Virus record (IMG/VR): IMGVR_UViG_3300032265_001293
Coordinates: 1-39,580 of that record
Source of the DNA: a virus
Length of the DNA: 39,580 nucleotides
Strand: one strand, 5' to 3'
Shown here: positions 1-39,580 of the stretch, piece by piece
How positions within the stretch are numbered: the first letter of the stretch is position 1
How the letters are laid out: each line of letters opens with the position of its first letter
The notes under the pieces: model-generated
The model's input: only the letters and a program-made list of their open reading frames with translations
The model's database searches: none
Told to the model about the DNA's origin: nothing
Made by a program: the position numbers and the translations under genes

Positions 1-1
1 A

Positions 2-1045
2 GAGCTTTATCTTAAATATTTGAATAGAGAACCAACTCTAGATGAGATTGAAAGAAATAAACATAAAAAACTAGTAGACTTCGAAGATGAAATTCAAAGC
101 TGCGTAGAAAGAAGAATGATGGGAGGTTTTACTGCAAATGGTGTGCCTAGAATTAAAATAGCATTACTTCTTCCTGGTCATCTTAGAAACATGAATATTA
201 GTCATTTTCTAAAAAATAAAAATAATAATTACGATATCCATGATATAGATGTTTTTATCCATACATGGGATAATCTCGGATTTAAGGGAAATGAAACTGA
301 CTTAAATGATTCTGTAGATCGTTCTAAGATTGAAAGCATGGTCAACACTATCCCTAAAGTTAAAAAATATATTATTGAAAATAATAAAGAGTATATTTTA
401 GAAAATGAAGATAGTGATGTTGAATATTTTAACTGGTCTTCTCCTGAAGTATTCATAAAGTCTCAACTATACTCAATTTATAATTGTTATAAATTGATGG
501 AAGAATATGCTAAAAAAACCAACACAAAATATGAATTGGTTATCAAGGCGAGGCATGAGTGCGATGTCCCCAAGTTTAATATATCGAAATACCTTTTAGA
601 TGAAATAAACTCTCATGATATAATTTTTGTACCAAACAAAGGTGCAAATCACAACCACCCAGAATATGATAATGGGTGTGAAACTTGTAATAGAATGTAC
701 TACAAACATAACATGAAAGTTGTACATGTATTTGAGCATACTAATATCGTTTGCGATCTTTATGCGTATGGTAGTATGAAATCTATGAAAGATTATTGCT
801 CATTATATTTGACATACGATGATATAAACAGAAAACACGTAAAACAGAATTTAAAATTCTTAAATAAAGTTAAAACTAAGTATAAGAAAGAAGGCAATAC
901 ATATTATCTGGATAAAACAGAACAAGGTCATCTAGATACTTTATATTATTACACTTGTTCTTATCCGGAAAGAATATTAACAAAACATCTAAAAGATTAC
1001 ATGTTGATATCGAGTGAAGAGATTAGTATCGCATTTACGAGATAA
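2..1045 (+). CDS. Glycosyltransferase-like protein, 5' partial
   Basis: The reading frame is open from the first complete codon of the window, so the gene almost certainly starts upstream; a TTG at 20 is a possible but unconvincing start. The visible N-terminus (LYLKYLNREPTLDEIE) resembles short helical repeats found beside phage glycosyltransferases. It is followed by a GT-like segment with ALLLPGHLRN and DVFIHTWDN, a combination typical of WavE-like or uncharacterised polysaccharide-synthesis proteins. A later KARHECDVP stretch could be the sugar-nucleotide site. The stop is 2 bases before the next gene, so it belongs to the glycan operon that runs to 7.7 kb. The family assignment is by motif only and the donor sugar is unknown. 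Confidence 0.6.
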   Translation, partial: ELYLKYLNREPTLDEIERNKHKKLVDFEDEIQSCVERRMMGGFTANGVPRIKIALLLPGHLRNMNISHFLKNKNNNYDIHDIDVFIHTWDNLGFKGNETDLNDSVDRSKIESMVNTIPKVKKYIIENNKEYILENEDSDVEYFNWSSPEVFIKSQLYSIYNCYKLMEEYAKKTNTKYELVIKARHECDVPKFNISKYLLDEINSHDIIFVPNKGANHNHPEYDNGCETCNRMYYKHNMKVVHVFEHTNIVCDLYAYGSMKSMKDYCSLYLTYDDINRKHVKQNLKFLNKVKTKYKKEGNTYYLDKTEQGHLDTLYYYTCSYPERILTKHLKDYMLISSEEISIAFTR

Positions 1046-1047
1046 TT

Positions 1048-1806
1048 ATGAAAATATTAGTTGGTAATACTGGGTTAATTGGAAAAACATTACAAGAATC
1101 TGATCATTTCGTTGGTATCAATACCAGCAACATTAATCAGTATGGTGGGCTTGTGGAAAATGGAGATGAACTATATCTCTCTTGCTTACCAGCTGCTAAG
1201 TGGGTAGTCAATCAAAGACTAGGAATCGACATTGAGAATATCAATAGTATCATGCGTTCTCTTTCTATGAGAAGATACTCCAAGATTGTATTGTTCTCGA
1301 CTATTGATGTTTATAGTGAATCTCCAGTCGGAGTAAATGAAAACTTTATACCGACAGTCAGCAAGCTGAGTTATGGTGGTAATCGTTATCTATTTGAGCT
1401 TTATGTTAGGAGTCTATTAAAGACGGATGATCTTAAGATCTTTCGTCTACCTGCGCTCTATAACAAACATATAAAGAAGAACATACTATTCGATTTAATC
1501 AATAATAATAATGTGGATCAGATTAATCTCAATTCTGCTTATCAGTGGTACAACCTAGATAAATTATATTCTGATGTAATTAAATATTCAAAAAACTATC
1601 CAGATAAAACTGTGTTTAATTTATTCCCAGAACCTATCGAAACGAAAGATATAGTTTCTTTATTCCCGCAGTATAACTTGACTTTATCTGGAAATAGGGT
1701 AGAATATATGTATGCAACAAAATATTCCTCAATCCCATACATGATGAGTCGTCAAGAATCATTTGAAGATATAAAGAAATTTGTAAATGAAATTAGCAGT
1801 AAGTAA
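1048..1806 (+). CDS. NAD(P)-dependent epimerase/dehydratase-like protein (SDR)
   Basis: A 252-aa protein beginning MKILVGNTGLIGKTL, a shortened Rossmann GxxGxxG-type nucleotide-binding start. VLFSTIDVYSES matches the strand and catalytic Ser/Thr region of extended SDR sugar epimerases, and LSYGGNRYLFE sits where the YxxxK motif should be, with Arg in place of Lys. The protein is shorter than typical extended SDRs (about 300-340 aa). It probably modifies a nucleotide sugar for the neighbouring transferases. The Lys-to-Arg change could alter or abolish oxidoreduction. The 3' end overlaps the next gene by 20 bases, implying coupled translation. Confidence 0.65.
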   Translation: MKILVGNTGLIGKTLQESDHFVGINTSNINQYGGLVENGDELYLSCLPAAKWVVNQRLGIDIENINSIMRSLSMRRYSKIVLFSTIDVYSESPVGVNENFIPTVSKLSYGGNRYLFELYVRSLLKTDDLKIFRLPALYNKHIKKNILFDLINNNNVDQINLNSAYQWYNLDKLYSDVIKYSKNYPDKTVFNLFPEPIETKDIVSLFPQYNLTLSGNRVEYMYATKYSSIPYMMSRQESFEDIKKFVNEISSK

Positions 1807-2557
1807 TCTAGCCTGGGATCTAAAAGATTCTGATGAGGTATTCAAAGTTCTTAAATCTAACGATATTAAGAATATAGAATTCACATTCACTAAACTTGGT
1901 AACTGGAATCAAATAAGTTATCGAGATGTTATGGAATTTAAGAAAAGGTTAGACGATAATGGTATAGTTGCAGAATCAGCACAATCAATATTCTATAATA
2001 CTGGTATTGATTATGTCGGAGATGATGCATTAAAACATTTCGAAAAACTTATAGAATACGCTGATATATTAGATACTAAAGTGTTAGTGTTCGGCTCATC
2101 AACAATGAGAAAGAAAGTTGATAACTGGGAGAAGAAACTAATATCTACATTTCAGTCTTTAGACTCTATGTTAAAAGGAACAACAATAGATGTTGTAATA
2201 GAACCAAATTCTAAACATTATGGTGGAGACTACTTTTTCAGAATTAACGAGATTATTCAGTTTATAGAGCAGAATAAATTAACTTATATTAAGACAATGA
2301 TTGATACTCATAATTCTATCTTGGAAGGATGTGATCCTCGCACCGAGTTAATCTTTTGGTTCGATTGGATTAAACATATACATGTATCAGAAAATTCATT
2401 AAAGCCAATTAATTCAATTCAAAGTATGGAATTTCATAAAACATTTTCGAACACTATTCGAAGCACTGGATACAACAAGATTGTAACTTATGAAGTCCTC
2501 AAACACCCGATCGTAATGGATACGATCCCAGTATTTTCAGACCTATATAAACCATAA
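1787..2557 (+). CDS. Sugar phosphate isomerase/epimerase-like TIM-barrel protein
   Basis: A 256-aa protein with the spacing of the xylose isomerase-like / AP endonuclease 2 TIM-barrel superfamily. It opens with MKLAVSNLAWDLKDSDEV, then NIEFTFTKLG (first acidic strand), VLVFGSST, DVVIEPNS (metal-binding Glu), MIDTHNS (Asp/His pair), KHIHVSEN (His) and a final TYEV Glu. These acidic and His residues are those that bind a divalent metal in the family. It probably isomerises or epimerises a sugar for the glycan island. The substrate cannot be read from sequence. It overlaps the SDR gene at its start. Confidence 0.65.
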   Translation: MKLAVSNLAWDLKDSDEVFKVLKSNDIKNIEFTFTKLGNWNQISYRDVMEFKKRLDDNGIVAESAQSIFYNTGIDYVGDDALKHFEKLIEYADILDTKVLVFGSSTMRKKVDNWEKKLISTFQSLDSMLKGTTIDVVIEPNSKHYGGDYFFRINEIIQFIEQNKLTYIKTMIDTHNSILEGCDPRTELIFWFDWIKHIHVSENSLKPINSIQSMEFHKTFSNTIRSTGYNKIVTYEVLKHPIVMDTIPVFSDLYKP

Positions 2558-2565
2558 TTGGAGAC

Positions 2566-3327
2566 ATGATGAATTTACCCCTTGTGACTGTTGTTACTGC
2601 TACCACAGGCAATTCGATTTTATCGAAGTGCTTAATATCAGTTAAGAACCAGACTTATCAAAATATTCAACATTTAGTTATGGTTGATGGTCCTGAAAGG
2701 GATACTGCAGCATATGCTCAGATTGAAGAATCTGAGATTATGCTTAATAATAAAGAAGGATATCGTTGTGATGTTATTGACCTTCCTTACTCTATTGGTC
2801 GTGATCGCTGGAATGGCCATCGCATTTATGGTTCTGGGACTTTTATTGCGGATGGCGATTATATTATGTTTTTGGATGATGACAATACTCTTGCTCCTGA
2901 CCATGTGCAGTCATGTATAGATGTAATTACTGCAGGTAATCAGTGGTCATACACTTTTAGAAATATCGTAAATAGAAATCAAGAATTTCTATGCCAAGAT
3001 AACTGCGAAAGTTTAGGCAAGTGGGCGAGTGTACTGCACCCAGAAGATTTATTCATTGATGTTAATTGTTATTTCTTACCAAGACTTCTAGCAGTTCAAA
3101 TTTCACCTATTTGGTTCCGCAAGTTCAGAGAACCAAACCAGCCTGAGATTGATCGCGTGATCAGTATGGTGCTTCGTCAAATCGCACCTAAGTATGACAG
3201 TACATACAAATACACAGTAAACTATACTGTTGGAAATACACAAAATTCAGTACAGGCTCCATTTTTTGATCAGGGCAATGCTGAAATGTTAAGGCGTTAT
3301 AATGGAGTGCTTCCGTGGAAAAAGTGA
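2566..3327 (+). CDS. Family 2 glycosyltransferase
   Basis: A GT-A fold transferase of about 250 aa. The N-terminus LPLVTVVTATTGNSILSKCL and NQTYQNIQHLVMVDGP are the classic GT2 opening, and MFLDDDNTLAPDH carries the DxD-type metal/nucleotide-sugar motif at about residue 103. The conserved spacing is present, so it is probably active. A GGAG at 2560-2563 is only 2 bases from the ATG at 2566 and 5 bases from the ATG at 2569, so the second ATG is the likelier start. The 3' end overlaps the methyltransferase gene by 13 bases. Acceptor and donor are unknown. Confidence 0.8.
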   Translation: MMNLPLVTVVTATTGNSILSKCLISVKNQTYQNIQHLVMVDGPERDTAAYAQIEESEIMLNNKEGYRCDVIDLPYSIGRDRWNGHRIYGSGTFIADGDYIMFLDDDNTLAPDHVQSCIDVITAGNQWSYTFRNIVNRNQEFLCQDNCESLGKWASVLHPEDLFIDVNCYFLPRLLAVQISPIWFRKFREPNQPEIDRVISMVLRQIAPKYDSTYKYTVNYTVGNTQNSVQAPFFDQGNAEMLRRYNGVLPWKK

Positions 3328-3944
3328 GGAAATTATTATTTGGGGATCATGACCCCTATCAAAATTTCACCCCAATAGAGGAATGTTTATTGTTTCAAGG
3401 TTGGGATAGTTGCAATTCAATTTTTGAAGAAGTTATTAGAGAGGCTCAGCCAAAATTAATTATTGAAGTTGGTACTTGGGTCGGTGGTTCAGCTGTACAC
3501 ATGGCTAATCTTTGTAAAGAAATTTATGGGAATAACGATTTTGAAATTGTTTGTATAGATACTTTCTGCGGCTCCTATGAACATTGGAATAGAACAGCCT
3601 GTACCATGGCATTCGTTAATGGGCGTCCGTCAATCTATGAAGCGTTTATTTCTAATGTAATTAGAGCCAACCATCAAGACGTTATTACTCCATTTCCAGT
3701 AGATTCTAGGAATGCAAATATCTTCCTTAAAGAAGCAAAAATTGAACCTGATTTGGTTTATATTGATGCTGGTCATGACGAAATATCTGTGCAGCTAGAT
3801 TTGATTCATTTTGCTGCTATATTAAAAGATGGCGGTAGACTAATTGGTGATGATTATAACTCTCCAACCGTTAAGGCAGCGGCTGATTATGTTTTTCAAG
3901 ATAAAATAATTGATAGAGGTATGAAATATTTATGGATAAAATAA
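3315..3944 (+). CDS. Class I SAM-dependent methyltransferase
   Basis: A 209-aa protein with LIIEVGTWVGGSAVHMA, the glycine-rich SAM-binding motif I, FEIVCIDTFCG (acidic motif II, ribose contact) and PDLVYIDAGHDEISVQLDL followed by LKDGGRLIGDDY. This pattern is typical of the methyltransferase-24 / rhamnosyl O-methyltransferase-like group acting on sugars or small molecules. The start is a GTG, chosen because GGAG at 3304-3307 lies 7 bases upstream and no better ATG precedes the SAM motif. Its place between glycosyltransferases suggests that it O-methylates a surface glycan. Confidence 0.75.
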   Translation: MEKVRKLLFGDHDPYQNFTPIEECLLFQGWDSCNSIFEEVIREAQPKLIIEVGTWVGGSAVHMANLCKEIYGNNDFEIVCIDTFCGSYEHWNRTACTMAFVNGRPSIYEAFISNVIRANHQDVITPFPVDSRNANIFLKEAKIEPDLVYIDAGHDEISVQLDLIHFAAILKDGGRLIGDDYNSPTVKAAADYVFQDKIIDRGMKYLWIK

Positions 3945-4669
3945 ATGCATGTATGGTATCTTTCTTTATGGACAACATGGACATGAAGACAGTTGGATTA
4001 CAAAAATCAGTTGTTGACAAATTTAATGTGAATAAGTATCCACATTATCACATTAAGACTGACATGAAACATGGTGCCAGTATTGATCATTTCTGGGCAA
4101 TGAATGGTATTGTAACTGATTCTCTGAAGGGAAGAGGAATTGAAAAAAGATTTGATCATGATATTGTCTTGATCATGGACATTGATTGTATTCCTCTTTC
4201 AGAAAAGGCGATTGATCTTTATGTTTCAATTGCAAACAATGGAAAATTAGTTGGTAATGCTCAGCGTTCTGGACATCTACAGAACAATAAGCACGTGTTT
4301 TCTGCTCCTTCTGCTTCTGCACTTTCAGCTGAAACGTATCTCACAATCGGTAAGCCAAGTGCCTTAGAGACAAGTCGTTCAGATGTTTTAGAAGAATATA
4401 CTTGGGCGGCAGAAAAGGTTGGTGTTCTTGTTGAAAAATTTATGCCATTAAGATATGACAGTCCACCTATTCGCATGACATGGGAACCTAAAGACTTGCC
4501 ACCGTATTGGTCGCTTGCCGATGGAATGCCCAATTATGGTATAGGTACGACTTATGGTGATGAAAAACATGGTGATTTGTTTTGGCATTGTTTTCAGATG
4601 CATGCAGACCCAAAGCTGCAGCAAGAACGTTTTTGGGCAAAATGTGAATCTATTTTAAATGTTAAGTAA
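3932..4669 (+). CDS. GT-A-like glycosyltransferase/hypothetical
   Basis: A 245-aa protein with IVLIMDIDCIPLSEKAI at about residues 78-94. DID is a plausible DxD metal site of a GT-A nucleotide-sugar transferase, and a loop with GNAQRSGH and a PSAS stretch follows. Related proteins are common in marine T4-like phages, where they are usually annotated as hypothetical or glycosyltransferase. It overlaps both neighbours by about 11-13 bases, so it is translated as part of the glycan operon. The transferase call rests on the DxD context alone. Confidence 0.5.
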   Translation: MDKINACMVSFFMDNMDMKTVGLQKSVVDKFNVNKYPHYHIKTDMKHGASIDHFWAMNGIVTDSLKGRGIEKRFDHDIVLIMDIDCIPLSEKAIDLYVSIANNGKLVGNAQRSGHLQNNKHVFSAPSASALSAETYLTIGKPSALETSRSDVLEEYTWAAEKVGVLVEKFMPLRYDSPPIRMTWEPKDLPPYWSLADGMPNYGIGTTYGDEKHGDLFWHCFQMHADPKLQQERFWAKCESILNVK

Positions 4670-5576
4670 ACCTAAAAGAATAGTCGTTCTTAACACTGAT
4701 AATGAAGAATATCTTCTACAGTGGTGGCTACCTCATCATGCAAATAAATTTGATGAGGGTGTTATATTAGATTTTGGAGATGATGGTACTGAAGAATTAT
4801 GTAAAAAATATGTTCCTAACTGGATATATAAAAAAGTTGAGATAGTTCCTGAAGATTTAAATAATTACAGATGGGATGATGTAATATCAAAAGTTGAAAA
4901 TGTTATTCATGATGACTTTCCAAGAAGTTGGATAATCACATTATCCGCAACTGAATTCCTAATAGGAAACATGGACTTTTTAGATAATTATATACACCCA
5001 ACTAGAGTTCTGATACCATCATTTTTAATGAATGATCATCCTGATTTAGAAAATGTTGAACCTGACCCAAACATACCTTTATTAAAACAGAGAACACATG
5101 GTGTTCATTATTATTTTAATGATTGGCCATGGCCAGAACATTCAATCAGTAAAAATCTATTTATAGAGTTAAAATTAGAAAATAAAATAAATCCACTTGA
5201 TCTAAAAATGAATTGTAGATGGATGCGAAGCATTCATAATTTTAAACAAAAATATACAGAAACTTCATTGTTTGGTGCGGGTAGACATTATTGGAAAGAA
5301 GCTGATATGACAAAAGAGTTGGTAATTTGTCATATGAACTATTCACCATTTACTGAAAATTTTATAAAAAGAAAATTAAATGTACAAAAAAGATTAACTA
5401 AACTTGATTATGCAAATCATTATGGCACACAGCATGTTACTGATATTGATAAAATATATAAAACAAAAAGATTTTATGATCAATTAACAGTTAATTTAGT
5501 TGGTGAGATTAATAGATTAGAATATAGAAGAATGACATTTCAAGAAATGAATAACGTTATGCAAAGTTTAAAATAA
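4659..5576 (+). CDS. Glycosyltransferase-92-like protein
   Basis: A 305-aa protein. LNTDNEEYLLQWWLPHH followed by GVILDFGDDGTEEL is the opening of GT92/GT2-like proteins, which read roughly as N-E-x-x-x-L-x-E-W-hxxH then DDGS. The expected DxDEF motif is replaced by LSATEFLIG, so the metal-binding Asp is missing. The codon usage is markedly AT-rich. The absence of the canonical Asp could mean a metal-independent or inactive enzyme. It ends 17 bases before the next small gene and overlaps the preceding gene by 11 bases. Function beyond the likely fold is unknown. Confidence 0.5.
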   Translation: MLSKPKRIVVLNTDNEEYLLQWWLPHHANKFDEGVILDFGDDGTEELCKKYVPNWIYKKVEIVPEDLNNYRWDDVISKVENVIHDDFPRSWIITLSATEFLIGNMDFLDNYIHPTRVLIPSFLMNDHPDLENVEPDPNIPLLKQRTHGVHYYFNDWPWPEHSISKNLFIELKLENKINPLDLKMNCRWMRSIHNFKQKYTETSLFGAGRHYWKEADMTKELVICHMNYSPFTENFIKRKLNVQKRLTKLDYANHYGTQHVTDIDKIYKTKRFYDQLTVNLVGEINRLEYRRMTFQEMNNVMQSLK

Positions 5577-5593
5577 AAGAGGTTTAATATTAT

Positions 5594-5812
5594 ATGGCTA
5601 ATCGTAGTGATTTTAATTCTGTTTTTCCCCGTCAGATGAAGCGTGTTTGGACGTTGTCTAAACATAAGGATGCTCATGAGGCTGGGGAAATGAAGCGTCT
5701 AATGATTGACGCGCATAAGTATTATAAGGGCTCTGTTGCCAGGAGACAGAGAAATGGTGGAGATGGTCCTGCTGTTGTTGAATCAGACGTTGCAGAAACG
5801 ATTAATAAATAA
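5594..5812 (+). CDS. Hypothetical 72-aa protein
   Basis: I do not recognise the family. The protein is basic in its first half (RQMKRVWTLSKHKDAHEAGEMKR) and ends with an acidic, disordered tail. It has no membrane segment. AGAGG at 5578-5582 could serve as ribosome binding site, although the spacing of 11 bases is long. Its codon use (CGT, AAG, ATG) is less AT-biased than the transferases on both sides, which suggests an origin different from the glycan genes. Directly downstream are two tRNA genes. Confidence 0.6.
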   Translation: MANRSDFNSVFPRQMKRVWTLSKHKDAHEAGEMKRLMIDAHKYYKGSVARRQRNGGDGPAVVESDVAETINK

Positions 5813-5818
5813 TATTAT

Positions 5819-5892
5819 GCGGAGTTCGTATAGTGGTAATACCCTAGCCTTCCAAGCTAGAGCTGAGAGTTCGATTCTCTTACTCCGCTCCA
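5819..5892 (+). tRNA. tRNA-Gly (anticodon TCC), CCA encoded
   Basis: A complete cloverleaf can be drawn. The acceptor GCGGAGT pairs with ACTCCGC, the D-arm is GTAT/ATAC, the anticodon stem is CTAGC/GCTAG around loop CTTCCAA (anticodon TCC), and the T-arm GAGAG-TTCGATT-CTCTT has one G-T wobble. The discriminator is T, as in bacterial tRNA-Gly, and CCA is encoded at 5890-5892. It reads GGA codons, which are frequent in this AT-rich genome. Confidence 0.93.
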
Positions 5893-5939
5893 AAATGATT
5901 GTTTAATGTAAATGGTGATTTGTTTGGTTTAATTTCTGA

Positions 5940-6011
5940 TGCGGAGTAGCTCAGTAGCAGAGCGATGGACTCATAATCCATAGGTCGTAGGTGCGACTCC
6001 TGCCTCCGCTA
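5940..6011 (+). tRNA. tRNA with CAT anticodon (Met, or Ile2 if modified)
   Basis: The cloverleaf has a D-arm GCTC/GAGC, anticodon stem ATGGA/TCCAT with loop CTCATAA (anticodon CAT), and T-arm GTAGG-TGCGACT-CCTGC. With T8 in its conserved place the acceptor is TGCGGAG over CTCCGCT, leaving a T-T mismatch at position 1-72. An unpaired 1-72 is an initiator trait, but the GGG/CCC anticodon stem of initiators is absent and 11-24 is C-G, so I favour elongator Met or lysidine-modified Ile. No CCA is encoded. Confidence 0.85.
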
Positions 6012-6021
6012 GAAATTACTA

Positions 6022-6984
6022 ATGGATAATTTTGTGAAATTAGCTGCGATTACTATATTAAGAAGCGAGTTTGATGTTATAGAATTATTCTTTAGAATTA
6101 ATTCTAGAGTCATTGACTCGTTTATTGTTATGGATACACTATTCCATAGTCCTCCTGAACTCTTTAATTTCTTAAAGGTCAGAGATGGTATAGACATAAC
6201 TATCTTTACTGACTATTCAGATACACTGGAAGATAATTCTTTAATAAGAAAAGGGTTACTTTCTTATCTTCAAAATAATCATTTTGATTGGGTTTTTCTT
6301 TTAAGCCCAGATCAATTTATTAATATTGATCGAAATAGAATAGAAGAAGAACTATCAAAAATACCAAGAAATAATGTTGCATCTTTAAACCTCTCTACTT
6401 GGATTCCTAAAAACGGAAAATACGAAGACTGCAAGAATCCGCTTTGGTCTAATTTTCAAAAAAGAAACTATGAATTTTACGACAGAAGAAAAATCATAGT
6501 TCCAAGAGATCTTGTACAAGGTACAATACCATCTAGAATTGGGAATGTTCTGCACCCAATACTACCAGATGATAGTATAATGTACAGTGCAGGTAATGTT
6601 TGTAAGCAACATTTATTAACTTGTGGAACTATAGACCATGTTCCAGTTAGATCCGAAAATCAAGTATTGATTGATGCTATTATTGGAACAACAAGATTAA
6701 ATACAAAACCAAATAGATTTTCTTATGAATATCCATACTTGGATTCGATAGCCGAAATGATAATAAAATATGACTTTAAAGTTGATGATTTTCTATTAAG
6801 ATATCTAGCTCTAACCTATTCATCAAATGTACTCGATGAGAATGTTAGAGATGATGTTCACCCAACTGCGAAACTAGGATTAGAAACTGACTGTATAAAG
6901 TATGGTTATATTGAAGATCTAAATGTTTTAAAGTTCTATCATAGAATGTGTTATTTGATAACTAAAAAACTAAAGCATAAATGA
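6022..6984 (+). CDS. Glycosyltransferase-92/GT2-like protein
   Basis: A 320-aa protein with the layout of GT92-like transferases. ITILRSEFDVIELFFRIN corresponds to the usual R-x-E-x-D-I-x-x-E-F-x-x-H-N region, SFIVMDTLFHSPPEL to the strand before the DDxS loop, and DWVFLLSPDQFINID to the DxDEF metal site, here SPDQF with the first Asp lost. Like the protein at 4659-5576 it may be metal-independent or inactive. It begins 10 bases after the CAT tRNA without a clear ribosome site, and its stop overlaps the next start (ATGA). Confidence 0.55.
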   Translation: MDNFVKLAAITILRSEFDVIELFFRINSRVIDSFIVMDTLFHSPPELFNFLKVRDGIDITIFTDYSDTLEDNSLIRKGLLSYLQNNHFDWVFLLSPDQFINIDRNRIEEELSKIPRNNVASLNLSTWIPKNGKYEDCKNPLWSNFQKRNYEFYDRRKIIVPRDLVQGTIPSRIGNVLHPILPDDSIMYSAGNVCKQHLLTCGTIDHVPVRSENQVLIDAIIGTTRLNTKPNRFSYEYPYLDSIAEMIIKYDFKVDDFLLRYLALTYSSNVLDENVRDDVHPTAKLGLETDCIKYGYIEDLNVLKFYHRMCYLITKKLKHK

Positions 6985-7697
6985 TAAGTGTAATCATACC
7001 CACCATGTGGAAAGCTGATGTCTTTAAAGTTATGATTCCACTTTTATTAGATCATGATAAGATTGGTGAGGTCATCATTATAGATAATGATGTTTCCGCA
7101 AGATTCTCAGATTTACCGAACCACTCGAAGATAAAACTACTAGGGCAAAAAGAAAATATCTATGTTAATGCTGCTTGGAACTTAGGAGCTGATAGAAGTC
7201 AATTTGATAAACTTTGCATAATGAATGATGATGTAGTATTTGACATAAACGTTTTTGATTATCTTTATGATAAAATAACAGAGAAGATTGGTACTATTGG
7301 TCCTGGAGATAGTAGTATTAAACATTTCTATTTGAAGAGTCCAAACCTGCATTTAGAAGTAATGGATAAGTTGTCTGTAACAAATAGCGACTTCACTAGA
7401 GGTTATGGCACTTTATTGTTCTTACATAAAAATAATTATCTAAAGATTCCAGATGAACTTGTTGTAGATTTTGGTGACGCATTTCTTTATGATTACAATT
7501 CTTTACAAAAAAGACAAAATTATAAGATAGTTGACTTCTGCATAAAGACTAAAATGTGTACGACTTCTTCATCCTCATCTCACATTTTTGAGATTAAGAA
7601 AAAAGAGCTGGATAGTCATATTGAAATTTTTAAGAAGTATTTAACACCAAAAGTTAAAAAAGGTAAACTTCTTTCGCCACCAATAGTTGGAGTGTAA
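6981..7697 (+). CDS. GT2-like glycosyltransferase, short
   Basis: A 238-aa protein starting MISVIIPTMWKADVFKVMIP, then EVIIIDND, NAAWNLGADRS and LCIMNDDVVFD. This is the canonical GT2 order: beta-1 VIIPT, the DN pair, the N-x-G segment and a DDV metal site, at about residue 82. A serine-rich loop lies near residue 193. It is the last gene of the glycan island and overlaps the preceding stop by 4 bases. It is probably a nucleotide-sugar transferase with an intact acidic motif. The sugar is unknown. Confidence 0.7.
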   Translation: MISVIIPTMWKADVFKVMIPLLLDHDKIGEVIIIDNDVSARFSDLPNHSKIKLLGQKENIYVNAAWNLGADRSQFDKLCIMNDDVVFDINVFDYLYDKITEKIGTIGPGDSSIKHFYLKSPNLHLEVMDKLSVTNSDFTRGYGTLLFLHKNNYLKIPDELVVDFGDAFLYDYNSLQKRQNYKIVDFCIKTKMCTTSSSSSHIFEIKKKELDSHIEIFKKYLTPKVKKGKLLSPPIVGV

Positions 7698-7877
7698 ATG
7701 CATAATCTATCAGAACTTCGCGATGCTCTTGTTGCTAAAGGTAAGAAGATTAAATCATTTAATGGGTGGTGCCTTATAGTCGGCAAAGACACATATACAA
7801 TGTTAAGTGGTGAAGTCTACCTAAATAATACTCTACTTACAAAGAAAGAGCTTATAGCCAAACTAAACAAGAAATGA
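7698..7877 (+). CDS. Hypothetical 59-aa protein
   Basis: A short reading frame starting directly after the GT2 stop and ending in an ATGA overlap with the next gene; this spacing on both sides supports it being real. The protein starts MHNLSELRDALVAKGKKIKS and continues with FNGWCLIVGKDTYTML, a small basic alpha/beta protein without a membrane segment. I do not recognise a family. Confidence 0.6.
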   Translation: MHNLSELRDALVAKGKKIKSFNGWCLIVGKDTYTMLSGEVYLNNTLLTKKELIAKLNKK

Positions 7878-8683
7878 AGTTTCTACAAATTTTTACCCAA
7901 ATAAGAACATATCTGTTTTTGTCTGGAATATCCCTATCTACCGCAGCTGCTTATTATTCCATTGCAGGTCTAATTGCAATTTTTAGCGGAACATTCATTC
8001 CTATTCTCTTGATGGGAGGATCCCTTGAGTTTGCGAAAATTGTAACTGCGACTTACATTTACAAGAGTGGAAAAACCATATCAAAGTTTATGAGAACATA
8101 CATGACTATTGCAGTCGTGATTTTAATGTTTATTACATCTATGGGTATCTTCGGTTTTCTTTCGAAGGCGCATCTAGAAAATAGTGTTGCCAAAACTGCC
8201 GATATAGACTCAGTAGTTGTAGGATTAGAATCCGACATTAAAGCTGATGAGAAGATAGTGGGTGATGCAGATAAACAGTTAAATTTACTTGATAATACAG
8301 TAAAAGAAGACTATAATATAATGCTCAGGCAGAGAAAAATGCGTAATCAGTTACTCGCTGATAAGAAAGATGCTGCTGCTCGTCTAAGAGATAATCATAA
8401 AAAGTTAGCGGAAGCTAACATGCAAGTTCAAAAAAACGAAGTAGACATTGGTCCTTTGAAATATATTGCGGAGTTGATATATGGAAACGGTGCCAAAAGT
8501 CATTTTGATGACGCTGTTAGGTTTGTTATTATATTATTGGTTATTGTATTTGATCCCCTCGCTGTTATGCTTTTAATAGCAGCTACAGGTAAGACAAAAG
8601 AATTAGAAGTAGAAGTGAATGAGAAGTTTTTTATAAAGAAAGATGATGTGTTGAATTTAGAAAATAAGGAGAAAGGTGAATGA
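7874..8683 (+). CDS. Integral membrane protein with periplasmic or cytoplasmic coiled coil
   Basis: A 269-aa protein with hydrophobic segments near residues 12-30, 33-50, 75-97 and 213-236. A charged helical region of about 110 residues, rich in Asp, Lys and Glu, lies between the third and fourth and is likely coiled coil. Proteins of this design sit beside the DNA polymerase in several marine T4-like phages and have no assigned function that I know of. The start overlaps the preceding gene by ATGA and the stop overlaps the next gene by ATGA, so the three are translated together. Confidence 0.7.
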   Translation: MKFLQIFTQIRTYLFLSGISLSTAAAYYSIAGLIAIFSGTFIPILLMGGSLEFAKIVTATYIYKSGKTISKFMRTYMTIAVVILMFITSMGIFGFLSKAHLENSVAKTADIDSVVVGLESDIKADEKIVGDADKQLNLLDNTVKEDYNIMLRQRKMRNQLLADKKDAAARLRDNHKKLAEANMQVQKNEVDIGPLKYIAELIYGNGAKSHFDDAVRFVIILLVIVFDPLAVMLLIAATGKTKELEVEVNEKFFIKKDDVLNLENKEKGE

Positions 8684-8973
8684 GTCTTAAACTTGTAAAA
8701 TTGATTAGTGGTGAAGAAGTTATTGGTGACGATGTAACAACAGACCTCAATGCAGGCACTGTTGCATTACAGAATTGTGTTGCTATTGTTCTAAACCCAA
8801 CTAAAGATGGAATCACTTATGGCTTCATGCCATGGGGTTCTTTGACTAAGGATGATAAGGTAATCTCTCTTGATAAGATTATCTATACTGCAACGCCAAA
8901 TGATGAATTAAAGAATGGTTACAACTCAATGTTCGGTGGTATTGTAACCCCAGGCAAGCAGTTGATTACTTGA
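8680..8973 (+). CDS. Small Sm/Lsm-like beta protein
   Basis: A 97-aa protein. LKLVKLISGEEVIGDDV followed by alternating beta strands, NCVAIVLNP and YGFMPWGSL resembles the Sm1/Sm2 signature of Lsm/Hfq-like proteins, where the first strands read L-x-x-G-x-x-V-x-G. Such small proteins occur next to the polymerase in marine T4-like phages. If the fold is right it could form a ring that binds RNA, but the RNA-binding residues cannot be confirmed by eye. GGAGAAAGG upstream provides a strong ribosome site. The polymerase promoter overlaps its stop codon. Confidence 0.5.
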   Translation: MSLKLVKLISGEEVIGDDVTTDLNAGTVALQNCVAIVLNPTKDGITYGFMPWGSLTKDDKVISLDKIIYTATPNDELKNGYNSMFGGIVTPGKQLIT

Positions 8974-8998
8974 TTTTACACTCGATAAAGGGTATAAT
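8970..8998 (+). promoter_or_regulatory. Sigma70-like promoter before DNA polymerase
   Basis: TTGATT at 8970-8975 and TATAAT at 8993-8998 are separated by exactly 17 bases. The -10 region sits in AAGGGTATAATATAT, a 15-base string repeated exactly in the promoter at 12767-12795. Transcription would start about 20 bases before the GTG of the polymerase. It is read by host RNA polymerase and is probably early or middle. Confidence 0.8.
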
Positions 8999-9027
8999 AT
9001 ATCAAGCGGTGAATATAAAGGATTTCA

Positions 9028-11568
9028 GTGTTCTATACTAATGTTGCGATGATTGGCGATAATATTCTTTTCCGTGGTGTAAAAGCTGGGAAAAGAATCC
9101 GCCAAAGAATTAAATATAAACCGAAACTCTTTGTAAAGGGCAATAAACCGTCTAAGTGGCAGACACTTAATAAAGAACCAGTCGAAGAGATGCCCTTCGA
9201 CTCTATTAGAGACGCTCGTGAGTTCGTTAAGAATTACGAAGGCGTCTCTAACTTTATCATTTATGGAAATACTAGATATGACTACGCTTTTATATCGGAT
9301 CTATTTCCAGATGAAATCGACTGGGACTTATCTCAGATGTGTGTTGCTTACATCGACATTGAAGTGGGCTCCGAGAACGGATTCCCAGAGCCTGAGCATG
9401 CTAATGAGGCTATTACCGCCATTACAATTTGTATTGACAAAAAGTATTACGTTTTTGGATGCGGTGATTTTGTCAATACTCGTGATGATGTTTCCTACTT
9501 AAAGTGTCAAGATGAATTTGATCTAATTGACAAGTTCATTGATCTTTGGACAATACATTATCCTGATATCATCAGTGGTTGGAATATCAAGTTCTTTGAC
9601 TTTCCTTATTTGATCAATCGTATTAAACGACTCTTTGGTGAAGACAAGATTGTTAAGTTTTCCCCATGGGGCAAACTCAATCAAAGTGAGATTACCTTTA
9701 AGGGAAAGACTCAGCAGTGTTACGATATCATGGGCGTGTCCATGCTCGATTACTACGAACTCTATCGTAAGTATTCTTCTAATCCAAACCAAGAATCATT
9801 CTCACTTAATCATATCGCCAGCGTTGAACTTGGTGAGAAGAAAATTGATTATTCTGAGTTCGAGAGTTTACATCAACTCTATCGTGAAGACTATCAGAAG
9901 TTTATTGAGTACAATATCAAAGACGTAGAACTCGTCGAGAAACTCGAAGATAAGATTCGTTTGATCGAGTTGGCGGCAACTCTGGCTTATGACGCTAAAG
10001 TAAATTATGATGATGTGTTTTCCCAAGTTAAGATGTGGGATACTATCACTTATAATGCTCTAAAGAAAAAGCATATCGTAATTCCTCCTAAGAAGAACTC
10101 AACTAAGGATGCCCAGTATGCTGGAGCATTCGTTAAAGATCCTATTATTGGAATGCATGAGTGGGTCGCTTCTTTTGACTTGAATAGTCTGTATCCGCAT
10201 TTGATCATGATGTATAATCTTTCCCCAGAAACTCTATTGGGTCCTAGTGATTTTAATGCAGATATCAGAGCATTTATTTCAGAGCATGGTTCTCAAATTA
10301 ACGTAGATAATCTATTAAAGAAAGAAATACCAACTGACATTCTAAAGAAGAATAAAGTTACACTAACTCCAAATGGACAGCTGTTCAATATTGAGAAACA
10401 GGGTTTCCTTTCTGAAATTATGGAAACGATGTATGAAGATCGTGCGCTGTTTAAACGTAAGGCAATTGAGGCTCGTAAGCAACGCGAAAAGACAGTAAGT
10501 GAATCTGAAAAGCATGAGCTGGATAAGCAAATCGCTAAATTTAATAATATTCAGCTGGCTAAGAAAGTTACTCTAAACTCAGCTTACGGTGCTATCGGAA
10601 ATCAATGGTTTCGCTTCTTCGATATTCGTATTGCTGAAGCGATTACTTTGTCAGGTCAATTAGCCATTCGTTGGATCGAAAATAAACTCAATGCTCATTT
10701 AAATGATATGTTGAAGACTGAGGGTAAGGACTATATAATCGCATCGGATACAGATTCGATTTATCTCAATCTTGGTGGACTTGTAGATAAGTATATTCCA
10801 GATAAGTCAAACAAGCTGCGCACGATCAGAACACTTGATAAGTTTTGTGAAGATCGTATTCAGCCGTTCATAGATAAAACGTATGCTGAGTTGGCGGATT
10901 ATGTTAATGCTTATGCCCAGAAGATGGTAATGAAGCGTGAAGCATTGGCTGACAAGGGGATCTGGACAGCTAAGAAGAGATACATGCTTAATGTGTATAA
11001 TAACGAAGGCGTTGAGTATGCCAAGCCCAAGCTGAAGATCATGGGACTGGAAGCGATTAAATCCTCAACTCCAGCCGCATGCCGCGCCAAGATTAAAGAA
11101 TCATTTGAGGTTATACTAGGTAAAGATCAGGAGTCTCTAATTAAGTTTATTGAAGACTTTAGAGAAGAATTCAAGACTCTACCTGTTGAGCAGATTGCTT
11201 TTCCTAGAGGTGTCAATGGTATGGAGAAGTATGGAGATAACAAATCCATCTATGGAATGAAAACTCCAATCCATGTTAAGGGATCTCTAATCTTTAATCA
11301 CTTCCTAATCGAGAAAGGATTGACTAAAAAGTATCAACAGATTAAAGAGGGTGAGAAGATTAAGTTTATCTATTTGAAAGAACCTAATCCTCTACAATGT
11401 GCTGTAATTTCTTTCTTGAGCTCAATTCCAAAAGAATTTGACTTAGAACAGTATTTGGATTATGATACTATGTTTGAAAAGTCTTTTCTTGAGCCATTGA
11501 AAACTGTGTTAGATTGTATTAATTGGAAATCTGAAAAAAGTAATTCGCTTGAAGATTTCTTTTCGTAA
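9028..11568 (+). CDS. 43: Family B DNA polymerase, T4 gp43-like
   Basis: An 846-aa replicative polymerase with 3'-5' exonuclease. The exonuclease motifs are AYIDIEVGSE (Asp110, Glu112), WNIKFFDFPYL and YNIKDVELV. The polymerase motifs are SFDLNSLYP (A, Asp384), KKVTLNSAYGAIGNQW (B) and ASDTDSIYL (C, Asp574 and Asp576). All catalytic acidic residues are present in one unbroken frame, slightly shorter than T4 gp43 (898 aa). The start is GTG with AAAGGA about 6 bases upstream. It is preceded by a strong promoter and followed 9 bases later by uvsX. Confidence 0.97.
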   Translation: MFYTNVAMIGDNILFRGVKAGKRIRQRIKYKPKLFVKGNKPSKWQTLNKEPVEEMPFDSIRDAREFVKNYEGVSNFIIYGNTRYDYAFISDLFPDEIDWDLSQMCVAYIDIEVGSENGFPEPEHANEAITAITICIDKKYYVFGCGDFVNTRDDVSYLKCQDEFDLIDKFIDLWTIHYPDIISGWNIKFFDFPYLINRIKRLFGEDKIVKFSPWGKLNQSEITFKGKTQQCYDIMGVSMLDYYELYRKYSSNPNQESFSLNHIASVELGEKKIDYSEFESLHQLYREDYQKFIEYNIKDVELVEKLEDKIRLIELAATLAYDAKVNYDDVFSQVKMWDTITYNALKKKHIVIPPKKNSTKDAQYAGAFVKDPIIGMHEWVASFDLNSLYPHLIMMYNLSPETLLGPSDFNADIRAFISEHGSQINVDNLLKKEIPTDILKKNKVTLTPNGQLFNIEKQGFLSEIMETMYEDRALFKRKAIEARKQREKTVSESEKHELDKQIAKFNNIQLAKKVTLNSAYGAIGNQWFRFFDIRIAEAITLSGQLAIRWIENKLNAHLNDMLKTEGKDYIIASDTDSIYLNLGGLVDKYIPDKSNKLRTIRTLDKFCEDRIQPFIDKTYAELADYVNAYAQKMVMKREALADKGIWTAKKRYMLNVYNNEGVEYAKPKLKIMGLEAIKSSTPAACRAKIKESFEVILGKDQESLIKFIEDFREEFKTLPVEQIAFPRGVNGMEKYGDNKSIYGMKTPIHVKGSLIFNHFLIEKGLTKKYQQIKEGEKIKFIYLKEPNPLQCAVISFLSSIPKEFDLEQYLDYDTMFEKSFLEPLKTVLDCINWKSEKSNSLEDFFS

Positions 11569-11577
11569 GGAGAATGT

Positions 11578-12648
11578 ATGAGTTTATTAGATAAAATTAA
11601 GAAGAATTCTACGATTAAGGATTCATCAATCCTTTCCAAATCAAAATTCTTTCAAGCCAAAGACATGATTCAAACTAGTATTCCAGCAATGAATATTGCT
11701 TTGTCTGGGGATATTGATGGGGGATTTACTCCTGGCTTGACTATGTGGGCTGGTCCATCAAAACACTTTAAGACTGCTTTTAGTTTGATCATGGCAAAGG
11801 CGTATTTGGACAAGTATCCGGATGGTGTTGTTCTGTTTTATGATTCAGAGTTTGGTACTCCTAAGAGCTACTTTGAAACATTTCAGATTGATGAAGAGCG
11901 AGTAATTCATACTCCATTGACTGATGTTGAACAGTTGAAGTTTGACATAATGAATCAGCTGAAAGAAATTACTCGCGGTGATCGTCTAATGATCATTATT
12001 GATTCAATCGGCAATCTTGCTTCTAAGAAAGAAGTTGAAGACGCTCTTGAACAGAAGTCAGTCGGAGACATGACTCGTGCTAAGCAAATAAAGTCACTAT
12101 TCCGCATGGTAACTCCGCATCTCACTCTAAAGGATATTCCAATGGTTGTGGTTAACCATACCTACATGGAAATTGGAATGTTCCCGAAGGCAATCGTCGG
12201 TGGTGGCACTGGTTCATACTATTCTGCCGATAACATCTTTATTCTTGGTCGTCAGCAGGAGAAGGATGGGGCTGAGTTGTTAGGATATAACTTTATTATC
12301 AACGTTGAAAAATCACGTTATGTTAAAGAGAAAGCCAAGATTCCAATCAGCGTTAAGTTTGATGGTGGTATCAGCAAGTATTCAGGTCTATTAGAAATGG
12401 CACTTGAGTCTGGTCATGTAGTAAAGCCAACGAATGGTTGGTATGCTCGAGTTGATACTTCTACTGGTGAAGTCGAAGATAAGAAGTTCCGAGTTAAGGA
12501 TACAGATACTGCTGACTTCTGGAATAAGATCTTGAAGGATAAAACTTTCCTTGAGTGGATTAAGAAGAATTATTCATATGGTGCTAATTCAATGTATTCC
12601 AGCTATGATGAAGAAGCTCCTGTAACTGAGGAAGAAGAAGATGCGTAA
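11578..12648 (+). CDS. uvsX: UvsX, RecA-like recombinase
   Basis: A 356-aa strand-exchange ATPase used in recombination-dependent replication. Walker A is GPSKHFKT (residues 59-66), an unusual but T4-family variant of GxxxxGKT in which the usual Gly is His-Phe. Walker B is LMIIIDSIGN, and MVVVNHTYMEIG with the GGGTGSYYSADNIFIL segment fits the L1/L2 DNA-binding loops. The C-terminus is acidic (EEEEDA), as in UvsX and RecA. AAGGAG lies 7 bases upstream of the start. It overlaps the next gene by 8 bases. Confidence 0.95.
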   Translation: MSLLDKIKKNSTIKDSSILSKSKFFQAKDMIQTSIPAMNIALSGDIDGGFTPGLTMWAGPSKHFKTAFSLIMAKAYLDKYPDGVVLFYDSEFGTPKSYFETFQIDEERVIHTPLTDVEQLKFDIMNQLKEITRGDRLMIIIDSIGNLASKKEVEDALEQKSVGDMTRAKQIKSLFRMVTPHLTLKDIPMVVVNHTYMEIGMFPKAIVGGGTGSYYSADNIFILGRQQEKDGAELLGYNFIINVEKSRYVKEKAKIPISVKFDGGISKYSGLLEMALESGHVVKPTNGWYARVDTSTGEVEDKKFRVKDTDTADFWNKILKDKTFLEWIKKNYSYGANSMYSSYDEEAPVTEEEEDA

Positions 12649-13186
12649 GTTATTTCAGCCAGTAATAGATAAATTCCAGAAATGGGATCGCGCTCGGAAA
12701 TATAAAGAGAATGAGTATTTCAAAATCGCTCATGATTCTAATTACACAGGTATTATGCCAATTGAGTTGCTTAAAGGACAATATAAGGGTATAATATATT
12801 GTTACGGACCAATTAGTGTTGGAGAGGATCTTGGATATAAAGGTGCTCAAGCTTCGTTTAGTATTGAAGTAATAAATGAAGAATTGGATCCAGCGATTAA
12901 AGAAGCATACCTGGATGATCCTACTTTTGCAAAATTGACTGGTGAGATTCTTCTGGTTGTGTTAGAAAAAACGTTAGAAAAACAAACGGACAAATTCATA
13001 AGTGAGAATTTAGGTAATGAAGAAGATCGAGAAAACTATCTTGAAGAACCTGTTCCTCAACGAACAGTTCGTAAGAAAAATCCTGCCCTATCTGAAGACG
13101 GAGTATCTACAGGAAAGAAGCGAAAGAAACCTGTACGAAGAAATCCAAAAATACGTTCTAAAATACAATCAGATACCGACGCATGA
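12641..13186 (+). CDS. Hypothetical 181-aa replication-module protein with overprinted basic tail
   Basis: I do not recognise this family by function; similar-sized proteins lie between uvsX and the helicase in marine T4-like phages. Residues 1-125 look folded, with YKGIIYCYGPISVGEDLG and a beta-rich ASFSIEVINEEL. The last 57 residues are a Lys/Arg-rich, low-complexity tail (RKKNPALSEDG, KKRKKPVRRNPK). That tail is encoded by DNA that also encodes the helicase N-terminus in another frame. The position suggests a replication accessory role such as DNA binding by the tail; this is inference. Confidence 0.65.
   Translation: MRKLFQPVIDKFQKWDRARKYKENEYFKIAHDSNYTGIMPIELLKGQYKGIIYCYGPISVGEDLGYKGAQASFSIEVINEELDPAIKEAYLDDPTFAKLTGEILLVVLEKTLEKQTDKFISENLGNEEDRENYLEEPVPQRTVRKKNPALSEDGVSTGKKRKKPVRRNPKIRSKIQSDTDA
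12767..12795 (+). promoter_or_regulatory. Internal sigma70-like promoter for helicase
   Basis: TTGCTT at 12767-12772 and a perfect TATAAT at 12790-12795 are 17 bases apart, inside the coding sequence of the preceding gene. The -10 context AAGGGTATAATATAT is identical to that of the polymerase promoter at 8970-8998. A transcript would begin near 12802 and could supply the helicase separately from uvsX. Confidence 0.65.
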
Positions 13187-14393
13187 AGCGATTCAGATTG
13201 AGTTAAATGCTCGAGAAGGTCTTTTTGAAGATGACTTTAAGAAGACTTCTGAACTTCTAACTGAGTTACAGGAAGATAAAGAAGCCAGTCCATCAGACTG
13301 GCTCATTCAACAAACTGAAAAGTTTTGTCAAGAAAAAGCAATTCATAATGCGATTCTAGAGTCTATTCAGATCCTAGATGGTAAGGGTAAACTAGATAAG
13401 TCTAAGGGTTCAATTCCTGAGATCTTATCTGATGCCTTATCTATTTCCTTTGATCCTAATATCGGTCATGACTATATTGAAAATGCTTCTGATCGTTATG
13501 ACTTCTATCATAAAACTGAAAAGCGTATTCCTTTTGATCTAGATTTCTTTAATCGAATAACGAAGGGTGGCTTGCCGACTAAGACACTTAATATCGCACT
13601 TGCGGGTACAGGTGTTGGTAAGTCGTTGTTTATGTGTCACCATGCCGCAGCTTGTCTCGCTCAAAACTTTAATGTTTTGTATATCACTTTGGAAATGTCC
13701 GAAGAAAAGATTGCTGAGCGTATTGACGCCAATCTCCTTAATGTTAAACTCGATGATCTGGCTAATCTCCCTAAAGACGCTTATGAGAGAAAGATTAGTC
13801 GTCTAAAAGAGAACATTAAGGGTAAATTAATCATTAAAGAATATCCAACTGCGGCTGCAGGTTCAACACACTTCCGAGCTCTCTTGAATGAATTGGCATT
13901 GAAGAAGAACTTCAAACCTGATATCCTATTCATTGACTATCTTAATATCTGTAGCTCTTCCCGTTTGAAACATGGGGCGAACGTAAACTCATATTCTTAT
14001 ATCAAAGCGATTGCTGAAGAACTCCGAGGTCTTGCGGTTGAGTTTAAGATTCCAATTATGTCTGCGACTCAAACGACTCGTTCAGGGTTTACTAATACAG
14101 ATCCTGGGCTGGAAGATACCTCAGAGTCATTTGGACTTCCTGCAACTGCGGATATGATGTTTGCGTTAATTACTAGTGAAGAACTAGAAGGTCTTAATCA
14201 GATTATGGTTAAGCAGTTGAAAAATCGGTATAATGATCCCACACTAAATAAGAAGTTCGCTGTCGGTATTGATCGCTCTAAAATGAAGCTCTATGATATT
14301 GAACAAAGCGCACAGAAAAGCATCTCTGATTCTGGACAAAACTTCGAGAATATCAAGGACGCTAAATCTAAATTTAGACAATTGAAGGTGTAA
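13017..14393 (+). CDS. 41: Replicative DNA helicase, T4 gp41/DnaB-like
   Basis: A 458-aa RecA-fold hexameric helicase. Walker A is GTGVGKS (residues 197-203); VLYITLEMSEEKIAERIDA is motif H1a, DILFIDYLNIC is Walker B, and PIMSATQTTRSG is the H3 Gln region. The N-terminus (KNLFLNEQFVRKILPYLKTEY) matches the gp41 N-terminal domain, so the ATG at 13017 is well supported even though it lies 170 bases inside the preceding gene in a different frame. GHDYIENASDRYDFY before the ATPase core also matches gp41. It acts with the primase at 36945-38012. Confidence 0.95.
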   Translation: MKKIEKTILKNLFLNEQFVRKILPYLKTEYLQERSERNLYEEIQKYVLKYNQIPTHEAIQIELNAREGLFEDDFKKTSELLTELQEDKEASPSDWLIQQTEKFCQEKAIHNAILESIQILDGKGKLDKSKGSIPEILSDALSISFDPNIGHDYIENASDRYDFYHKTEKRIPFDLDFFNRITKGGLPTKTLNIALAGTGVGKSLFMCHHAAACLAQNFNVLYITLEMSEEKIAERIDANLLNVKLDDLANLPKDAYERKISRLKENIKGKLIIKEYPTAAAGSTHFRALLNELALKKNFKPDILFIDYLNICSSSRLKHGANVNSYSYIKAIAEELRGLAVEFKIPIMSATQTTRSGFTNTDPGLEDTSESFGLPATADMMFALITSEELEGLNQIMVKQLKNRYNDPTLNKKFAVGIDRSKMKLYDIEQSAQKSISDSGQNFENIKDAKSKFRQLKV

Positions 14394-14394
14394 T

Positions 14395-15669
14395 ATGGCA
14401 GCAACAAGAGGTAAAGACGCTTGGGAAAAACATTTCCGAGGAAGGGGAAATGTTCAGACCACAATGGGCAAAAAATCCAAACAATGGGATATTGAAACTA
14501 AAAAAGATACAATGAGTGTCCTAGAACAAGGAACACAAATAACTGTCATTGGAACCGAAGAATATGATAATAAACCAATTGTAGAATATGGTGAAAAGAG
14601 AGAACGAACCAGAGTTACTTTTGATTGCATTCAAAAACCTGGAACTTCTCGTAGTTCTTCTTCTCCAAATCAGAAGGCTAATGATAAAACTATCCGCAAC
14701 AAAACATTAGCACCTAGTGGACTTGGACTTAATGGCGCAAAAATAAAAAAAGATGCCTTTATTAAAACTGTGAGTGATGCATTAGTTGCTAAAAAAGACA
14801 TAAAACCCTCTATTAAGAAATTGTGTCTTGAAATACTCGCTAAAAGCGAAAAAACTGGACAGAAAGTAGACTCATTAGAAGATATATCTGATAAAGATCT
14901 CGCAATTATAGGAAAAGATTTTGGCGAATTTAGTGGCGCATGGTGGTTCATAAACAACTTTGCACCAGAGCACAAACTCAATATGATTGAATACCCAGCT
15001 TCTGTATCAAACGCATTAGCTGATTATAGCGTTCATGATGGTTTTAAATATATGGTTTCAGCAAAATATAAAAAAGGTGCTGTTCCATCAATATCCAACA
15101 TCAGAGAAGTTGTGAATGGGATGACACCCGAAAATGCAAATGATAAAAAAGCTAAAGAGTTAATATTGAGCATAACTGACAGTAGCAATAAAGAAGGTAT
15201 TGTTGTTTCCGCTAAACTTGTGAACTCTGAAGCATATCAAATATTATGTAAAATCATGAAAGATAAAAATTTAACAGATAAGAAAATTGAAGATTATCTT
15301 CAAACATTCAAAAATTTTGATGCATTATACTCATTTATCTCGAAAGAATTTTATAGTAAAATAGGAAAAGATGCTAAAGTACCAACTATTAAAAGCGCAT
15401 TTTCTCCTGGTAAATCTAGAAGTGGAATTATAACTTCTCCTTTGGCTTATGCAACAATTGATGAGATTAATAAAAATAAAATATACACAAATTTTTTGAC
15501 TCGTGCTTGTCAATCTTTAGAAGTCCATCAAATTTATTTCAATATTACACGACAAGGGATACTCCAATATAATGTTAAGAAATTTGAAGAAGAATCATTT
15601 ATATTTGAATATCACAGTAATGCTGCTAAACCAGGTGGAAATAAAATAGGATTTGAGCTGGTAAAATAA
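14395..15669 (+). CDS. Conserved hypothetical protein, possible nuclease-like fold
   Basis: A 424-aa protein that I cannot name. The N-terminal 90 residues contain an SH3-like stretch (GTQITVIGTEEYDNKPIVEY). A linker rich in Ser/Asn follows, then a central domain with DKDLAIIGKDFGEFSGAWWF and SNALADYSVHDG followed by FKYMVSAKYKKG. The Asp...S-A-K pattern is faintly like PD-(D/E)xK nuclease folds, but the acidic residue expected before A-K is Ser. It starts 1 base after the helicase stop and belongs to the replication operon. Codon use is strongly AT-rich. Confidence 0.6.
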   Translation: MAATRGKDAWEKHFRGRGNVQTTMGKKSKQWDIETKKDTMSVLEQGTQITVIGTEEYDNKPIVEYGEKRERTRVTFDCIQKPGTSRSSSSPNQKANDKTIRNKTLAPSGLGLNGAKIKKDAFIKTVSDALVAKKDIKPSIKKLCLEILAKSEKTGQKVDSLEDISDKDLAIIGKDFGEFSGAWWFINNFAPEHKLNMIEYPASVSNALADYSVHDGFKYMVSAKYKKGAVPSISNIREVVNGMTPENANDKKAKELILSITDSSNKEGIVVSAKLVNSEAYQILCKIMKDKNLTDKKIEDYLQTFKNFDALYSFISKEFYSKIGKDAKVPTIKSAFSPGKSRSGIITSPLAYATIDEINKNKIYTNFLTRACQSLEVHQIYFNITRQGILQYNVKKFEEESFIFEYHSNAAKPGGNKIGFELVK

Positions 15670-15671
15670 TT

Positions 15672-16637
15672 ATGACAATACTTGTGACTGGTGGCTGTGG
15701 CTTTATCGGCAGCAATTTTATTCGTAATCATATTAACAGATATCAAGAACCTGTTATCAACTTAGATAAACTTACCTATGCTGGTAATGCGAGTCACTTG
15801 TCTGATCTTCATGGTGATTTGGGATATCACTTCATCAAAGGCGATATACAAGATAGAAATCTAGTTGATGATCTTCTGGCGATTTATAAACCAAGAGCAT
15901 TGATACACTTTGCTGCTGAAAGTCATGTTGATAATTCAATCAAAGACTCAACTCCATTTGTAATGACTAATGTTCTTGGAACTGTAAATTTACTAGAATC
16001 TGTAAAAGATAATCTAAAGAAAGTTCTTTTTGAAGAATTTAAGTTTATACATGTATCTACAGATGAGGTATATGGTTCTCTAGAGACCGAGGAGGGGTCG
16101 TTTACTGAAGAAACCCCCTATGACCCGAGGTCTCCTTACTCAGCCTCTAAAGCAGCCTCTGACCATTTTGTAATGGCATATTATCATACCCATAAAATAC
16201 CTGTAATGATAACAAACTGTTCAAATAACTATGGTCCTTACCAGCATACAGAAAAGTTAATCCCAACAGTTATAAGTAAAGCACTAAGAAACGAAAAGAT
16301 TCCTGTTTATGGGAACGGGATGAATGTTAGAGATTGGTTATACGTTGAAGATCACTGTGATGCTATTGGTCATGTATTGGCTAATGGTAGAATAGGTGAG
16401 AAGTATAACATTGGTGGAAATAATGAGTGTTCAAATATAGACCTCGTAAAGAAAATACTCAAATTAATGGATAAGTCCGAGTCCCTAATTGAGTATGTCA
16501 CTGATCGACCAGGTCACGACTTTAGATACAGCATAGATAATTCTAAGATCGTGAATGAGCTTAACTGGAATCCGTCAACTGACTTCGATGCGGGTCTTTT
16601 GAAAACTATAAAATACTACACCCTATTGAGATTGTAA
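15672..16637 (+). CDS. rmlB: dTDP-glucose 4,6-dehydratase
   Basis: A 321-aa extended SDR that converts dTDP-glucose to dTDP-4-keto-6-deoxyglucose, the second step of the dTDP-L-rhamnose pathway. It shows TGGCGFIGSNF (NAD-binding Gly motif, residues 6-16), LDKLTYAGN, HFAAESHVDNSI, VSTDEVYGS (catalytic Thr-Asp-Glu), YSASKAASD (Tyr-x-x-x-Lys) and GNGMNVRDWLYVEDH, all diagnostic for RmlB. It is complete although slightly short. It begins 2 bases after the unknown replication-module gene, far from the glycan island it probably serves; no RmlA, RmlC or RmlD is visible here. Confidence 0.93.
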   Translation: MTILVTGGCGFIGSNFIRNHINRYQEPVINLDKLTYAGNASHLSDLHGDLGYHFIKGDIQDRNLVDDLLAIYKPRALIHFAAESHVDNSIKDSTPFVMTNVLGTVNLLESVKDNLKKVLFEEFKFIHVSTDEVYGSLETEEGSFTEETPYDPRSPYSASKAASDHFVMAYYHTHKIPVMITNCSNNYGPYQHTEKLIPTVISKALRNEKIPVYGNGMNVRDWLYVEDHCDAIGHVLANGRIGEKYNIGGNNECSNIDLVKKILKLMDKSESLIEYVTDRPGHDFRYSIDNSKIVNELNWNPSTDFDAGLLKTIKYYTLLRL

Positions 16638-16642
16638 TTAGG

Positions 16643-16649
16643 CTAAATA
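16643..16649 (+). promoter_or_regulatory. Possible T4-type late promoter (CTAAATA)
   Basis: CTAAATA resembles the TATAAATA/NATAAATA late promoter box used by T4-like phages with gp55-type sigma factors. It lies in the 107-base intergenic gap upstream of the virion-type gene block. AT-rich DNA makes chance matches likely, so this is only suggestive. Confidence 0.3.
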
Positions 16650-16697
16650 GAGAGTATCTTCGTATGTAAGTCACTAATTACATTAACATTTTAGGTG

Positions 16698-16726
16698 TTG
16701 CTTTTCTTCCCGAAATGGGTTAGAAT
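16698..16726 (+). promoter_or_regulatory. Sigma70-like promoter before HAD/ligase cassette
   Basis: TTGCTT at 16698-16703 and TAGAAT at 16721-16726 are separated by 17 bases, placing the transcription start about 10 bases before the ATG at 16745. It shares TTGCTTTTC with the promoter at 36882. GGTAGGAA just before the ATG provides the ribosome site. Confidence 0.7.
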
Positions 16727-16744
16727 AGTAATATAAGGTAGGAA

Positions 16745-17368
16745 ATGAAGGGATTTAAGCAATATCTATCAGAAAACTCGAGCGGTGGGGGAACCCTGCA
16801 CGCATTCGACGTTGATGGAACATTAATGCACACTACCGCACGAGTCCATGTAAGAGATCAAAATGGACATCGTGTATCTTCACTTTCCCACGACGAATTC
16901 AATAACCATAAATTACATCCTGGACATCACTATGACTTTAGTGAGTTCAGATCATCACATCAATTCCACAAAGAAAAGCCAATCCGTCCGATGTTGGCTA
17001 AACTCAAAGCGATTCATAAGAATTCTCAAAAGAATCCAAAGAGCAGAGTTATAATTAATACTGCTAGATCAGACTTCGACGATAAACATCATTTCGCTCA
17101 GGCTTGGAAAAAGCATGGCGTTGATATTCACAAAATCCACGTTGAGCGTGCGGGTAATATCAAAAGCGATGAGTCGGTCGCAGCGAAGAAAGCCCAAGTG
17201 ATGAGAAAGCATTTGAAAACTGGGCGATATACAGAAGCCCACTTCTACGACGACGATAAAGAAAATCTAAGACACTTCAATAAACTTAGACACGAATTTC
17301 CTCACATTAAATTACACGCCCATCATGTGCATCCTGATGGGTCAACAAGTCATTATACGGAAGAATGA
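16745..17368 (+). CDS. HAD-superfamily phosphatase with capsid-targeting-like leader
   Basis: A 207-aa protein. HAFDVDGTLMHT carries the HAD nucleophile and acid/base Asp (Asp22, Asp24), VIINTARSD is motif II, a Lys precedes motif III, and FYDDDKENLRHF provides the motif III/IV acids. It is a likely phosphomonoesterase, possibly acting on nucleic-acid 3'-phosphates as the T4 Pnkp phosphatase does. The first ten residues MKGFKQYLSE resemble the T4 internal-protein leader (MKTYQEFIAE), with Asn following the Glu. The protein is very His-rich. The stop overlaps the next gene by ATGATG. Confidence 0.75.
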   Translation: MKGFKQYLSENSSGGGTLHAFDVDGTLMHTTARVHVRDQNGHRVSSLSHDEFNNHKLHPGHHYDFSEFRSSHQFHKEKPIRPMLAKLKAIHKNSQKNPKSRVIINTARSDFDDKHHFAQAWKKHGVDIHKIHVERAGNIKSDESVAAKKAQVMRKHLKTGRYTEAHFYDDDKENLRHFNKLRHEFPHIKLHAHHVHPDGSTSHYTEE

Positions 17369-18528
17369 TGTTAAACTTTAAATCATTTTTAAAAGAAGAA
17401 GCAGAGTTCGGTAAACTAAAACACCTCGAACATGCCGAAGATCATATCATACACCCAACTGAGCATGGCGTTCATAACGCAATAAACATATTGGATCAGG
17501 CTCACCAACATATAACGAAGGGTGTTAGCGATTCTAAGGTTAAGACAAAATGGGATGGCTCACCAAGTGTGGTATTTGGCCATCACCCACAGACTGGAAA
17601 GTTCTTTGTTGCAACAAAGTCTGCGTTCAATAAGAATCCAAAGATTAATTACACTCCAGAAGATATTGAAAAGAATCATGGCGATAAGCCAGGACTTGCT
17701 GCTAAATTAAAACATGCTCTGAAGCATTTGCCTAAAGTTGCTCCAAAGAAAGGAGTATACCAAGGCGATCTAATGCATAGCGAGGGCGATGTTAAGGGTG
17801 GTAAGTCATCGGCTTCTTTTACTCCTAATACAATTACATACACCACTCATGGCGAAGAAGCCAAGAAAGCAAAAGCATCTAAAATTGGAATCGCAGTTCA
17901 TACCAAGTATCATGGTTCTCATTTAGAGAACATGAATGCTGGTTTTGATCCAGACCTGCACAAATTTAAACATCACCCAGATGTTCACATGCTCAGCTCA
18001 GATGTCGATACTGGGAAAATCCACCATTCTCCAGAAGCTGAGGCTAATTATCAGCACCACATGGAAGCTGCTAAAGAGACACTTAAAAAAGCACCTCATG
18101 ATACTTTTGAGGTCACCCATCCGCATGCGGAACACTTGAAGACTTACATTAACAGTACGGTAAAGACTGGCGAAACGCCATCTACTGAAGGCTTTAAGAA
18201 ACATATTGAACAAAAATTAACCAATAAAGCAAAAGATATAAAGACCGAAAAGAAGAAGATCGAAAAACGTGCTGAGATAGAATCTCACTTAAGACATATT
18301 AATGATCATAAAGAACATTATAATTCACTGTTCAAAATACATCATCATCTTCAACAGGCTAAAGATGCCCTAGTTTCTTCTTTAGAAACTGGCTCCGAGT
18401 ATAACCATTCCGTTGGTAAGGAAAAAACTGGACCAGAAGGTTTTGTAATAACGCATCATGGACACCCAACTAAGCTGGTAAAGAGGAAGGAATTTTCCAA
18501 ATTTAACTTCATCAAAAGCGCGAAATAA
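17368..18528 (+). CDS. Covalent nucleotidyltransferase (RNA/DNA ligase-like) with leader
   Basis: A 386-aa protein. TKWDGSPSVVFG contains KxDG, the adenylated lysine of ATP-dependent ligases and capping enzymes (Lys61). YQGDLMHSEGD fits motif III, PEGFVITHHG fits motif IV (E-G-x-V) and KLVKRKEF fits motif V. A long His/Lys-rich helical region separates motifs III and IV. The start is taken at the second ATG, 4 bases after GGAAG; this gives MLNFKSFLKEEAE, a leader like those of T4 internal proteins. It is probably a polynucleotide ligase family member. The substrate is unknown. Confidence 0.7.
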   Translation: MLNFKSFLKEEAEFGKLKHLEHAEDHIIHPTEHGVHNAINILDQAHQHITKGVSDSKVKTKWDGSPSVVFGHHPQTGKFFVATKSAFNKNPKINYTPEDIEKNHGDKPGLAAKLKHALKHLPKVAPKKGVYQGDLMHSEGDVKGGKSSASFTPNTITYTTHGEEAKKAKASKIGIAVHTKYHGSHLENMNAGFDPDLHKFKHHPDVHMLSSDVDTGKIHHSPEAEANYQHHMEAAKETLKKAPHDTFEVTHPHAEHLKTYINSTVKTGETPSTEGFKKHIEQKLTNKAKDIKTEKKKIEKRAEIESHLRHINDHKEHYNSLFKIHHHLQQAKDALVSSLETGSEYNHSVGKEKTGPEGFVITHHGHPTKLVKRKEFSKFNFIKSAK

Positions 18529-18535
18529 ATAAATA
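18524..18535 (+). promoter_or_regulatory. Possible late promoter (AATAAATAAATA)
   Basis: Two overlapping AATAAATA boxes lie at the stop codon of the ligase-like gene and 25-30 bases before the next start, a spacing suited to a T4-type late promoter. AT-rich background lowers confidence. Confidence 0.35.
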
Positions 18536-18559
18536 ATAATAACAATTAGGATCCCCAAA

Positions 18560-20293
18560 GTGTGGGAAAATATGGAAAAAGATAAAAAAATAACATTTGC
18601 GTTTGGCAGATTCAATCCTCCAACTATTGGCCATAAGAAGCTAATAGATACTGTAAAGTCACACGCAAAAGAGCATGGCACAGACCATCTCATTATAGCC
18701 AGCCACACTCAAGATTCTAAGAAAAATCCTCTATCCCCAGAAGAGAAAGAGCATCATCTAAAGAAGCAGTTCCCCAATACCCATATTGCCATGGGAAGCA
18801 AAGAACATGCCAATATAATAGACCATTTGGATCATCTGCATAAGCAGGGCTATACCCATGCTACATTGGTTGCTGGTTCAGACAGAGTCAAATCATATAA
18901 TGATCTGATCCATAGATATAATGGCACTCATAAAGGTGCACGATATAATTTTAAGCATCTTGAAGTTAAGGATGCAGGACAAAGAGACCCAGACGCAGAG
19001 GGTACTGAGGGGGCATCAGGATCTAAACAAAGAGAACATGCCAAGGCTGGAAACTTTAAAGAGTTTGCCAGCAATGTTCCAGTTAAAAAACACGCTAAAG
19101 ATCTATACCACGCAGTGAGAAAGGGAATGAAGTTAGAAAATATCATGCCGAACTTTAAGGCATTATTTCTCGTTGGTGGTCCTGGAAGTGGAAAAGATTT
19201 CCTCATCCATTCAGTACTAGACGAATGCAAATTAAAAGAAGTATCACTAGACAAGTTGTTTACTGCTATTGTTGAGCAGACAAATATTAATGAGTTAAAT
19301 GACTTCCCATCAGTTATTGTTAATGGTAATGCAGATAATAAAGATAAGATTGTTGTTGCTAAGGTAATCTTAGAAGCAATGGGATATGATACCGCAATGG
19401 TATACGTTCATACCACAGATGAAGAATCAAAAACTAGAAATGATTCAAGAATCTTACGTGGATCAAAGACTTTTAACGAAAGTGTTCGTGAAAAGAAATA
19501 TGAACAATCAGTCTCAAACATGCACGAATATGCAGAGATGTTTGAGTCATTTGTTATATACGATAATTCAAATAACTTCTCAACAGTTAATGAAGAGATG
19601 CAGCAAGAAATTGCTAGCTGGTTAGTTGAATTATCTGACACAATTACAGGATTCCTTTCACAGTTCCCAAAGAATGAGGCGTCACTAAGATGGATTGCCG
19701 AAAGAGTTTTGGAAGTCGGAACGAAAGAAACTGCTAATTTTGCAAAGGCAATAACCCCAGGACAAGGATCGAAAAATGCTAAAACATATTCAGAAGCTGA
19801 TAGAATGGTTCCTACCAAAAGTAACAGAAACCCAAACAAAACTCCAGCAGACGGAGATAAGTGGAATGGAGGAACTCCCTCAGCAAACAAAAACGCTGCC
19901 TACATCAACACAGTCGAAGCCGTCAAAAAAGACGACAAAGAAAAAGTCGAAATCAAAAACATCAAAGACAAAAAAACCAAGCAGTCGCTCCCTCCCTCGG
20001 TAGATGGTAGAGTAGCAAGCTATGGAGTTCCATCAATGGGTGTCGCTTCAGTAGCGGGAGGAGATGTTGGTGGTTCTTTACTACAGAATGGTAATAGTAA
20101 AGGAAACAAAATACTAAACATCGGTAAAAAACAGAAAGGTAAGTTTAGAAAGTATCCAACCACTAGAGGTGGGCTTGCTAATATGAACTCTGCAACGATT
20201 GGTGGCAACATTTCAATGCAGGGATTAACAGGTCCTTATAGTACTGAAAGTATTATTAGAGAATACAAAAATATATTGAGAACAAAACAATGA
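18560..20293 (+). CDS. Bifunctional nucleotidylyltransferase / P-loop kinase with long C-terminal tail
   Basis: A 577-aa protein. Residues 11-160 are a nucleotidylyltransferase of the HIGH class: FAFGRFNPPTIGH (Gly24-His25) and VAGSDRVKSY. Residues 195-350 hold a P-loop kinase: LFLVGGPGSGKDF with Walker A at 206-213 and later Arg-rich lid residues (TRNDSRILRGS). The remaining 190 residues are low-complexity, Gly/Asn/Lys-rich. The order recalls NadR (NMN adenylyltransferase plus ribosylnicotinamide kinase), but a nucleic-acid 5'-kinase is equally possible. The start is GTG at 18560 (AGGA 8 bases upstream) or ATG at 18572. Confidence 0.75.
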   Translation: MWENMEKDKKITFAFGRFNPPTIGHKKLIDTVKSHAKEHGTDHLIIASHTQDSKKNPLSPEEKEHHLKKQFPNTHIAMGSKEHANIIDHLDHLHKQGYTHATLVAGSDRVKSYNDLIHRYNGTHKGARYNFKHLEVKDAGQRDPDAEGTEGASGSKQREHAKAGNFKEFASNVPVKKHAKDLYHAVRKGMKLENIMPNFKALFLVGGPGSGKDFLIHSVLDECKLKEVSLDKLFTAIVEQTNINELNDFPSVIVNGNADNKDKIVVAKVILEAMGYDTAMVYVHTTDEESKTRNDSRILRGSKTFNESVREKKYEQSVSNMHEYAEMFESFVIYDNSNNFSTVNEEMQQEIASWLVELSDTITGFLSQFPKNEASLRWIAERVLEVGTKETANFAKAITPGQGSKNAKTYSEADRMVPTKSNRNPNKTPADGDKWNGGTPSANKNAAYINTVEAVKKDDKEKVEIKNIKDKKTKQSLPPSVDGRVASYGVPSMGVASVAGGDVGGSLLQNGNSKGNKILNIGKKQKGKFRKYPTTRGGLANMNSATIGGNISMQGLTGPYSTESIIREYKNILRTKQ

Positions 20294-20817
20294 AAAGAAC
20301 AACAATGAATTCCCTAGTAAACGCAGTCAGAAGAGTAGTATCTGAACAGGATACTGCTAATATGGAAGCCTCAGCAAAATTAATGCTTGTTGGAGCAATG
20401 AAAAGAGTACTTGCTGATGGGTATGTTTTCTATTATGCTGCACATTCTTCTCACTGGAATGTCGAAGGCTCAAACTTCCCTCAGTATCATACGTTCTTTG
20501 AGAAAATATATACTGAAGTATTTGAGGAATTAGATAAGATTGCTGAACAAATTAGAAGCATAAATGCATACACGCCAGTATCACTAAAAGATCTATTGAC
20601 AATGACAACGATTACTGAAGCTTCTAGAGTCTATGACCCAAAAGAAATGATGTCGATGCTTGGGGTTATGAATTCAAAATTTATTGCATCAATAGATACC
20701 GCATATAGAACAGCTGATGCTGCTCATGAAATTGGTATGTCGAACTATCTTCAAGATTTAACCGATAAACAAAAGAAACTTGGCTGGATGATTGCAGCCA
20801 CATTAAAGGGCGAATAA
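20290..20817 (+). CDS. dps: Dps-like ferritin
   Basis: A 175-aa four-helix-bundle protein of the Dps family, which oxidises and stores iron and binds DNA. HSSHWNVEG is the Dps signature. Measured from His55, the ferroxidase ligands fall at His67, Glu71, Asp82 and Glu86, exactly the spacing of E. coli Dps His51, His63, Asp67, Asp78 and Glu82, with Glu replacing the first Asp. The last helix (NYLQDLTDKQKKLGWMIAAT) also matches. The N-terminus is basic (KRTTMNSLVNAVRR) followed by VVSEQD, which could be a prohead-protease site. It overlaps the preceding gene by ATGA. Confidence 0.85.
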   Translation: MKRTTMNSLVNAVRRVVSEQDTANMEASAKLMLVGAMKRVLADGYVFYYAAHSSHWNVEGSNFPQYHTFFEKIYTEVFEELDKIAEQIRSINAYTPVSLKDLLTMTTITEASRVYDPKEMMSMLGVMNSKFIASIDTAYRTADAAHEIGMSNYLQDLTDKQKKLGWMIAATLKGE

Positions 20818-20818
20818 C

Positions 20819-23077
20819 ATGAATATTTTTAGCAAACAAAACCAATCAGTAGCAGCTGCTGCCGCGAAGGTTATGGCTGAGCAACCTGCTCAAGTCAAAC
20901 CAACCACCCCAACGATTCCAAACCCAGATACGTCAATGGTCGACAGAGCTGCTGGCGTTAAAGTAACTTATGGCAGTTTATTTGGAAGAAAACTATCAGA
21001 AGAAAAGACTGAAGATGATAAGAGCGACAAGTATGCTCCTGAACACCACAGTGAGGCGGATATTAAATTAGATCGTAAACCAACTTGGCCAAAATCATCA
21101 AAACCATTAGGTAAGACAGTATCAGATTCAGCTGCCGATGGCAGAATGAAAGAAGATACCGCTGTTGGTGGTGGAAATGTTGTTGGAATGAATAGTCAAG
21201 CTGCCGCTAACTTGCCAGCACCAATTCAGAAAGAGAAAGTGGAGAAAAAGAAAATGAGAAAAGAAAGTTTTACATCAGCTGAAATTGTAAGTCATTTGAA
21301 AGAAAATACAAATGACAATGGCTGGTATGTTGATACTAAGAAAATCGGTACACCAGTTAACCACAAGTATCTTTCTCCAATGGCAGTTAAGAGACACGTA
21401 ACTGAAGCTATCATTGAAATGAATCAGATCGATCAGATTAATGAAGAAGCTGATATTTTAGAAGGTGCTATTCGCATTTCACAAATCCAAGTACATCCAT
21501 ATGAAAGTGGGTTTGCCGTAACACTTCATAGTAATAACGGTCCTCATTCTATGGAAACGCATCCAACTAAGGCAGCAGCTGTGAAGTCTGCTCATGAATG
21601 GCATAGAGCAACTGGTAAGGAAGCTAAGTTGCATCTTCCTGAAGAAGTCGAGCAGGTTGATGAATCTTTAACGCACACATTAATGCATGGCGCAGCACTA
21701 GGAGCTGGTGCAGTTGGTGGAATTGGAGCATTGGCTCTTGGGAAACATATGGTAAAAAGCGCAGTACATAGTGCCCATAATACGATTATGAGAAATCGTA
21801 TAAAGAAAGCAACAGAACAACGTCGAAATACTATGTTCGCAAAGGCTAAAGATGCTGCTGAAAAAGAAGGACATAAAGTTGACGTCAGCTCTATGCATGT
21901 CAAGGGAAGTGCGTCAGCTATACACCCAAATCATACAGTACATTTCAATTCAGACAAAGGACCACATAAGTGGAATCCGAGAACTGGCACCATCACCAAA
22001 CACACAGGAAGTTCTGTCAAAGAAGAAGTCGAGCAGGTTAATGAAGGACCATTTTCTTCTGGGGCTTTAAAGCCAACTCAGGCGATGCTCGATAAAAGCA
22101 ACTCTATCGAAAGCCATACAACATTTCGGGGTAAAGATAAAAGGGGTACATATACAGCTAAGTTGCATCGTCCAGCTGGTTCTTCTGACCATAAAGAAAT
22201 TTCTAGAGTTTATGATACAGATGAGTCTGTTGATCTCGATGAGGGTGGCATGCCTTCTAGCGTAATTAAGAGCAAGCAAGCTAGAGAAAAGATGTCACCA
22301 GAAGATTTACATGCACATGTTAAAAGTCTTCAAGCCAAGGGTGGTCCTATATTTGGCGGTAAGTCTGTAGAACACATTGCTAGAGAAATGGCATGGAGCC
22401 ATGGTCATGGTAAGATGTCACCTCATTATTGGAATAGAATTAAACATCTAGAACCTAAGAATGAAGAAGTCGAGCAGGTTGAAGAAGGTAAGGCACCTTT
22501 TGATATAAAAAACAAATTAAGAAAACTACATGGTGGTTTTGGAAAAATTAAACAAAAAGGGAAAAATACCTTTACGCACACTTCTGAAGGTGATAACGAA
22601 GATGGAGATCCAGCCAAAATTACACACACGTATAACCTAAACAAAAAAGGTAAGCTTGTTCACATAGGCACACAATCGGTTGTAGAAGAAGTCGAGCAGG
22701 TTGATGAAGGTACTCCAGAATTTAATGCAAGGGCATTGCGTTATGCTAAAGCTAATGCAGCAGAAAAAAATAAAGAAGGTAGATATAGCAAGAAATATCC
22801 TGGTGGTAAAGAACAACACGCTAAAGATACTGCTGCGTTCATGAAACGCTTTCCAGCACCAAAGAATGAAGAAGCTGAGCAGCTAGAAGCAGTTCAAAAG
22901 GCACCACAGTATCCTGTACAGGAAGCTGATAGTGATCTTCCTTTTGAAGGACCATATAAGAAATCTGGTCCTCATAAGGATAAGTTTGGAAACCCAGTTA
23001 AGAATGTTGCAAGACATTTAGCAAAGAAAGGTTTAGCAACAGCACTAAGAGCAGTTGCAAAGAAAAAAGGTAAATAA
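20819..23077 (+). CDS. Long modular virion-type protein with repeated EEVEQVDE linkers
   Basis: A 752-aa, Lys/Glu-rich protein without a recognised catalytic domain. It consists of segments separated by near-identical linkers EEVEQVDE (about residue 276), EEVEQVNE (about 403), EEVEQVEE (about 550), EEVEQVDE (about 624) and EEAEQLEA (about 685). Segments include a Gly/Ala hydrophobic helix after the first linker, a MSPEDLHAHVKSL helical module and a basic C-terminus. Each linker offers a (L/I/V)-x-E site like that cut by T4 gp21 protease, as does KVMAEQ near residue 22. It may be a polyprotein of internal head peptides or a scaffold-like protein. Confidence 0.6.
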   Translation: MNIFSKQNQSVAAAAAKVMAEQPAQVKPTTPTIPNPDTSMVDRAAGVKVTYGSLFGRKLSEEKTEDDKSDKYAPEHHSEADIKLDRKPTWPKSSKPLGKTVSDSAADGRMKEDTAVGGGNVVGMNSQAAANLPAPIQKEKVEKKKMRKESFTSAEIVSHLKENTNDNGWYVDTKKIGTPVNHKYLSPMAVKRHVTEAIIEMNQIDQINEEADILEGAIRISQIQVHPYESGFAVTLHSNNGPHSMETHPTKAAAVKSAHEWHRATGKEAKLHLPEEVEQVDESLTHTLMHGAALGAGAVGGIGALALGKHMVKSAVHSAHNTIMRNRIKKATEQRRNTMFAKAKDAAEKEGHKVDVSSMHVKGSASAIHPNHTVHFNSDKGPHKWNPRTGTITKHTGSSVKEEVEQVNEGPFSSGALKPTQAMLDKSNSIESHTTFRGKDKRGTYTAKLHRPAGSSDHKEISRVYDTDESVDLDEGGMPSSVIKSKQAREKMSPEDLHAHVKSLQAKGGPIFGGKSVEHIAREMAWSHGHGKMSPHYWNRIKHLEPKNEEVEQVEEGKAPFDIKNKLRKLHGGFGKIKQKGKNTFTHTSEGDNEDGDPAKITHTYNLNKKGKLVHIGTQSVVEEVEQVDEGTPEFNARALRYAKANAAEKNKEGRYSKKYPGGKEQHAKDTAAFMKRFPAPKNEEAEQLEAVQKAPQYPVQEADSDLPFEGPYKKSGPHKDKFGNPVKNVARHLAKKGLATALRAVAKKKGK

Positions 23078-23351
23078 CATGGATATTAAACTAGAAGAAG
23101 AAAAAATTAATCGCATGCGTCATGAAGCAATGATGCATTCTAACGCAAATGGTTTGACTAGAACTCTAGTTAATATGCGCAAGCAAATTGCTGAAGCTGT
23201 TGCTACGGTTTCTGCTGCAAAAGCTAAGTTGAAGGCGACAGAGAAAGGAAGCTGGAAGAAATCCTATGCCCCTGAAACTGAACCTAAAGAAATTCAAAAG
23301 ACTCACAACCCAGGCAAAATCTATCACGAAGAAGCTGAGCAGGTTGATGAA
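21641..23351 (+). repeat. Six dispersed copies of a 24-base linker repeat
   Basis: Copies start at 21641, 22022, 22463, 22685, 22868 and 23328, all in frame, encoding EEVEQVDE-type peptides. The first and fourth are identical over 24 bases; the second and third differ from them by one base each. The core GAAGAAGTCGAGCAGGTT is identical in four copies, including synonymous positions, which points to DNA-level copying of modules. The last copy lies in the next gene. Confidence 0.9.
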
Positions 23352-24323
23352 CTCAAGAAGGCAACTCTACGTTCATATGCAGCAAAGCGTGGAAGCCAAC
23401 CAGATGAGGGCAAGAATGGTGCCAATATTGCTCTAGCCCTAACTAAAGCCGCTGGCAAGCCACCATTTCCTGGAATGAAGAAAGCCAAAGTCAACGCAAC
23501 AGAGGATAATGAAAGCCATACTCATGCCGCTCATTTCGAAAATGATAAGGGTGAGTGGACTGGAATGCAATTATTCACAGCTAAAGACGATGATGATGCT
23601 ATTAAGAAAGCCCATGAACTTGCTAAAGAACATGGAAAACTCTCAAGTGTCGTTAGGCATGTTCAAATAAAAGAAAGTGAGATTCTCGATGAAGCCCCAT
23701 TAACAAAGGCAGAAAGAGAAGCCAAGAGAGCTGCACGTAATGCCCGCATGGCTGGCTCTGTAAAGAATGCTGTGCAGAAACTTAGTACTGCAGGAAAAAA
23801 GAAAGCAGGATTAACGAAACCTGAACCTAAGAAACCTGAAGAAACACCTCTACAGAAAATTAAAAGAGCAAATCAAGCCAAACAAGATGCTTATTATGCT
23901 AAGGGTGGTCGTGAAGGATTTGGATCAGGTGGTGGTACAAGAAATGCTTCCCCACTAGAAAAGGCAATAACAGCCGTTAAGGAAAAGCCATCAAAAGGTG
24001 CTGGAGCATCACCAGCTGAAATTGAAGCTGAAAAAGAAAGAAAGAAAAAAGAGTCCATGGCTGGTTATGAGAAAGTTAAACCACTAAAGGGTAAAATTAT
24101 TGGAGAAGATCTTAAAGTCGGTGATAAAGATGACGACGGAAAGATGGAAGTCGACAAAAGAACTGGTGGTATCATCAAACAGTCACAATCGCTTGTTGAC
24201 AAAGCCAAGAGAAAATATCTTGGTGTAAAGAAAGGCAAAACAGCGACTGGATCAGCGGCGCATGCGATTGATACCGAACCAAAGATCACAACGCCTGAAG
24301 ATAAGAAGTTAGGGAAAAAGTAA
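23079..24323 (+). CDS. Lys/Glu-rich structural-type protein with EEAEQVDEL linker
   Basis: A 414-aa protein starting at the ATG 1 base after the previous stop. Residues 1-60 form a charged helix with KQIAEAVATVSA. EEAEQVDELKKATLRSYAAK follows, a linker plus short helix seen in many marine phage proteins, then an alpha/beta segment (HTHAAHFENDKGEWTGMQLF), SEILDEAP, a long Lys/Ala-rich region and GDKDDDGKMEVDK, an EF-hand-like acidic loop. Function is unknown; the linkers suggest processing by the prohead protease, as in the preceding gene. Confidence 0.6.
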   Translation: MDIKLEEEKINRMRHEAMMHSNANGLTRTLVNMRKQIAEAVATVSAAKAKLKATEKGSWKKSYAPETEPKEIQKTHNPGKIYHEEAEQVDELKKATLRSYAAKRGSQPDEGKNGANIALALTKAAGKPPFPGMKKAKVNATEDNESHTHAAHFENDKGEWTGMQLFTAKDDDDAIKKAHELAKEHGKLSSVVRHVQIKESEILDEAPLTKAEREAKRAARNARMAGSVKNAVQKLSTAGKKKAGLTKPEPKKPEETPLQKIKRANQAKQDAYYAKGGREGFGSGGGTRNASPLEKAITAVKEKPSKGAGASPAEIEAEKERKKKESMAGYEKVKPLKGKIIGEDLKVGDKDDDGKMEVDKRTGGIIKQSQSLVDKAKRKYLGVKKGKTATGSAAHAIDTEPKITTPEDKKLGKK

Positions 24324-24324
24324 A

Positions 24325-24765
24325 ATGTTAACGCAAGCCCCTGAAGGTACAACTGTTGATCAAATAAATTATGCTTTAGAAGAAGTTCTACATGGTAAGT
24401 TTGCTAATCCATATATTATTGTAACTGATGTAAGAGCAGTTCTAGAAAGATTTAGCATGAACTTGCCAATGCTTGATGAGGTTGATGGAACCTCCCAAGA
24501 GTTTATTTTTCAGATTGATGAAGAACAAGTTGGTGGAGCAGAACATAAATCTTCTCTATACCTATACATGATAATTGATCTTGATGACCGTGGGCACTAT
24601 GATGGATTTGCTCAGATTGTTGATGAGCATGAATTACACGAATTACAGAATATGGATGAGACAGAAGAAGAGCATGAAGAGCTTCCTGTGCACAATCCAG
24701 TAAGACAAATTCTAGCATATACTTCAAACTATTTAAGACAGACAAGACGAACATCTGACGACTAA
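24325..24765 (+). CDS. Hypothetical acidic 146-aa protein
   Basis: I do not recognise this family. It is strongly acidic, with an alpha/beta N-terminal half (DQINYALEEVLHGKFANPY, IIVTDVRAVLERF), a beta segment (SSLYLYMIIDLDDRG) and a Glu-rich region before a basic C-terminal helix. It has no signal peptide or membrane segment. It starts 1 base after the previous stop and ends 5 bases before the next gene, so it is co-transcribed with the structural-type genes. Confidence 0.6.
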   Translation: MLTQAPEGTTVDQINYALEEVLHGKFANPYIIVTDVRAVLERFSMNLPMLDEVDGTSQEFIFQIDEEQVGGAEHKSSLYLYMIIDLDDRGHYDGFAQIVDEHELHELQNMDETEEEHEELPVHNPVRQILAYTSNYLRQTRRTSDD

Positions 24766-24770
24766 TAATT

Positions 24771-25160
24771 ATGTATGAAAATTTAAATGATGATAACATG
24801 TTATTGTATGCTGCTAAGGAATACAACAAACCTAATGCAGTGATGAGCGAATTCGAAGAAGATATGAATCGAATTCTATACATTAAACGACTACTAACAA
24901 AATATTATGCAACAAGTGTTTTAAAAGAAAGATTAATTCTTAATCACATTATTATCATATATAATGTTTTTGGGATTGAGGCAGCATCTAGATTATTATT
25001 TTGTAAACTAGAAGAAAAAGATTACGAAATATTGAAACCATTTTTGGTATTTTTGAACTTTTTACCTGAAATGATTAAAGGTATAAAAGGAAAAGATATA
25101 CTGACGAGCGATATAAAACTTGACGAAGGCGCAATTAAATGTCTAAGACAATTAGGATGA
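24771..25160 (+). CDS. Conserved phage hypothetical, 129 aa, helical
   Basis: A mostly helical protein beginning MYENLNDDNMLLYAAKEYNK. Proteins with this opening are widely conserved in marine T4-like phages near virion genes, but I know no established function. Hydrophobic helices (ILNHIIIIYNVFGIEAASRLL) look like a buried core, not a membrane span. The 3' end overlaps the next gene by 22 bases. Confidence 0.6.
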   Translation: MYENLNDDNMLLYAAKEYNKPNAVMSEFEEDMNRILYIKRLLTKYYATSVLKERLILNHIIIIYNVFGIEAASRLLFCKLEEKDYEILKPFLVFLNFLPEMIKGIKGKDILTSDIKLDEGAIKCLRQLG

Positions 25161-25531
25161 TGAGAGAAGCAGCTGCGGGAAAACGCAGCGCAGTCACAAC
25201 TGTGGATAAAGCGGCAGCAAAGCCTCTACCTCAGATGACTAAAGCATCTGATAATTCTGTTGCTGCTCCGAGACCAGGAGATCCTAAAAGTTCTGAAAGA
25301 ACACTAGCACCTCGTCCAAAAGTATCTTCGCCACACACAACAAGACCATCAGGTCTTTGGGATCATGTTGTGAGAGAAGATGGCGCGGCAGCTGTTGCTG
25401 CTGCCCCTAATAGTGTTGGTGCTGGCAATGTCCCATCAATAACTAATCCATCAGACAATTATTCTATGCAAAGATATAGAATGAAAAAGAAGATTAGTGA
25501 CCTATTCAGAAGAAAAACACCAAAGTTGTAA
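25139..25531 (+). CDS. Hypothetical disordered 130-aa protein
   Basis: Rich in Ala, Pro, Ser and Lys with little predicted structure. The C-terminal part (RPSGLWDHVVREDGAAA, later MKKKISDLFRRKTPKL) ends in a basic segment. Alternative starts are the two adjacent ATGs near 25157. Its position between conserved virion-type genes and the endolysin suggests a minor virion or head-assembly role, which is inference. It overlaps the preceding gene by 22 bases. Confidence 0.5.
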   Translation: MSKTIRMMREAAAGKRSAVTTVDKAAAKPLPQMTKASDNSVAAPRPGDPKSSERTLAPRPKVSSPHTTRPSGLWDHVVREDGAAAVAAAPNSVGAGNVPSITNPSDNYSMQRYRMKKKISDLFRRKTPKL

Positions 25532-25544
25532 GGAGAAACCTCAA

Positions 25545-26174
25545 ATGATTACAAAGGAAAAACTATTGAAAATTGCACCTGGCGCAAGTCATAGCAAATT
25601 AAATATTGATGATTTATGTTCTGCTCTAAATGCTGTATTTGACAATGAGGCTAATGGCTTTTCAACAGTCAATCGCAAAGCAGCATTCATTGCTCAGTGC
25701 GCTCACGAATCAGGAAATTTCTCCGCAGTATCAGAAAATTTAAATTATTCTGCTGATGGTCTTGTGAAGATTTTTCATAAGTATTTTCCAGATCTAGATC
25801 ATGCAACCCCATATGCTCGTCACCCAGAAAAGATTGCGAATAAAGTTTATTCCAGTCGCATGGGTAATGGCGATGAAGCATCAGGCGATGGTTGGAAGTT
25901 CCATGGTCGTGGTTTCATTCAGTTAACTGGCCATGACAACTATTCTAAGTGCGGACATGCTATCGGCAAAGATCTAATTGCTAATCCAGATTATCTAATA
26001 ACTCCAGAAGGTGCGTTAGAATCAGCTGTTTGGTTCTGGAACTCACACAATCTAAGCCCACTAGCTGACGCTAATGACAATTTAACGATCACCAAGAGAA
26101 TTAATGGTGGAACGATTGGCTTAGATGATCGTAATGCTCTATTTGAAAGAGCAAAACATATTCTTTCTGAGTAA
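25545..26174 (+). CDS. Endolysin, glycoside hydrolase family 19 (chitinase-like)
   Basis: A 209-aa protein of the GH19 group used by phages as muramidase-type endolysins. AAFIAQCAHESGNFSAVSEN carries the catalytic Glu (Glu55 in HES), FHGRGFIQLTGHDNYSKCG is the highly diagnostic G-R-G-x-I-Q-L-T-G motif, and ITKRINGGTIGLDDR is the conserved C-terminal motif. It has no signal peptide, so release needs a holin; holin-like candidates follow at 28642-29436. The ATG at 25545 is chosen because AAGGAG (25530-25535) lies 9 bases upstream and the upstream extension is unrelated. Confidence 0.93.
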   Translation: MITKEKLLKIAPGASHSKLNIDDLCSALNAVFDNEANGFSTVNRKAAFIAQCAHESGNFSAVSENLNYSADGLVKIFHKYFPDLDHATPYARHPEKIANKVYSSRMGNGDEASGDGWKFHGRGFIQLTGHDNYSKCGHAIGKDLIANPDYLITPEGALESAVWFWNSHNLSPLADANDNLTITKRINGGTIGLDDRNALFERAKHILSE

Positions 26175-26179
26175 TAAAC

Positions 26180-26419
26180 ATGCTGAAGTTTAAAGATTTT
26201 ATTTCAGAAACAGTTTGTTCCGATGGCGGCATTCGTGGACTAGGTAATGTCACAGGTGCTGCTGATGGAAGCTCAACCAACTACGCTTCGATCAATTTTG
26301 CGACAGCGGATCAAAGAAATGATATAATCCGCAAGCAAGTGTCTCAACACCAAACTTTACATGACCCACAAACCCCAGATGACCCGAAGACAGTAGATAA
26401 TAAAAAGCAGAAGAAATAA
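26180..26419 (+). CDS. Small leader-bearing protein, possible capsid cargo
   Basis: A 79-aa protein beginning MLKFKDFISETV, like the T4 internal-protein leader with cleavage expected after ISE. The remainder is polar and Gly/Ser/Asn-rich (GGIRGLGNVTGAADGSS), with a basic disordered C-terminus (KTVDNKKQKK). No known domain is visible. It is followed by a gene with a similar leader, overlapping by one base. Confidence 0.6.
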   Translation: MLKFKDFISETVCSDGGIRGLGNVTGAADGSSTNYASINFATADQRNDIIRKQVSQHQTLHDPQTPDDPKTVDNKKQKK

Positions 26420-27147
26420 TGAAAACATTTAAAGAGCATATTATCAAAACTGGTAATAAGTATCGTCTAGTTTCTAAAAAGACTGAAAAGAATTTAGGAA
26501 CATATCCTTCCAAGGCTGGTGCTGAAAAGCGCGAACGCCAGGTTCAATATTTTAAACACATGGGTGAATCTTCTAGTGATCATTGGAATGAGGCTGAAGA
26601 ACATCTAAAGAAAGCAAAAGCTGCCGAAGCCAAAAGTAGTAAATCAGACTTCCATTTTCATATGGCAGATCACCATAATGCTCTAGTTCAATGGCATGAG
26701 GGAAAGGGTCGTCATAATATTGCAGACAAACATGCCGAAAAAGCAGAACAACATCATGAGAAAGCTGTTGAACATCTCAATAGTATGAAAGAATCTTCTG
26801 ATTATTCTAAACGTCGTAAAGGTGAAGAAGATATTATTAGTGGTAAGAAACCAGCTCGTAAGAAAATTCCTAGTGTAAATGACTACTTTAAGAGACGCGC
26901 CAAAGAAAAGGCAAATGAAGAGCATACGAAGTGTGGAACACCTGAATGCTGTGGCCAGTGCGACACTGCGATTAATGAATTGAGTGCAGAGACTTTAAAG
27001 AGTTATAAAGAAAAAGCAAAAAAAGACGTTACATCAAGACCATCAGATGTTCTTTCTCATGGTAAACCAAGGTTAAGTTATTTCAATACATTGAAGGGAA
27101 TCTTCACTGTGAACAAAAAACTCAAAGCTAAAACACCAAGAGGTTGA
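26419..27147 (+). CDS. Modular His/Lys-rich protein with MKTFKEH leader
   Basis: A 242-aa protein. It starts MKTFKEHIIKTGNKYRLVSK; the leader resembles its neighbours but lacks the Glu cleavage residue. A short module, KKTEKNLGTYPSKAGAEKRE, is common in phage virion-type proteins. A His-rich helical region (FHFHMADHHNALVQWHEGKG) follows, then a Cys cluster CGTPECCGQCD that could bind metal. INELSAETLKSYKEKA resembles the DELKKATLRSYAAK module of the protein at 23079. Function is unknown; likely internal head or minor structural protein. Confidence 0.6.
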   Translation: MKTFKEHIIKTGNKYRLVSKKTEKNLGTYPSKAGAEKRERQVQYFKHMGESSSDHWNEAEEHLKKAKAAEAKSSKSDFHFHMADHHNALVQWHEGKGRHNIADKHAEKAEQHHEKAVEHLNSMKESSDYSKRRKGEEDIISGKKPARKKIPSVNDYFKRRAKEKANEEHTKCGTPECCGQCDTAINELSAETLKSYKEKAKKDVTSRPSDVLSHGKPRLSYFNTLKGIFTVNKKLKAKTPRG

Positions 27148-27149
27148 TT

Positions 27150-27905
27150 ATGAAGAAATTATTTTTAGTTCTAGCCCTGTTCACATCATCAGCTTTTGCT
27201 AATGGTATAGACGAAAAATGTCCACAGCATACAATATGGGGCGCACCAGTAGCAAAACAGACTGATGTTCTTTATCTCTGCCGTACTGGATATGCTGTTG
27301 ATTACAGTACCTCTCTTAAGACTCCAGTATATGTTGTAGAGCATGTAACCAAGGATCATTTAGCGGGAAGCGAGGCTCGTAAGAACGACTTCCGCGAAGA
27401 CCAAGAGATTCCAGCAGCACAGCGTTCAACTCTTGCTGAATGGGCTGGCAGCGGATATGATCGCGGTCACGTTGCCCCTGCTGCAGACTTCACATACGAT
27501 GCTAAGGTTATGAGTGAGTCATTCCTTCTATCAAACATGATGGCTCAGGATCCTGGCAACAATCGTGGCATCTGGAAGTATACGGAAGAAATGCAGCGCG
27601 CTGCGGCTCTAAAGCGCGGCGAAGTATATGTAATCAGTGGAACAATTTTTGCTGCTGGTAATAATAAGAAAATGGGAACCGTTGGTGTTCCTAATGGAAT
27701 GTACAAGATTATTATTGATCCAAAAGGAAAGAAGTATATTGCTTTCCGTTTCGATAATGTTAAATTAGATGTTAAAGATTTAGAGAAATATGTTGTAACC
27801 ATAGCTGATCTTGAGAAGGAAACTGGAATCAACTTTGACCCTAAACTTTCTGCGGATCTAAAAACATTTGAGAGTACAAAGGCAAGTTTAGGAGACTGGA
27901 AATAA
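27150..27905 (+). CDS. Secreted DNA/RNA non-specific endonuclease (NUC1-like)
   Basis: A 251-aa beta-beta-alpha-metal nuclease. The N-terminus MKKLFLVLALFTSSAFANG is a clear Sec signal peptide cut after AFA. GYDRGHVAPAADF contains the DRGH catalytic motif (residues 104-107), and MAQDPGNNRGIWK supplies the Asn that binds Mg. It is therefore probably an active, exported nuclease that degrades DNA in the periplasm or after lysis. The ATG at 27150 follows AGAGG by 6 bases. It lies between the endolysin and the holin-like genes, and could lower viscosity, recover nucleotides or destroy competing DNA. Confidence 0.9.
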   Translation: MKKLFLVLALFTSSAFANGIDEKCPQHTIWGAPVAKQTDVLYLCRTGYAVDYSTSLKTPVYVVEHVTKDHLAGSEARKNDFREDQEIPAAQRSTLAEWAGSGYDRGHVAPAADFTYDAKVMSESFLLSNMMAQDPGNNRGIWKYTEEMQRAAALKRGEVYVISGTIFAAGNNKKMGTVGVPNGMYKIIIDPKGKKYIAFRFDNVKLDVKDLEKYVVTIADLEKETGINFDPKLSADLKTFESTKASLGDWK

Positions 27906-27918
27906 AATATGATGTCTG

Positions 27919-28054
27919 CCGTGATGCGCACGGAGTAGCTGAGAGGAAGCTGGAGGGGAACAATAATAACCCCGCATATCTAAGGCAATATCCGCCTCAG
28001 TGGTAAGGAGTCTGATACTGACTCACTGCGGCACCCCCGATTGGATAATCCAAT
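27919..28054 (+). ncRNA. Structured intergenic RNA candidate
   Basis: In this 174-base gap I see CCGTG/CACGG (27919-27933), AGCT/AGCT (27937-27951), GGGG/CCCC (27955-27973), a compound stem of CCG, CAGT and GAGTC against GACTC, ACTG and CGG (27992-28031) and ATTGG/CCAAT (28040-28054). CTCAGTGGTAAGGAG resembles a tRNA D-arm, but no full cloverleaf forms. It could be a leader or riboswitch for the lipoprotein gene, an sRNA or a decayed tRNA. Confidence 0.4.
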
Positions 28055-28079
28055 ACATCTTAAGTTTAAAGGAGCAAAT

Positions 28080-28445
28080 ATGAAGAAATTAGCAATACTA
28101 TTAACGGCACTATCAATGACTGGTTGTTCTTCGTTATCTTCAATGTCAAATTTACTACCAAAGAAATATGATCCAATGTTGGGTAGCATGTACATTGGAG
28201 TTAAACTTGATATTGATGGATTGAGCTGCAAAGATTCTACCCCAGATCAATGGAAAATTGCTCAGTTTGATGCTAAGAGATTAGCTGCGTATTCTTCATT
28301 CAGAAAAGATCCACAGGCTGATAATGCACTTTCAGTAGAAAAGAATTTAGTATCAGCTGCTGAAAAGCCAACGATTTGTGATAATTATTTAAAGATCGTA
28401 AAGGTTCGTTTAGAAATTCTTAACAAAGCATGGGGGAAAAGATAA
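28080..28445 (+). CDS. Small lipoprotein
   Basis: A 121-aa protein with a lipoprotein signal: MKKLAILLTALSMTGCSSLS, lipobox S-M-T-G-C. The mature part is polar with two further Cys (LSCKDS, TICDNY) that could form a disulfide, and is probably anchored in the outer membrane because the residue after Cys is Ser. No family is recognised. It lies downstream of the structured RNA and begins 5 bases after AAAGGAG. It may belong to the lysis or curli block. Overlap with the next gene is TAATG. Confidence 0.7.
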   Translation: MKKLAILLTALSMTGCSSLSSMSNLLPKKYDPMLGSMYIGVKLDIDGLSCKDSTPDQWKIAQFDAKRLAAYSSFRKDPQADNALSVEKNLVSAAEKPTICDNYLKIVKVRLEILNKAWGKR

Positions 28446-28642
28446 TGTCAATAGCAGAAGAACTTAAATCTCAGGTTGACGATATTAAGGCTCAGGTTGC
28501 AGCAGGAACGATGAGTTCAGAAGATGGCGCGGCATTATTATCAGAATTAAATGATACATATAAGGCAAATGGCCAAGCAGATGCTGAAATTGTTGTTCGT
28601 TACCTAGTAGATGCTATTAAAATTCTAAGTAAGGTAGTATAA
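28445..28642 (+). CDS. Small helical protein, 65 aa
   Basis: A short protein (MSIAEELKSQVDDIKAQVAA) with a helical amphipathic pattern and no membrane segment. TAATG overlaps on both sides couple its translation to the lipoprotein and to the holin-like gene. Its position between the two suggests a lysis accessory or holin regulator, but there is no sequence evidence for a specific role. Confidence 0.6.
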   Translation: MSIAEELKSQVDDIKAQVAAGTMSSEDGAALLSELNDTYKANGQADAEIVVRYLVDAIKILSKVV

Positions 28643-28866
28643 TGTCATTTTTATCCTCAATAAAATCAATGTTTTCTGATGGAACCGATGGTTCTGTTTC
28701 GTCAAAGAGAGTTATTACTTTCTTGGCTTTTTTATTGTGTGGAATTGCGTTCGTTTCAAACCTATTTTGGGCTTTGAAAATTGACGCAGAAATGTTTAAA
28801 TGTATGATGTATATTGTAATTGGTGGCTTGGGTGTTACTGCCTCAGAAAAATTTGCACCAAAGTAG
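28642..28866 (+). CDS. Holin-like membrane protein
   Basis: A 74-aa protein with two hydrophobic segments, VITFLAFLLCGIAFVSNLFW and MMYIVIGGLGVTA, separated by a short polar turn, and with charged termini (SSKR at the front, ASEKF at the end). This arrangement is typical of small class II or pinholin-like holins and of phage membrane proteins beside endolysins. It probably permits release of the GH19 endolysin, although several candidates in this region compete for the role. Confidence 0.6.
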   Translation: MSFLSSIKSMFSDGTDGSVSSKRVITFLAFLLCGIAFVSNLFWALKIDAEMFKCMMYIVIGGLGVTASEKFAPK

Positions 28867-28874
28867 TATAAATA
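28867..28874 (+). promoter_or_regulatory. T4-type late promoter box TATAAATA
   Basis: An exact TATAAATA lies in the 9-base gap between two membrane-protein genes. Transcription from it would start about 6-8 bases downstream, just inside the next gene, so it could drive only genes from 29167 onward. Confidence 0.45.
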
Positions 28875-28875
28875 C

Positions 28876-29163
28876 ATGGAATATGATGCTATATTCAAGC
28901 TGATCGCTGATGTCGGATTTCCTATCGCAGCTGCACTCGTGGCTGGTGTCTTCGTATATTTCGTAATAAATTATATCCTTGAAAGTGTCGTGAAGGCAAT
29001 TAAGGGAATGCAAGGTATCATTATGGGTCTTGATAATCGTGTAAAAACGATGAATCATGATATCATAAGAGTAGATGCGGTGGTTAGCTCAGCATTGGGA
29101 TTGAGACCAGATTTAGAACGAATTGCAAGGGCTGATGGAAAGAACGATGCCCGAAAGGACTGA
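28876..29163 (+). CDS. BhlA/holin-like membrane protein, copy 1
   Basis: A 95-aa protein with one N-terminal membrane segment (GFPIAAALVAGVFVYFVINY) and a C-terminal cytoplasmic coiled segment (LDNRVKTMNHDIIRVDAVV) followed by a charged tail. The organisation matches BhlA/UviB-like holin or bacteriocin-associated proteins. It shares the order GFPI, membrane helix, LDNR/LIDR and NDLIR-type motifs with the next gene, so the two are probably ancient tandem duplicates. Confidence 0.55.
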   Translation: MEYDAIFKLIADVGFPIAAALVAGVFVYFVINYILESVVKAIKGMQGIIMGLDNRVKTMNHDIIRVDAVVSSALGLRPDLERIARADGKNDARKD

Positions 29164-29166
29164 GTC

Positions 29167-29436
29167 ATGGTTTCTATAGACCAAGTTTCGGAATTGATTA
29201 AGCAGTATGGTTTTCCAATTGTTTCGGCAGTTGGAATGGGGTATTTCGTATTTTTCATTTATAAATTTGTTACCAATAAATTGATGCCCCTTATTGGTGA
29301 GACGAACGTAATATTGATTGCATTGATTGATCGTATCAGAATGTTAGACAATGACCTCATAAGATTACAACAAAAAGTGAGCGTTGTGTTACAAATGAAA
29401 GAGGATCATAAAAATGCAAATAAGCCTGAGACTTGA
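29167..29436 (+). CDS. BhlA/holin-like membrane protein, copy 2
   Basis: An 89-aa protein, MVSIDQVSELIKQYGFPIVS, with one membrane segment (SAVGMGYFVFFIYKFV) and a coiled segment LIDRIRMLDNDLIRLQQKV. It aligns by eye with the preceding gene over GFPI, the helix and D-R-x-x-x-x-x-x-D-x-I-R. It starts 3 bases after that gene and is followed by a terminator-like hairpin, so it closes the holin-like transcription unit. Confidence 0.55.
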   Translation: MVSIDQVSELIKQYGFPIVSAVGMGYFVFFIYKFVTNKLMPLIGETNVILIALIDRIRMLDNDLIRLQQKVSVVLQMKEDHKNANKPET

Positions 29437-29452
29437 AGTCTTAAAGGTTTTT
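29425..29452 (+). terminator. Rho-independent terminator-like hairpin
   Basis: AGACT (29429-29433), loop TGA and AGTCT (29437-29441) form a perfect 5-bp stem, extended by CCT/AGG and followed by TTTTT at 29448-29452. It lies at the 3' end of the holin-like gene and just ahead of the csgF promoter candidate. Confidence 0.55.
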
Positions 29453-29456
29453 ACTC

Positions 29457-29484
29457 TTGACTTTTCTCTTTCATCCGATAAAAA
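29457..29484 (+). promoter_or_regulatory. Candidate promoter for the curli block
   Basis: TTGACT at 29457-29462 matches a -35 at five of six positions. TAAAAA at 29479-29484, after a 16-base spacer, is a weak -10. The string TTGACTTTTC resembles TTGCTTTTC in the stronger promoters at 16698 and 36882. It follows a terminator-like hairpin. Confidence 0.4.
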
Positions 29485-29495
29485 GGAGAAGAAAG

Positions 29496-29945
29496 ATGAA
29501 GAGCATGAGGTTCCTGTGCCTGCTCCTGCTGATCAGCAGCAATAGTTTAGCCACAGATTTAACTTATAGTTTTAAAGATCCTTCTTTTAGTGGGGTCAAT
29601 ACTTCCGCACATTGGTTGACAATCGACAATCAAGAACACACCAGATCAAAAGAAATAGCTGATGCTATTCAAGCAGCATTGCAAGCTAAGGCTGCAGCTG
29701 CACAAAATACTATTCTAGCCAAGTTTATTAATAACCTAGAATCAAGAATCTACTCACAATTAGCTGCTCAGCTAACTCAAAACCTATTTGGTGAGAATCC
29801 TCAACCAAAGGGTTCTTTTACTATTGACGGTAATACCGTAACTTATAATAAAGATACTGCAACTAACACACTAACAATGACTATAACCGATGGGACAGGT
29901 AATACGACTACAATCGCTATTCCTCTTGATGGGTTTAAATTCTAA
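29496..29945 (+). CDS. csgF: CsgF, curli assembly/nucleation component
   Basis: A 149-aa protein with a Sec signal peptide (MKSMRFLCLLLLISSNSLA) followed by TDLTYSFKDPSFSG, matching the mature CsgF start (GTMTFQFRNPNFGG), the part that inserts into the CsgG pore. The middle has a long helix (IADAIQAALQAKAAAAQNTI). The C-terminus has NTLTMTITDGTGNTTTIAIP, corresponding to the E. coli LQLNVTDRKTGQTSTIQV region. The ATG at 29496 follows AAGGAG. It is directly coupled to csgG through TAATG. It probably caps the CsgG channel and anchors secreted curlin. Confidence 0.9.
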   Translation: MKSMRFLCLLLLISSNSLATDLTYSFKDPSFSGVNTSAHWLTIDNQEHTRSKEIADAIQAALQAKAAAAQNTILAKFINNLESRIYSQLAAQLTQNLFGENPQPKGSFTIDGNTVTYNKDTATNTLTMTITDGTGNTTTIAIPLDGFKF

Positions 29946-30760
29946 TGAAAAAACTAATACTTACAATCTTGTTATTACTTTTGACAGGCTGTACTATCAT
30001 TGACAGTGCTAATAAATCAACTTTAGAAAAAATTGGTGAGAAAAGAACAGAACCAGTAGTTGAACGTACACTATTGAAGAAGTTAAAGACTGTGAAGGCA
30101 CCAGAAAGACAAGTGATTGTTGCCGTATATGATTTTCCTGATTTAACTGGGCAAAGAAAAGATAAAGACACAACCTCATCTTTTTCTAACTCAGTAACTC
30201 AGGGTGGAGCAGCATTGTTGATTGATGCGTTAAAATCAGCAGGTGATGGCTCATGGTTCAAAGTTGTTGAGAGAACAAGAATTGACGATTTAACGAAAGA
30301 GCGTCAATTGATTCGTTCAACAAGAGAAGAATATCAGGGAAGTGGACAAAATAAGTTAGAGCCACTTCTATTTGCTGGACTATTAATCCAAGGTGGCATA
30401 GTGGGTTACGACACTAATATCATTAGTGGTGGTTCAGGAGCTCGTTATCTAGGAATTGGGATGGATAGGCAGTATCGTCGTGATCAGGTCACTATTGCTC
30501 TTAGGGCAGTATCAACTGCATCAAGTGAAGTATTGATGAATGTACAAGTGACTAAGACAATATTGTCATCTAGCATGGATAATAATGTATTTAAATTTAT
30601 TGATATGGGAACAAGAGCACTTGAAGTTGAAACTGGTGTGGCAGAAAATGAGGCGAACACAATGGCAGTTAAAATAGCCATTGAGGCAGCTGTGGTAGCA
30701 ATGATAGAGCAGGGTATTCAAAAAGGGTACTGGAATTATAAACAAGAGGAAATCAAATAA
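29945..30760 (+). CDS. csgG: CsgG, outer-membrane curli secretion channel
   Basis: A 271-aa lipoprotein. MKKLILTILLLLLTGCT has the lipobox L-L-T-G-C. VIVAVYDFPDLTGQ, AALLIDAL, WFKVVERTRIDDLTKERQLI, GGIVGYDTNIISGGSGARYLG, MDRQYRRDQVTIALRAV, VTKTILSSSMDNNVFKFID and the C-terminal QGIQKGYWNYK match E. coli CsgG in order along its full length. It should form a nonameric outer-membrane pore. No CsgE adaptor, CsgC or CsgD is visible in the window. Confidence 0.95.
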   Translation: MKKLILTILLLLLTGCTIIDSANKSTLEKIGEKRTEPVVERTLLKKLKTVKAPERQVIVAVYDFPDLTGQRKDKDTTSSFSNSVTQGGAALLIDALKSAGDGSWFKVVERTRIDDLTKERQLIRSTREEYQGSGQNKLEPLLFAGLLIQGGIVGYDTNIISGGSGARYLGIGMDRQYRRDQVTIALRAVSTASSEVLMNVQVTKTILSSSMDNNVFKFIDMGTRALEVETGVAENEANTMAVKIAIEAAVVAMIEQGIQKGYWNYKQEEIK

Positions 30761-30761
30761 A

Positions 30762-31457
30762 ATGAAAAATTTAATCAAAGCATTATTATGTTTGGTTGCA
30801 TTTACATCATTATCAGCGCACGCACAATCAGCATCAACCAACTCAATTTATCTTGAGCAAATCGGCGATTCGAGCACCATCACTCTTTTACAAAAGGGTT
30901 CTGGTAACCAGATGGGGACTACAGTGTCACCATTTTACATGAATGGTAATCAGCAAATACTAAACTTCACACAAGAAGGTAACAATAACTCCTTACAGGG
31001 GCAAATTTTAAGTTCAAGTGTGAATTCTAATATTCTTAATAGTGGTAACTCCAACTTGATTAAACTAGACATGGGTGGCTCGGCATCTGTATCTGGTACA
31101 TCTTTTAATATGAATTTAGTTGGTACATCTAACTCATTTGAATTAGACCAGGGTACGGTTGGTGCATCGACAAGTGCAACATTAACATATAATCTAACTG
31201 GTGACTGGAATACATTTAAGAACCAAATTGATACAAATAATGTTGTGAATACATTTAATTTAACTGGCGACCACAATGAAATTGGCGTTTCACAGAATGG
31301 ACATGATGGTAAAAATATTGACTTCACATTAGTTGGAAGTGGCAACTCTTTTAACATTCAACAGAAGAGTATTTTAAATGTTGATTCACTTAAAATTGAT
31401 TCAATTTCTAACAACGGTACTTTTACTATTAGCCAGTGCCCACCTTTGGGCTGCTAG
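30762..31457 (+). CDS. Curlin-like secreted amyloid protein (CsgA/CsgB type)
   Basis: A 231-aa protein with a Sec signal peptide (KNLIKALLCLVAFTSLSAHA). The mature part is rich in Asn, Gln, Gly, Ser and Thr with degenerate curlin repeats of the type N/S-x5-Q-x-G-x-x-N, for example IYLEQIGDSSTITLLQKGSGNQ shortened as LEQIGDSS and LLQKGSGN, LNFTQEGNNN and FNIQQK, and LVGTSNSF. This is the substrate expected for the CsgG/CsgF pore just upstream. It ends CPPLGC, two Cys unusual for curlins. Its last 80 bases also encode the signal peptide of the next gene. Confidence 0.82.
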   Translation: MKNLIKALLCLVAFTSLSAHAQSASTNSIYLEQIGDSSTITLLQKGSGNQMGTTVSPFYMNGNQQILNFTQEGNNNSLQGQILSSSVNSNILNSGNSNLIKLDMGGSASVSGTSFNMNLVGTSNSFELDQGTVGASTSATLTYNLTGDWNTFKNQIDTNNVVNTFNLTGDHNEIGVSQNGHDGKNIDFTLVGSGNSFNIQQKSILNVDSLKIDSISNNGTFTISQCPPLGC

Positions 31458-32490
31458 TAGCATAGGTTCTATAACTGCTCTAAATGGGTCTAGTGAACTA
31501 TATCGCCAAAAAGCGAAAATAGACACTAGACCCACTTTAGGTGTGGAGTCCCTCGATGATGTTAGAACAGGAAATGGGCGTCTAGAGATAACCTTTCTAG
31601 ATGATAGCAAAGTGCGCATGACCGAACAGTCAAAGTTGCTTATAGATGAATTTGTATACGATCCTAATCCATCCAAGTCTAAAATGTCTATGCGTTTTGC
31701 GCAGGGAACTGCGCGTTTTGTTACTGGGCAATTGGGCAAGGTTGACAAGCAGAATATTAAACTCAGCACTCCTACAGCAACTATTGCTGTTCGTGGTACA
31801 GATTTTACAACTACCGTAGATGAGTTCGGGAGAAGTCTTGTAATACTTCTCCCAGAAGCAGATGGTAAGGTTGGAGAGATTACGGTTTCAAATCTGGCTG
31901 GCTTTGTTATTATGAACCAAGCTTTTCAAGCAACAATGGTGGCATCGGCAGAAAAGATGCCGACTAATCCTAGTGTTATACAAGGATTAGATCTCAATTT
32001 AATTGATAACATGTTAATCGTAACTCCCCCAAAAGAAGTAGCCAAACCAGTAGAAAGAACTGATGGTAAGAGAGATATGTCAACTTCATTTTTCGGTGAA
32101 GATGCTCTCAAGAAAGACTATCTCAGTAATGCTGATTTCAATAGAGACGAACTAAAGACGACTTCGACTATCGATTTTAATGCGATTAATAATACCTTCT
32201 TTGAAGACTTCTTTTATCTAAACCAAGATACAAACCAGACGGGAGGTATGACGAAGGGTGGAGTGACAATCCAAGGAACTTCTTTTGGGATGGATAAGAC
32301 TACGCAAATAAATACCGTGGTAGAAGATCCGTTTTTGGTTATATTTCGTCAATTGTCTCAAACTTTTGAGTTAATCACGGAAAAAACTAGCACGGCAACA
32401 ATTAATCTAACTCAGAATAATAAGTCTTATACAATAATTTTAAACAACGGAACTGGCGGTACAGTAATCAATATCAATCAAGGAAATTGA
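31378..32490 (+). CDS. Secreted FecR-domain protein
   Basis: A 370-aa protein with a strong Sec signal peptide (LIQFLTTVLLLLASAHLWA) whose coding sequence lies wholly inside the end of the curlin gene in another frame. The mature N-terminus (SSIGSITALNGSSELYR, DDVRTGNGRLEITFLDDSKV, TATIAVRGTDFTT) is a FecR periplasmic domain; the G-T-A-R-F and I-A-V-R-G-T-D-F motifs are diagnostic. Residues 240-370 are Asn/Thr-rich and repetitive near the end (INLTQNNKSYTIILNNGTGG), reminiscent of the curlin. In bacteria FecR proteins often sit next to CHASE2 cyclases, as here. Confidence 0.85.
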   Translation: MLIHLKLIQFLTTVLLLLASAHLWAASSIGSITALNGSSELYRQKAKIDTRPTLGVESLDDVRTGNGRLEITFLDDSKVRMTEQSKLLIDEFVYDPNPSKSKMSMRFAQGTARFVTGQLGKVDKQNIKLSTPTATIAVRGTDFTTTVDEFGRSLVILLPEADGKVGEITVSNLAGFVIMNQAFQATMVASAEKMPTNPSVIQGLDLNLIDNMLIVTPPKEVAKPVERTDGKRDMSTSFFGEDALKKDYLSNADFNRDELKTTSTIDFNAINNTFFEDFFYLNQDTNQTGGMTKGGVTIQGTSFGMDKTTQINTVVEDPFLVIFRQLSQTFELITEKTSTATINLTQNNKSYTIILNNGTGGTVININQGN

Positions 32491-32492
32491 TC

Positions 32493-34529
32493 ATGAAGAA
32501 ATTATTATCTCCGTGGCTTGCATTGATCACGCTATTTGTGATGATTGGTGTTCGTTATGAAAATCCAACTTTCATCGAGAGCGTTAGATTGCGCTACTTC
32601 GATACTTTAATCACATCTAAGAAACCAACAGAGAACAATGTTTATACCGTAAACATTGATGAGGATTCTTTAAACAAATATGGTCAATGGCCATTCCCCA
32701 GATCAGAGTATTCATACATCATTCAAGAACTCTACAAGAGAAATGCTGGTCTGGTTATTCTAGACGTTTTGATGCCAGAACGCGATAGGTTTGGTGAAGA
32801 TGCTCTATTAGCCAAAACAATAACAAAATACCCAGTCATATTGGCTAATATTCCAGCAGAAAAAACAAAGAACAATCCTAAAGTTCCTGGTGCTGTAATT
32901 ATTGGTTCAGAGTTTGAAGATAAAATCGTCAAGTATCCTGGATTAATCGCGAACGTACCAGCACTAGAAGAAAATGCCATTGGCGTTGGTAGTGTTAATA
33001 CTATGCCTGAGATTGATGGTGTTAATCGTCGTGCCCCTTTAGTATCTACAGTAGAGGGTAAGATATATCCATCACTAGCCATGGAAGTGTTACGCGTGGC
33101 TGCTGGTGATAACACAGTACAAATTAAACTAAATGAGAATGGCGTAGAGAAAATGCGCATTCCTAGTTTTGGTCCCATAACAACAGACTCATTAGGTCGC
33201 GTCTGGATTGATTGGTCTCAAAAGGATAAGCAAGTATCATTAGCATATCTTCCTGAAGATTTTAATGGTGCAATGGTTATTGTTGGACCAACTGCTGCTG
33301 GTATTGCTAATCCACTATCAACTCCCGTTGGAGCATCATACCCACAAGACATACAAGCATCATTAATTTATACAATGATGAATGGTGTTGTAATTTCAAG
33401 ACCAGACTACGCTGACAGTTTAGAGTTGCTTTCTATTCTAATAGCAGGTATACTATTATTAATTCTTACGAGGTGGACATATGTTGGACTTGCGTCAATT
33501 CCTATTATCATTTTTAGTGCTGCGTATGGTAGCCACTGGGCTTTTGTCAATCACCTTTGGTTATTTGACATTACTGCCTTCATCGGAGCAACCGTGTTGG
33601 TTGCGCTCCATGCATACGGAATCAAGTTCGTCTCAGAGTTCCTGCAAAAGCAGCAAATCAAAAAACAGTTTGGAACATATCTATCCCCCGCGATGGTAGA
33701 AAAATTACAAAAGAATCCAGAGTTATTAACTCTTGGTGGTGAAGAGCGTGAACTTTCTATTATGTTCACTGATGTTCGCGGCTTCACAAGTATCTCTGAA
33801 CACTATGGAAAAGATGTGCAGGGATTAACTAAAATTATGAATCGCTACATGACTGCAATGACTGCAAAAATCATTGAGAATGAGGGTACTCTTGACAAGT
33901 ACATCGGCGATGCTCAGATGGCGTTCTGGAATGCACCACTTGATGACGCTAATCACGCAAAAAACGCAGTGAAAACTGCCCTTTTAATGTTAAAAGACTT
34001 GGAGAAGTTTAATGAAGAAATATCTAAAGAATCTGTTCCTCCATTCGGATTGGGAATCGGCATTAACACTGGTCGTGTTGTCGTTGGTAATATGGGCAGC
34101 GTTCAAAGGTTTGACTACACCTGTCTCGGAGACGCTGTCAACCTGGCAAGTCGTCTCGAAGGGCAATCAAAGCCATATGGTGTTAAACTTATCCTCGGAC
34201 CAATTACAGCAGAGCAAATAGCAGACGAATATCAGCTGATTGAACTCGATTTGATCGCAGTAAAGGGTAAAACGGAGCCAGTTAAGATCTATACAGTCGC
34301 CCCTGCCGATGATGTCATGGCAGGTAACCAGCATGAGAAGTTCCTAGATGCTTATAGAAAAGGTCAGTGGAAAGCTGCTAAGTTTTACATTAATGGTATG
34401 GGACAATGGGGTGGTCTCAAGACGGGCTGGAATGGCGAAATGAATAAATACTATGACGCAATGTTAGAGAGAATGGAAGGCGAAGTGCCAGAAGGCTGGG
34501 ATGGAGTTTTCAGAGCAACAAGCAAATAA
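32493..34529 (+). CDS. CHASE2-domain class III adenylate cyclase
   Basis: A 678-aa membrane protein. After an N-terminal membrane helix comes a periplasmic CHASE2 sensor (VNIDEDSLNKYGQWPFPRSE, GLVILDVLMPERDRFG, DGVNRRAPLV). Three membrane helices follow at about 305-375, then a class III cyclase: MFTDVRGFTSISE (metal Asp), LDKYIGDAQMAFWN (second metal Asp and purine-binding Lys), FDYTCLGDAVNLASRLEG (Asp/Thr region and transition-state Arg). All catalytic residues for making cAMP from ATP are present. The ATG at 32493 follows AGGAAA; it lies 2 bases after the FecR stop. A phage-borne adenylate cyclase is unusual. Confidence 0.9.
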   Translation: MKKLLSPWLALITLFVMIGVRYENPTFIESVRLRYFDTLITSKKPTENNVYTVNIDEDSLNKYGQWPFPRSEYSYIIQELYKRNAGLVILDVLMPERDRFGEDALLAKTITKYPVILANIPAEKTKNNPKVPGAVIIGSEFEDKIVKYPGLIANVPALEENAIGVGSVNTMPEIDGVNRRAPLVSTVEGKIYPSLAMEVLRVAAGDNTVQIKLNENGVEKMRIPSFGPITTDSLGRVWIDWSQKDKQVSLAYLPEDFNGAMVIVGPTAAGIANPLSTPVGASYPQDIQASLIYTMMNGVVISRPDYADSLELLSILIAGILLLILTRWTYVGLASIPIIIFSAAYGSHWAFVNHLWLFDITAFIGATVLVALHAYGIKFVSEFLQKQQIKKQFGTYLSPAMVEKLQKNPELLTLGGEERELSIMFTDVRGFTSISEHYGKDVQGLTKIMNRYMTAMTAKIIENEGTLDKYIGDAQMAFWNAPLDDANHAKNAVKTALLMLKDLEKFNEEISKESVPPFGLGIGINTGRVVVGNMGSVQRFDYTCLGDAVNLASRLEGQSKPYGVKLILGPITAEQIADEYQLIELDLIAVKGKTEPVKIYTVAPADDVMAGNQHEKFLDAYRKGQWKAAKFYINGMGQWGGLKTGWNGEMNKYYDAMLERMEGEVPEGWDGVFRATSK

Positions 34530-34537
34530 GGACTGAT

Positions 34538-35032
34538 ATGCTATTCTGGCTACTTAAATTTTTACCTGCTATGTTGATTCATGGGTTCATGGCTGCATCT
34601 TTGCTTGCATTCTTGATCTCATTCATTCCACTTGTCCCATATAGAGTATTCTTAAAGTGGGGTGGGATCGCAGCCATTGCTTTAGGTTTATTCCTAGAGG
34701 GCTGTTTATTGACCCAACAAGCATGGGAAGCCCAAGTAGAAAATTTACAAAAACAAGTTGCTATTTCAGAAGAAAAAGCAAAGGTAATCAATACAGAGAT
34801 TGTTGAGAAGGTTGTGACGGAACAAAAAATCGTCAAAGAAAAAGGCGATGCGATTATTAAGTACATTGATCGCGAAGTGACTAAGATTGATAGCACTTGC
34901 GTTATTCCAGAAATAGTAATCAAGGTTCATAATGCTGCCGCTCTCAATACCCCAATAGAAGAAGAACAACCATTAACACCAAGCACTGTTGTAGATACTA
35001 GTGCTCATAACGCAGCGGCAATGCCGCAATGA
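34538..35032 (+). CDS. Inner-membrane spanin (Rz-like) candidate
   Basis: A 164-aa protein with two N-terminal hydrophobic segments (LLKFLPAMLIHGFMAASLLA and a second near residues 40-58) and a periplasmic coiled coil (VENLQKQVAISEEKAKVINT, VEKVVTEQKIVKEKG). A short Pro/Thr/Ala-rich tail follows. This is the usual layout of an i-spanin, which with an outer-membrane lipoprotein disrupts the outer membrane at lysis. AAGGA lies 6 bases upstream. The partner is probably the lipoprotein at 36083-36346. Spanin identity is from architecture only. Confidence 0.6.
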   Translation: MLFWLLKFLPAMLIHGFMAASLLAFLISFIPLVPYRVFLKWGGIAAIALGLFLEGCLLTQQAWEAQVENLQKQVAISEEKAKVINTEIVEKVVTEQKIVKEKGDAIIKYIDREVTKIDSTCVIPEIVIKVHNAAALNTPIEEEQPLTPSTVVDTSAHNAAAMPQ

Positions 35033-35559
35033 AAACATTTAAACAATTAAGAGAAGAAATAAACGAAGCTTGCTGGAAAGGTTATAAGCGAGTTGGCGGC
35101 AAAATGAAAAATGGCAGAATGGTGCCAAACTGCGTTCCTGTTAAAGAAGAAGAATTAAACGAAAAGAACGCACCGACTGATCCAGCTAAATGGGCAAGAG
35201 CAAAATCTGCCGCTAAAGCAAAGTTTTCTGTATATCCTTCAGCATATGCCAATGGTTGGGCAGCTAAGAAATACAAATCCATGGGTGGTGGGTGGAAAAC
35301 CCAGGAAGAAGTTGAAAGAATAAATGAAGATTTGCGCACTTGGTTCAAACAAAAATGGGTACGATTTGACACAAAGGGTAATATCAAGGGTCAATGTGCC
35401 AGAGAGCCAGGAGAAGGTAAGCCAAAATGTTTACCGCAAGACAAGGCTCACACATTAGGAAAAAAAGCAAGAGCAACTGCTGCTCGCCGTAAGCGTCGTG
35501 AAGATCCAAACCCAGATCGTAAGGGTGCACCGATTATGGTTAAAACGAAAAAGGATTAA
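35029..35559 (+). CDS. Multi-module virion-type protein with MKTFKQL leader
   Basis: A 176-aa basic protein. It begins MKTFKQLREEINEACWKGYK, a leader of the type shared by several proteins here. Modules common in marine phage structural proteins follow: GYKRVGGKMKNGRMVPNCVP, a linker VKEEELNEKN, YPSAYANGWAAKKYKS, and DLRTWFKQKWVRFDTKGNIK with GQCAREPGEGKPKCLPQDKA. Cys pairs in the last module may bind metal. The leader and linkers offer possible prohead-protease sites. It overlaps the i-spanin by ATGA. Likely internal head or capsid-associated protein. Confidence 0.6.
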   Translation: MKTFKQLREEINEACWKGYKRVGGKMKNGRMVPNCVPVKEEELNEKNAPTDPAKWARAKSAAKAKFSVYPSAYANGWAAKKYKSMGGGWKTQEEVERINEDLRTWFKQKWVRFDTKGNIKGQCAREPGEGKPKCLPQDKAHTLGKKARATAARRKRREDPNPDRKGAPIMVKTKKD

Positions 35560-35561
35560 TG

Positions 35562-36083
35562 ATGAAAACATTTAAATCATTTTTAGAAGAAGCTGCCAAC
35601 GCTGCACAACAAGCAGCCATTGCTATTGCTATGAAAAAAGCTGGAAAGAAACCAAAGAATGAAGAGGTTTCTCCAATGATTAAACCGCCAAACAGGCGAT
35701 TTGACAACAAGAGTGATGCCTTCGCTCATGTTAAGAAACATGGTGGTAAAGTTTATAAAGGAACTTATATAGATCCTAACAATGGAACAAAACATATATC
35801 TTTTCATGTTAAAGAAGAAGTAATCAACGAACGTGGCGAAGATTCAAAAGGATATAAGCGTTCAACGGAATCTGGCGCAGGTCTAACTCGCAAAGGTGCG
35901 AAGGCTATGGGAATCAAAACCGCAGTCACAACCCCACCAAGCAAACTAGATCCAAACGGAAAAGCAGCAAAGCGTCGTAAGTCTTTTTGTGCACGCATGA
36001 GTGGAATGAGAGGACCAATGAAAGATGATAAGGGTCGCCCAACTCGTAAAGCAATGTCATTGAGAAGATGGAATTGTCATTAA
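35562..36083 (+). CDS. Multi-module virion-type protein with MKTFKSFLEE leader
   Basis: A 173-aa protein. The start at 35562 is preferred over the ATG at 35559 because AAGGA is then 6 bases upstream; it gives MKTFKSFLEEAANAAQQAA, the clearest match in the window to the T4 internal-protein leader. A small beta module (DAFAHVKKHGGKVYKGTYID), a linker VKEEVINERG and a C-terminal module with KAAKRRKSFCARMSGMRGPM and SLRRWNC follow; the last is shared by many marine phage structural proteins. Probably packaged in the head. Overlap with the next gene is TAATG. Confidence 0.65.
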   Translation: MKTFKSFLEEAANAAQQAAIAIAMKKAGKKPKNEEVSPMIKPPNRRFDNKSDAFAHVKKHGGKVYKGTYIDPNNGTKHISFHVKEEVINERGEDSKGYKRSTESGAGLTRKGAKAMGIKTAVTTPPSKLDPNGKAAKRRKSFCARMSGMRGPMKDDKGRPTRKAMSLRRWNCH

Positions 36084-36346
36084 TGAGAAAATTAATCCCA
36101 CTATTACTAATTTTATCAGGTTGTGCTACTGTTCCTGTTGAAAGACATTTCCCAGAAGCACCACCAGAGTTAATGGTGAAGTGTGGCAATTTACAAACAA
36201 TAGACAAACAACAGGTTGTCTTCAGTGAGTTTTTAAAAACTGTTACTGCTAATTATACTCAGTACTATAGTTGTGTTAAATTATTAGACGGATGGCAGGA
36301 GTGGTATAAAAACCAGAAACAGAATTTCGACTCAGTGGGTAAATAA
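36083..36346 (+). CDS. Outer-membrane spanin (Rz1-like lipoprotein) candidate
   Basis: An 87-aa lipoprotein: MRKLIPLLLILSGCATVPVE has the lipobox I-L-S-G-C, followed by Pro-rich EAPPELMVKC, a pattern typical of Rz1-like o-spanins, then a helical C-terminal region with a second Cys. The ATG at 36083 is chosen because the in-frame upstream ATG would spoil the signal sequence and because TAATG coupling is present. It probably pairs with the i-spanin at 34538-35032; two other genes lie between them, which is less usual than adjacent or nested spanin pairs. Confidence 0.65.
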   Translation: MRKLIPLLLILSGCATVPVERHFPEAPPELMVKCGNLQTIDKQQVVFSEFLKTVTANYTQYYSCVKLLDGWQEWYKNQKQNFDSVGK

Positions 36347-36523
36347 ATGTCACATCTCAAAAATGTTGATCTTAATTATGCTCAACATCTATTGAGAACA
36401 TTTAGAATTAGTTATATTTGTTTTACTGCAGGAATAGTTTGTTTATTTCATGGGGTGTTTCCATTTCTTGCAACTAATTATGCTTCAATAAAAATAAAAA
36501 TATTAGCAAAAGAGTTACAATAA
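36347..36523 (+). CDS. Small membrane protein (DUF6356-like)
   Basis: A 58-aa protein that begins immediately after the previous stop and ends immediately before the next start. VDLNYAQHLLRTFRISYICF is followed by a membrane segment TAGIVCLFHGVFPFLATNYA; the H-G-x-F-P-F motif is typical of a small inner-membrane family found in phages and proteobacteria that I believe is DUF6356. Its role is unknown; lysis association is plausible from position. Confidence 0.65.
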   Translation: MSHLKNVDLNYAQHLLRTFRISYICFTAGIVCLFHGVFPFLATNYASIKIKILAKELQ

Positions 36524-36880
36524 ATGTTAGACATAGAAGCTAAGGTTAGCAAATTAGAGATTGAAGTCTCAGCTATCAAAGAAAAGGTAAGTTTCTTTAG
36601 TGTTATCTACGACAAGTTCGATTCAACCATCGACAAGATCGAAAGAAACATGGAAGAGCGTCGCCAAAGTACAAACGATGATCTCAAAGATGTTTATCAA
36701 AAAATAAACGACACTGAACAGAAGATCATGACTGAGATTCTTAGACTCAGAGAAGACATGGCAAGACAACATCAAGTTGAAAATAAAAAGATCGATGATC
36801 TTAATAAGTGGCGTTGGATTGTAATGGGAGCAGCTGCTGCAGTTGGCTGGATAATTTCTAAGGTTCTTGCTATCAAATAA
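36524..36880 (+). CDS. Coiled-coil protein with C-terminal membrane anchor
   Basis: A 118-aa protein with a long coiled coil (KVSKLEIEVSAIKEKVSFF and TEQKIMTEILRLREDMARQH) and a C-terminal membrane segment (WRWIVMGAAAAVGWIISKVL). This matches XhlA/hemolysin-like phage proteins that accompany holins. It is the last gene of the lysis region; a promoter for the primase follows its stop. The holin-accessory role is inference. Confidence 0.6.
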   Translation: MLDIEAKVSKLEIEVSAIKEKVSFFSVIYDKFDSTIDKIERNMEERRQSTNDDLKDVYQKINDTEQKIMTEILRLREDMARQHQVENKKIDDLNKWRWIVMGAAAAVGWIISKVLAIK

Positions 36881-36881
36881 T

Positions 36882-36910
36882 TTGCTTTTCATTCATTAAT
36901 AGCGCATACT
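36882..36910 (+). promoter_or_regulatory. Sigma70-like promoter before primase
   Basis: TTGCTT at 36882-36887 and CATACT at 36905-36910, spacer 17 bases. It shares TTGCTTTTC with the promoter at 16698. The -10 is weaker (four of six). The start would lie about 25-30 bases before the primase ATG. Confidence 0.5.
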
Positions 36911-36944
36911 ACAGGTATCTGTCAGTATTCTTTTTGGTTACATT

Positions 36945-38012
36945 ATGTCCGTTTACATTGATCGTAAATATCTGCTATTGTCTTCATCAAGACTCGAAAG
37001 ATTCGCACAAAAGAAAGATGATCTGTTTAATTTCAGATGTCCTTTCTGTGGCGATTCCAAAAAGAATAAACTAAAAGCCAGAGGTTATGTTTTCAGGAAA
37101 AACAATGACTACTATTACACCTGCCATAACTGTCATACAAGTACAACCTTTTCAAAATTCTTAAAGCATATAGACGGTGAATCTCACCGCCAATACGTTG
37201 TTGAACGCTATACTGCAGGAGACAACAGCCACTCAAATTATCAAAAGCCAAACTTTGATCTGAAAGGACCAAAGCCTGGACAAGTGTTTAGTGAAAAAAT
37301 TGATGCATTACACGAACAGTCAAATATTAATATTAAATCTGTTAAAGCAGATGGTCTATACTGCCTAAGTAATTTGTCAGAGGAACATCCAGCTCGCGTT
37401 TATATTAAAGAAAGAAGTATTCCAGAAAAGTTTTTGTCTGAAATTTATTATACCAATAAATACAAAGAATTCCTCGATAATTGTTTTCCTCATCACGGTA
37501 ATGAGAATGTACCAGACGATGAGCGTATAGTATTGTTCTATACAAATGAAAAGGGAGATATAACTAATGTCACTGGAAGAGCTCTGGGTCAAAATAGGAT
37601 TCGATATTGCACAGTTAAAGTCGGAGAGGAAAAGAAAATCTTCGGACTACACAGATTACGAATTGATTCAAAGGTTTATGTTGTCGAAGGTCAATTTGAT
37701 TCTTTCTTTATTCCTAATTGCATTGCCAGTGGTGATAGCAATTTGGGTGGTATTATTGAACATCTAAAAGCTGATGACATAACATTAGTTTATGATAATG
37801 AACCGAGAAATCCAGAAATAGTAAAGCAGGTAGAGCGTTCTATCAATAAAGGATATTCTGTTTGTTTGTTTCCTGATAGTATTCCTGGAAAAGATATTAA
37901 TGAGATGATTGCGTTGGGTATAAGTGCTGAAGAGATTAAAATTATTATTGATGATAATACGTTTAGTGGGCTTACGGCAAAGTTGAAGTTTATAGAGTGG
38001 AGAAAATGCTAA
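36945..38012 (+). CDS. 61: DNA primase, T4 gp61/DnaG-like
   Basis: A 355-aa primase that makes RNA primers with the gp41-type helicase. An N-terminal zinc ribbon is formed by RCPFCGDS (Cys32, Cys35) and YTCHNCH (Cys60, Cys63). The TOPRIM core shows VYVVEGQFDSFFIPN (catalytic Glu), LVYDNEPRNPE (Asp) and PGKDINEM. Length and order match gp61. It has its own promoter and heads a nucleotide/replication operon. Its stop overlaps the next gene by 7 bases. Confidence 0.93.
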   Translation: MSVYIDRKYLLLSSSRLERFAQKKDDLFNFRCPFCGDSKKNKLKARGYVFRKNNDYYYTCHNCHTSTTFSKFLKHIDGESHRQYVVERYTAGDNSHSNYQKPNFDLKGPKPGQVFSEKIDALHEQSNINIKSVKADGLYCLSNLSEEHPARVYIKERSIPEKFLSEIYYTNKYKEFLDNCFPHHGNENVPDDERIVLFYTNEKGDITNVTGRALGQNRIRYCTVKVGEEKKIFGLHRLRIDSKVYVVEGQFDSFFIPNCIASGDSNLGGIIEHLKADDITLVYDNEPRNPEIVKQVERSINKGYSVCLFPDSIPGKDINEMIALGISAEEIKIIIDDNTFSGLTAKLKFIEWRKC

Positions 38013-38752
38013 AGACATACAAATCAATATTCATCTCTGATGTCCACTTAGGCACTAAGGGATGTAAGGCTGATATCCTTTGTAAATTTCTAAAAGAGCA
38101 CACATCTGAAAATCTATTTCTAGTTGGTGACATCATTGATGGCTGGCGACTCGAGCGCAAATTCTATTGGCCACAGAGTCATAGCAATGTTATTCGTCGT
38201 ATTCTTACTGCAGCAAAACGTGGTACTAATGTCACATACATTGTCGGTAACCATGATGAAGTCCTAAGAAAGATTTTACCTTTTGGTGTTTCTTTTGGTG
38301 AGATTGAATTGAAGAATCATCATAGATATAATGCTATTAATGGTAAACAATATTTGATTCTACATGGTGATTTGTTTGATACTGCCATAAGAAATAAGTT
38401 AAAATTCTTATATCACTTAGGTGATTATATTTACGATCTACTGTTAGATTTAAATCATGTAGTCAACTGGGTCAGAAACAAATTTGGATTCAAGTATTGG
38501 AGTTTAAGTGCCTATCTAAAAGGTAAGACAAAAGAAGCTGTTGCTTACATGTCTGACTTCGAAACTTTAATAACGGAATATTGTAAAAAGAAAAAGGCTG
38601 ATGGTGTTATATGTGGTCATATTCATCACGCTGATATTAAAGATATTAATGGCATCACTTATATGAATGATGGTGATTGGGTAGAAAGTTGTACTGCTCT
38701 TGTTGAAAATTATGATGGTACATGGGAAATTTTGAAAATGGAAATAACATGA
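38006..38752 (+). CDS. Calcineurin-like metallophosphoesterase, LpxH-like
   Basis: A 248-aa protein. SIFISDVHLGTKGCKA, FLVGDIIDGWRLERKFYWPQ, TYIVGNHDE, LILHGDLFD and VICGHIHHADI are the five metal-binding blocks of the family. The D-G-W-R-L and W-P-Q-S-H variants are those of UDP-2,3-diacylglucosamine pyrophosphatase-like enzymes of lipid A synthesis. The ATG at 38006 with GGAG 3 bases upstream is preferred to the GTG at 37997. It lies between primase and thyX, so action on a nucleotide substrate should also be considered. Confidence 0.8.
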   Translation: MLKTYKSIFISDVHLGTKGCKADILCKFLKEHTSENLFLVGDIIDGWRLERKFYWPQSHSNVIRRILTAAKRGTNVTYIVGNHDEVLRKILPFGVSFGEIELKNHHRYNAINGKQYLILHGDLFDTAIRNKLKFLYHLGDYIYDLLLDLNHVVNWVRNKFGFKYWSLSAYLKGKTKEAVAYMSDFETLITEYCKKKKADGVICGHIHHADIKDINGITYMNDGDWVESCTALVENYDGTWEILKMEIT

Positions 38753-39411
38753 AAGTAAGTTTAGTTTCTTGCTCAAAATCAAATATTGATGAGATTGAAG
38801 GTCTAACAGAACTCGTTGCTTATTGCGCAAGAGTTTCAAATCCATCTAATCAAATGAACAATGATACTTCAGAGAAGTTGATTAACTATTTAATTAATAA
38901 CAGTCACTGGTCGCCACTAGAAATGGTACATGTAACTCTTGAGATTGAAACTACAAGAGATATTGCTCGTCAGATTCTTCGTCATCGTTCATTCTCATTC
39001 CAAGAATTTTCTCAGCGTTATGCTGATCCTACTCAGATGGGGTTTGACTTCAAGGAAACTCGATTACAGGACACAAAGAATAGGCAGAATTCAACTGAAC
39101 TTGATCTAACAAGTCCAGATGATCGTAACCTTAATAACATGTGGATTGATAAACAAAAGAGAATTATTCGAGAAGCCAAAGATGTATATTCTTGGGCTAT
39201 TAAAAATGGTATTGCAAAAGAACAGGCTCGTGCAGTTCTTCCAGAAGGATTAACCGTATCAAAAATGTACATGGCAGGTACCTTAAGATCATGGGTGCAC
39301 TATATACAACTCCGCAGCGCAAATGGTACACAGAAAGAACATATGGAAATTGCTCGTGAATGTGCGAAGGTTATCGCTAACATATTTCCAATGTCAAAAG
39401 AATTAGTTTAA
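38749..39411 (+). CDS. thyX: Flavin-dependent thymidylate synthase
   Basis: A 220-aa enzyme that methylates dUMP using FADH2 and methylenetetrahydrofolate. RHRSFSFQEFSQR (residues 78-90) is the ThyX motif R-H-R-x7-S-x-R. LVAYCARVSNPSN, SHWSPLEMVHVTLEIET and QARAVLPEGLTVSKMYMAG are also conserved. The start is taken at the ATGA overlap with the previous gene, since the N-terminal extension from 38722 is not conserved. It provides dTMP for phage replication together with the reductase that follows. Confidence 0.95.
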   Translation: MKVSLVSCSKSNIDEIEGLTELVAYCARVSNPSNQMNNDTSEKLINYLINNSHWSPLEMVHVTLEIETTRDIARQILRHRSFSFQEFSQRYADPTQMGFDFKETRLQDTKNRQNSTELDLTSPDDRNLNNMWIDKQKRIIREAKDVYSWAIKNGIAKEQARAVLPEGLTVSKMYMAGTLRSWVHYIQLRSANGTQKEHMEIARECAKVIANIFPMSKELV

Positions 39412-39433
39412 TAAAGAAAAGGAAAAATAAAAA

Positions 39434-39580
39434 ATGTCAACACGTCTCCCAACAATATACCAAGATTTCATTCATATCAGTCGTTATGCTCGTTACACTG
39501 ATGAATTGAAACGTCGAGAAACATGGGATGAAACTGTTGATCGCTATATAAACTATTTTAAAAACCGCACAAATAACAAT
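39434..39580 (+). CDS. nrdJ: Ribonucleotide reductase, probably class II NrdJ, 3' partial
   Basis: Only the first 49 codons lie in the window. STRLPTIYQDFIHISRYARY and RRETWDETVDRYINYF match the N-terminus of adenosylcobalamin-dependent, phage-type class II ribonucleotide reductases. It lies 22 bases after thyX, so dTMP and dNTP supply form one unit. The class assignment needs the rest of the gene; if class II, the phage depends on host B12. Confidence 0.7.
   Translation, partial: MSTRLPTIYQDFIHISRYARYTDELKRRETWDETVDRYINYFKNRTNNN

Follow-up and report, generated by a model that had tools for sequence, protein, structure and literature searches.

What three neighbouring genes for a predicted phosphatase, a ligase-like protein and a nucleotidyltransferase-kinase do for a T4-like phage, and why two of the products begin with a leader resembling T4 capsid-targeting sequences, are the questions raised by this locus. 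The window, i.e. the whole 39,580-nucleotide stretch of viral DNA that was analysed (IMG/VR record IMGVR_UViG_3300032265_001293), carries the genes side by side and in the same orientation, and the open reading frames (ORFs) have exactly the boundaries given in the original prediction:

16745-17368, + strand: HAD-superfamily phosphatase (HAD), 207 aa, candidate 3'-end phosphatase (invariant motifs; phrog_415 match)
17365-18528, + strand: DUF6267 protein, 387 aa, predicted divergent ligase of the covalent-nucleotidyltransferase fold (PF19782; AlphaFold2 model; structural matches)
18560-20293, + strand: NTK, HIGH-superfamily nucleotidyltransferase fused to a P-loop kinase, followed by a low-complexity tail (TIGR00125; phrog_3041; Foldseek)

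The HAD and DUF6267 ORFs overlap by 4 nt (ATGA), the gap between DUF6267 and NTK is 31 nt, and a Dps-like gene starts at 20290 and thereby overlaps the end of NTK. The suggestion that the genes lie behind one promoter was not borne out: promoter and terminator scans of the window gave no excess over chance, and promoter-like sites were no commoner than in shuffled sequences. A CTAAATA at 16643, upstream of HAD, was considered as a candidate late promoter; this motif is rarer than chance within the window. PADLOC returned nothing of note.

The DUF6267 ORF matches Pfam PF19782 with an E-value of 8.9e-102 and its AlphaFold model has a pLDDT of 89.8. The best 50 VIA-align matches listed for the model are all RNA or DNA ligases (Z 6.1-8.7), including Naegleria RNA ligase (8.7), Trl1 (7.6), REL1 (7.5), T4 Rnl2 (7.1) and T4 Rnl1 (7.0), where Z-scores of 7-9 fall in a range in which a chance likeness of arrangement is possible; a plain Foldseek search against PDB was weak (best E 0.028). 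The case for a ligase is therefore made by the uniform list together with the motifs, and not by Z alone. The following elements were located (counts refer to 86 non-redundant relatives):

17548-17559, + strand: ligase motif I, K62-W-D-G65, with the lysine expected to be adenylated (K62 in 85/86, one gap)
17761-17769, + strand: motif III-like Q133-G-D135 (G134 in 85/86, D135 in 84/86)
18031-18387, + strand: helical insertion, residues 223-341, from the motif III/IIIa region to motif IV (DSSP of the model)
18436-18447, + strand: motif IV, E358-G-F-V361 (E in 85/86, G in 86/86)
18472-18486, + strand: motif V, K370-L-V-K-R374 (K370 in 86/86, R374 in 83/86)

The KxDG noted originally is thus real, its lysine being K62 counted from the first Met and K61 from the second, and in motif V the second basic residue is shifted to R374. 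Loss of motifs IV and V had been named as a finding that would speak against a ligase; with all four motifs (I, III, IV and V) almost unchanged across the relatives, that objection fails, and structure prediction and structural search upheld the ligase reading. The helical insertion is absent from S-CREM2 gp87 (295 aa), which keeps all ligase motifs. The DUF6267 protein ends approximately 13 residues past motif V, leaving no C-terminal domain and therefore no room for the OB fold seen in DNA ligases; the OB domain and motif VI of ATP-dependent DNA ligases are both missing.

At the sequence level no known ligase relative of DUF6267 emerged from a profile search of PDB, from Pfam with E-values up to 10 or from hhalign against T4 proteins. 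Specifically, PF09511 and PF09414 were absent among the 25 families listed for 39 DUF6267 members in the Pfam search, and hhalign placed RnlA near motifs IV/V with a score that was not significant. RNA ligases of these two families were also absent from 12 phages having a DUF6267-type set, while the T4 control was positive for PF09511. Membership in T4 Rnl1 (PF09511) or Rnl2 (PF09414) was accordingly ruled out by the family profiles. Compared with the ligase domains of Naegleria RNA ligase, Trl1, REL1 and T4 Rnl2, DUF6267 shares the predicted nucleotidyltransferase fold and motifs I, III, IV and V, but it has no detectable sequence similarity to them, carries an insertion of roughly 120 residues before motif IV and has no separate C-terminal domain. 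Judged by motifs and modelled fold, DUF6267 is a predicted, previously unrecognised and divergent ligase family. It corresponds to the cyanophage core protein T4-GC 71 and matches 462 phage records, mostly cyanophages, where it is annotated as unknown. Our literature search found no paper naming DUF6267; the ligase may already be mentioned in the work of Burroughs and Aravind (2016) on RNA-repair systems.

HAD has the complete set of superfamily motifs (DxD, T/S, K and DD), present as D22xD24, T106, K149 and D169D170 and invariant in 21 relatives, in agreement with its original assignment as a HAD phosphatase. It matches phrog_415, 'polynucleotide kinase' (E 9.4e-8). Its likeness to PNKP or Swiss-army-knife phosphatases stays below the curated cut-offs (Pfam HAD_PNKP, E 0.016; HAD_SAK, 0.009-0.07), Acid_phosphat_B scores higher in some members, and PseT is the top T4 protein in hhalign with a probability of only 20%. 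A tblastn search against 50,697 phage records gave zero matches, and a profile scan of viral contigs gave 478 stretches.

NTK comprises two domains:

18575-19144, + strand: nucleotidyltransferase domain, TIGH at 18623-18634 and SGSKQR at 19016-19033, PPAT/NadD-like fold
19148-19609, + strand: P-loop kinase domain with its Walker A motif (GGPGSGKD) spanning 19175-19198, Zeta_toxin and AAA_33 matches

The former is of HIGH type, with TxGH/SxSxxR motifs, and NTK matches TIGR00125 (E 4.1e-8) and phrog_3041 (E 8e-55). Among 34 aligned relatives TxGH is present in 32 and S[GA][TS]xxR in all, and VIA-align comparisons with PPAT/NadD-like folds reach Z 15.1. Foldseek matches of NTK include ATP sulfurylase (1e-7), NadR (2e-7) and mammalian PNKP (1e-4). 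As had been proposed, the second domain is a P-loop kinase: Zeta_toxin and AAA_33 match the isolated domain in 15/15 relatives, and the nearest PDB families are zeta toxin (3.6e-5), PSTK (5.5e-5) and Pnkp-type kinase (0.0035). Its Walker A reads GSGKD, not GSGK[ST], with the final D found in 64 of 103 relatives including the NTK studied here, and the catalytic Asp is conserved. In pelagiphages the P-loop kinase is a separate gene.

Genetic linkage of phosphatase, ligase and kinase was upheld in related loci. In all 75 testable loci (43/43 and 32/32) a nucleotidyltransferase gene is adjacent to the ligase gene, no more than 3 kb away, and ligase-nucleotidyltransferase fusion proteins occur (650 aa in L216/L218; 591 aa in S-PM2). 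A kinase is near the ligase in 35/43 and 22/32 loci, and HAD is present at only 7/43 and 0/32. HAD relatives, in turn, are flanked by ligase, nucleotidyltransferase or kinase in 65 of 80 loci, the genes mostly overlapping. The core is thus ligase plus nucleotidyltransferase, with kinase and HAD as accessories. The HIGH domain had been regarded as an extra; its presence was confirmed, but as the constant and sometimes fused partner of the ligase it is not an extra.

The T4 parallel (Pnkp plus Rnl1) stands for linked genes of predicted healing and sealing function and not for family membership. As in the T4 tRNA repair by Pnkp (PseT) and RnlA, a predicted phosphatase, kinase and ligase occur in one phage, with a HAD phosphatase and an Rnl fold. 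In contrast to T4, however, DUF6267 falls outside PF09511, the phosphatase and kinase domains sit on different polypeptides and not on one Pnkp-type chain, the nucleotidyltransferase is a constant partner, and putative packaging leaders are present, whereas RnlA and PseT start without one.

In T4 the capsid-targeting sequence has been mapped by experiment, positions 4/7 serving in targeting and 8/10 in processing (PMC9026906). We defined a strict T4-type leader as an aromatic residue at 4 and 7, L/I at 8 and E at 10, and this pattern is found in two of the three proteins, as originally proposed:

16745-16774, + strand: leader MKGFKQYLSE of HAD, with F4, Y7, L8 and E10 as in T4 IPIII MKTYQEFIAE
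17368-17397, + strand: leader MLNFKSFLKE of the ligase, from the second Met, strict pattern

NTK lacks a leader here, and its relatives carry MKSFLELxEE. The strict leader is present on four ORFs within the window and, at related loci, on 72/87 DUF6267 ORFs versus 25/653 (4%) other ORFs; in approximately 61 kb of T4 its sole bearers are the internal proteins IPII and IPIII. Phages whose ligase bears the leader include Melnitz EXVC039M and C48C1. In S-CREM2, for which virion proteins were determined by mass spectrometry (Table 3 of PMC10665884), the virion contains 5/5 strict-leader proteins, compared with 47/157 of the remaining proteins (Fisher p 0.003). Moreover, the nucleotidyltransferase is found in virions of at least four cyanophages, S-SM1 (PMC3037559), S-SZBM1 (PMC9146016), S-SCSM1 (PMC9602691) and S-CREM2 (PMC10665884). 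The ligase of the marine relatives examined has no leader, and that of S-SZBM1 is absent from the listed virion proteins (PMC9146016). These data support the HAD and ligase leaders as putative capsid-targeting sequences; with leaders on two of the three enzymes, the phage therefore probably injects a repair kit as infection begins. The leaders agree with those of IPII/IPIII at positions 4, 7, 8 and 10, but the T4 proteins are small, with anti-restriction or unknown functions, and the cargo here would be enzymes.

We give about an even chance to the reading that the set heals and seals nucleic-acid ends, with RNA as the likeliest substrate, and that at least some of its proteins are packaged in the head and enter the host together with the genome. 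From fold and motifs we infer that the DUF6267 protein would form Lys-AMP at K62 and then seal 5'-phosphate/3'-OH ends, with HAD stripping 3'-phosphates, the P-loop kinase restoring 5'-phosphates and the nucleotidyltransferase acting as the obligate partner of the ligase. The leader would bring HAD and the ligase into the core of the prohead and would be clipped by the prohead protease. Both enzymes would reach the host ahead of any phage gene expression, and RNA cut by host defence, e.g. in tRNA anticodon loops, could therefore be mended at once. We know of no RNA-damage phenotype. It is a long shot that, more specifically, a new RNA ligase family is obligately paired with a HIGH nucleotidyltransferase that recharges the ligase or handles its by-product, the pair arriving from the capsid and sealing tRNA/mRNA cleaved by host defences before phage gene expression; for example, the ligase might be driven by NAD+ and the released NMN turned back into NAD+.

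That the kit serves DNA instead, with phosphatase and kinase cleaning breaks in the injected phage DNA and the ligase closing them, is unlikely. The eukaryotic DNA-repair set likewise consists of a HAD phosphatase, P-loop kinase and ligase, DNA ligases are in the structural list of DUF6267 (Z 6-7), and the genes adjoin those for polymerase, UvsX and helicase, with products that would travel with the DNA; however, the leading structural matches are all RNA ligases, and the OB domain and motif VI that define ATP-dependent DNA ligases are those lacking in DUF6267.

Cofactor salvage, which we regard as rather improbable, would make NTK an enzyme like NadR, with NMN adenylyltransferase and ribosylnicotinamide kinase activities that restore NAD+ at an early stage of infection, the ligase-like protein acting on a small molecule. 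NadR is the third-best Foldseek match and has the same domain order, nucleotidyltransferase then P-loop kinase, and NAD synthesis was proposed for the 'NMNAT' proteins by the authors of the cyanophage virion proteomics papers. Yet NTK scores far under the curated cut-offs for NadR (TIGR01526, 15.1 versus 341 bits), NadD (16.5 versus 112 bits) and CoaD (13 versus 103 bits), it is nearer PPAT both in its TxGH motif and in its best fold match, and its kinase is of zeta/PSTK/Pnkp type; salvage also leaves the constant polynucleotide-ligase-like partner and HAD unexplained. It is more doubtful still that the proteins are packaged effectors that AMPylate proteins or small molecules, or scaffold proteins in head morphogenesis, with nucleic acid never sealed. 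Nearby genes do code for further leader-bearing or internal-type proteins and the nucleotidyltransferase is a virion protein, but scaffolding would not need the near-invariant active sites of ligase, HAD and nucleotidyltransferase, which speak against it.

In cyanophages T4-GC 71 (DUF6267) and T4-GC 190 (nucleotidyltransferase) are core proteins with the same gene order, annotated as hypothetical protein and cytidyltransferase, respectively, and a ligase function has been proposed for neither. A ligase identity for the DUF6267/T4-GC 190 pair makes a widespread ocean-phage gene testable, and T4-GC 190 is itself a core virion protein. The leader pattern offers an easy way to predict which enzymes of T4-like phages are packaged in the head. 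If the proposed reading is true, the T4 concept of injected protein defences would widen from small inhibitors to a set of repair enzymes.

The trio lies in a T4-like phage (a 39.6-kb IMG/VR virus record), downstream of genes for DNA polymerase, UvsX and primase-helicase. The three open reading frames were found exactly where they had been predicted:

16745-17368, (+), HAD phosphatase
17365-18528, (+), DUF6267 ligase-like protein
18560-20293, (+), HIGH-type nucleotidyltransferase fused to a P-loop kinase

The first two genes overlap in an ATGA, 31 nt separate the second from the third, and the 3' end of the third overlaps a Dps-like gene. The latter (20290-20817; Pfam Ferritin 4e-20) encodes a Dps/ferritin-like protein, homologues of which come after the gene set in several relatives. 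At 31378-34529, a FecR-domain protein is followed by one that combines CHASE2 with a class III adenylate/guanylate cyclase (Pfam 3e-39, 3e-19), a phage-encoded enzyme of cyclic-nucleotide signalling that has its own PHROG (phrog_35576).

DUF6267 (PF19782, E 8.9e-102), a Pfam family of unknown function, is predicted to be a new, widespread ligase family. The alignment comprised 39 relatives from viral contigs, and the predicted structure has a mean pLDDT of 89.8 with disorder limited to the first 14 residues. The top plain Foldseek match was a DNA ligase and weak (E 0.028), while VIA-align returned ligases in all 50 listed rows.

VIA-align matches to the DUF6267 model (Z values of this size can by themselves be coincidence)
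Naegleria RNA ligase: Z 8.7 over 183 residues
Fungal Trl1: Z 7.6
REL1: Z 7.5
T4 Rnl2: Z 7.1
T4 Rnl1: Z 7.0
DNA ligases: Z 6 to 7

The assignment is made because ligases fill the whole listed set and the motifs are present: motifs I (K62xDG), III (QGD135), IV (EG359xV) and V (K370xVxR374) are near-invariant among 86 non-redundant relatives. The original prediction had named absence of motifs IV and V as evidence against a ligase; both are present, and this objection is thus answered. A 295-aa form, S-CREM2 gp87, keeps all motifs and lacks the helical insertion (residues 223-341, N-terminal of motif IV). Profile searches of PDB sequences and Pfam gave no ligase relatives, and the kinship is therefore invisible at the sequence level.

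Linkage was scored where at least 3 kb of sequence followed DUF6267 (43 freshwater-type and 32 pelagiphage-type loci); these loci are not independent, many being close relatives. Within 3 kb, a nucleotidyltransferase is present at every locus (43/43 and 32/32), a kinase at 35/43 and 22/32, and a HAD protein at 7/43 and 0/32, respectively. Seen from the HAD side, a ligase, nucleotidyltransferase or kinase flanks it in 65 of 80 loci, the genes mostly overlapping. Ligase and nucleotidyltransferase form a single polypeptide in two related loci (L216, L218) and one S-PM2 record, and the kinase, fused to the nucleotidyltransferase in the window, has its own gene in HTVC008M-type phages. From these counts and fusions we conclude that ligase and nucleotidyltransferase are the core, with kinase and phosphatase as healing accessories. 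A search with control detected no T4-type Rnl1 or Rnl2 among 12 related phages.

In S-PM2 NC_006820 (locus L082, 7986-9765) DUF6267 seems divided, one part being T4-GC 71 and the other the first half of T4-GC 190, whereas it reads through unbroken in S-PM2 record LN828717, suggesting a sequence difference or an error. Between the ligase and nucleotidyltransferase-kinase genes of seven related loci (L016, L022, L032, L043, L055, L076 and L003) lie uncharacterised proteins of 263-469 aa, some bearing a capsid-targeting-like leader. They contain NPSDxxV...GxSxKSS motifs that recall PD-(D/E)XK nucleases, and Pfam gave zero matches for the five scanned.

The first domain of the third protein is a HIGH-superfamily nucleotidyltransferase with a PPAT/NadD-like fold (Z up to 15) and the motifs TxGH and SxSxxR. 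That it is an NMNAT, as published (including PMC9602691, where an NMNAT-like protein was detected in S-SCSM1 virions), is a live rival reading of this domain; the curated models for NadR, NadD and CoaD give this protein scores far under their cut-offs. The relatives of the second domain, a P-loop kinase, match zeta toxin, PSTK and Pnkp kinases. Its Walker A reads GSGKD in the window's lineage, whereas most of the pelagiphage lineage has GSGK[ST], and kinase activity in the former is therefore not certain. All four catalytic motifs are present in the HAD protein, which looks like a polynucleotide-kinase phosphatase by phrog_415 (9e-8), though in Pfam this likeness is weak.

The T4 capsid-targeting sequence comprises residues 1-10 of IPIII, with residues 4 and 7 steering targeting and 8 and 10 processing (PMC9026906). 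The N-termini of IPIII (MKTYQEFIAE), the window's HAD protein (MKGFKQYLSE) and its ligase from the second Met (MLNFKSFLKE) are alike, and a strict pattern, M..[FYL]..[FYH][LIVF].E, occurs in 72/87 DUF6267, 23/43 HAD and 25/653 other ORFs; within about 61 kb of T4 it finds IPII and IPIII only. Two members of the trio, HAD protein and ligase, therefore carry a well-supported packaging signal. Similar leaders occur in the window at 26180 (MLKFKDFISE), 26419 (MKTFKEHIIK), 35029 (MKTFKQLREE) and 35559 (MKTFKSFLEE; this ORF carries DUF6321). In the 752- and 422-aa proteins at 20819-23077 (92% identical relative in related locus L079) and 23055-24323, EEVEQVDEG/EEAEQ motifs recur; these may be prohead-protease sites in multiple copies, the two then being internal head proteins.

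For calibration, the S-CREM2 virion proteome (Table 3, PMC10665884) was set against its genome (OR473000). All five strict-pattern ORFs (SAM hydrolase, APH-like kinase, cytidylyltransferase, gp13 and gp136) are in the virion versus 47/157 others (p 0.003; p 0.035 for a looser pattern used before the strict one), and virion Cas9 has a leader-like RFASFMAEAA at residues 18-27. The virion-detected gp12, gp6 and gp14 (Cas9-like nuclease, SAM hydrolase, APH-like kinase) each have the T4-type leader or a copy of it further inside the protein, a feature on which the consulted sections of the proteome paper are silent. Virions of S-SZBM1 include the nucleotidyltransferase, which bears a leader there; the ligase of this phage lacks one and is absent from the listed virion proteins. 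S-SM1 virions likewise contain the nucleotidyltransferase (T4-GC 190; PMC3037559). Given the S-CREM2 calibration and the S-SZBM1 contrast, packaging of HAD protein and ligase in the window's phage is a calibrated prediction, and for the ligase would be lineage-specific.

The proposed end-repair trio stands as an observation; its interpretation stands in part and has been refined to a predicted ligase family whose nucleotidyltransferase partner is constant, two of the three proteins being marked for packaging. In this end-repair scheme the HAD phosphatase and kinase would heal ends, DUF6267 would seal them, the HIGH domain would perform an obligate nucleotidyl transfer, and the enzymes would be delivered together with the genome. 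DNA ligases have an OB domain, whereas nothing OB-like follows motif V in DUF6267; because of this and the modelled fold, RNA is favoured over DNA as the probable substrate. Phages are known to need RNA repair because host defences cleave tRNA (see the discussions in PMC9503650 and PMC7824862), and tRNA may be the target of the trio.

Follow-up and report, generated by a model that had tools for sequence, protein, structure and literature searches.

The prohead protease gp21 of phage T4 cuts after L/I-x-E and strips capsid-targeting propeptides of 10–19 residues from internal proteins (PMC9026906). In the open-access literature searched, there was no description of a prohead protease acting on polyproteins built of modules, and no phage paper linking the string EEVEQ to phages. 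The window analysed here is the whole 39,580-nucleotide stretch of viral DNA in IMG/VR record IMGVR_UViG_3300032265_001293. Its ORFs at 20819, 23055, 35029, 35559, and 26419 are likely (probability about 0.7) to be prohead-core polyproteins cut by a gp21-type protease into packaged modules; that they are cut, by which protease, and that the pieces are retained and ejected is inferred.

Two large ORFs carry repeated linkers that resemble protease sites

The two largest putative polyproteins and their linkers are listed below, with an arrow at each putative cut and the supporting evidence in brackets.

20819..23077, + strand: 752-aa polyprotein ORF (ORF call, linkers, piece charges, AlphaFold modules split by low-confidence linkers)
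21641..21664, + strand: linker EEVEQVDE↓S, aa 275-282 (sequence; pLDDT <50)
22022..22045, + strand: linker EEVEQVNE↓G, aa 402-409 (sequence; pLDDT <50)
22226..22243, + strand: site SVDLDE↓GGMP, aa 470-475 (module-based comparison with relatives)
22463..22486, + strand: linker EEVEQVEE↓G, aa 549-556 (sequence; pLDDT <50)
22685..22708, + strand: linker EEVEQVDE↓G, aa 623-630 (sequence; comparison with L003 and L008)
22868..22891, + strand: degenerate linker EEAEQLEA, aa 684-691 (P1 is A, not E; predicted helical)
23055..24323, + strand: second polyprotein, 422 aa from TTG (ORF call, linker, piece charges)
23328..23351, + strand: linker EEAEQVDE↓L before an LKKATLRSY module, aa 92 onward (sequence, module comparison)
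23679..23693, + strand: candidate site EILDE↓A in the 422-aa protein, aa 209-213 (sequence; the L009 equivalent is DEILDE)

The 752-aa protein contains five EE(V/A)EQ linkers, at aa 275, 402, 549, 623, and 684, against 0.002 EE[VA]EQ strings expected per protein by residue shuffling. The sequence-only reading had reported five linkers in the first protein and one in the next, which held (six positions in all); its statement that every linker contains (L/I/V)-x-E held only in part. The fifth linker, EEAEQLEA, has Ala instead of Glu at P1 and lies within a predicted helix, and is therefore probably not a cleavage site. Two sites had also been missed, the candidate EILDE↓A in the 422-aa protein and SVDLDE in the 752-aa protein. 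The latter is taken as an additional site because the module behind it follows EEVEQVDE↓ in relatives L001 and L092; the same module follows EEVDLDE↓ in L004 and EEVELDE↓ in L006. Likewise, the GTPEFNAR module is preceded by EEVEQVDE↓ in L003 and L008. P3 is Val, which lies outside the T4 consensus L/I, at five EEVEQ-type sites of the window and Leu or Ile at the others, so the gp21 site criterion is met in the broader form I/L/V-x-E.

Cutting after the linker Glu would occur at residues 282, 409, 475, 556, and 630 of the 752-aa protein, predicting the pieces 1-282, 283-409, 410-475, 476-556, 557-630, and 631-752, and at residues 99 and 213 of the 422-aa protein. The earlier estimate of eight or more pieces is thus plausible (nine are predicted from both ORFs), though one of the five linkers is probably no site. 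The predicted pieces are mostly basic, with net charges of +1 to +24; two from the 752-aa protein are slightly acidic (1-282, −3; 410-475, −1), and piece 1-282 is also not small. The description of the modules as basic therefore mostly held, and most predicted pieces meet the criterion of a small, basic mature product set by T4-type internal proteins. The modules had also been called unrelated, and this held: a Pfam search with both ORFs gave nothing above cut-off. Neither Pfam nor PHROGs searches identified an enzymatic domain in either ORF.

An alternative ATG start at 23079 would shorten the second protein to 414 aa. Neither large protein has an evident targeting-like peptide at its N-terminus, and the 752-aa protein has no direct protein or DNA match among named phages. 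Modules of the two proteins are fused within single proteins in L001 and L003.

In the AlphaFold model of the 752-aa protein (pTM 0.30), the modules mostly have pLDDT values of 75–97, and four EEVEQV linkers fall entirely below 50. The modules are thus predicted to fold separately; a continuous fold across the linkers, which would have refuted the prohead-protease reading, was not predicted. Fold comparison of the AlphaFold models of both proteins with the PDB gave nothing significant (best E 0.03). A PC4/Pur-alpha-like fold match was weak (E 0.1) and was not relied on.

Smaller putative polyproteins and targeting-like N-termini occur elsewhere in the window

Further modules, sites, and N-terminal peptides were found at the following positions.

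16745..17368, + strand: PNK/HAD-like protein with targeting-like N-terminus MKGFKQYLSE↓N
17365..18528, + strand: phrog_455 protein with targeting-like N-terminus MMLNFKSFLKE↓EA
18560..20293, + strand: cytidylyltransferase-like gene, marking the locus (annotation searches)
26180..26419, + strand: 79-aa protein with targeting-like N-terminus MLKFKDFISE↓T
26419..27147, + strand: 242-aa protein with a C-terminal LSAETLKSY module after AINE↓ (26968-26979)
35029..35559, + strand: 176-aa polyprotein, MKTFKQLREEINE↓ followed by CWKGY, DUF5872, and LRxWF modules with a putative cut between each (domain and module comparisons)
35059..35067, + strand: INE↓A, end of the targeting-like N-terminal peptide MKTFKQLREEINE↓A (module comparison)
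35146..35163, + strand: EEELNE↓K, within VKEEELNE, before DUF5872 (comparison with other phages)
35305..35328, + strand: EEVERINE↓D before the LRxWF module, aa 93-100 (module comparison)
35559..36083, + strand: 174-aa polyprotein, MMKTFKSFLEE↓ followed by a module, VKEEVINE↓, and a C-terminal DUF6321 module
35814..35831, + strand: EEVINE↓RGEDSKGY site before DUF6321 (comparison with L006, L004, and L046)

Targeting-like N-termini are thus present in the proteins at 16745, 17365, 26180, 35029, and 35559. The linker strings that had been pointed out in the last two proteins, VKEEELNE at 35029 and VKEEVINE in the next (placed at 35562; 35559 by ORF call), were both confirmed, and the 35029 protein additionally contains the MKTFKQLREEINE↓A N-terminus and EEVERINE. 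Sequence comparison of the modules of the 35029 protein with the PDB revealed no relative, only short or weak matches. Cytidylyltransferases are present in the virions of cyanophage relatives according to published virion data.

P1 and P3 of the putative site are conserved across related phages

Conservation was counted in an alignment anchored on the module LSKxTLxxY behind the linker, comprising 105 cases from related phages. P1 is Glu in all 105 and P3 is I/L/V/M in 104. In the 48 cases that have lost EEVEQ, P4–P8 vary, P1 remains Glu in 48/48, and P3 remains L/I/V in 47/48; the gp21 motif (L/I-x-E) is therefore the constant part. When EE[VA]EQ strings were counted without module anchoring, P1 was Glu in 96% and P3 I/V/L/M in 94%.

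The same P3/P1 pair precedes unrelated modules, including GGMPSSVI, RGEDSKGY, DUF5872, MPGANM, DSLAAM, GTPEFN, and, in 12 of 20 cases, CWKGY. In other phages the boundary before DUF5872 reads LDE, LEE, IDE, LNE, or LME. DUF6321 follows MKTFMQFITE↓RGED in L006, YIAE↓RGED in L004, TLLE↓RGAD in L046, and VINE↓ in the window. CWKGY follows MKTLKDFIAE↓ in L138, MKSFIDYLIE↓ in L131, MKTFKQLREEINE↓ in the window, or an internal LDE↓ in several others. In this comparison, one and the same module is preceded either by an N-terminal peptide of T4 capsid-targeting type or by an internal linker. In nine gp23 sequences of this phage group, LxE (LNE, LME, LWE, LTE) is also kept before the conserved core.

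The rule has exceptions. No site was found at the CWKGY boundaries of L010, L081, and L128 or before most PF(E/D)GPY modules, and some LRxWF modules have T or F at P3 of the preceding boundary. Depletion of sites within modules was not clear (60 found, 74 expected). A general test of whether alignments start near sites (466/2914 versus 1% at random) was set aside since the linkers themselves create many alignments.

The survey of relatives also showed that modules are shuffled between genes and phages. Linker codons differ from background (Gln CAG 0.70 versus 0.31; Val GTC 0.38 versus 0.13), and linkers within one contig have 0.83 of synonymous bases in common versus 0.60 expected.

Modules and linkers co-occur with an S77 protease, and one relative is found in virions

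An S77 prohead protease is encoded by 11/11 named phages examined that carry the modules or linkers and by 9/25 larger related or linker-bearing contigs; the gene is not on the 39.6-kb fragment itself. In six phages without S77, DUF6321 forms a basic protein by itself, and no site precedes the module. In T7-like pelagiphages, this very basic small protein is encoded between the scaffold and capsid genes. T7-like connector and HK97-type capsid genes were not found on the 50 related contigs searched, with pelagiphages as the positive control for the connector model. The window phage is T4-like and akin to phages of marine cyanobacteria. In BUCT-ZZ01, an LSSKTLGSY module ends a 123-aa protein whose gene lies directly after portal gp20, inside the portal-protease-scaffold-capsid cluster.

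Evidence for packaging comes from S-CREM2, whose protease is gp143 and whose gp160 was detected in virions by mass spectrometry (7 unique peptides, 13.1% coverage; PMC10665884). The protein is built from the three module types of the window's 35029 protein, arranged as LSE↓ with an HDWF module, NLEE↓ with a CWPGY module, and EISE↓ with a DUF5872-like module. Its neighbours gp154 (MKNFSSFLTE↓), gp155, and gp156 (MKKLISE↓) are also in the S-CREM2 virion (PMC10665884). From the published counts of its peptides, an intact gp160 is indistinguishable from a cut one. Packaging is shown for this relative only; the window phage is known just as a contig.

A processing pathway is proposed

In the proposed pathway, small, mostly basic modules would be joined by the acidic linker E-E-V-E-Q-V/I-D-E, whose (I/L/V)-x-E end would be where gp21, the S77-family prohead protease of T4-type phages, cuts. 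Precursor chains would first go into the core of the prohead; the smaller ones begin with a peptide similar to the capsid-targeting sequence of T4, and none is evident in the 752-aa protein. The freed modules would remain in the head beside the DNA as internal proteins and may be ejected into the host. Linker and module would move as DNA cassettes among genes and phages, and a few genes may thereby yield about a dozen small proteins packed with DNA.

The basis for this reading in the present analysis is the linkers, the shared modules, P1/P3 conservation, co-occurrence of the S77 protease, and the separate predicted folds; it is further supported by the interchange of linker and targeting-like peptide and by the homologue in a virion. 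The suggestion that the two genes carry gp21-type sites and yield internal head peptides is thus supported by comparison; cleavage itself is not shown, and no cleavage products were observed in the data considered. Counting against it as well are the absence of the protease gene from the fragment, Val at P3 of several window linkers, module boundaries without a site, the lack of clear site depletion within modules, and the lack of an evident targeting-like peptide at the start of the 752-aa protein.

The rival that survives best is a sacrificial core, in which the polyproteins would behave like T4 gp22 and gp67, serving as scaffold: the protease would cut them at the linkers, and the head would lose most of the fragments. 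T4 gp22 and gp67 fragments do mostly exit (PMC9026906), long propeptides in SPN3US undergo several cuts and are for the most part lost (PMC10052503), and the BUCT-ZZ01 gene sits in a head-gene cluster. However, the pieces are mostly basic like T4 internal proteins, a property not required of a scaffold that is removed; S-CREM2 gp160, a related polyprotein, is present in finished virions; and pelagiphage DUF6321, encoded between scaffold and capsid genes, is itself very basic and small. This alternative is considered unlikely.

Also unlikely is that EEVEQ(I/V)DE is solely an uncut spacer kept for DNA homology in module exchange. The unusual synonymous codons, their within-contig sharing (0.83 versus 0.60), and the shuffled modules favour it. 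But the (I/L/V)-x-E end persists where EEVEQ is lost (48/48 with P1 Glu), and the same end closes the N-terminal targeting-like peptides, which a recombination patch leaves unexplained. Recombination is compatible with cleavage and probably accounts for the spread of the modules.

Intact polyvalent effectors, packaged and injected with the DNA and hinged at flexible linkers, are very unlikely. Phage polyvalent proteins of 2–15 domains have been described, with a predicted injection alongside phage or plasmid DNA (PMC5512222), and relatives carry additional domains, for instance DUF192 in Bellamy gp123. Yet the window modules are small, mostly basic, and match no enzyme domain; the criterion of several disparate biochemical activities per chain is not met by either large ORF in Pfam or PHROGs; and hinges need neither a P1 Glu nor a hydrophobic P3. 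Finally, a helix cap belonging to the module's own fold is likewise very unlikely: the commonest module does begin straight after the site (DE-LSKxTLxxY), but one P3/P1 pair stands before several modules unrelated to one another, the AlphaFold model gives low confidence to the window's four EEVEQV linkers, and DUF6321 occurs without these residues in protease-less phages.

The prohead-protease reading, if true, would give a function to EEVEQ(I/V)DE, a common and unexplained string of T4-like phages in natural waters, would indicate what these phages probably carry in their virions, and would mean that phages too can use polyproteins, a strategy known above all from RNA viruses. Virion proteomes should then hold peptides beginning right after (I/V/L)-x-E; datasets exist for S-CREM2, S-SCSM1, and S-SM1. 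A bolder extension, which on balance we would not yet favour, is that, in both marine and fresh water, T4-like phages load their virions through a cassette system: a small protein joined to the linker would be co-packaged and freed by the head protease, and conserved linker DNA would allow cassettes to pass between genes and phages, so that the set of injected peptides evolves fast.

Comparison with known systems

The closest described proteins are T4 IPI, IPII, IPIII, and Alt (PMC9026906), with which the window proteins share the small size and basic character of the modules, the (L/I)xE ending of N-terminal peptides, and T4-type head genes in the same phages. Processing of T4 IPIII is inhibited when residue 10 of its targeting peptide is Asp (PMC9026906). 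Each T4 internal protein, however, is a single protein from which one short propeptide is removed. In the window-type polyproteins, a chain holds up to six or more modules, most joints carry an internal site, and modules recur in different genes and phages. The prohead core proteins T4 gp22 and gp67 resemble them in having several gp21 sites per chain, but their fragments mostly leave the head, whereas the window pieces are distinct modules, many of which are found elsewhere alone or reordered.

The prohead proteases phiKZ gp175 and SPN3US gp245 are likewise Glu-directed and act on many packaged proteins (PMC9026906, PMC10052503). Their substrates differ in having mostly N-terminal propeptides, often long, and the SPN3US motif is A-x-E; no module polyproteins are described in the bearing sections of these papers. 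Polyvalent proteins are similarly multidomain, with shuffled domains and predicted host entry with DNA, but have enzymatic domains, and the bearing sections of PMC5512222 describe no repeated protease-site linker. Pelagivirus DUF6321 proteins (HTVC168P gp31, HTVC304P gp33) contain the same module, basic and within the structural gene cluster; unlike in the window, the gene is free-standing, lacks a cutting site, and belongs to a genome without an S77 protease. Against this background, the window proteins represent a putative variant of T4 internal-head-protein processing in which modules are shuffled as cassettes between genes and phages.

Gene neighbourhood of the candidate polyproteins

The window, a virus record of 39.6 kb, comes from a T4-like myovirus, with gp43 polymerase, UvsX and gp41 ordered as in cyanophages such as S-SM1. 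Two of its ORFs were proposed as prohead-protease polyproteins, and the features around them and around two smaller polyproteins (at 35029 and 35559) are listed here.

20290-20817: gene for a Dps/ferritin-like protein (PF00210, E 4e-20), lying immediately between the cytidylyltransferase gene and the 752-aa ORF
20819-23077 (+): 752-aa ORF
23055-24323 (+): 422-aa ORF
34538-35032: weak Rz-like spanin match, flanking the small polyproteins on one side
36068-36346: short lipoprotein-like ORF, flanking them on the other side

The cytidylyltransferase and Dps-like genes lie upstream of the two ORFs, and genes for a phrog_407 protein and an endolysin lie downstream. In S-SM1, Syn19 and S-CAM22 the proteins that come after the cytidylyltransferase occupy the equivalent slot, and the genes next in order are annotated as head proteins. 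A virion cargo role for the DNA-protecting Dps-like product would also make sense. As listed, the 422-aa ORF starts at a TTG (23055) within the 752-aa ORF; its start is more probably the ATG at 23079, just past the stop of the 752-aa ORF. The lipoprotein-like ORF could be the outer partner of the Rz-like spanin.

A conserved motif precedes the modules

The repeated linkers claimed by the sequence-only reading are real and not due to chance: five EE(V/A)EQ strings occur in the 752-aa ORF and one in the 422-aa ORF. The claim that every linker carries a protease site failed for the fifth in the 752-aa ORF, which ends in LEA and misfits the motif. An additional site, SVDLDE/GGMP (slash, predicted cut), is recognisable only by comparison and was counted because its module comes after EEVEQVDE/ in the related contigs L001 and L092.

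To avoid the circularity of a survey that picks out linkers by linker sequence, the commonest module after a linker, LSKxTLxxY, was used as an anchor; the search constrained the class of P1', the first residue of the module, but none of the residues upstream. P1 was E in 105/105 cases and P3 was I, L, V or M in 104/105. Both were kept in the 48 of 105 cases without EEVEQ upstream (e.g., TREKESLSE, KEDVNLQE, GDVEALDE, KQKNITE), and the identical pair begins several unrelated modules. The constant element is thus the protease motif, cleavage itself being inferred. Some module boundaries lack any site.

Modules also follow either internal sites or targeting peptides. T4 internal proteins carry N-terminal targeting propeptides of 10–19 residues that are removed by gp21. 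In L006, a related contig, DUF6321 is preceded by the targeting-like peptide MKTFMQFITE/, whereas in the window, L004 and L046 the site before it is internal. For CWKGY, the preceding peptide is MKTLKDFIAE/ (L138), MKSFIDYLIE/ (L131) or MKTFKQLREEINE/ (window 35029 protein), and an internal LDE/ stands there in L026, L119, P-TIM68 and Bellamy. The window proteins at 16745, 17365, 26180 and 35559 likewise begin with targeting-like peptides.

AlphaFold, given a thin alignment of 18 sequences, predicted separate modules for the 752-aa protein (pTM 0.30; mostly pLDDT 75–97); the picture for the 35029 protein was similar (pTM 0.36). The four EEVEQV linkers of the 752-aa protein lie wholly within stretches of pLDDT <50. 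This is only mild support, because a random 8-mer in residues 141–752 does so with a chance of 0.29.

Linkers may have spread as DNA

Modules split between the two ORFs occur in a single protein in L001, and L003, another related contig, joins one module from each at an EEVEQVDE linker. Across linkers in 136 contigs, codons were non-random relative to the usage of the same genes, with GAAGAAGTYGAGCAG favoured over synonymous alternatives; synonymous-site agreement among linkers of one contig was 0.83 versus 0.60 expected from codon usage. These data fit linkers spreading as DNA, through recombination at linkers or duplication, which they do not distinguish.

Association with the S77 protease and head genes

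An S77 protease, of the T4 gp21 family, is encoded by each of the 11 named phages examined in which these modules or linkers occur. It is present in none of six phages with stand-alone DUF6321, where no site precedes the module. As few lineages were sampled, the correlation is suggestive rather than proof. Among 50 related contigs, nearly all linker-bearing, 11 encode gp23; neither a T7-type connector nor an HK97-type capsid was found on any of them.

The pelagivirus DUF6321 gene lies between the scaffold and capsid genes. In two pelagiviruses (L173 561-1062; L174 636-1110) this interval holds three tiny, very basic proteins in a row (35, 48–49 and 72–81 aa), the third being DUF6321. In BUCT-ZZ01 (L168 2291-2662), a LSSKTLGSYVKKAS module preceded by LYE/ ends a 123-aa protein whose gene directly follows portal gp20 and adjoins the scaffold and capsid genes.

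Comparison with published virions and T4

S-CREM2 gp160, for which Table 3 of PMC10665884 reports detection in virions (13.1% coverage from 7 unique peptides), consists of three modules in common with the 35029 protein, with joints LSE/, NLEE/ and EISE/. The S-CREM2 proteins gp154, gp155 and gp156 were likewise detected; the authors caution that an abundant non-virion protein could survive CsCl purification (PMC10665884). gp154 is a cytidylyltransferase beginning MKNFSSFLTE/. The S-SM1 cytidylyltransferase, also reported in virions (PMC3037559), begins MKKFSAFLNE/A, and an NMN adenylyltransferase is reported in S-SCSM1 virions (PMC9602691).

Roles of the predicted pieces in DNA binding or host takeover are a guess from charge and, by analogy, T4 precedent. 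T4 gp21 cleaves after L/I-x-E (PMC9026906), whereas V at P3 in the linkers falls outside this rule. In seven related contigs, S-CREM2 and BUCT-ZZ01, gp23 itself carries LxE (LNE, LME, LWE or LTE) ahead of its conserved core.

What the first reader, a model, noticed from the sequence alone, without database searches (positions are those of the whole stretch)
31378..34529. FecR-domain protein plus CHASE2 adenylate cyclase carried by a phage
The cyclase keeps both metal Asp residues, the purine Lys and the transition-state Arg, so it should make cAMP. FecR plus CHASE2 cyclase is a known bacterial gene pair, here fused in order to the curli genes. This suggests the phage senses the periplasm or envelope and raises cAMP during infection, perhaps to control curli, host metabolism or lysis timing. 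I know of few phage class III cyclases.
Basis: partly seen in the sequence, partly recalled or inferred. Interest (0 to 1): 0.82.

Follow-up and report, generated by a model that had tools for sequence, protein, structure and literature searches.

The report
Phage curli cassette with cAMP-making sensor
This virus of bacteria carries a complete, real gene set for making sticky curli-type amyloid fibres together with a membrane sensor-enzyme that very probably makes the messenger cAMP; the set is already published from ocean viruses and turns out to be widespread and tightly conserved, with some unreported parts.

Summary
ORF 31378-32490 is a secreted FecR-domain protein, and ORF 32487-34529 is a CHASE2 plus class III nucleotidyl cyclase with all six catalytic residues. 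It is not a chimera: at least 586 IMG/VR stretches encode relatives, and the cassette occurs in two cultured phages (Pelagibacter HTVC008M, Methylophilales Melnitz). It was described in 2022 as a pelagiphage type VIII secretion module with FecR and adenylate cyclase (PMC9599517), so the finding is a new member of a known kind.

What this work adds:
- The cassette is a strict 7-8 gene module; 91 of 92 loci with full flanks hold all parts.
- Two small membrane proteins (28876-29436) belong to it.
- Both metal Asp, the purine Lys and the transition-state Arg are invariant in 240/240 phage cyclases; 88 share an unusual Asp/Ser active-site variant.
- Phage FecR proteins end in a conserved curlin-like motif (169/170).
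- Ten sampled bacterial csgF loci lack FecR and CHASE2-cyclase neighbours.
- No cNMP-binding protein was found in 24 phage records, so any effector is probably the host's.

Best model, inferred: FecR links curli export to CHASE2, which sets cAMP output. Curli, metabolism or lysis as the target is untested.

The parts
28876..29163 (+). TM1: 95-aa protein with one membrane helix and a probable coiled coil, ending ..ADGKNDARKD; part of the module, function unknown (phrog_18771; weak holin/YvrJ resemblance)
   Evidence: two-copy family in 91 of 92 loci with full flanks; most conserved protein of the module, 59% mean pairwise identity
29167..29436 (+). TM2: 89-aa paralogue of TM1
   Evidence: same family as TM1
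29457..29945 (+). CsgF-like curli pore partner (likely true start at the internal ATG near 29496, before the signal peptide)
   Evidence: PF10614 E=1e-21; phrog_35372
29945..30760 (+). CsgG-like outer-membrane curli secretion channel, lipoprotein signal LTGC
   Evidence: PF03783 E=3e-52; phrog_20175
30762..31457 (+). curlin-like fibre subunit
   Evidence: Curlin_rpt E=0.0025 alone; family profile hits solved curli subunits 8c50 E=5e-16 and CsgA 8enq E=4e-5
31378..32490 (+). FecR-domain protein: signal helix, FecR domain, disordered linker, C-terminal all-beta domain
   Evidence: PF04773; AlphaFold2 mean pLDDT 82; FecR part matches PupR cell-surface-signalling domain Z 16
32245..32487 (+). C-terminal beta domain of FecR protein ending in a curlin-like strand-turn-strand with invariant Gln368
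   Evidence: 169/170 phage FecR proteins end hyd-x-hyd-x-Q against 29 expected from shuffles; tail profile hits curlins among non-FecR proteins; predicted alone pLDDT 90
32487..34529 (+). CHASE2-class III nucleotidyl (adenylyl) cyclase (start probably the ATG at 32493)
32529..33455 (+). CHASE2 periplasmic sensor domain region (residues 15-323)
   Evidence: PF05226 E=3e-39
33750..34295 (+). class III cyclase catalytic domain (residues 422-603; D429, K471, D475, T545, N552, R556)
   Evidence: PF00211 E=3e-19; aligned to 1wc0, 3r5g, 6fht

Best explanation
This is a phage-borne curli (type VIII secretion) cassette with its own envelope-to-cytoplasm signalling arm. Curlin-like subunits leave through CsgG/CsgF. 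The FecR protein, secreted to the periplasm, carries a FecR domain (a periplasmic protein-contact domain like that of PupR) and a curlin-like C-terminal end. It most likely contacts the curli pore or fibre with the tail and the CHASE2 domain of the cyclase with the FecR domain, so that the state of fibre export or of the envelope sets cyclase output. The cyclase then makes cAMP in the infected cell, read by a host receptor because none was found in the phages. Shown here: the gene content, strict linkage, conserved catalytic residues, the domain anatomy and the curlin-like tail motif at sequence level. Inferred: periplasmic placement, physical contact between parts, cAMP as the product, direction of control, and the downstream effect.
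For: Strict linkage: of 92 phage loci with full flanks FecR and curlin are in 92, CsgG, CsgF and the TM pair in 91; a search seeded with CsgG instead of the cyclase found the cyclase in 16/16 loci with at least 6 kb downstream. D429, K471, D475 and R556 are unchanged in 240/240 phage cyclases, matching solved adenylyl cyclases. FecR tail: 169/170 end in the motif; hhalign of tail against phage curlin 30.8% probability, E=5e-4, against 0.6% or less for other families, shuffled columns and FecR linker pieces; among 12,474 ORFs the non-FecR hits below E=1 are 10 curlins plus three short ORFs at contig ends. FecR-domain fold matches PupR signalling domain Z 16. Precedents: S. meliloti CHASE2 cyclases raise cAMP on a protein signal sensed through the outer-membrane barrel NsrA (PMC13001267); a CHASE2-deleted CyaD1 makes cAMP constitutively (PMC5498481); FecR beside CHASE2 in Campylobacterota cAMP clusters and a Burkholderia biofilm operon (PMC9239204, PMC5192318). 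Expression of the viral curli and FecR genes is reported from metatranscriptomes (PMC9599517).
Against: No biochemistry exists. The tail's predicted fold found no curli match in the PDB, so curlin likeness rests on sequence alone and hhalign's probability is modest. No cNMP-binding protein in 24 phage records, and whether the hosts hold a cAMP receptor was not shown. No cell clumping was seen with Melnitz in culture (PMC9004378). 88 of 240 phage cyclases, Melnitz included, have Asn552 replaced by Ser, which may weaken or change catalysis.
Confidence: 0.5

Rival explanations
1. Lysis timing: the CsgG/CsgF pore, the small membrane pair and cAMP together act as a lysis clock or pinholin-like device rather than making fibres, as proposed for the pore of Melnitz.
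For: Authors' proposal for Melnitz (PMC9004378); the TM pair has weak holin matches (phrog_4898, E=1e-4 to 0.01); spanin-like genes lie near the cassette in this window (34538-35032 and 36068-36346).
Against: Every full locus keeps curlin subunits, usually two, which a pore-only role does not need; no recurring spanin or lysin family sits beside the TM pair across 151 loci; the holin matches are marginal.
Confidence: 0.15
2. The FecR-cyclase pair senses an outside cue (iron compound, nutrient, surface contact) unrelated to curli export, and merely shares the operon.
For: Known FecR domains serve iron-signal systems; bacterial CHASE2 cyclases occur without curli.
Against: The phage cyclase was not found without the curli genes in 92 loci with full flanks, bar one locus lacking CsgG/CsgF, and the FecR tail is curlin-like.
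Confidence: 0.18
3. The product is not cAMP but another cyclic nucleotide (cGMP, cCMP, cUMP), for instance to trip or jam a Pycsar-type defence.
For: PADLOC PycC models match the cyclase domain (E=2e-27); one phage lineage has an Asp/Ser active-site variant.
Against: PycC is itself a class III cyclase, so the match may only reflect the shared domain; Lys471 with Thr/Ser545 is the usual adenylyl cyclase pair (own knowledge); bacterial CHASE2 relatives have the same residues; no Pycsar effector was recognised in the module.
Confidence: 0.12
4. The genes are bacterial contamination or an assembly chimera.
For: Genes of bacterial type inside a phage contig.
Against: The same module stands in two cultured phage genomes and hundreds of independent contigs.
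Confidence: 0.01

Closest known systems
Pelagiphage T8SS cassette with FecR, adenylate cyclase and 'histidine kinase' (PMC9599517, 2022); HTVC008M and Melnitz genomes
   Same: Same gene order CsgF-CsgG-curlin-FecR-(curlin)-cyclase; 39% cyclase identity over 99% (Melnitz) or 88% (HTVC008M) of its length; annotated already in GenBank
   Different: Window phage belongs to a different cyclase group, lacks the second curlin gene, and no histidine kinase was recognised before CsgF: two small one-helix proteins stand there
Bacterial FecR plus CHASE2 cyclase/kinase operons (Campylobacterota; S. meliloti CyaD1/D2/K; Burkholderia BiofilmReg)
   Same: Periplasmic FecR-domain protein beside a CHASE2 signalling protein (in S. 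meliloti the FecR protein is a target of the cAMP pathway)
   Different: No curli genes reported there; sampled bacterial FecR partners lack the curlin-like tail
Bacterial curli (csg) operons
   Same: CsgF, CsgG, curlin subunits
   Different: CsgE and CsgD are reported missing from the phage set (PMC9599517); ten bacterial csgF loci had no FecR or CHASE2 cyclase nearby
Class IIIb adenylyl cyclase CyaC (1wc0/1wc1)
   Same: Catalytic residues D, D, K, T, N, R
   Different: CHASE2 membrane sensor attached

Membership tests
Class III nucleotidyl cyclase | two metal Asp, purine Lys, transition-state Asn/Arg in a Guanylate_cyc domain | tested here: met
   PF00211; residues aligned with 1wc0 and 3r5g; conserved across homologues
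Class III nucleotidyl cyclase | makes cAMP (or cGMP) from ATP (GTP) | not testable with these tools
   needs an enzyme assay
CHASE2 sensor protein | CHASE2 domain flanked by membrane helices before a cytoplasmic output domain | tested here: met
   PF05226 E=3e-39 residues 15-323, cyclase 422-603; helices read from the sequence, not run through a topology predictor
FecR family | FecR domain (PF04773) with periplasmic location | tested here: met
   E=2e-12; N-terminal signal helix and PupR-like fold Z 16; location inferred
Curli / type VIII secretion | CsgG channel, CsgF and curlin-repeat subunit in one operon | tested here: met
Curli / type VIII secretion | CsgE and CsgC accessory proteins | tested here: inconclusive
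   no match among the ten ORFs scanned; no dedicated search was made
Curlin subunit (for the FecR tail) | curlin repeat sequence and beta-solenoid fold | tested here: inconclusive
   sequence motif met; fold search gave no curli match
Pycsar defence (PycC) | pyrimidine cyclase paired with a cNMP-binding effector | tested here: inconclusive
   PADLOC PycC models match the cyclase domain, but no cNMP-binding domain was found in 24 related phage records, several of them fragments; substrate untested
Holin (for TM1/TM2) | recognised holin family membership and lysis role | tested here: inconclusive
   weak phrog_4898 matches only

The most novel reading that the evidence does not exclude
The phage FecR protein is a hybrid of a FecR signalling domain and a curlin-like end that plugs into the curli export machine, making the cassette an amyloid-secretion checkpoint: the virus measures fibre export at the outer membrane and reports it to the cytoplasm as cAMP, with two obligatory small membrane proteins as further parts. 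No such coupling of functional amyloid export to cyclic-nucleotide signalling was found in the papers searched.
Probability: 0.25. Interest if true: 0.78.

Novelty: new member of a known kind. Interest (0 to 1): 0.48.

Why it matters
Viruses that add a whole new surface fibre system plus a second-messenger enzyme to their hosts may change how infected cells stick, signal and die. The cassette is published, but the papers on pelagimyophages and Melnitz do not mention the cyclase in their text, and its logic is untested. The strict module, the curlin-like FecR tail, the obligatory membrane pair and the two catalytic variants give concrete handles for testing whether phages use cAMP and why they carry amyloid genes.

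Tried and rejected
Single-protein scan of bacterial genomes gave no relative; the alignment scan gave five loci: three carry module genes (L084-L086, probably phage contigs binned into MAGs), one is Thiomicrospira at 29% identity, one is a partial match. A phage-encoded cAMP receptor (PF00027) was not found in 24 records. Late T4-type promoters: the ATAAATA motif is rarer in the window than in shuffles (9 against 18), so nothing was concluded. No Rfam element besides two tRNAs. T7-like phages among 49 relatives: no PolA found, so the published podophage version could not be compared, nor the identity of its 'histidine kinase'. Fold search with the isolated FecR tail: only weak matches, and CsgA or other curli chains were not listed. 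Literature search for a SAR11 cAMP receptor gave nothing useful.

Full report
Observation. The two ORFs are real and at the stated coordinates. Profile searches give FecR (PF04773, E=2e-12) for 31378-32490, and CHASE2 (E=3e-39) followed by Guanylate_cyc (E=3e-19) for 32487-34529; CsgF (E=1e-21), CsgG (E=3e-52) and a curlin-like gene stand directly upstream. The window is a 39.6-kb virus record with T4-type replication genes: DNA polymerase, UvsX, helicase, primase, and thyX. The curlin-like gene, only marginal by Pfam, is confirmed by a family profile that finds the solved curli subunits 8c50 and CsgA.

Not a chimera and not rare. Two cultured phages carry the same cassette, with cyclase and FecR annotated in Melnitz and the cyclase in HTVC008M. 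The literature already describes it: Zaragoza-Solas 2020 (PMC7029224) reported the curli genes in pelagimyophages; Buchholz 2022 (PMC9004378) proposed a pore role in lysis; neither text mentions the cyclase. A 2022 mSystems paper (PMC9599517) describes the full set with FecR and adenylate cyclase, finds viral CsgG and FecR at 65 ocean stations, reports expression, and suggests an alphaproteobacterial origin.

Module anatomy. Unbiased clustering of ORFs around 84 loci recovered six sense-strand families in most loci: cyclase, curlin, FecR, CsgG, CsgF and a pair of small proteins with one membrane helix plus a probable coiled coil; the other frequent clusters look like antisense or internal frames of these genes. 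In 92 phage loci with full flanks FecR and curlin are present in 92, CsgG, CsgF and both small proteins in 91 (the 93rd locus in that table is the bacterial L087). A search seeded with CsgG instead of the cyclase agrees: cyclase in 16/16 loci with enough downstream sequence, at least one small protein in 60/60 with enough upstream sequence, two or more in 59. The small proteins (phrog_18771) have only weak holin-like matches, and the first of the pair is the most conserved protein of the module. PMC9599517 reports 'a histidine kinase, sometimes two' in the place before CsgF; this pair occupies that place here. Whether they are the same genes could not be checked.

Catalysis. Against solved class III adenylyl cyclases the window protein keeps D429, D475, K471, T545, N552 and R556. 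In one search, 241 sequences were aligned, 240 from phages and one bacterial (L087); D, K, D and R are invariant in all. Two positions define types: Thr-Asn or Ser-Asn (152 phage proteins, as in bacterial relatives) and Asp-Ser (88, Melnitz included). The Asp-Ser type is absent from 49 bacterial CHASE2 cyclases and from the 24 bacterial matches whose motif could be read (the two sets overlap). It changes once on the catalytic-domain tree but eight times on the CHASE2 tree, which suggests swapping of catalytic domains between phages. Phage cyclases form one clade (support 1.0) whose sister in this sample is alphaproteobacterial (support 0.85), in line with the published origin.

FecR protein. 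AlphaFold2 gives a signal helix, a confident FecR domain, a disordered linker (low confidence at 228-244 and 254-287) and a confident C-terminal beta domain. The FecR part matches the PupR cell-surface-signalling domain (Z 16) and, less strongly, a 'cell surface anchoring domain' 5ix9 (Z 7.2). The C-terminus carries a strand-turn-strand motif ending in an invariant Gln; 169/170 complete proteins have it against a shuffle mean of 29. Profile comparison links the tail to phage curlins and not to control sequences, and among 12,474 ORFs the non-FecR hits below E=1 are 10 curlins plus three short ORFs at contig ends that look like truncated FecR. The tail's fold found no curli match, so the likeness is by sequence only.

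Bacterial comparison. Ten bacterial csgF loci, most read over 18 kb, had no FecR or CHASE2 cyclase, and the FecR-domain ORFs found beside bacterial CHASE2 cyclases (seven loci) lacked the tail. This is a small sample and fits PMC9599517's statement that these genes are not part of bacterial T8SS operons. The combination is thus probably a phage invention built from two bacterial parts.

Mechanism. Committed model: curlin export through CsgG/CsgF is monitored by the FecR protein, which signals to CHASE2 and sets cAMP output, read by a host receptor since no cNMP-binding protein was found in 24 phage records. Precedents are the NsrA-CyaD1/D2/K system of S. meliloti and FecR-CHASE2 operons. Every contact in this chain is inferred. 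Rivals are lysis timing, an independent environmental sensor, and a non-cAMP product; none is excluded.

Verdict. Its unreported features (obligatory membrane pair, curlin-like FecR tail, Asp-Ser catalytic variant) keep it of moderate interest. 'Unreported' means not met in the open papers that could be searched here.

Noticed in passing
L002, L025, L029, L040, L046, L050, L056, L071: The cassette occurs on viral contigs of 236 to 344 kb, so jumbo-sized phages carry it; the papers found describe it from pelagiphages and Melnitz.
   Followed up: partly
L083:7664-8986: The second curlin protein of HTVC008M carries a PA14 domain (E=3e-6), so some fibres may bear a sugar-binding part.
   Followed up: no
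L032:14891-15730 and relatives (family mpe19): A calcineurin-like phosphoesterase with weak CpdA (cAMP phosphodiesterase) resemblance, far below cut-off, lies near the cassette in 14 loci; possible cAMP off-switch.
   Followed up: no
window 37997-38752: LpxH-like phosphoesterase (NF003743 E=1e-13, below cut-off); homologues sit close to the cyclase in about a dozen loci.
   Followed up: no
window 34538-35032 and 36068-36346: Possible inner and outer spanin genes just downstream of the cyclase; weak PHROG matches; homologues beside the small membrane pair in L025.
   Followed up: partly
L084, L085 (Rhodobacteraceae MAG), L086 (Pirellulales MAG): Contigs with cassette genes binned into bacterial MAGs; the Rhodobacteraceae MAG holds four CsgF matches. 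Such bins could mislead searches for a bacterial donor.
   Followed up: partly
L004:3469-3687 and 46 other loci: A conserved small ORF (73 aa in L004) on the same strand within 1.5 kb of the TM1/TM2 pair, between the two genes in L004.
   Followed up: no
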